Source of the DNA: Sulfurivirga caldicuralii
GTDB taxonomy: Bacteria > Pseudomonadota > Gammaproteobacteria > Thiomicrospirales > Thiomicrospiraceae
DNA length: 26,994 bases
Direction of reading: 5' to 3'
Assembly (NCBI GenBank): GCA_015661715.1
Contig: DQVN01000105.1
Coordinates: 1 to 26,994, forward strand
Shown here: positions 1-26,994 of the stretch, piece by piece
How positions within the stretch are numbered: position 1 is the first letter of the stretch
Layout of the letters: each line of letters starts with the position of its first letter
The notes under the pieces: model-generated
The model's input: the letters and a program-made list of their open reading frames with translations, nothing else
What the model was told of the DNA's origin: nothing
Databases searched by the model: none
Position numbers and translations under genes: made by a program

Positions 1-582
1 ACGGTGACCCGGGGGCAAGGCGCGCGCGGCTATCGCCCCCCGCAAGCGGAGGTACCCTGTTGCATTGTTCAGTTTACCCCGGGTCTGCCAGCATCGATAG
101 CACCGCTGACCGTGACCATCAGTCAGGTGGTGTGGGCGCAGCCGGTGCAATTGGTGGGCATCAAGCATCTGAATCGCCTGCCGCAGGTATTGGCGGCGCA
201 GCAGTTGCCTGATGGTTGCGATGAAGCACTGATGCAGGATGCTCGGCATCATTTGATCAGCGGAATCAGCAGTGCGTTGGTGGGGCGGCTGGGAAAAATC
301 CTCTATTCTCCCGTTTTGGATACAGTCGGTGTGGAAAGCACCACGGTACAGGCGCTGCGTCATGCCGCCCAGTCTCTAGGATGGCAGTGGCACACCACGC
401 ATCTGCCCATGGGTCGTTTGCTACAGATGGAGGGGGTGGCGTTGCTGAATGCGGTGCGGGGGTTGCAGCCGGTGGCCCGTTTGCGCACCTCGATAGAAAA
501 ATACTTTGATATCGACGGTTGGGCGCCTTTGACGGAAGCGTTAGCACAGTGGCAACGGGAAGCGCAATGGTGCGGCGAATGA
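1..582 (+). CDS. pabC: Aminodeoxychorismate lyase PabC, 5'-truncated by window edge
   Basis: PLP enzyme of fold type IV that splits 4-amino-4-deoxychorismate into p-aminobenzoate and pyruvate for folate synthesis. The reading frame is open from base 1, so the N-terminal third lies outside the window. The visible part starts in the RGxGxRGY segment and contains GIKHLNRLPQVL, which carries the Schiff-base lysine, and then LYSPVLDTVGV, matching the family's YTPxLxxxGV strand. The segment that normally reads E-x-x-x-x-N-L-F is LISGISSALVG here, so the family Glu and Asn appear to be replaced. The stop codon overlaps the start region of mltG, and pabC-mltG-tmk-holB is the usual gammaproteobacterial order. 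Identity is supported by motif and context; full activity is uncertain because of the altered segment. Confidence 0.85.
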   Translation, partial: TVTRGQGARGYRPPQAEVPCCIVQFTPGLPASIAPLTVTISQVVWAQPVQLVGIKHLNRLPQVLAAQQLPDGCDEALMQDARHHLISGISSALVGRLGKILYSPVLDTVGVESTTVQALRHAAQSLGWQWHTTHLPMGRLLQMEGVALLNAVRGLQPVARLRTSIEKYFDIDGWAPLTEALAQWQREAQWCGE

Positions 583-1550
583 AATGGACCTTGGCCATAG
601 GCGCTGGGCTGTTGCTCGGTGTGGCTGTGGTGCTGGCGGTGATCAAGGGGATGTTTGATCACCCCCTGCTGCCCCGGGCGGATCAGCAGGTGCTGGCTGT
701 TGCTCCTTCGGTCGCGGAGACGCTGCAGCGCCTGGAGGCCCATGGGCTGAAAGCACCCTGGTTGTTCAAGGTCTACCTGTGGTGGGCGGGACTGGATCGG
801 CGTATTCAGGCTGGAGAGGTGCGCTTAAATGCCCATTGGAATATGGCGCAACTGGCTCAGGCATTGGTCAGCGGCCCGCGGGTGCAGTATGCGATAACGC
901 TGATTCCCGGCACCACCTTCGATGAAGCCTGGCAAAAAATCCGTAACCATCCTAAGATCAAGGTTACTTTGGCGGATAAGGTCGAAGCGCGGCGTCGGCT
1001 GCAGGTGAAGGCGTTGGAAGGGCAACTGTTGCCGGAGACCTATTTTTTTCCGGCCAACACCACGGATGCGCAACTGCTGCGTATGGCCCACCGCGCCCTG
1101 TGGGACTATCTGCAACAGGCCTGGCCGAAACGCGCGCCAGAGCTCCCTCTGAAAACGCCCTATGAGGCACTGATTCTGGCCTCCATTGTGGAAAAGGAGA
1201 CGGGGCGTGCCGAGGAGCGGGCGTTGATTGCCGGTGTGTTTATCAACCGGCTGCGCAAAGGCATGCGCCTGCAGTCCGACCCAACCACCATTTACGGATT
1301 GGGTGAGGCTTTTGACGGTAACCTCACCCGGGCGCATCTGCGGCAATATACACCGTACAACACCTATCGTATAAAGCGGCTTCCGCCTACGCCCATCGCG
1401 TTGGCCAGCCGCCAGAGCATTGATGCGGTACTGCATCCAGCCGCCACCCGCGCATTGTATTTCGTTGCCAAGGGAGATGGCAGTCATCATTTTTCCGCCA
1501 CCTTGGCGGAGCATAATCGCGCCGTGCGCCGTTATCAGAAGGGGCAATAG
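567..1550 (+). CDS. mltG: Endolytic murein transglycosylase MltG (YceG-like)
   Basis: Inner-membrane lytic transglycosylase that cuts nascent glycan strands in the periplasm and terminates peptidoglycan chain elongation. The N-terminus has a short basic patch (RRMK) followed by one hydrophobic anchor of about 20 residues, then the YceG domain. The catalytic region ASIVEKETGRAEERALIAGV contains the expected Glu, followed by FINRLRKGMRLQSDPTTIYGLG, which is highly typical of the family. The frame is open further upstream inside pabC. I chose the ATG at 567, preceded by GGGAAG; the ATG at 579 overlaps the pabC stop as ATGA and is an equally reasonable start. tmk begins one base after the stop. 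Confidence 0.92.
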   Translation: MVRRMKWTLAIGAGLLLGVAVVLAVIKGMFDHPLLPRADQQVLAVAPSVAETLQRLEAHGLKAPWLFKVYLWWAGLDRRIQAGEVRLNAHWNMAQLAQALVSGPRVQYAITLIPGTTFDEAWQKIRNHPKIKVTLADKVEARRRLQVKALEGQLLPETYFFPANTTDAQLLRMAHRALWDYLQQAWPKRAPELPLKTPYEALILASIVEKETGRAEERALIAGVFINRLRKGMRLQSDPTTIYGLGEAFDGNLTRAHLRQYTPYNTYRIKRLPPTPIALASRQSIDAVLHPAATRALYFVAKGDGSHHFSATLAEHNRAVRRYQKGQ

Positions 1551-1551
1551 G

Positions 1552-2172
1552 ATGCAGGGTAAGTTCATCGTACTGGAAGGCGTGGAAGGGGCGGGCAAAA
1601 GCACCAACCTGGCGTTTATCCAGCGTTGGCTGTCGCATCGCGGCTTTGATGTGCTGACGACGCGGGAGCCTGGCGGTACACCCATTGGTGAGCAGATCCG
1701 CACAATACTGCTCAATCCCCATAACCGCACTATGTGCGTGGATACTGAAGCCCTGCTCATGTTCGCCGCCCGGGCGCAGCATGTGAGAGAAAAGATCAAG
1801 CCGGCCCTGGCACAAGGCCAGTGGGTGATTTGCGACCGTTTTGTGGATGCCAGTTATGCCTATCAGGGCGTGGCCCGTGGGATGCCCTTTGCGCGTCTGG
1901 ACGCCCTGGCGGAATGGACTCTGCAGGGCTTTCACGCGCATATGACCTTTATTTTTGATCTACCGCCAGAAGTGGGAATGGCGCGGGTGGCGGCCCGGGG
2001 CGAGGGCAAGGATCGCTTTGAGCTGGAAGATCTCTCTTTCTTTGCCCGTGTGCGTCAGGCCTATTTGGATCGGGCCGCGTTGGCGCCGGCGCGTTATGCC
2101 GTGATTGACGCAGCCCAACCCTTGCCTGAGGTGCAGCGCCAGATCGAGCGGGTATTGGAGCGGCTGATATGA
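1552..2172 (+). CDS. tmk: Thymidylate kinase
   Basis: Cytoplasmic kinase converting dTMP to dTDP for DNA synthesis. The 206-residue length is normal. The N-terminus MQGKFIVLEGVEGAGKST holds the P-loop at about residues 10-18, the DR(F/Y) motif appears in CDRFVDASYAYQG, and a LID-like arginine segment appears in ARGEGKDRFE. The frame is open upstream into mltG, but the family begins at this ATG, which follows a GAAGGGG ribosome-binding sequence. The stop overlaps the holB start by four bases (ATGA), consistent with translational coupling in the pabC-mltG-tmk-holB-tatD run. Confidence 0.97.
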   Translation: MQGKFIVLEGVEGAGKSTNLAFIQRWLSHRGFDVLTTREPGGTPIGEQIRTILLNPHNRTMCVDTEALLMFAARAQHVREKIKPALAQGQWVICDRFVDASYAYQGVARGMPFARLDALAEWTLQGFHAHMTFIFDLPPEVGMARVAARGEGKDRFELEDLSFFARVRQAYLDRAALAPARYAVIDAAQPLPEVQRQIERVLERLI

Positions 2173-3074
2173 GCGGTGCGCCTTTGCCGTGGCAACAGGG
2201 TTTTTGGCAGCAGTGGCAGGCCTATCGCCGGCAACCGTCCCATGCTTACCTGTTGATGGGTGAGCAGGGTATGGGAGTGGATGAGCTGGCGCAGGCTATG
2301 GCGCGTAGCCTGCTGTGTCCGGCGGGCGGTTGTGGTCAGTGTGCCGCCTGCCATCAGTTTGCGGCAGGTACCCATGCGGATTTTTACCAACAAACCGTGC
2401 CTGAGGGCAAGCGGGACATTCCCGTGGAGGCCATTCGCACCCTGAACGAGTGGGTGGTGGAGACCGCCCATGCCGCCGATGGGCACAAGGTGGTGTGGCT
2501 GCATCCGGTGGAAGCGCTGAATGAGGCTTCCGCCAATGCTTTGCTTAAAACCCTGGAGGAGCCGCCGCCGCGCACCACTTTCATCCTGCAAGGCGCCCAT
2601 GTGGGGCAGGTATTGCCCACCATTCGCAGTCGCTGTCAGCATCTCCATGCCCCACGGCCGAGCCAGGCGGCGGCTTTGGCATGGCTGCAGGAACAGTTGC
2701 CGGACTATGGCGCTGATCAGTTGCAGCGGGCGCTGATGCTGCAGTTTGGCGCGCCCCTGGCGGTGGTGGCCTGGTTGAATCAGGGGGGATGGCAGCGCTA
2801 TGAGCACTGGCGCCAACAGATGAACGCCCTAGCTCAGGGGCGGCAGGACCTGGTGCAAGTGGCCTCTGATTGGGCAGGGTGGATGGATGTCACCGAACCC
2901 TTGCGTCTTCTGCTGGCTTGGAGCGCTCAACAGTTGCGTCAATCGCCGCAGTTGCGCTGGCATCGCCTGCAGCAGGTGATCGTGGAAGCCCTGGCCGCCT
3001 TGGCCGGCAGCGCCAACAAACAGTTGATGCTGGAGCAGGTGCTGGTTGAATTTGTTTATGGCAAACAAGATTGA
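2169..3074 (+). CDS. holB: DNA polymerase III subunit delta'
   Basis: Clamp-loader subunit delta' of the DNA polymerase III holoenzyme. It is an AAA+ fold protein of 301 residues. As is usual for delta', the P-loop is degenerate (GEQGMGVDEL, no GKT). Four cysteines at residues 50, 55, 58 and 61 (CPAGGCGQCAAC) form the zinc module. NALLKTLEEPPPRTTFIL and the sensor region TIRSRCQ follow. Translation is coupled to tmk by an ATGA overlap. In Pseudomonas-type genomes a pilZ gene often lies between holB and tatD; here only nine bases separate them, so that gene is absent or elsewhere. Confidence 0.95.
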   Translation: MSGAPLPWQQGFWQQWQAYRRQPSHAYLLMGEQGMGVDELAQAMARSLLCPAGGCGQCAACHQFAAGTHADFYQQTVPEGKRDIPVEAIRTLNEWVVETAHAADGHKVVWLHPVEALNEASANALLKTLEEPPPRTTFILQGAHVGQVLPTIRSRCQHLHAPRPSQAAALAWLQEQLPDYGADQLQRALMLQFGAPLAVVAWLNQGGWQRYEHWRQQMNALAQGRQDLVQVASDWAGWMDVTEPLRLLLAWSAQQLRQSPQLRWHRLQQVIVEALAALAGSANKQLMLEQVLVEFVYGKQD

Positions 3075-3083
3075 GGAATCATC

Positions 3084-3866
3084 ATGCGTATTACCGATAG
3101 CCACTGTCATCTGAACAGGATTCCGCACCAGGTGGGTCGTGTGGAAGAGATTATCCAGCAGGCCGCCGAGCTGGATGTAACCCGTATGCTGTGTGTCGCC
3201 ATCAGCCCGGATCGTTGGGATGAGGTGATCGAGCTGGCTGAGCGTTTTGACAATGTCTATGCCACAGTGGGCATACATCCCACCACGGATGCGGCGGTGG
3301 TCTTGGATGAGACACGCTTGTGTGAGCTGGCGCAGCATCCCAAGGTGATTGCCGTGGGCGAGATTGGTCTGGACTACTTTCACCACAAGCCGGACAAGGA
3401 GGATTTGACCTGGATGGTTGAGCGCTTCCGTCGGCAGATTCAACTGGCCAAGGCGGTGAATCTGCCGGTGATTATTCATACCCGGGAATCCACCCCGGAT
3501 CTGTTGGATATTCTGGAAGAGGAGGGCGCTGAAACGGTAGGTGGGATTATGCACTGCTTTGTGGATGACCTGGCCAGCGCTCAGCGGGCCATGGACATGG
3601 GCTTTTACATCTCCTTTTCCGGTATCCTCACCTTCAACAGCGCCAAGGCCCTGCAAGAGGTGGCCAAAGCCATCCCGGCGGATCGCCTGCTGGTGGAGAC
3701 CGACAGTCCCTATCTGGCGCCCGTACCCTATCGGGGCAAGGTCAATCAGCCCGGTTACACCCGCTATGTGGTGGAAAAGCTGGCGCAGTTGCGCGGTGAA
3801 ACGCCGGAAGCAATCGCCGAACAGACCTGGCAGAACTTCAACCGCCTGTTTGGACTGAGCGACTGA
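3084..3866 (+). CDS. TatD family metal-dependent DNase/hydrolase (YcfH-like)
   Basis: Amidohydrolase-fold metallohydrolase of the TatD family; relatives have 3'-5' DNase activity, and the substrate of the YcfH branch is not settled. The 260-residue protein shows the complete metal-binding set: His7 and His9 in TDSHCHL, Glu93 in VGEIGLDYF, His132 in IIHTRES, His157 in MHCF and Asp207 in ETDSPYLAP. A good ribosome-binding site (TGAGGAATC) precedes the ATG. Its stop shares a base with the start of the following ABC transporter (TGATG), and it sits after holB as in most relatives. Confidence 0.93.
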   Translation: MRITDSHCHLNRIPHQVGRVEEIIQQAAELDVTRMLCVAISPDRWDEVIELAERFDNVYATVGIHPTTDAAVVLDETRLCELAQHPKVIAVGEIGLDYFHHKPDKEDLTWMVERFRRQIQLAKAVNLPVIIHTRESTPDLLDILEEEGAETVGGIMHCFVDDLASAQRAMDMGFYISFSGILTFNSAKALQEVAKAIPADRLLVETDSPYLAPVPYRGKVNQPGYTRYVVEKLAQLRGETPEAIAEQTWQNFNRLFGLSD

Positions 3867-5644
3867 TGCAGCCTTACACCTGGCAGCGCATTTGGGTTTT
3901 GGTGCGCGCCCATAAGCGGGCGCTCATCCTGGCCCATTTGATCGCGATTGCCGCAGCGGCGGCAACCGTGCCGGTGCCCCTGTTGATTCCGCTGCTGGTG
4001 GATGAGGTGCTGTTGCACCATCCAGGACCGCTGGTAGCGTGGATGAACGGGATTTTTCCCCACAGTTGGCATGGGCCGGTGCTCTATATTGGCTTTATCA
4101 CGCTGGTCACCATTGCCCTGCGTCTGCTTGGATTGGGATTGGGCATCTGGCAGAGTCGTAATTTCACCCTCATCGGCAAGCATGTCACCTGGCAGATCCG
4201 CCAGGATTTGCTGGCACGACTGCGTCGGGTTTCCATGAGCGCTTATGCCCGGTTAGGGTCCGGGTCGGTGAGCGCCACCCTGGTCAATGATGTCAACACC
4301 ATCGATGACTTCATTGGCACCACCATCAGCAAGCTGATCGTGGCGGTGCTCTCCCTGGTGGGCGTCTCTGCCGTGCTGCTCTGGCTCAACTGGCAACTGG
4401 CCCTGTTTATTCTGCTGCTCAATCCCGTGGTCATCTACTTTACCCTGGTGTTGGGGCGGCGGGTGCGGGAGCTGAAAAAAAGGGAAAACACCGCCCTGGC
4501 CGCTTTTCAACAGGCGGTGACCGAAACGCTGGATGCGCTGCAGCAGGTACGCGCCGCTGGAAAAGAGACGCACTTTTTCACCCGGCTGAACCTGCTGGCA
4601 CGCCAGGTGCGAGATGAAGCAGGGCGCTTTGTGTGGAAATCGGACGCCGCCAGCCGCCTCTCCTTTATGATCTTTCTCATCGGCTTTGATATTTTCCGCA
4701 TGGCGGGCATGCTGATGGTGTTGTGGTCCGACCTGACCATCGGCGAGATGCTGGCAATCTTCGGCTACCTATGGTTTATGATGGGGCCGGTGCAGGAGAT
4801 CCTCTCCATTCAATACAGCTATGCCGCAGCCAGTGGCGCGTTGGCGCGCATTAATCAAGTGCTGGCGTTGGCGCAAGAGCCGGAGCCACAGGGCCATGAA
4901 AACCCCTTTGTCCGGCCACCGGTAGGCATTCGTGTGCGCGATCTCACCTTCACCTACCCCGATCAGGACACCCCGGTACTGCGTCAGGTGACCTTCGATG
5001 TGGCCCCCGGAGAAAAGGTCGCCTTTGTGGGCGGCTCCGGCGGTGGCAAAACCACCCTGGTCAATCTGCTATTGGGCTTTTATACACCCCAACAGGGGTG
5101 TATCTGCTACAACGACACCCCCATCGAACGCATTGATCGTCGGGCACTGCGCACCCATGTGGCCGTCGTGCTGCAGCAGCCCATGCTGTTTAACGACACC
5201 ATCCGTTTCAATCTCACCTTGGGTGAAGCCATGGAAGAAGCCAAATTATGGCAGGCGCTGGAGATGGCCCAGGCCGATGCGTTCGTGCGCGCCCAGCCCC
5301 AGGGACTGGATACCGTGGTGGGGCGCAATGGCATCAAACTCTCCGGCGGCCAACGCCAGCGTCTGGCGATTGCGCGTATGATCCTGCAAGATCCACAGGT
5401 GGTGATTATGGATGAAGCCACCTCAGCACTGGACGGGGAGACAGAACGCCATCTCTATGACGCCCTACGGCCCTGGTTGGTCCAGCGTACCGCACTGATC
5501 GTGGCACACCGCCTCACCTCTGTATTGCAAGCTGAGCGCATTATCGTATTTGAAGATGGCCAGGTGGTAGAGCAGGGGGATCATACAGCACTACTGCGCC
5601 AGCAAGGCACCTATTGGCGCCTATATGGACAGAAAGAGGGTTAA
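3866..5644 (+). CDS. ABC exporter, fused permease and ATPase (MsbA-like)
   Basis: Inner-membrane ABC transporter with the permease and ATPase in one chain of 592 residues, expected to work as a homodimer. The N-terminal half has about six hydrophobic segments (roughly residues 15-310). The C-terminal ATPase has Walker A GGSGGGKTT (about 388), a Q-loop VVLQQP, signature LSGGQ (about 491), Walker B VVIMDEAT (about 511) and the switch His in AHRLTS (about 546). The architecture matches lipid or multidrug exporters; MsbA is one possibility, but no lpxK follows, so the substrate cannot be assigned. It is the last gene of the run that begins with pabC, and its start overlaps the tatD stop. Confidence 0.88.
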   Translation: MQPYTWQRIWVLVRAHKRALILAHLIAIAAAAATVPVPLLIPLLVDEVLLHHPGPLVAWMNGIFPHSWHGPVLYIGFITLVTIALRLLGLGLGIWQSRNFTLIGKHVTWQIRQDLLARLRRVSMSAYARLGSGSVSATLVNDVNTIDDFIGTTISKLIVAVLSLVGVSAVLLWLNWQLALFILLLNPVVIYFTLVLGRRVRELKKRENTALAAFQQAVTETLDALQQVRAAGKETHFFTRLNLLARQVRDEAGRFVWKSDAASRLSFMIFLIGFDIFRMAGMLMVLWSDLTIGEMLAIFGYLWFMMGPVQEILSIQYSYAAASGALARINQVLALAQEPEPQGHENPFVRPPVGIRVRDLTFTYPDQDTPVLRQVTFDVAPGEKVAFVGGSGGGKTTLVNLLLGFYTPQQGCICYNDTPIERIDRRALRTHVAVVLQQPMLFNDTIRFNLTLGEAMEEAKLWQALEMAQADAFVRAQPQGLDTVVGRNGIKLSGGQRQRLAIARMILQDPQVVIMDEATSALDGETERHLYDALRPWLVQRTALIVAHRLTSVLQAERIIVFEDGQVVEQGDHTALLRQQGTYWRLYGQKEG

Positions 5645-5663
5645 AACACCTCAATTCGGTGTT
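5645..5663 (-). terminator. Weak hairpin between convergent genes
   Basis: Arms AACACC (5645-5650) and GGTGTT (5658-5663) pair perfectly around a 7-base loop. Read on the minus strand the second arm runs into TTTT, so it could help stop transcription coming from the copper operon. The stem is short and the T-run brief, so this is tentative. Confidence 0.3.
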
Positions 5664-5700
5664 AATAAGCCATTTAATGGGAATTTTCAAGCTTATTCAC

Positions 5701-5738
5701 GCCGAAAAAATGCGGGCTGAAAAATTCGGGGGACCCCT
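5701..5738 (-). repeat. Short dispersed repeat copy A, terminator-like, after the copper chaperone gene
   Basis: Directly after the minus-strand stop codon the sequence has GGGGTCCCCC, then GAATTTTTCA, a GC-rich block and ATTTTTT. The same order of blocks occurs at 25946-25986 after panC, on the other strand. The GC palindrome followed by a T-run could serve as a transcription terminator for the copper operon. The repeat status rests on this one pairwise comparison by eye. Confidence 0.5.
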
Positions 5739-6215
5739 TTAATGGGCCATGGGTTGCCCCATGGGATGGTGTTTCATGCCGGTATGAATCATTTTTACCG
5801 GTATGCTGAGCTGTTTTGTGCTGCCATCTTGGAAGGTGAGGGTGAGATGCACCTGATCGCCAGGATTGAGGGGTTTTTTTAGTTTGATTAGCATGATGTG
5901 ATAGCCGCCGGGTTTTAATTCCACTTTACCGTGAGCGGGGATGGGGATGCGTTTGACCGGACGCATGCGCATGATGCCCTGGTCATGGATATGGGTGTGC
6001 AGTTCTGTCACTGCGGCTACATCCGCTTGGGCGCCGATCAAGGCGGTGGCATCGCCGCGATTGTTCAGTACCATGAAGGCAGCACTGGCTGCTGCAGTGG
6101 GTGGTACGGCGCGGACATGGGGGTTCAGCACATCTATCTGGTCTGCATCGGCTGCCAGGGTGGGCAGATTAACGCTCATGGCCATGAGTGCGGCAGTCAA
6201 AACTTTTCTTAGCAT
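5739..6215 (-). CDS. Periplasmic copper chaperone, PCu(A)C family
   Basis: Periplasmic Cu(I) chaperone that passes copper to the CuA centre of cytochrome c oxidase or to SCO proteins. The 158-residue precursor starts with a signal peptide (MLRKVLTAALMAMSVNLPTLAA). The family ligand pattern HX10MX21HXM is met exactly: His73, Met84, His106 and Met108. A His/Met-rich tail (HTGMKHHPMGQPMAH) may add copper sites. The start is fixed by an AAGGAGGA ribosome-binding site that overlaps the end of the upstream SCO gene, with one base between that stop and this ATG, so the two are co-translated. It is the last gene of the copper operon. Confidence 0.95.
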   Translation of the reverse strand: MLRKVLTAALMAMSVNLPTLAADADQIDVLNPHVRAVPPTAAASAAFMVLNNRGDATALIGAQADVAAVTELHTHIHDQGIMRMRPVKRIPIPAHGKVELKPGGYHIMLIKLKKPLNPGDQVHLTLTFQDGSTKQLSIPVKMIHTGMKHHPMGQPMAH

Positions 6216-6216
6216 G

Positions 6217-6813
6217 TTATTCCTCCTTGAGGTGTTGTTGGATGACCTGTTTGAATTGGTCCACGGTGGTGCCGTGGGGTAGTTGGGTGATGAGGCGTCC
6301 CTGCGGGTCGATCAGATAGGTAAATGCGGAGTGATCCACCAGATAACCCATGGCGCTGTCTTTAACCGGCACCATGCGATAGACGGCGCCGTAATTTCGT
6401 ACAATCCTATCAATCTCTTTTTTGCTGCCGGTTAGGCCAATAATATTGGCGCCAAAATAGTCTGCATACTGCTGCAGGCGTTGTGGCGTATCCCGTTGGG
6501 GATCGACAGAGACAAACAGGATTTGTACCTGTTTTTGTGCTTGCGGGGGGAGTTGGCGCCAGGCCACGGCCAGGTTACCCAGATTTGTCGGGCAGATGTC
6601 CGGGCAGAAGGTGTAGCCGAAATAGAGCAGCACCCATTTGCCGCGAAAATCATGTAGAGTGACCGGTCCATGGGCGGCGGTCAGGGTGAAGTCGCCCCCT
6701 AGTGGTGGCCCGCTCAAGGCGGGTGGGTTTTTATTCCATTGCATCCAACCGATCACTGCAGCCGCTATGGCGGCGGCCAATAGGAGCAACAAGGCCAAAA
6801 TCGGTTTGCGCAT
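6217..6813 (-). CDS. SCO1/SenC/PrrC family copper-binding thioredoxin-fold protein
   Basis: Membrane-anchored, periplasm-facing thioredoxin-fold protein involved in assembling the CuA site of cytochrome oxidase. The chain is 198 residues with an N-terminal hydrophobic anchor (about residues 4-24). The copper ligands are present: Cys70 and Cys74 in FCPDICPTN and His161 in VDHSAF. A ribosome-binding AGGAAAG lies in the 11-base gap after the TonB receptor stop. Placement between an OprC-type outer-membrane receptor and a PCu(A)C chaperone supports a single copper-handling pathway across the envelope. Confidence 0.95.
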   Translation of the reverse strand: MRKPILALLLLLAAAIAAAVIGWMQWNKNPPALSGPPLGGDFTLTAAHGPVTLHDFRGKWVLLYFGYTFCPDICPTNLGNLAVAWRQLPPQAQKQVQILFVSVDPQRDTPQRLQQYADYFGANIIGLTGSKKEIDRIVRNYGAVYRMVPVKDSAMGYLVDHSAFTYLIDPQGRLITQLPHGTTVDQFKQVIQQHLKEE

Positions 6814-6824
6814 AAGGCTTTCCT

Positions 6825-8879
6825 TTAGAACTTGGCGCTCACTTTAGCATAGAAACTGCGCCCGGGCTCATTGACCAGATAGCTGGTGCCCTGGGTCGGA
6901 TCTGTTCTGCGGTTGAGGTAGTTGGCATAGGCATGGTCGAACGCATTGTCGACCCCAACGCTAATCTGCCAGTGGGCATTGAGGCGCCAGTCGGCATACA
7001 GATCTAATGTGACCCAGCCGGGGATTTTACCGTTTTCATCGGGTGCGTTCAGCGGGTCCACAGCATCCTTGTCGATTGCCCAGTTGATGCGGGCACCATA
7101 CAGCACTGCAGCAGGTTGATGGGTGAGCATTATTTCTCCACTCAGCGGCGGGATGCCCGCCAGGTTGCGATTGTCCGTATCGTTATAGCCCTGCACATAC
7201 GTGCTACTGAAGGTTAGGTCGGTGGCCCAGCCTAAGGCCCAATTGGCGCTCAGATCGATTCCCCGCAACCGAGCGTTTTTATTGATATAAATAATACGCT
7301 TGTCGTTCCATCCGGCTGTAACAGGGTGGACGGCTTGTGGCTGGTTACGGGCCCAGTCCTTGAGGATATAGTCATTAACCCAGTCGGCCCAGAGGTGTGC
7401 TTGCCAATAGCCTTTGAGGGCATGGCCTTGCAGGGAAATATTGATTTGATTGTGATATTCCGTTTTCAGATTGGGATTGCCCACCCAGGACTGATCAGTT
7501 TGGGTGAGGGGATCCCTGGCAAATTTAGCCATATAGCGTTCGGTGGCATCCGGAATCCGTGGTGTCTGGCTGGCGCTCACCGCCAGGTGCCATGAGCCCA
7601 GCGCACGCTGCCAGCGTAGCAGTAAGCTGGCGTTTCCTTCGTTTTGCTGGGTGTCCGCTGTTATTTTGTAAGTGGTGTTATACAACTGGCGTGCGGTAGG
7701 TGCAGGGCCGGTTCCGTCTGGGTCTGTATCTACCTTGTGGGCGTCATAATCCATCAGATCATAGCGCAGACCAGCTGTCAGCCTATGCGCACCGAGGGTG
7801 CGTGTGGCTTCTGCAAACAGGCTGGTGCGCGTTATCCGAGTATCCGGCCACATATAGCTTTTGACGTAAGTGTTTGTGCCTATAACCCTTTGAGATTTGG
7901 CATATTTATTTTCCCTGCGGTGGTCAATGCCATAGTGCCAACGGGTCTTACCCACCGTTGAGGTGAGTTTCAGGCTGGCGCCAGTGGTGGAAGTGTCAGT
8001 AGGGATGCGTATTTTTTTCACCGCTGGGCGGAAAGAGTAGTTATCCATCAGGTGATCCACTGTGCTGCGATACAGGTTGGCTGCCAGTGTATCCAGCCAG
8101 GAGGACACCTGAGATCGGCTGTAGCGGAAGCGTAGGATATTCCCTTCAGTATAGGGAGAATCCATCTTGGCGCCAGGATAGCGCGCATCTTCTGTGCGGC
8201 TGCGTTCGGCGGAGACACTCAACAGGCTGTTTGCATCAGGACGCCAGCCTGCCAAGAGGCCATAACTGTTATGGTTGTAGCTGGCCTTGACGGTATCCCC
8301 ATTGCCATCCTGATAATTCTGCGCTTTGGTGCGGTTAACGAAGAGACGAATAGCGCCCTGCTCTCCAACAGCACTTAAATCAGTGCTAACACCATAGTCG
8401 ATGAGGTTGGACTTTACTGCTGAGACAAGGCCATGGATGCCCTGTTTTGCGGGTAGTTTTCGTACCAGGCTGAGGGTTCCGGCTGCGGCATTTTCCACCG
8501 GCTCACTGAGGGTAATAATACCTGGGGCCAGATTGACTGTCTCATAGGTGTCCAGATCGGCATAGACAGTGGCCGGATCCATGCGGTTGGGGCAACCGGA
8601 GGCGATTTCGGCACCATCCAGCACAATGCGTACACGGCCATCCTTTTGACCGTGAATGACTGGGTCAATGCCGTGGCCGCCCATTCGGCTGCCGTCCACG
8701 CCATTGAGCTGGCGTAGTAAGGTACCTGTATCCAGGGTGCTATTTGTCAGCAGGTGAGCAGTGGGCAGGCTTGTCGACAATAATGGGGCGCTTTTTGTGA
8801 CCACAATCGGTGCCAGGGTCTCAGCCCAGGCGGGGGCAAGTTGCAGCGCGATAACTGTAGAAATCAGTGTCTTTTGCAT
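6825..8879 (-). CDS. oprC: TonB-dependent copper receptor, OprC/NosA type
   Basis: Outer-membrane TonB-dependent receptor for copper, 684 residues. A signal peptide (MQKTLISTVIALQLAPAWA) is followed by the plug domain with LLRQLNGVDGSRMGGHG and GCPNRMDP, then a beta-barrel ending in aromatic AKVSAKF. The CxxxM-HxM copper site described for OprC is visible: Cys96 and Met100, then His276 and Met278; the 180-residue spacing between Cys and His equals that of Cys143 and His323 in Pseudomonas OprC as I recall it. The frame is open 47 codons further upstream, but those residues do not look like a secretion signal, so the ATG at 8879 was chosen; it lacks a clear ribosome-binding site. It heads the operon with the SCO and PCu(A)C genes. 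Confidence 0.93.
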   Translation of the reverse strand: MQKTLISTVIALQLAPAWAETLAPIVVTKSAPLLSTSLPTAHLLTNSTLDTGTLLRQLNGVDGSRMGGHGIDPVIHGQKDGRVRIVLDGAEIASGCPNRMDPATVYADLDTYETVNLAPGIITLSEPVENAAAGTLSLVRKLPAKQGIHGLVSAVKSNLIDYGVSTDLSAVGEQGAIRLFVNRTKAQNYQDGNGDTVKASYNHNSYGLLAGWRPDANSLLSVSAERSRTEDARYPGAKMDSPYTEGNILRFRYSRSQVSSWLDTLAANLYRSTVDHLMDNYSFRPAVKKIRIPTDTSTTGASLKLTSTVGKTRWHYGIDHRRENKYAKSQRVIGTNTYVKSYMWPDTRITRTSLFAEATRTLGAHRLTAGLRYDLMDYDAHKVDTDPDGTGPAPTARQLYNTTYKITADTQQNEGNASLLLRWQRALGSWHLAVSASQTPRIPDATERYMAKFARDPLTQTDQSWVGNPNLKTEYHNQINISLQGHALKGYWQAHLWADWVNDYILKDWARNQPQAVHPVTAGWNDKRIIYINKNARLRGIDLSANWALGWATDLTFSSTYVQGYNDTDNRNLAGIPPLSGEIMLTHQPAAVLYGARINWAIDKDAVDPLNAPDENGKIPGWVTLDLYADWRLNAHWQISVGVDNAFDHAYANYLNRRTDPTQGTSYLVNEPGRSFYAKVSAKF

Positions 8880-9037
8880 GCTAAAAAACCGCTGTTTAGT
8901 GTGGAATAGGCAAAATTGTAGAAACAGGCGTTGTACAAACTCTGAAGAAATCTTGAACAGAGTATGGAGAAAGGTTTGAGTCTCGTGCCAAAAGGTGCGG
9001 TGGCGTAAAATGGGCGGCAAAACTTCAGGAGCAGGCT

Positions 9038-10564
9038 ATGCCTCAGGAAATCTTGCGTCGGGTGTTGTCGGTACCTGTCTATGATGTGGCGGAAGAGACA
9101 CCGTTTGAGCAGGCGCCGCTGTTGTCCCAGCGGTTGGAGAATAGTGTGTGGCTCAAGCGGGAGGATTTGCAGCCGGTATTCAGTTTTAAGTTGCGCGGCG
9201 CTTACAATAAGTTGGTCAATCTGACCCAGGCGCAGAAAGAAGCCGGAGTGATCGCCGCCTCCGCCGGCAATCATGCCCAGGGGGTGGCGCTGGCGGCTAA
9301 TCGCATGGGTATCCAGGCTACGATTGTGATGCCGCGCACTACACCGCCTATCAAGGTCAATGGCGTGCGCCGTTTGGGGGGCAATGTGGTGTTGGCCGGG
9401 GATACCTATGATGAGGCGGCTGCCCATGCGCGTCAGATGGCGGAGGATAATGGCTATACCTTTATTCATCCCTATGATGACATGGATGTCATCGCTGGGC
9501 AGGGCACCATTGCCTTGGAGATGTTGCGCCAGAAAGGTGATGGCGTGGATGTGGTGTTTATTCCGGTCGGCGGCGGCGGGTTGATTGCCGGAGTGGCTGC
9601 CGTGTTCAAGCAGGTCCGCCCCCAGGTGCGCATTGTGGGAGTGGAGCCGGAGGATGCGGCCTGCCTGACCGAAGCGTTGCAAGCGGGGCGACGGGTTCAG
9701 TTGGATCAGGTGGGTCTGTTCGCTGACGGGGTGGCGGTGGCCCAGGTGGGTGAGATTCCGTTTCGCATTGCTAAGCAGTGTGTAGATGAGATGGTGACGG
9801 TCAATACGGACGAAATCTGCGCCGCCATCAAGGATATTTTTGAAGATACACGGGCCATTGCCGAACCAGCGGGGGCTTTGGCCGTGGCGGGACTGAAAAA
9901 GTGGGTTGAAAGCCGGCCGGTCAAGGGCCAGACCTTAGCGGCCATTGTCAGTGGTGCCAATATGAACTTTGACCGGCTGCGGCATATTTCCGAGCGCACG
10001 GAAATCGGTGAGAAAAAGGAGGCGATTTTTGCTGTCACCATTGATGAGCGGCCGGGGAGCTTCAAGCGCTTCTGCGAGCTGCTGGGGCCGCGACGCATGA
10101 TCACTGAGTTCAACTACCGCTATGCTGATCCGCATCAGGCGGTGGTTTTCGTCGGCGTGCGCACCGAGCAGGGGGAGGTGGAAAAGCGGGAGATCATGGA
10201 CAGGCTTCAGACCCATGATTATCCGGTGGTGGATATGTCTGACAATGAGCTGGCCAAGCTACACCTGCGCCATATGGTGGGCGGCCATGCCCAGGGCGTG
10301 GAAAACGAGGTGGTGTATCGGTTTGAATTTCCGGAACGCCCCGGCGCGCTGCTGCAGTTTCTCAGCCATATGAGCGATGAGTGGAATATCAGCCTGTTCC
10401 ACTACCGCAACCACGGTGCGGCCTATGGCCGGGTATTGGTGGGGGTGCAGGTACCGCCTGAGCAACGCCAGGATTTTGAAATGTATTTGGAGAGCCTGGG
10501 TTATCCGTTTGTCAATGAACAGGACAATCCGGGTTATCGGCTGTTTCTGCAACCTACCTTATAA
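9038..10564 (+). CDS. ilvA: Threonine dehydratase (biosynthetic, allosteric)
   Basis: PLP enzyme deaminating threonine to 2-oxobutyrate, the committed step of isoleucine synthesis. The 508-residue length fits the long biosynthetic form with two C-terminal ACT-like domains (about 330-420 and 425-505) for isoleucine/valine control, not the short catabolic form. The Schiff-base Lys51 sits in FSFKLRGAYNK, and a glycine-rich phosphate loop appears in PVGGGGLIAG. A ribosome-binding CAGGAG precedes the ATG. It is divergent from oprC and its last 31 bases overlap the convergent fau gene. Confidence 0.97.
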   Translation: MPQEILRRVLSVPVYDVAEETPFEQAPLLSQRLENSVWLKREDLQPVFSFKLRGAYNKLVNLTQAQKEAGVIAASAGNHAQGVALAANRMGIQATIVMPRTTPPIKVNGVRRLGGNVVLAGDTYDEAAAHARQMAEDNGYTFIHPYDDMDVIAGQGTIALEMLRQKGDGVDVVFIPVGGGGLIAGVAAVFKQVRPQVRIVGVEPEDAACLTEALQAGRRVQLDQVGLFADGVAVAQVGEIPFRIAKQCVDEMVTVNTDEICAAIKDIFEDTRAIAEPAGALAVAGLKKWVESRPVKGQTLAAIVSGANMNFDRLRHISERTEIGEKKEAIFAVTIDERPGSFKRFCELLGPRRMITEFNYRYADPHQAVVFVGVRTEQGEVEKREIMDRLQTHDYPVVDMSDNELAKLHLRHMVGGHAQGVENEVVYRFEFPERPGALLQFLSHMSDEWNISLFHYRNHGAAYGRVLVGVQVPPEQRQDFEMYLESLGYPFVNEQDNPGYRLFLQPTL

Positions 10565-11130
10565 GCGCGAGCGCCAGCCTCTGTGATCACGCCATCCAGG
10601 GGCACATCCCAAGGCTGTCTGGGCAGGTGAGCCACTTCTTGACAGGCATGGGCCCAGCCTATGAGTAACGGCTTGTGCCGCCCGTTGCGTTTGCAGGTAA
10701 AGGTGCGGTCATAAAAACCGCCGCCCATGCCCAGGCGGCTACCGTTGGCATCGAAGGCCACCAGTGGGGTGATGACCACATCCAGCAGGCAGGCGGGAAA
10801 AAACTTTTTCTGGATGGGTTCAGGAATCCCATACCGGTTAGGGCGTAGCGGGGTATCCGGTTTCACCTCGACAAACACCATGGGATGACTGAGACTGTGT
10901 TCCAACACGGGCAAGAACAGCCGGTGGCCGTGGTGCCAGAGCGCCTGCATGAGCGGGGCGGTCTCCAGTTCTCCATCGTTGCTGATAAATAGGCCAACGC
11001 GTTTATGGCGCCTGAACCACGGGCTTCTGAGGGCATGGCGTACCGCCTGTCGCGCGTGGTGCTGTTGCTGTTGGGGGGAGAGGCTGCGGCGTCTTTGGCG
11101 CAGCGTGGAACGCAGAGCTTTGAGATCCAT
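10534..11130 (-). CDS. fau: 5-formyltetrahydrofolate cyclo-ligase
   Basis: ATP-dependent enzyme converting 5-formyl-THF to 5,10-methenyl-THF in one-carbon metabolism. The 198-residue protein has LRSTLRQRRRSLSPQQQ at the start, the family signature GMGGGFYDRTF and a C-terminal WDVPLDGVITE. I used the ATG at 11130; a TTG five codons upstream (11145) extends the frame but adds residues outside the family alignment and nearly reaches the 6S RNA 3' end. The zapA / 6S RNA / fau order on one strand is the classic gammaproteobacterial arrangement. The 3' end overlaps the ilvA 3' end tail to tail. Confidence 0.93.
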   Translation of the reverse strand: MDLKALRSTLRQRRRSLSPQQQQHHARQAVRHALRSPWFRRHKRVGLFISNDGELETAPLMQALWHHGHRLFLPVLEHSLSHPMVFVEVKPDTPLRPNRYGIPEPIQKKFFPACLLDVVITPLVAFDANGSRLGMGGGFYDRTFTCKRNGRHKPLLIGWAHACQEVAHLPRQPWDVPLDGVITEAGARAYKVGCRNSR

Positions 11131-11149
11131 GGAGGCCTTGATCAATAAA

Positions 11150-11318
11150 TAGGCAGGCCCGCCACACCCTTGGTCCCTGAACCCAAAGGTTCAGGTGGCG
11201 GTCTCAGCCACTGGCTTAGGCTGCCCGGACTGTTGCGGGCGGCTCACCACCAGCGCGTCTGACCCCGAGATTTGAAGTCATCGGCACAGGGGCACTCGGG
11301 TGGTGACGGGCCTGCGCT
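11150..11318 (-). ncRNA. ssrS: 6S RNA
   Basis: Small RNA that binds the sigma70 RNA polymerase holoenzyme and lowers transcription in stationary phase. The 5' end (GCGCAGGCCCGTCACCACC) pairs with the 3' end (GGTGTGGCGGGCCTGCC) to form the closing stem. Inside are GTGCCCCTGTGCCGATGA, close to the E. coli GTCCCCTGAGCCGATATT segment, and AACCTTTGGGTTCAGGGACC, close to the E. coli GAACCAAGGGTTCAAGG hairpin. Length of about 169 is near the usual 180. It lies between zapA and fau on their strand, the diagnostic position. Ends are estimated from the promoter and the closing stem. Confidence 0.93.
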
Positions 11319-11325
11319 GAGTTTC

Positions 11326-11355
11326 ATTATACGGATTTTTTCTGGGCATTGTCCG
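11326..11355 (-). promoter_or_regulatory. Promoter of 6S RNA, overlapping the zapA stop codon
   Basis: On the minus strand a perfect TATAAT (11331-11326) lies about 8 bases before the inferred 6S start at 11318. Upstream, CGGACA gives a -35 with 18-base spacing, or GGACAA with 17. The -10 box includes the zapA stop codon, so 6S RNA can be made independently of zapA or by readthrough from it. Confidence 0.7.
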
Positions 11356-11635
11356 GGGTTTCCTGGCGCATGGCCAGTTGCTGCATGGCTTCTTCCATGG
11401 CTTTGTCCACGCGTTTGGCGTTGTCGGTGCATTTTTCCAGCAGCAGCAGATAATCATAGGCCAGGTTCAGGGCGACCGAGAGGGCTTTGAGCTCATTGCT
11501 GCGGCTGCGCGCCTCGCTGAGGTGTTTATCCACCAGGGTGGCGGCCTCGATCAGCCGCTCTTCGTCATCCGGTTCGACGGGGATGTCGAAGGTGTGGTTT
11601 AGCAGGGTGATTTTGAGGGTATTGCGGTTCATCAT
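11327..11635 (-). CDS. zapA: Cell division protein ZapA
   Basis: Small FtsZ-associated protein that cross-links FtsZ filaments at the division ring. The 102-residue protein starts NTLKITLLNHTFDIPVEPDDEERLIEAATLVDKHL, typical of the ZapA head, and continues as a helical, coiled-coil-prone C-terminal half. Two adjacent ATG codons (11635 and 11632) are possible starts. It is divergent from ygfB over a 41-base spacer that carries a perfect 10-base inverted repeat, and it is followed by 6S RNA, as in other gammaproteobacteria. Confidence 0.93.
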   Translation of the reverse strand: MMNRNTLKITLLNHTFDIPVEPDDEERLIEAATLVDKHLSEARSRSNELKALSVALNLAYDYLLLLEKCTDNAKRVDKAMEEAMQQLAMRQETPDNAQKKSV

Positions 11636-11649
11636 GGGTGTGGCCCCTG

Positions 11650-11674
11650 TGATAAGATTCTGCCAATCTTATCA
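11650..11674. promoter_or_regulatory. Perfect 10-bp inverted repeat between zapA and ygfB
   Basis: Arms TGATAAGATT (11650-11659) and AATCTTATCA (11665-11674) are exact reverse complements around CTGCC. The element fills most of the 41-base divergent spacer and ends two bases before the ygfB ATG, where no Shine-Dalgarno sequence is visible. It could be a protein-binding operator or an RNA hairpin that masks the ygfB start. Function is inferred only from symmetry and position. Confidence 0.55.
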
Positions 11675-11676
11675 AG

Positions 11677-12273
11677 ATGCAAAATAAAGTGAAAGCGCTC
11701 TGTTTGCAGTTGGAAAAAGTGGTGCGTCAGTGGCCGGAGCTGGAGTCGGTGGCATTTTTGCATGGCATGCTGACCGGTCAGTTGTGTGGTGCCGAGCAGC
11801 TCAAGGTATCGGATTTTATCGGCGGGCTGCTCAAGATGCTGGAGGTGTCCAAGGTTCAGGAGTCGGTGTTGAACCACCTGTACCGGTTGTATGAGGCAAC
11901 TTTGGCCGGGCTGACCAGTGCTCAGTGCGATCTGCAGTTGTGTCTACCGGATGATAGCCATAGCTTGTATGAGCGGGCATTGGCCGTTCGTCAGTGGTGC
12001 GATGGCTTTATCTATGGCTTTGGCATGACGCATGCCGACCGCAGCGCGCTGATCGATGAAGTTAAAGAATATCTGGAAGCTGTCATGGAAGTGTCCAGAA
12101 TCGATCTGGAAGCGCTGCAGGGGGTGGAAGATGATGAGCTGGCCCTGCAATTGGAGGAGATTATCGAGTTTTTGCGCATTGGCGCCATTGCAGTCTATGA
12201 AAACCTCCACCCGGTATCTAAAGTATCCGAGATCGACACCATTCCTGAACCTACCCATAAGACGATCCAATGA
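11677..12273 (+). CDS. ygfB: UPF0149 family protein YgfB
   Basis: Helical protein of the YgfB/YecA (UPF0149) family, 198 residues. Segments FLHGMLTGQLCGAE, WCDGFIYGFGM and the acidic DDELALQLEEIIEFLRIGAIAVYENL match the family. In Pseudomonas aeruginosa a YgfB homologue affects ampDh3/ampC expression; whether that applies here is unknown. No ribosome-binding site precedes the ATG; instead a perfect inverted repeat abuts it. The stop overlaps the pepP start (ATGA), placing it first in the ygfB-pepP-ubiH-ubiI run. Confidence 0.92.
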   Translation: MQNKVKALCLQLEKVVRQWPELESVAFLHGMLTGQLCGAEQLKVSDFIGGLLKMLEVSKVQESVLNHLYRLYEATLAGLTSAQCDLQLCLPDDSHSLYERALAVRQWCDGFIYGFGMTHADRSALIDEVKEYLEAVMEVSRIDLEALQGVEDDELALQLEEIIEFLRIGAIAVYENLHPVSKVSEIDTIPEPTHKTIQ

Positions 12274-13577
12274 ACGCTGTGTTTTTACACAATCAAAACC
12301 GTCTGCTGGCGCAGTTGCCGGAAAACAGCGCCGTATTGGTTTTTTCTGGCCGGGAACAGTACCGCAACCGCGATGTGGACTATCCCTTTCGCGTCAATAG
12401 TGATTTTTACTGGCTGAGCGGCTTTGAGGAGCCGGAGGCGACCTTGGTGCTGGTGAAGCGGGATGAGGGGACATATAACCGCCATATTTTTGTGCGGCCT
12501 AAAGATCGGCACGCGGAAATCTGGACCGGGTATCGACTGGGGGTGGATGCGGCAGCGGAAGTGCTGGGTGTGGACGGCGCCTTTTCCAGTGAGGAGCGGG
12601 CGGCCAAACTGCCTGAGCTGATCAAGGGGGTGCATCAGGTATTTGTCAGCTTCAGCGAGGCGGATTACTGGTGGCCGGTACTGATTCCTGTATGGCAAGG
12701 ACTGAAGCGGCATATCCGCGACGGGGTGGATGCGCCGCAAGGCCTGCAGGATCTGGATGGGGTGCTCCATGAGTTGAGGTTGATCAAGCAGGATTGGGAG
12801 GTGGCGCGGTTGCGTCAGGCCGCCGCTATCACCGTGCAGGGGCATCTGGCCGCCATGGCCGCATTGGCCGCTGGTGCGCCCACGGAGCGGGCGGTGCAAA
12901 CGGCGTTGGAGTGCGCTTTTTTCCAGGCAGGCGCTGAGCGCACCGCTTTCAACAGCATTGTCGCCAGCGGCGCCAACGCCTGCGTGCTCCATTACACGGA
13001 AAACCGCGCGTCCATCGATCCACACGGGTTGGTGCTGATCGATGCCGGGGCGGAAAAGGATTACTATGCGGGTGATATCACCACGACGCTGCCTGCCCGT
13101 GGCCGTTTTACCCCGCAACAAAAGGCGCTCTATGAGCTGGTATTGCAGGCACAACAGGCGGCTAAGGCTCAGATAAAGCCCGGGCAGCCGTATGATGCCC
13201 ATCATCGCGCGGCGGTGCAGGCGCTGACAGAGGGGTTGGTGGAATTGGGCCTGCTGCGCGGTGAAGTGTCCAATCTGATTGAGCAAAAGGCCTATGAGCG
13301 GTTTTTTATGCATAAGACCGGCCACTGGCTGGGGTTGGATGTCCACGATGTGGGGCGTTATCGGGTGGACGGGCGCTGGCGGACCCTGGTGCCAGGCATG
13401 GTGCTGACTGTGGAGCCGGGGCTGTATATCGCTGCGGATGATCAGCAGGTGGCGCCCCAGTGGCGGGGTATCGGTATCCGCATCGAGGATGATCTGTTGG
13501 TGACGGAGACGGGGCATGAGGTGCTGACCGAAGGGCTGCCCCGTACAGTGGCAGAGATTGAAGCGGCGATGGCATGA
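12270..13577 (+). CDS. pepP: Xaa-Pro aminopeptidase
   Basis: Dinuclear-metal (Mn) peptidase of family M24B removing N-terminal residues that precede proline. The 435-residue protein has the AMP_N domain (FSGREQYRNRDVDYPFRVNSDFYWLSGF) followed by the pita-bread catalytic domain. Metal ligands are visible: two Asp in LIDAGAEKDYYAGDITTTLPARG, His in HKTGHWLGLDVHDVG, Glu in VEPGLYI and Glu in GIRIEDD. Start and stop overlap the neighbouring genes by four bases each (ATGA). Confidence 0.96.
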   Translation: MNAVFLHNQNRLLAQLPENSAVLVFSGREQYRNRDVDYPFRVNSDFYWLSGFEEPEATLVLVKRDEGTYNRHIFVRPKDRHAEIWTGYRLGVDAAAEVLGVDGAFSSEERAAKLPELIKGVHQVFVSFSEADYWWPVLIPVWQGLKRHIRDGVDAPQGLQDLDGVLHELRLIKQDWEVARLRQAAAITVQGHLAAMAALAAGAPTERAVQTALECAFFQAGAERTAFNSIVASGANACVLHYTENRASIDPHGLVLIDAGAEKDYYAGDITTTLPARGRFTPQQKALYELVLQAQQAAKAQIKPGQPYDAHHRAAVQALTEGLVELGLLRGEVSNLIEQKAYERFFMHKTGHWLGLDVHDVGRYRVDGRWRTLVPGMVLTVEPGLYIAADDQQVAPQWRGIGIRIEDDLLVTETGHEVLTEGLPRTVAEIEAAMA

Positions 13578-14749
13578 AAGTGGATCTGATGATTTGCGGT
13601 GGCGGGCCGGTGGGGCTGACACTGGCCTTGGGGGCAGCGCGGCTTGGCTTGCAGGTGGCGCTGATTGAGCGGAGCGCACCGCTTGAGCCAGCAGCTGAGC
13701 AGGGCAGCTTCGACGGGCGCATGCTGGCGCTGAATTTGGGTTCTCAGCAGCTGTTGAGCGCATTGGGCATTTGGTCGGTGCTGGCCCCTAAGACCACCGC
13801 CATCGAGCATGTGAATGTATCGCAACAGGGCCATCTGGGTGTGGTCACATTGCATGCTGATCAGTTGGGCGTGCCTGCGCTGGGCTACAGTGTCTTGGGC
13901 CGGGATTTGGGGCAGGTGCTGCAACAGTTGGTTCAGGCCGAATCCCGCATCCAGGTGTTCCAGCCTGCCCGTTTGAGCGCCTTTGAGCAGGACGATCAGG
14001 GTGTCGCCGCCCTCATCCACACGGAAACGGGAGAACAGCGCCTGAGAGGGCGGCTGTTGGTGGGGGCGGATGGCACCCAATCCACCGTGCGTAGTCTGTT
14101 GGGTTGGCCGTTGCAGGAGAAGGATTACCACAGCTATGCCATTTTGGCTCAGGTGGAAACCTGGTACCCGCACAAGGGTTGGTCGTTTGAGCGTTTTACC
14201 GCGGAAGGGCCTGTGGCCCTGTTGCCCTTCGGGACGCACCAGCACAAGGCGGTGTATGTGTGTCCCGCCACGCAGTTGGATCGGTTGATGGCCTTGGATG
14301 ATGCCTCCTGGCTGGCTGCGTTTACCCGGAAGATGGGGCCCCGTTTCGGCGGTTTTCGCGCCACCAGCCCACGGCTGGCCTACCCTTTGAAAGAGGCATA
14401 TGTGCCTCGTGTGGCAACCGGTCGGGTCGCCCTGTTGGGCAATGCCTCCCATACCCAGCACCCGGTGGCGGCGCAAGGGCTGAATCTGGGGTTGCGGGAT
14501 GTCGCCGATTATCTGGCGGGATTGGAAACCGCGCAAGCCCTGGATCAGCCAGACTGGCTGGAGGCCTTTGAAGCGAAGCGCCAGGCGGATCATCAGGCGG
14601 TGATGGGCATGACCGATAGCCTGGTGAGCCTGTTTCAGTTGCCCCAGCCGCTGGCCGGTCATCTGCGCGGTCTGGGTCTGATGGCGCTGGAGGTGATGCC
14701 GCGATTGAAGCGGCGTTTGGCGCACTTTTCCATGGGGTTGCAAGGATGA
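13574..14749 (+). CDS. ubiH: Ubiquinone biosynthesis hydroxylase UbiH
   Basis: FAD-dependent aromatic-ring hydroxylase of ubiquinone synthesis, a member of the UbiH/UbiI/UbiF family. The 391 residues start with the ADP-binding motif CGGGPVGLTLALGAARLG and include the second FAD motif as VALLGNASHTQHPVAAQGLNLGLRDV; the GNA(S/A)xTxHP form is the UbiH version, whereas UbiI has GDAAHT. The pepP-ubiH-ubiI (visC) order is conserved in gammaproteobacteria and supports C6-position hydroxylation as its role. Both ends overlap neighbours by ATGA. Confidence 0.92.
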   Translation: MKVDLMICGGGPVGLTLALGAARLGLQVALIERSAPLEPAAEQGSFDGRMLALNLGSQQLLSALGIWSVLAPKTTAIEHVNVSQQGHLGVVTLHADQLGVPALGYSVLGRDLGQVLQQLVQAESRIQVFQPARLSAFEQDDQGVAALIHTETGEQRLRGRLLVGADGTQSTVRSLLGWPLQEKDYHSYAILAQVETWYPHKGWSFERFTAEGPVALLPFGTHQHKAVYVCPATQLDRLMALDDASWLAAFTRKMGPRFGGFRATSPRLAYPLKEAYVPRVATGRVALLGNASHTQHPVAAQGLNLGLRDVADYLAGLETAQALDQPDWLEAFEAKRQADHQAVMGMTDSLVSLFQLPQPLAGHLRGLGLMALEVMPRLKRRLAHFSMGLQG

Positions 14750-15915
14750 AGGTGGATATTGCGGTCATCGGCGGTGGGATGGTGGGTGCCGCCGCAGCGC
14801 TGGCATTGGCCCAGTCCGGTTTTGTCGTGGCGGTGGTGGAGCCGAGCCAGCCGCCCGCATTGGCCGATGTGGCCCCCTGCGAGACGCGTGTCAGTGCATT
14901 AACCCTGGCTTCCCAATCCTTTTTGGCGCAACTGGATGTATGGCAACCGCTACAGGCGTGGGGTGTTCAGCCTTTTACCGCCATGCATGTGTGGTCGGAC
15001 GATACCACGGGAGAGGTGGTGTTTCGCGCTGAGGAGGCTGGCGTTACCGCTTTGGGGTGGGTGATTCCCAATCGGGCGATTCAGGCGGTTCTGTGGCAGG
15101 CACTCCAGACGCACCCTCAGGTGCATTGTTTGCCAGGGAGAGGGTTGGAGGCCATCGAGGGCGAACAGGTGCGACTGTCAGACGGCTCAATGGTGCGGGC
15201 GCGGTTGCTTGTGGGGGCGGACGGCGCCTGTTCGTCTGTGCGCGCGCTGGCATCCATTCCGCTGGATACGCATGAGTATGGCCAGGCGGCCATTGTGGGC
15301 TGCCTGCGTACACAACAATCCCATGAAAATGCCTGTTGGCAAAGGTACACGGCTGATGGCCCCGTCGCTTTTTTGGCCATGGCGGACCATATCAGCTCCT
15401 TGGCCTGGTATCTGCCGATGGACAAGCTGGAATGGGCCCTGTCGCTGAGTGATGAGGCGTTTGCCGCAGCGGTGGCACAGGCAGCGGGCTATCGCCTGGG
15501 CGAAATTGAATGGGTGGGCGAGCGGGCCGGTTTTCCCTTGGTGCGCCGCCATGCTCAGCGCTATTTCAAAGGCAATGTTGTCCTGGTGGGCGATGCTGCC
15601 CACACCATTCATCCTCAGGCGGGGCAGGGGGTTAATCTGGGCTTTTTGGATGTGATGGCATTGCGCGAGGTGCTCAACTGTGCCCGGCAGGCCGGTATGG
15701 ACTGGGCCGCAGAGGCGGTGCTGCGTCGCTACCAGCGCCGCCGTTATGGGGATAATCTGCTGGTACAGCGCGCCATGGATGGCTTTGATGCGCTGTTTGC
15801 TCACGATCTTCCCTGGAAGCGGCCATTGCGTCAGGGAACGCTTACCCTGGGGCGGCTATTGCCGCCGGCCCGTCATTTGTTGATGGATCTGGCTCTGTTT
15901 GGCAGGATGCGATAG
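14746..15915 (+). CDS. ubiI: Ubiquinone biosynthesis hydroxylase, UbiI (VisC)-like
   Basis: Second FAD-dependent monooxygenase of ubiquinone synthesis, 389 residues, paralogous to the gene before it. The N-terminal nucleotide-binding motif is VIGGGMVGAAAALALAQSG and the C-terminal FAD motif is VLVGDAAHTIHPQAGQGVNLGFLDV. In E. coli UbiI hydroxylates C5 and UbiF C6/C7-type positions; in species with fewer hydroxylases one enzyme can act at more than one position, so regiospecificity is not fixed by sequence alone. The position after ubiH favours UbiI. The channel gene starts at the next base after the stop. Confidence 0.85.
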   Translation: MKVDIAVIGGGMVGAAAALALAQSGFVVAVVEPSQPPALADVAPCETRVSALTLASQSFLAQLDVWQPLQAWGVQPFTAMHVWSDDTTGEVVFRAEEAGVTALGWVIPNRAIQAVLWQALQTHPQVHCLPGRGLEAIEGEQVRLSDGSMVRARLLVGADGACSSVRALASIPLDTHEYGQAAIVGCLRTQQSHENACWQRYTADGPVAFLAMADHISSLAWYLPMDKLEWALSLSDEAFAAAVAQAAGYRLGEIEWVGERAGFPLVRRHAQRYFKGNVVLVGDAAHTIHPQAGQGVNLGFLDVMALREVLNCARQAGMDWAAEAVLRRYQRRRYGDNLLVQRAMDGFDALFAHDLPWKRPLRQGTLTLGRLLPPARHLLMDLALFGRMR

Positions 15916-16938
15916 ATGCAAGGTAAATTGAATGCACAAGGGTGGCGGCAAAAAGTGAGAATGCGCGCCATATTGGGTATCGGTGGGGTAGCAGAGGATG
16001 AATCGCCACAGGCCAGACGCTTTGGCCAGTTGATGGAGACGGCGGTATTGTTAGCCCTGGCGCTGGTGTTTTTGCAACTGTTTATGGCGCTTTTCAAGCA
16101 GCAGGACAGCGGCCGGTTCATCGATACCCTTATCTGGGCCATTTTTGCGGTAGAGTTTTTTGGCTCGCTGTTGCTGGTGCGCAACCGTTGGCGCTATGTG
16201 CGTAACAACTGGATGAATGCGCTGATAGTCTTTCTGGCTTTTCCCTTGCTGCCGTGGGGGGATCAGTATGCGATGATTTTTCAATCCCTGCGGTTGATGC
16301 TGATCCTGCGTTTTACCGTGCATTTTTTTGAAACCGCGCTGGAGATTCTACGGCGCAACCGTTTTGGTCAGACCCTGGGGTTGGCTGCGCTGCTGGTGGT
16401 CTTCGCCGGGGCGACCTTTGCCCATTTGGAGGAAAAGGATTTTGGCGATGGTCTGTGGTGGGCGTTGGTGACCATTACCACCGTGGGCTATGGTGATGTG
16501 GTGCCGACCACGGAAGGGGGACGGATTTTTGGTGCATTCATGATCGCCTTTGGCGTGGTGCTATTTTCGCTGGTGACGGCCAATATTTCCGCCTTTCTGG
16601 TGGGTGAGGAGCAAGCCCGCATTGAACAGGAAATCTTACAGCAGGTACGTGAAAACAACGCCCGTTTGATTGCTCAGGAGAGGCGGGCCACCGAACATCT
16701 GCAGCACATTATAGAGCGCCTGGCGCAAATGGAGCAGGAGCATGGACGGCAGGTGGATCAGCTATTGGTGGCGCTCAAAGGGCAAATGGATGCCTTGGTG
16801 CGGGAGATGGAGCAGCTGCAGAATGATCGCCAGGCGAGCGTTGATCACGCCTTTGAACAGCGTTTTCAGCAGATTGAAAAACGGCTGGATGCACTGACGC
16901 AACTGATCCGCCAAATACATCAGCAGGGTTCCGCTTAA
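15916..16938 (+). CDS. Voltage-gated-like potassium channel with C-terminal coiled coil
   Basis: Inner-membrane ion channel of 340 residues. About five to six hydrophobic segments span roughly residues 40-230, with the selectivity filter TTVGYGD in ALVTITTVGYGDVVPTTEGGR between the last two, as in K+ channels. The S4-like helix (SLRLMLILRFTVHFFETALEILRRNR) has only a few arginines, so voltage sensing may be weak. From about residue 235 the chain is charged and coiled-coil-like, rich in Glu and Gln, and probably mediates tetramer assembly. No RCK/TrkA-N domain is seen. The ATG abuts the ubiI stop, which is an unusual placement; co-transcription with the ubiquinone genes is likely but a functional link is not shown. 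Confidence 0.85.
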   Translation: MQGKLNAQGWRQKVRMRAILGIGGVAEDESPQARRFGQLMETAVLLALALVFLQLFMALFKQQDSGRFIDTLIWAIFAVEFFGSLLLVRNRWRYVRNNWMNALIVFLAFPLLPWGDQYAMIFQSLRLMLILRFTVHFFETALEILRRNRFGQTLGLAALLVVFAGATFAHLEEKDFGDGLWWALVTITTVGYGDVVPTTEGGRIFGAFMIAFGVVLFSLVTANISAFLVGEEQARIEQEILQQVRENNARLIAQERRATEHLQHIIERLAQMEQEHGRQVDQLLVALKGQMDALVREMEQLQNDRQASVDHAFEQRFQQIEKRLDALTQLIRQIHQQGSA

Positions 16939-16942
16939 CCCT

Positions 16943-18145
16943 TCAGCCGTAATGCCCATCGATGCGCGGACGCAGCCACATGGGGGCATAAGTCAGCCAG
17001 AACAGGCCGAAGGCCAGTATCCACAATACCAGGGAAAATGCCACCAGCAAAGTATACTGGTAAGGCAGCAGCAGGGGGCCCAATACCCGAACGATCCCGG
17101 CAATCAATACCAGGGCCAGCATGGCGCTGGCCAGTTGACCAGGCTGGAATACATTGCGCCCGGTATGGCCCAGGGTGACGCGGATCATCATCCCTAACGT
17201 GGTCAGCCCCATGGCCCCCGCACCGAAAGCATGCACCCCCAGCCAGTTGGTTGCCGGGAACACACTTGAAAAGGCAATCAATAAAAACCCGAGCACAATA
17301 AAGGCATACCCCGCCCACAGGCTCCACAACAGCGGCTCATGGAAAACCACGCGATCGGCCCAGCGCGCCAGCAGCCATCCATTAAGCAGCGCCAGCAGCA
17401 ACGCAATAAACGCTGTGACAGGATGTGATGACCAGAATAGCCATCCCACCGTAAAGGCGAGAAACAATACCAGATTCCATTTCTGCAAATTTTTGCCGCG
17501 CGGCAGTTGTAGATGCCGCCCCTGTTTCATTTGCGCGGCTTTTTCAATGAAAAAGGGCAGGACACGGTGGATCATGGTGATCAGGATGGCGACCACCAGC
17601 AGTAGGCCGAACAGCAAAGCGGTTCGGGCTTGCGCTGGATCATCGGCTAGCCAGTAGCTGAAAAAATTGGCCACCACCAGTAGCCATACTTTGCTGATCA
17701 GCCCGATTTGCGCCCATTGCCGGGTTTGGATAATGGGCCAGCTCATGGCAACAGCCAGCATGATGCCAAACAGTGCATCCAACACCGCCGCCAGGATGCG
17801 GCCTTCGGCAAATAAATTGGCGATGCGCGCGCCTAGCCACAAGCCTGTCAGCACGGCCAATGGCCAGCGATGCAGGGTCTGTATCTGCGTCCAGTTGCGA
17901 ATGGCTGTGAGCAGAAAGCCGGCGATGACCGCCATACCGAAGCCAAAAATCATCTCATGGCCATGCCACAGGGCTGGCGTGGGCCAGGCGGTGTTCAGCG
18001 TCATCCCGCCACTAAAGGATAACAGCCAGATAACTCCCAATAGGGCGGCAGAGAGGGATGCCAAAAAGAAAAAGGGGCGAAATCCTAGATAAAACAGGGC
18101 AAAACGCCCCACTTTGGGCTGCTGCCAGCTCAAGTGGATGTTCAT
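16943..18145 (-). CDS. nnrS: NnrS family membrane protein
   Basis: Polytopic inner-membrane protein of the NnrS family, linked in other bacteria to nitric-oxide stress and denitrification and reported to bind haem and copper. The 400 residues are almost wholly hydrophobic, with about twelve segments, and include family-typical LFYLGFRPFFFLASL, LWHGHEMIFGFGMAVIAGFLLTAIRNWTQ and HAFGAGAMGLTTLGMMIRVTLGHTGR. The start overlaps the stop of a small upstream membrane protein (ATGA), with an AGGA ribosome-binding site inside it. It is convergent with the channel gene with only four bases between stops. Confidence 0.93.
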   Translation of the reverse strand: MNIHLSWQQPKVGRFALFYLGFRPFFFLASLSAALLGVIWLLSFSGGMTLNTAWPTPALWHGHEMIFGFGMAVIAGFLLTAIRNWTQIQTLHRWPLAVLTGLWLGARIANLFAEGRILAAVLDALFGIMLAVAMSWPIIQTRQWAQIGLISKVWLLVVANFFSYWLADDPAQARTALLFGLLLVVAILITMIHRVLPFFIEKAAQMKQGRHLQLPRGKNLQKWNLVLFLAFTVGWLFWSSHPVTAFIALLLALLNGWLLARWADRVVFHEPLLWSLWAGYAFIVLGFLLIAFSSVFPATNWLGVHAFGAGAMGLTTLGMMIRVTLGHTGRNVFQPGQLASAMLALVLIAGIVRVLGPLLLPYQYTLLVAFSLVLWILAFGLFWLTYAPMWLRPRIDGHYG

Positions 18146-18270
18146 GGTGTCTCGTCCTGCATCTTCCGTTTGCGTTTACGGTGTTTGAAATAGGCGTGTA
18201 CACCAAGGTGCGCGGCCACCAGAGCAATGGTGACCCCAATCATGATTTCTCCGATGTAATGGATCCACAT
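18142..18270 (-). CDS. Small single-span membrane protein upstream of nnrS
   Basis: A 42-residue frame, MWIHYIGEIMIGVTIALVAA..., with one transmembrane segment (about residues 5-28), then a strongly basic stretch (KHRKRKRKMQ) that would stay cytoplasmic. The ATG at 18270 has GGAG nine bases upstream; an in-frame ATG at 18279 would have no spacing to that site. The stop overlaps the nnrS start by four bases, implying translational coupling. I do not recognise the family. Its size and coupling suggest a small accessory subunit of NnrS, which is inference only. Confidence 0.65.
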   Translation of the reverse strand: MWIHYIGEIMIGVTIALVAAHLGVHAYFKHRKRKRKMQDETP

Positions 18271-18301
18271 GGCTGTCATCTCCGTTTCATTTTTGCCATT
18301 T

Positions 18302-18310
18302 TGATATAAT
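18302..18310 (+). promoter_or_regulatory. Extended -10 promoter for the SulP gene
   Basis: TGATATAAT is a perfect TATAAT preceded by the TGn extension, 62 bases before the SulP ATG. No good -35 is seen at the right distance, which is compatible with an extended -10 promoter. The spacer is shared with the divergent nnrS operon. Confidence 0.5.
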
Positions 18311-18372
18311 TCGCCCCTTTTTGAAAGGTCGTGGCCCAGTAAATTCACCATCTTTAATAGCGGAAATTGACC

Positions 18373-19986
18373 ATGGACAAGCAGGCGAAGGAACAGAAAC
18401 TTCAGGCATTACTGGATCGGTTGGGTATGACCGGTGCAATGGCTGATCCCCACCAGACCCGACGGGATATTTTATCCGGGCTGACCGTGGCCATGGCCCT
18501 GGTGCCCGAAGCGGTGGCCTTCGCTTTTGTGGCTGGAGTCAACCCGCTGGTAGGGCTTTATGCGGCGGTGATCGTCGGCTTCATCACCGCAGCCTTTGGC
18601 GGACGGCCCGGGATGATCTCGGCTGCGGCGGGCTCGCTGGCGGTGGTGATGACCGGTCTTGTGGTGCAGCACGGGGTGGAATACCTCTATGCGGCGGTGA
18701 TCTTAATGGGCATTTTCCAGATCATTATCGGCCTGATGGGGTGGGGCAAGTTTATCCGCATGGTGCCCCAGCCGGTGATACTGGGGTTTGTCAATGGACT
18801 GGCCATTGTCATTTTCCTGGCCCAGCTTGAGCAGTTCAAAGTGCCCGGTAGCGATCAGTGGCTTCAAGGGGAACAGTTATGGACCATGTTGGCATTGGTG
18901 GCGCTGACCATGGCCATGATCTATCTGCTGCCGCGCTTGCTCAAATCCTTGCCGGCGGGTCTGGTGGCCATTATTGCGGTGACGGTACTGGTGTCCCTCT
19001 TTGGCCTGGATACAGTCACCGTAGGGGACAAGGCCAATGTGGAAGGCAGCTTATCGGTCCTGATCTGGGGCGATCCCAACGATCCGCAGCTCAACGGCTT
19101 TCATCTTCCGGACATTCCCTATACCTGGGACAGCTTGATGATCGTACTGCCCTATGCCCTGGTTCTGACCATTATCGGCACGACAGAATCCCTGTTGACC
19201 ATGACACTGATTGATGATCTCACCGGCACGCGGGGTCAGGCCAACCGGGAGTGTAAGGCCCTGGGTTCGGCCAATGTGCTGGCGGGTGCCTGTTCCACCA
19301 TGGGCGGCTGCGCCCTGATCGGTCAGTCGCTGATCAATATCAGCGCCGGTGGACGGGGGCGGCTCTCAGGTATCACGGCCGCTTTGGGGCTGTTGGCCAT
19401 TATTCTGGTGCTGTCGGATTATATGGAAATGGTGCCGGTGGCGGCGCTGGTGGGGTTGATGTTTGTGGTGGTGATCGCCACCTTCGACTGGTCAACTTTG
19501 AATATTCTGCGCGGCATCAGTAAGTATGACGCCTTTGTGATCCTGCTGGTAACCGCCTTGACGGTGATTTTCGATCTGGCGGTGGCGGTGGTGGCCGGTG
19601 TGGTGGTGTCCGCCCTGGTGTTTGCCTGGCAGCATGCCCAACGGGTCGTGGTGGAAGCCCGGGAAGAGGAGATAGACGGCCACAAGGTGAAAGTGTATCA
19701 ACCCTTTGGCCCCTTGTTTTTTGCCTCTGCGCAGAACTTTATCGAGCAGTTTCACCCGCAGGATGACCCTGACAATGTGATTATCGATTTCCGCTATTCA
19801 CGGGTGTATGACCACACCGGTGTGGAAGTGATCGACAGGCTGACGCGAAAATATAAAAAACTGGGTAAGAAACTGGTCTTACGCCATCTAAGCCCGGAAT
19901 GTCGCGAGCTCCTTCAGGATGCGCGGGATTTGGTGGAGGTCAATATTTCCGAAGACCCCCATTACCATGTCTCGTTGGGCAAGTAA
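18373..19986 (+). CDS. SulP (SLC26) family anion transporter with STAS domain
   Basis: Inner-membrane anion transporter of 537 residues. The hydrophobic domain spans about residues 30-430, starting with DILSGLTVAMALVPEAVAFAFVAGVNPLVGLYAA, the SulP signature, and including AAAGSLAVVMTGL. A cytoplasmic STAS domain follows from about residue 440 (YQPFGPLFFASAQNF ... VIIDFRYSRVYDHTGVEVID). Substrates in the family include sulfate, bicarbonate and dicarboxylates; no neighbour resolves which. A TTG two codons upstream gives a longer frame, but the ATG at 18373 is preferred. Confidence 0.93.
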   Translation: MDKQAKEQKLQALLDRLGMTGAMADPHQTRRDILSGLTVAMALVPEAVAFAFVAGVNPLVGLYAAVIVGFITAAFGGRPGMISAAAGSLAVVMTGLVVQHGVEYLYAAVILMGIFQIIIGLMGWGKFIRMVPQPVILGFVNGLAIVIFLAQLEQFKVPGSDQWLQGEQLWTMLALVALTMAMIYLLPRLLKSLPAGLVAIIAVTVLVSLFGLDTVTVGDKANVEGSLSVLIWGDPNDPQLNGFHLPDIPYTWDSLMIVLPYALVLTIIGTTESLLTMTLIDDLTGTRGQANRECKALGSANVLAGACSTMGGCALIGQSLINISAGGRGRLSGITAALGLLAIILVLSDYMEMVPVAALVGLMFVVVIATFDWSTLNILRGISKYDAFVILLVTALTVIFDLAVAVVAGVVVSALVFAWQHAQRVVVEAREEEIDGHKVKVYQPFGPLFFASAQNFIEQFHPQDDPDNVIIDFRYSRVYDHTGVEVIDRLTRKYKKLGKKLVLRHLSPECRELLQDARDLVEVNISEDPHYHVSLGK

Positions 19987-20017
19987 AAGGCGGAAAAGTA
20001 CAAGGTTGGGTAAAGCT

Positions 20018-20046
20018 GATAACAGCGTCTAATCGGTGCTGTTATC
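20018..20046. terminator. Hairpin between convergent SulP and antitoxin genes
   Basis: GATAACAGC (20018-20026) and GCTGTTATC (20038-20046) are exact reverse complements around an 11-base loop. There is no T-run on either side, so it is not a classic intrinsic terminator, but its place between two convergent genes suggests a 3'-end structure. Confidence 0.35.
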
Positions 20047-20114
20047 GAGCGGATGTCTCAGGAAAGGGAGGGGGGACGGAACAGACCTTGATTGGTGCTT
20101 CTTTGTCCACCGTT

Positions 20115-20444
20115 TCAAGTCTCCAGTGCCATCAAGGCTGCTTCAGGGGCCTTATCGAGTACGCGCAACAGCGCTTGTGCCGCACCGGTGGGTACGCGTT
20201 TTCCTTGCTCCCAGTTGCGCACGGTCTCCACGGATACATGAATACGGTGGGCGAACTCGCGCTGGCTTAATCCCAGTTTTCTGCGTACCCGCCGGGCATA
20301 ACGGGCTGCATCCCGCATGGCTTCCCGTTCGTCTTCCGCAATGTGGCGGGCAATATCCGCTTCCGTTGTCGCATCAACCTTTTGGGTATCAATCTGTCCT
20401 ACCTGTTGGCCTGGTCGAATATGAACGCGCACATTCTTTCCCAT
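20115..20444 (-). CDS. Xre-type antitoxin paired with a BrnT-like toxin
   Basis: Helix-turn-helix antitoxin, 109 residues. The N-terminal half is charged (TTEADIARHIAEDEREAMRDAARYARRVRR) and probably contacts the toxin; the C-terminal half is an Xre-type DNA-binding domain, LGLSQREFAHRIHVSVETVRNWEQGKRVPTGAAQALLRVLD. The frame extends upstream to 20540, but that part overlaps the toxin gene; the ATG at 20444 has GGGAG ten bases ahead and starts MGKNVRVHIRPGQQ. BrnT toxins are known to pair with several antitoxin types, including Xre proteins. It would normally repress its own operon. Confidence 0.85.
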   Translation of the reverse strand: MGKNVRVHIRPGQQVGQIDTQKVDATTEADIARHIAEDEREAMRDAARYARRVRRKLGLSQREFAHRIHVSVETVRNWEQGKRVPTGAAQALLRVLDKAPEAALMALET

Positions 20445-20699
20445 AGCGTCTGATCTCCCGTTTATTGGCTTTTCTGGCTGAAATGATACGGATAGCCTGA
20501 CTGCGTGGTGTGTAAACGACGATAAAGAGTCGTGGCCCAATACAACCTATAACCCTGAAACGGCGTTCGCCGTGTGCATACCGGGTGTCTTCCTCAATCA
20601 GCCGCTCAGGATCAAAAAAACTTGAGCCGCATAGAGAAAGTCAAATCCTCGCTCATGCAGGCAGCACAGGCTCTTCTCTTCATCCCACTCAAATTCCAT
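20389..20699 (-). pseudogene. brnT: BrnT-like toxin gene interrupted by a one-base frameshift
   Basis: On the minus strand an ATG at 20699 opens MEFEWDEEKSLCCLHERGFDFLYAAQVF, a typical BrnT start. At a run of seven T (minus strand; A run at 20614-20620) the frame shifts and stops soon after at ILSG-stop. In the next frame the protein resumes FDPERLIEEDTRY, then RLFIVVYTPRSQAIRIISARKANKREIRRYGKE, the conserved BrnT C-terminal half, ending at 20389 about 55 bases inside the antitoxin gene. The 311-base span is one base short of 104 codons; one more T in the run would restore a 103-residue protein. It could be a real inactivation, a phase-variable tract, slippage expression or a sequencing error. 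Confidence 0.75.
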
Positions 20700-20722
20700 T
20701 TGCTTATTCTACTACAGAGGTG

Positions 20723-20733
20723 GTTCATTGAAC
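20723..20733. promoter_or_regulatory. Palindrome upstream of the toxin-antitoxin pair
   Basis: GTTCA-T-TGAAC is a perfect 11-base palindrome, 23 bases before the toxin start, with TAGAAT (a possible -10 on the minus strand) between. Toxin-antitoxin operons are usually repressed at such sites by the antitoxin. Position and symmetry are the only support. Confidence 0.35.
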
Positions 20734-20952
20734 GACAAGCAATGACTTGACATCTATTCACCGGCGTATTTTTAACCCATCCACTAACCTCTACCCGACC
20801 GGATGGGCAGCGCATTTCATGAATATAGACGAACTGCAGCAATAGCTTTTTGTCCTACTGGCAATTGGGTGAGTTATTGTCTGTGCACCAAAATGCATTA
20901 GCTTAACTTTCATTTTTCCACCCTTGGGGCGCGTTTGTTGCATGCTGTCATT

Positions 20953-21957
20953 TTAGCGAGGAATAAAACCAACTGCCTGGTGCACTTTGGCCAATGTGGG
21001 TTCGGCCAAGGTGCGGGCTTTGGCGGCGCCGTCTCGCAGCAACCTCAGCAGGCCGGCTTCATCTTCTCGAATACGGCGGAATTCTGCCTGGATGGGAGCC
21101 AGGGTGTCGGCCACCAGCTCGCCCAATTCCACCTTCAGATGGCCGTACATTTTGCCTTCAAAGTGCCGTTCCACCGCTTCAATGGTCTGACCGCTGAACA
21201 CGGCATAGAGGGTCAGCAGGTTGGCGATCCCGGGTTTGTTTTCCGGGTCATACTTGATTTCATCGCCGGAGTCGGTGACCGCCTTTTTGAACTTCTTGAT
21301 GATCTTTTTGGGTTCATCCAGCAGGGAGATGTAGTTGTTGGGATTGTCGTCCGATTTGGACATCTTTTTGGTCGGTTCTTGCAGGCTCATAATGCGCCCG
21401 CCCGCCGTTTTAGGTGGAATATAGGGCTGTGGAAGGGTGAAAATATCCGCGTCATACTTGCGGTTGATGCGCTCAGCCAGGTTGCGCGTCAGCTCCAGAT
21501 GCTGTTTTTGATCCTCGCCCACCGGCACCAGCGCCGTTTGATAGAGCAGGATATCGGCGGCCATCAGCACCGGATAGTCGAACAGACCAACACAGATGTT
21601 TTCTCCCTGTTTCTGGGCTTTGTCCTTGAATTGGGTCATGCGGCTCAACTCGCCCATGTAGGCATGACAATTGAGCACCCAGGCCAGCTCAGCATGCTGC
21701 GGCACATGGGATTGGATGAAGACGATGGATTTGTCGGGATCGATGCCGCAGGCCAGATACAGGGCGACAAAATCCAGCGCCCGCTGGCGGAGTGCCTGCG
21801 GATCCTGCGGCACGGTAATGGCATGCAGGTCAACCAGAGAGAACAGGCATTGATAGTCATCCTGCAGGCGCACCCAGTTTTTCATGGCGCCGATATAGTT
21901 GCCGATGGTCATAACCCCTGAGGGTTGAATGCCGCTTAGCAGAATCGGTTTACTCAT
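20953..21957 (-). CDS. trpS: Tryptophanyl-tRNA synthetase
   Basis: Class I aminoacyl-tRNA synthetase charging tRNA-Trp, 334 residues, the normal bacterial length. The HIGH-type motif is in [16 protein letters not shown] (residues 9-24) and KMSKS is at residues 198-202 in [34 protein letters not shown] and AADILLY are also family hallmarks. GGGGGATC upstream of the ATG serves as a ribosome-binding site. It follows a small methyltransferase-like gene on the same strand with a 33-base gap. No regulatory leader is seen. Confidence 0.97.
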
Positions 21958-21990
21958 AGTGTGATCCCCCGAATGAATAGGGCACGGATT

Positions 21991-22428
21991 TTACCAGATG
22001 AAGGGAATGAGCCTGTGGCTGCGGGTGCAGTAGGCGGCATAGCCCTCAAGCTGACGGCATAGCAGGGTTTCTTCATACAGCAGCTTGATAATCAGATCGA
22101 CTGTCAATATGGCAAGCAGGATCCCGCGCCACAAGGTGGGTGTTTCTACCACCAGCGGAGTGAAAAAGAGCAGAATGGACAAATACATGGGATGGCGTAT
22201 CCAGCGATAGGGGCCATGGCACACCAAGGTGCAGTCCTGACGCGGATCCGGCACGATATTGAAACGGCGCAGGGTGATCAATGCCCATAAGCCCACAAAC
22301 ACGGCCGAAACCTGCGCGGCGATACCCGCTGGATGGGTGGCAAACAGCGGCCCGGTCAGCAGGAGTGCGCCCATGGCACCAAACTGAACAGCCACCAGTG
22401 CATGCGAGAGCAGAGGATACTTGACCAT
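21991..22428 (-). CDS. Isoprenylcysteine/phospholipid methyltransferase-like membrane protein
   Basis: Small inner-membrane protein of 145 residues with four hydrophobic segments. The C-terminal half has CHGPYRWIRHPMYLSILL and a following YEETLLCRQLEGYAAY, the GPY+..RHPxY and EE...Y pattern of the ICMT/PEMT superfamily of SAM-dependent membrane methyltransferases. The acceptor is unknown for most bacterial members. It lies 33 bases upstream of trpS and is divergent from pcnB with 42 bases between starts. Confidence 0.75.
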   Translation of the reverse strand: MVKYPLLSHALVAVQFGAMGALLLTGPLFATHPAGIAAQVSAVFVGLWALITLRRFNIVPDPRQDCTLVCHGPYRWIRHPMYLSILLFFTPLVVETPTLWRGILLAILTVDLIIKLLYEETLLCRQLEGYAAYCTRSHRLIPFIW

Positions 22429-22470
22429 TCTGATAGAATAAGCAGCCTAATTTTTGTCAGGATATCGCTC

Positions 22471-23859
22471 ATGTTGCGATGGGTCAATGCCGTCAAATCG
22501 CTTTTCAACCGTCCGCACCCTTCTGCTAAAGAACCTGTCCGCATTCCCCGCAGTGGGCACAATATCTCACGCAAGTTTATCGATAAGCGCGCCCTGGATG
22601 TGCTCTATGCGCTCAAACGCGCAGGGTATGAGGCCTATCTGGTGGGGGGCGGTGTGCGCGATCTGCTGTTAGGGCTGGAGCCGAAGGATTTTGATGTGGT
22701 GACCAATGCCCATCCGGAAGCGGTTAAACAGGTGTTTGGGCGTAAAAGCCGCATTATTGGCCGCCGTTTCCGGCTGGTACATGTCTATTTCGGGCGCCAT
22801 CATTTTGTCGAGGTGGCCACCTTCCGCGGTGAAAGCCAGGGCGGTCAGCGCAAGACGGACGAGCGAGGGCGCATCCTATTCGATAATGTGTATGGCACCA
22901 TGGATGAGGATGTATGGCGGCGCGATTTTACCGTCAATGCCCTGTATTACAACATTCGCGACTTTTCCCTGATCGATTATGTGGGCGGCCTTGAAGACCT
23001 GAAACAGGGGCTATTGCGCCTGATCGGAGAGCCGGAAACCCGTTATCGAGAAGACCCGGTACGCCTGATTCGCGCGGTACGCTTTGCCGTCAAGTTGGGT
23101 TTTAAGATTGAGCCGAATACGGAAGCGCCCATCCAGCCTTTGGGCCATCTACTGCAGGAAGTGGCCCCGGCACGGCTGTTTGAAGAGGTGCTCAAGCTTT
23201 TTCACAACCGGCAGGCGGTGACGGTGTTTGAGAAATTGCGCCACTATAATCTGTTCCGCTATCTGTTCCCTCAGGTGGACGCCCTACTGGATGAGGATGC
23301 GCTGACCCGGGGCATGGTGCTGGCCGGATTGCACAGCACGCAGAAGCGCCTGCAGCAGGACAAAGGCGTGAACCCCGCCTTTTTGTTCGCCTTTATGCTT
23401 TGGGGGCCGCTGGTGCAGCGGATGCAGTACTATCTGTCCCAGGCCATGCAGCCGGCGCAGGCGCTGGCGGCAGCGGCGGATGATGTGATCGGCAGGCAGA
23501 TTCGCACAACCGCCATTCCCAAGCGGATTACCCAGCAGGTGCGGGATATCTGGCATCTGCAACTGCGGCTGGACAACCGCTATGGCGATCGAGCCGCTCG
23601 CCTGGCGGAGCACCCCCGTTTCCGCGCCGCCTACGACCTGTTGGGTTTGAGAGCCGAAGCCGGCGAACCGGTGCGTGCCCTGTTTGAGTGGTGGACAACC
23701 TATCAGGCCCTTTCACCGGTGGATCGGGTCGCGTTTGCCCTGGAGGTAGCCAAGCCGAAACGGCGGCGCAAGCGCCGTCGTCGTAACCGCAACCCCTACC
23801 GGCGCCGGGCTCGTTCAGCAGAAGCGGATATCGACCAGGGTAGCGAAGCCGGTGAGTGA
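22471..23859 (+). CDS. pcnB: Poly(A) polymerase I
   Basis: Adds 3' poly(A) tails that promote RNA decay. The 462-residue chain has the nucleotidyltransferase head domain with YLVGGGVRDLLLGLEPKDFDVVTNA (metal-binding Asp pair), then RRFRLVHV and RRDFTVNALYY, and the RNA-binding domain. The C-terminal tail is extremely basic (PKRRRKRRRRNRNPYRRRAR), as in E. coli PAP I and unlike CCA-adding enzymes. The frame is open 46 codons upstream, but the ATG at 22471 has CAGGAT nine bases ahead and starts the recognisable protein. folK starts inside its last codons, as is usual for pcnB-folK. Confidence 0.95.
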   Translation: MLRWVNAVKSLFNRPHPSAKEPVRIPRSGHNISRKFIDKRALDVLYALKRAGYEAYLVGGGVRDLLLGLEPKDFDVVTNAHPEAVKQVFGRKSRIIGRRFRLVHVYFGRHHFVEVATFRGESQGGQRKTDERGRILFDNVYGTMDEDVWRRDFTVNALYYNIRDFSLIDYVGGLEDLKQGLLRLIGEPETRYREDPVRLIRAVRFAVKLGFKIEPNTEAPIQPLGHLLQEVAPARLFEEVLKLFHNRQAVTVFEKLRHYNLFRYLFPQVDALLDEDALTRGMVLAGLHSTQKRLQQDKGVNPAFLFAFMLWGPLVQRMQYYLSQAMQPAQALAAAADDVIGRQIRTTAIPKRITQQVRDIWHLQLRLDNRYGDRAARLAEHPRFRAAYDLLGLRAEAGEPVRALFEWWTTYQALSPVDRVAFALEVAKPKRRRKRRRRNRNPYRRRARSAEADIDQGSEAGE

Positions 23860-24352
23860 AGCAGTATTGGCCGCCATTGGCTTAGGCAGCAATCTATCCA
23901 ATCCAGCCGAGCAGGTGCGCAAGGCCCTTCATGCGTTGGGCAGCGCCATAGCGCAAACCCGGCTGATCAAGGCATCCAGCCTGTATGTCTCCAAACCACA
24001 GGGCCCCGCGGATCAGCCGGATTATGTCAATGCCTGCGCTTTGGTGGAAACCCACCTATCCGCAGAACAGTTGCTGCAACAGTTGCAGCGGCTTGAGACT
24101 TTGCAAGGTAAGATTAAATATCGCCACTGGGGCGAGCGGGTCATTGATCTGGATCTGCTGCTCTATGGTGAGGCAGTGATTGACCTGCCCCATTTGCAGG
24201 TGCCGCATCCGTGGATGACGCGTCGGGATTTTGTGCTCAAGCCCCTGGCGGAAATTGCCCCGCATCTGACCATTCCAGGTGTAGGGCGGGTGATCGAGGC
24301 GCTGCAAGCATTGGATGAAACCTATCTATATGAAAATGAAAGGCCGTTATGA
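23852..24352 (+). CDS. folK: 2-amino-4-hydroxy-6-hydroxymethyldihydropteridine pyrophosphokinase
   Basis: Transfers pyrophosphate to 6-hydroxymethyl-7,8-dihydropterin in folate synthesis. The 166-residue protein has the HPPK hallmarks IGLGSNLSNP near the start, RHWGERVIDLDLLLYG with the metal-binding Asp pair, and HPWMTRRDFVLKPLAEIAP. The start is GTG, overlapping the end of pcnB by eight bases; no in-frame ATG is available before the GLGSN motif. The stop overlaps the panB start (ATGA). The operon pcnB-folK-panB-panC is conserved. Confidence 0.95.
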   Translation: MSEAVLAAIGLGSNLSNPAEQVRKALHALGSAIAQTRLIKASSLYVSKPQGPADQPDYVNACALVETHLSAEQLLQQLQRLETLQGKIKYRHWGERVIDLDLLLYGEAVIDLPHLQVPHPWMTRRDFVLKPLAEIAPHLTIPGVGRVIEALQALDETYLYENERPL

Positions 24353-25110
24353 CCATCACACTGAAAACCCTTGCCCAGTTTAAGCAACAGCAGGAAAAAA
24401 TCGCAGTCCTCACCGCCTATGATGCCGCCTTTGCCCACTGGTGCGCGCAGGCGGGCGTGGAAGTATTGCTGGTGGGCGACTCCCTGGGCATGGTGGTGCA
24501 GGGTCACTCCACCACCCTGCCGGTGACTTTAGAGCAGATGATCTATCACACGCAGATGGTCGTTCGCGGCGCCGGCGGGCGTAGTTGGGTGGTGGCGGAC
24601 ATGCCGTTTATGGCTGATGCCACGGTGGAGCAGGGATTGGCGGCCGCCCAGGGGTTAATTCAGGCCGGGGCCAATATGGTCAAGCTGGAAGGGGGCGAGC
24701 GGGTGCTGCCCCTGGTGACCCGGCTGGCACAACTGGGCGTACCGGTGTGTGGCCATCTGGGGCTGTTGCCGCAGCGGGTGCTCAAAGTCGGCTATCGCAG
24801 CACCGACCCGGCGGAGGCCTTGGTGGAGCAAGCCCAGGCGCTTTACCAGGCCGGCATTGACATGCTGGTGCTGGAATGCGTCCCAGAGACCGTAGCGCAG
24901 ACCATCAGCCGCATGCTGCCCATTCCGGTGATCGGCATCGGCAGCGGGCCGGATACGGATGGTCAGGTATTGGTGCTGTACGACATCCTGGGGCTGACAC
25001 CCGGGCACACGCCCAGCTTCAGCCGTAACTTCCTTGCCGGCTGTGACACCATTCAATGTGCCCTGCAAGCCTATGTGCAGGCAGTTAAAAGCGGGGCTTT
25101 TCCGCCATGA
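24349..25110 (+). CDS. panB: 3-methyl-2-oxobutanoate hydroxymethyltransferase
   Basis: First committed enzyme of pantothenate synthesis, forming ketopantoate from 2-oxoisovalerate and methylene-THF. The 253-residue TIM-barrel protein contains LTAYDAAFAHWC, VGDSLGMVVQGHSTTLPVT with the magnesium-binding Asp, VVADMPF, KLEGGE, GHLGLLPQ and LVLECVP with the catalytic Glu. Slightly shorter at the C-terminus than E. coli PanB but complete in motifs. It overlaps folK and panC by four bases at each end. Confidence 0.97.
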   Translation: MTITLKTLAQFKQQQEKIAVLTAYDAAFAHWCAQAGVEVLLVGDSLGMVVQGHSTTLPVTLEQMIYHTQMVVRGAGGRSWVVADMPFMADATVEQGLAAAQGLIQAGANMVKLEGGERVLPLVTRLAQLGVPVCGHLGLLPQRVLKVGYRSTDPAEALVEQAQALYQAGIDMLVLECVPETVAQTISRMLPIPVIGIGSGPDTDGQVLVLYDILGLTPGHTPSFSRNFLAGCDTIQCALQAYVQAVKSGAFPP

Positions 25111-25961
25111 ACATTATTGCTGCACCGGAGCTGATGCGTCAGCAGGTGCGCCAATGGCGCCAGGCGGGCCAATGCATCGGCTTTGTGCCCACCATGGGCA
25201 ACCTGCATGCGGGGCATTTGTCTTTGGTGGAGCGCGCCCGTGCTCAGGCGGATCGGGTCGTGGTCAGCATCTTTGTCAACCCACTGCAGTTTGGCCCCGG
25301 CGAGGACTACGAACGCTATCCACGCACCTTTTCGGCGGATATCGCCCAGCTCCAGGCGCTGGATGTGGATGCAGTATTTCATCCTCAAGTGGCCGATATG
25401 TATCCGCAATGGCCCCAGGGCACCCGGGTACAAGCCCATCCCGATCTGGCCAAATACTGGGAAGGGGCCCGGCGCCCCGGCCATTTTGACGGCGTGGTGA
25501 CCGTAGTGAGCAAACTGTTTCACATTGTCGAGCCGGATGTGGCGGTCTTTGGCCAAAAGGATTTTCAGCAACTGCGCCTGATCGAGGCCATGGTGGAAGA
25601 GCTGAATATGCCGGTGCGTATTGTGCGCGGCGCCATCGTCCGTGAAGCCGATGGGTTGGCCATGAGCTCACGCAATCAGTACTTGACCCCTGATCAACGG
25701 GCCGTAGCCCCTCAACTGTATGCCACCTTGCAATGGGCCAGACAGGCCCTGCTGGCGGGGCAGCGCGCCGATGCAGTGGGTAAAGCGGCAACGCAGCGGT
25801 TGCTGGACAAGGGATTCGATAGCGTGGATTATTTCGCCCTCACCGACCATAAAACCCTGCAGCCGGTGGATAAAGCCCATGATCAGAGTATCTTACTGGC
25901 CGCGGCCCGGCTAGGCGATACTCGACTGCTAGATAACCTGTTCGTAGGGGGGTCCCCCTGA
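25107..25961 (+). CDS. panC: Pantothenate synthetase
   Basis: Joins pantoate and beta-alanine with ATP to give pantothenate. The 284-residue protein shows FVPTMGNLHAGHLSLVERA (HIGH-like), VNPLQFGPGEDYERYPRT, VVTVVSKLF, VFGQKDFQQL and MSSRNQYL (KMSKS-like). It is the last gene of pcnB-folK-panB-panC. panD is not in this window, so beta-alanine supply is encoded elsewhere. The stop codon lies inside a GC palindrome/T-run element that may end the transcript. Confidence 0.97.
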   Translation: MNIIAAPELMRQQVRQWRQAGQCIGFVPTMGNLHAGHLSLVERARAQADRVVVSIFVNPLQFGPGEDYERYPRTFSADIAQLQALDVDAVFHPQVADMYPQWPQGTRVQAHPDLAKYWEGARRPGHFDGVVTVVSKLFHIVEPDVAVFGQKDFQQLRLIEAMVEELNMPVRIVRGAIVREADGLAMSSRNQYLTPDQRAVAPQLYATLQWARQALLAGQRADAVGKAATQRLLDKGFDSVDYFALTDHKTLQPVDKAHDQSILLAAARLGDTRLLDNLFVGGSP

Positions 25962-25986
25962 TTTTTTCACCGGCCGATTTTTGCCC
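25946..25986 (+). repeat. Short dispersed repeat copy B, terminator-like, overlapping the panC stop
   Basis: GGGGTCCCCC (25949-25958), TGATTTTTTCA, a GC-rich block and ATTTTTG follow each other in the same order as at 5701-5738 on the other strand. The panC stop TGA is inside the element. AGGGG and CCCCT can pair around a four-base loop and are followed by six T, as expected for an intrinsic terminator. Confidence 0.5.
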
Positions 25987-26098
25987 TGCTCAAACCACTC
26001 ATAGCCCTGGATTTTAGGGAAATTGGCAAAACCATATGGGAAAAGCCGTAAAGAAATAAAGAAAAAATGAATAGGGAAAAGAAATAAGCACATAGAGA

Positions 26099-26189
26099 TG
26101 GCGGTGGGGGTGGGATTCGAACCCACGGTGGGCTATCAACCCACGCCGGTTTTCAAGACCGGTGCTTTCAACCGCTCAGCCACCCCACC
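26099..26189 (-). tRNA. tRNA-Ser (anticodon UGA)
   Basis: The minus strand folds as a class II tRNA: acceptor GGTGGGG with CCCCACC, anticodon stem CCGGT/ACCGG with loop CTTGAAA giving anticodon TGA, a long variable arm (GTGGGTTGATAGCCCAC), and T-arm GTGGG-TTCGAAT-CCCAC. The 3' CCA is encoded. The long variable arm and TGA anticodon identify serine, reading UCA and related codons. Confidence 0.97.
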
Positions 26190-26205
26190 GCGAGGTGTGC
26201 AGCGT

Positions 26206-26233
26206 ATTATAGGACAAAAGCCAGCATTTTCAA
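26206..26233 (-). promoter_or_regulatory. Promoter of tRNA-Ser
   Basis: On the minus strand TTGAAA (26233-26228) and TATAAT (26211-26206) are separated by 16 bases, with the tRNA starting 17 bases downstream of the -10. It is back to back with the CRISPR promoter about 70 bases away. Confidence 0.75.
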
Positions 26234-26243
26234 GCGCGCGGGC

Positions 26244-26254
26244 GATACAGTATC
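26244..26254. promoter_or_regulatory. Palindrome between the tRNA-Ser and CRISPR promoters
   Basis: GATAC-A-GTATC is a perfect 11-base palindrome that extends to 17 bases with one mismatched pair (GGC on one side, ACC on the other). It lies upstream of both divergent promoters, where a regulator could affect either. No known operator is recognised. Confidence 0.35.
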
Positions 26255-26304
26255 ACCAAAGCCCATAGGGGCCAAAGCGAGCTCGCCTGCGCCGGATAAT
26301 TTTT

Positions 26305-26332
26305 TTCACCCCGCAGACAAAATGGGTATAAT
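26305..26332 (+). promoter_or_regulatory. Promoter of the CRISPR leader and array
   Basis: A perfect TATAAT at 26327-26332 has TTCACC (26305-26310) 16 bases upstream as a four-of-six -35, with a T-rich tract just before it. Transcription would start near 26339 and cross the whole leader before the first repeat at 26553. Confidence 0.65.
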
Positions 26333-26352
26333 GGACAGGACGCTGATGCGGA

Positions 26353-26380
26353 CAAGACCGGGCAGTTTTCGCCGGTTTTG
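26353..26380 (+). promoter_or_regulatory. Hairpin preceding boxA in the CRISPR leader (boxB-like position)
   Basis: CAAGACCGG (26353-26361) pairs with CCGGTTTTG (26372-26380), nine pairs with one G-U, around a 10-base loop. It starts about 14 bases after the expected transcript start and 13 bases before the boxA-like element, the same order (hairpin, then boxA) as in rRNA operon leaders. Confidence 0.55.
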
Positions 26381-26393
26381 TTGCCTCAGCGAA

Positions 26394-26406
26394 GGTTCTT
26401 TAACAA
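26394..26406 (+). promoter_or_regulatory. boxA-like antitermination element in the CRISPR leader
   Basis: GGTTCTTTAACAA is close to the E. coli rRNA boxA TGCTCTTTAACAA, differing in two positions near the 5' end. boxA binds NusB/NusE and protects long untranslated RNAs from Rho. boxA elements upstream of CRISPR arrays have been reported in other bacteria. Confidence 0.65.
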
Positions 26407-26552
26407 ATAGATGATTATCTATGATTTGGGAGCCTTTTATAGGGCCACCCTGTTTTTTAGGGGGCTCAACTGGAAAAACAGGGTCTAGAAAATAACTTAG
26501 GTTATGCGCCTAAGCTATTGAAAGTGCTGAGGAATTGGAGTTATCCACAGCC

Positions 26553-26866
26553 CTTTGACACCTAACCTCGCATATAGAGGGTTAAGACCCATCAAGCTCG
26601 ACTTCAAACTTCACAAGCAGTCTTTGACACCTAACCTCGCATATAGAGGGTTAAGACTAAACCCGAACGGAACCGTCGGGAAGGATATCGCCTTTGACAC
26701 CTAACCTCGCATATAGAGGATTAAGACATAGCTTCCAGAGCAGTATCTAAGTCATTAGCTACCTTTGACACCTAACCTCGCATATAGAGGGTTAAGACTA
26801 GTAGGCGTAGCGCCCCCCACAGTACTCGGGACTTTGACACCTAACCTCGCAGATAGAGGATAAGAC
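26553..26866 (+). CRISPR. Orphan CRISPR array: five repeats, four spacers
   Basis: Repeats are at 26553-26588, 26622-26657, 26692-26727, 26763-26798 and 26832-26866. Repeats 1, 2 and 4 are identical 36-mers starting CTTTGACACCTAACC and ending GGGTTAAGAC. Repeat 3 has one G-to-A change; repeat 5 is degenerate (35 bases, T-to-G in the loop and a changed, shortened 3' part). Spacers are 33, 34, 35 and 33 bases and unrelated to each other. The degenerate repeat on the right, the promoter and boxA on the left and the terminator on the right all indicate rightward transcription with the leader at the left. The repeat folds as TAACCTC paired with GAGGGTTA with one bulged G. No cas gene is in the window, and I cannot assign the type. 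Confidence 0.95.
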
Positions 26867-26870
26867 GATC

Positions 26871-26897
26871 GCCCAGCCGTTTTGGCTGGGCTTTTTT
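26871..26897 (+). terminator. Intrinsic terminator after the CRISPR array
   Basis: GCCCAGCC (26871-26878) and GGCTGGGC (26884-26891) pair perfectly around GTTTT and are followed by six T. It begins four bases after the last repeat, so it would end the pre-crRNA. Confidence 0.9.
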
Positions 26898-26916
26898 GTT
26901 TGTATGGGTGGGATAT

Positions 26917-26939
26917 AAAAAAGGCGCCCGCAGGCGCCT
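26917..26939 (-). terminator. Intrinsic terminator of the minus-strand gene at the right edge
   Basis: Read on the minus strand, AGGCGCC-TGCG-GGCGCC is followed by six T. It lies about 23 bases beyond the stop codon of the frame entering from the right edge. Confidence 0.85.
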
Positions 26940-26961
26940 GGTTAAGGAAGGGTGAGGGGGT

Positions 26962-26994
26962 TTACTGATTGAGCTGTTCTACCGCCTCGAGGAT
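26962..26994 (-). CDS. 3' end of an unidentified minus-strand gene
   Basis: From the right edge the minus strand reads ILEAVEQLNQ then TAA at 26964-26962, followed shortly by a strong terminator. Ten codons are too few to identify the product. Another minus frame is open a little further, so the frame choice rests on the terminator spacing. Confidence 0.4.
   Translation of the reverse strand: MLEAVEQLNQ

Follow-up and report, generated by a model that had tools for sequence, protein, structure and literature searches.

A putative rRNA-type boxA antitermination leader of a remote type III-B CRISPR array in Sulfurivirga caldicuralii

The CRISPR array at the right end of the analyzed stretch of DNA (the window, 26,994 nucleotides) is preceded by an untranslated leader with a boxA identical to that of an rRNA operon of the same genus, and its pre-crRNA is probably transcribed under Nus-factor antitermination. 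The window corresponds to contig C16 of a genome bin that is fragmented into 163 contigs (1.51 Mb in total, 95.7% complete). The CRISPR unit follows panC, a name read from the open reading frame (ORF), and a tRNA-Ser gene on the opposite strand.

All elements of the unit are on the forward strand. A consensus scan predicted a sigma-70-like promoter (26303..26332), in which TTTTCA lies 18 bases upstream of TATAAT (26327-26332), with transcription starting at ~26339. Three promoter-like sites were found in the 1 kb around the leader against a shuffle mean of 1.2, and the promoter call is weak when taken alone. A predicted 5' stem-loop of 19 pairs (26341..26391) encloses a nine-pair helix, CAAGACCGG/CCGGTTTTG with one G-T pair (26353-26380), and ends 3 nt before the boxA GTTCTTTAACAA (26395..26406), which is included in the 13-base form GGTTCTTTAACAA (26394-26406). 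The boxA is thus placed in sense orientation between the promoter and the first repeat. The block from boxA to the first repeat (26407..26552) contains a CTTAGG/CCTAAG dyad and has a DnaA-box-like 9-mer, TTATCCACA (26541..26549), that ends 3 bases 5' of the first repeat. The array itself (26553..26866) consists of five repeats, the last of which is degenerate and 35 bases long, and four spacers of 33-35 bases. An intrinsic terminator with a 9-pair stem and a T run (26871..26897) closes the unit, and similar terminators end the other three arrays with this repeat; terminator-like sites in the region numbered 3 against a shuffle mean of 1.4. A weak terminator-like stem and T run was also observed within the leader, 3' of boxA (26439-26460), and could be an obstacle that antitermination must pass. 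The preliminary description of this DNA had named the TATAAT promoter, a boxA-like sequence 13 bases after a nine-pair hairpin, about 145 untranslated bases before the first repeat and four spacers. Each of these was recovered, the untranslated stretch measuring 146 bases without a listed ORF of at least 80 aa; the hairpin is present where it had been placed, and its extent was understated, since the full stem-loop has 19 pairs.

Within the window, GTTCTTTAACAA has one exact site, and three sites with at most two mismatches were found against a shuffle mean of 0.79. Over the 1.51 Mb genome, TTCTTTAACAA occurs exactly at two sites, both of them in CRISPR leaders. The degenerate form GYTCTTTAAMA has seven sites genome-wide against two for the reversed control, and five of the seven are in sense orientation 57-160 nt upstream of the first CRISPR repeat. 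These sites are distributed over four type III-B leaders, a type I-F-like leader on contig C162, one spacer of the C162 array and C136:2733-2743. The latter site (GTTCTTTAACA, locus L154) is the sole boxA-form site outside CRISPR loci; a possible ORF of 156 codons begins ~26 nt downstream of it on the same strand. For comparison with rRNA boxA, eight genomes were searched, five of which gave a 16S match; a 16S gene was not found in the bin itself. In the same-genus genome G017, GTTCTTTAACAA precedes the 16S gene and GCTCTTTAACAA follows it, and GTTCTTTAAAAA precedes the 16S gene in four genomes of three other genera. The type III-B leaders carry either GTTCTTTAACAA (C16 and C60) or GCTCTTTAAAAA (C12 and C66), so that the boxA differences among these four leaders fall only at positions at which rRNA boxA varies too.

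The 36-base repeat of the window array is also present on C60 (15 repeats), C66 (12 repeats) and C12 (6 repeats). The array on C60 is preceded by genes for Cmr1, Cas10b, Cmr3, Cmr4, Cmr5, Cmr6, a CARF-HEPN Csx1, Cas6, Cas2 and Cas1, and this system is type III-B. As the window repeat is the one found beside this cmr/cas operon, the window array was identified as a remote type III-B array, which is presumably served from the C60 locus. No spacer is common to any two of the four arrays, and the four spacers of the window gave no target when compared with phages. A BLAST search with the window leader matched the other three leaders from query position 66-68 onwards, thus spanning boxA to the repeat, with 82-85% identity; leader identity, mostly without the repeat, is ~79% for C60 and C12. 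In the four-leader alignment 110 of 161 columns (boxA included) are invariant, conservation of the block is strongest near the repeat, and boxA is kept in all four leaders with this repeat. The promoter and the hairpin fall outside the shared match. Upstream of boxA the evidence for kinship is mixed: the global alignment of C16 and C12 was equaled by none of 300 shuffles (local p = 0.02), that of C16 and C60 had p = 0.56 (local p = 0.01) and that of C60 and C12 had p = 0.07 (local p = 0.15).

The short window array had been regarded as a puzzle, for which protection from Rho would seem little needed. This point does not stand, as the same leader block precedes arrays of 14, 10 (split 9 + 1 by an interruption) and 5 full-length spacers; the boxA element therefore belongs to the array family and not to the window array alone. 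The window unit comprises ~560 untranslated nt, which is enough for Rho to act. The last 77 bases of the window are found exactly in C66, and 26859-26994 (136 bases) match it at 98.5%; both arrays end in degenerate terminal repeats. C16 and C66 may therefore be strain versions of one locus, or else an assembly branch. The first 91 bases of C66 also occur in C12. The C66 array (L012) is interrupted by ~2.1 kb between two repeats, containing two ORFs (376 and 199 codons) for which no Pfam family was found; the interruption is an insertion or an assembly fault. The C-terminal part of the Cas1 encoded on C60 (L011:15924-16832) is unlike that of its closest relatives, as if the frame shifts near the end. 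The Cas1 alignment comprised the protein itself and 11 of the 120 relatives among the matches listed, and the closest of those listed (P0002-P0004) have 49-58% identity.

A second CRISPR system, which is type I-F-like, is located on C162 (L153), with matches to Cas1f, Cas3f and Cas7f and an array of eight repeats that reaches the contig end; two neighboring ORFs (753 and 170 codons) had no PADLOC family. Its leader carries the boxA GCTCTTTAACA 57 nt before the first repeat. When compared by eye, this leader has no likeness to the type III-B leaders beyond boxA, and it was absent from the DNA matches of the window leader. Its boxA was for this reason counted as what appears to be a second, independent case. 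One 33-base spacer of the C162 array (L153:14811-14843, corresponding to C162:28810-28842) is the exact reverse complement of the array's own leader (L153:14528-14560), across boxA. The flank together with the first base of this spacer reads CC, as would a type I-F PAM. The crRNA of this spacer would pair with both the leader RNA and the leader DNA, in self-targeting or autoregulation.

The segment from the predicted start to boxA folds into a single stem-loop of -28.6 kcal/mol in the C16 leader (z = -4.7; none of 500 dinucleotide shuffles was as low), an energy reached by ~0.2% of 4898 window stretches of the same length. The corresponding segment of the C12 leader beats its shuffles (p = 0.002) and is among the lowest 3.6% of stretches of its own locus, whereas that of the C60 leader is not better than shuffles (p = 0.2) and is among the lowest 0.5% of own-locus stretches. 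The -10 box of the C60 array falls inside the C60 cas1. The type I-F-like leader has only 24 nt between its -10 box and boxA, and no structure was predicted there. A hairpin as a fixed part of the CRISPR leaders in this genome is thus not supported, and its lack of generality counts against the antitermination reading. In rRNA antitermination of E. coli, boxA is sufficient and the boxB hairpin dispensable. The stem-loop likely aids antitermination, by protection of the 5' end or presentation of boxA.

The order promoter, hairpin, boxA had been likened to that of rRNA operons, and the same order was found in the rRNA leader of G017 (L052), which has a TATAAT, a hairpin, 12 nt (12-13 nt over the two leaders) and an identical 12-base boxA, GTTCTTTAACAA; its start-to-boxA fold had p = 0.05. 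The two leaders differ in that nothing matches beyond boxA and that the hairpin has 5 pairs in G017 and 19 in the window. Other rRNA leaders of the family gave fold p values of 0.002 (G005), 0.004 (G020 and G032) and 0.15 (G052). Descent of the window leader from an rRNA leader was rejected, as the window leader finds nothing in G017, whose 16S gene and leader were searchable.

The DNA search found this leader in none of 61 other genomes of the order; a single 27-base match in G032 was taken for chance. The leader pattern scan of genome contigs, the repeat and leader pattern scans of viral contigs and the plasmid search gave nothing. Distant loci were represented by the best 80 of at least 545, with Cas1 29-42% identical. 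From 46 of these, 50 array segments with a related repeat tail were obtained, a few of which are downstream parts of an array already represented (L123, L142); the other 34 were without a run of three repeats plus the tail pattern. A boxA-like site in sense orientation within 320 nt upstream was present in 2 of the 50 segments (L067 at 306 and L096 at 260). The strand comparison covered the 47 segments with the full 320 nt upstream, leaving out 3 of the 50 with less, and gave two sense and no antisense sites, as it also did at 320-600 nt. A second array finder identified 63 arrays at the same loci (59 not of this genome) and the same two boxA-like sites. The scarcity in distant segments counts against the antitermination reading, and boxA was rejected as a general trait of related arrays; with 2 of 50 segments, it appears to be a lineage trait and not a hallmark of these systems. 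The expectation that relatives keep boxA together with the array thus had a mixed outcome, being borne out by all four arrays with this leader and by 2 of the 50 distant segments.

It also counts against antitermination that nusB was not found in the bin, where the only match (34.8 bits, below the cut-off) lies inside a 454-codon frame. A gene whose name was read as ribH, the neighbor of nusB in G017, is missing from the bin as well. A full nusB match was obtained in G017, and in G018 an apparent nusB start follows ribH at the contig end. The missing nusB was taken as a probable assembly gap in preference to a true loss.

From the order and spacing of the elements, the identity of the boxA to the rRNA boxA of the genus, its retention in four leaders and its presence in the unalike type I-F-like leader, we infer that the unit is transcribed, that Nus factors bind and confer Rho resistance, and that the stem-loop helps. 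The sigma-70 promoter would produce an untranslated RNA with an rRNA-type boxA directly after its 5' stem-loop. The emerging boxA would be bound by NusB and ribosomal protein S10, which together with NusA, NusG and probably SuhB would convert RNA polymerase to the Rho-resistant form used on rRNA operons. The polymerase would then transcribe leader and array (~560 nt) up to the intrinsic terminator, and the array transcript would be cut by Cas6. It is unlikely, by comparison, that the boxA-to-repeat block owes its conservation to a DNA role in spacer integration by Cas1-Cas2 and host factors, with boxA a functionless passenger at its edge. That the whole block is conserved, most of all near the repeat, would fit such a role, as would the resemblance of the palindrome and the DnaA-box-like 9-mer to DNA sites and the fact that the arrays of 48 of the 50 distant segments manage without boxA. 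A passenger would, however, hardly be expected to differ only at positions that rRNA boxA tolerates, or to appear independently in the type I-F-like leader. Chance, by which an AT-rich leader would happen to hold a boxA-like word and a hairpin, is extremely improbable: although TTCTTTAACAA with at most one mismatch is no commoner genome-wide than its reversed control (19 versus 27 sites), the exact and rRNA-tolerated forms are rare, with only 7 sites in 1.5 Mb, and five of these precede arrays on the sense strand, in leaders of two unalike families.

The leader RNA might instead have a role of its own, in which a structure that hides or exposes boxA regulates expression of the array. The fold of the whole leader (26339-26570) has a predicted energy of -84.2 kcal/mol (z = -5.4; 0/200 shuffles as low), partly owed to the 5' stem-loop, and pairs most of boxA with GGGAGCC-like bases 35-45 nt downstream; the four-leader consensus fold retains most of these pairs. 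The pairing counts against the antitermination reading, for which NusB-S10 would need to bind first, during transcription, and it leaves room for a regulatory fold. A covarying leader RNA nevertheless found almost no support, as both sides differed in only 1 of 40 consensus pairs, with a covariation term of +0.25; the power of this comparison is low, with four sequences and 110 of 161 columns invariant. Nine of the 40 pairs cannot form, or contain a gap, in one of the four leaders, and Rfam gave no family for 26305-26552 at E values up to 1. A regulatory role of the leader RNA was accordingly judged very unlikely, and antitermination at boxA remains the preferred reading.

The last bases before the first repeat are TTATCCACAGCC (26541-26552), and 26541-26549 fits the DnaA-box 9-mer TTATNCACA. 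The word TTATNCACAGCC occurs exactly at only four places in the bin, all of which are type III-B leader-repeat junctions. The single difference among the four 9-mers, TTATACACA in C12, is at a position of the DnaA-box consensus that DnaA tolerates. Three copies of TTATNCACA lie within 63 bases at the predicted dnaA start on C85 (shuffle mean 0.10), and the 9-mer can therefore be regarded as a form of DnaA box in this genome. Such a 9-mer arises somewhere in window-like sequence by chance in 43 of 100 shuffles, and the four junction copies count as a single event by descent. Among the 50 distant array segments the 9-mer is missing from every junction; one segment carries it at 127 nt. A leader with two signals, in which boxA would recruit the antitermination complex to the RNA and the DnaA box would recruit DnaA to the DNA, there marking the Cas1-Cas2 integration point or coupling spacer acquisition or transcription of the array to replication, is a speculative and quite doubtful idea. 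Among the papers within reach of the literature search, none linked DnaA or its box to the leader of a CRISPR array or to a leader-repeat junction.

Antitermination of bacterial CRISPR arrays by boxA, with Nus-factor protection from Rho, was reportedly described by Stringer et al. in eLife in 2020. As far as papers citing it allow comparison, the window resembles those arrays in having boxA in an untranslated leader, in sense orientation, with a proposed Nus-factor protection from Rho, and differs in that it is type III-B and remote, its boxA standing 158 nt from the first repeat at the 5' margin of the conserved block and being preceded by a 19-pair stem-loop. That boxA before CRISPR arrays was already known, as had been remarked, agrees with two papers, according to which CRISPR arrays are served by boxA or by the rrn antitermination complex (PMC7862264, PMC12691694). 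One of them used the boxA GTTCTTTAAAA of a Legionella Lens CRISPR leader, an element of the same type as that in the window leader, in a multiplex CRISPRi tool, and a synthetic construct with the Legionella boxA raised precursor-crRNA ~10-fold (PMC7862264). Unlike the window, that tool works with dCas9 and has its boxA 58 or 90 bp upstream of the first repeat.

Judged from its sequence, the window leader appears to be a real, well-formed antitermination-type leader with a mechanism that is likely ordinary, and it is somewhat unusual in its completeness and in the recurrence of boxA before the five arrays found in the bin. If the 9-mer is bound, CRISPR adaptation would be linked to replication control. 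The leaders with a common boxA-to-repeat block and differing upstream sequence constitute a natural test of the importance of the 5' stem-loop. With this finding, a type III-B family with remote arrays joins the CRISPR arrays that bear an rRNA antitermination signal, and two CRISPR types in one bin each carry boxA.
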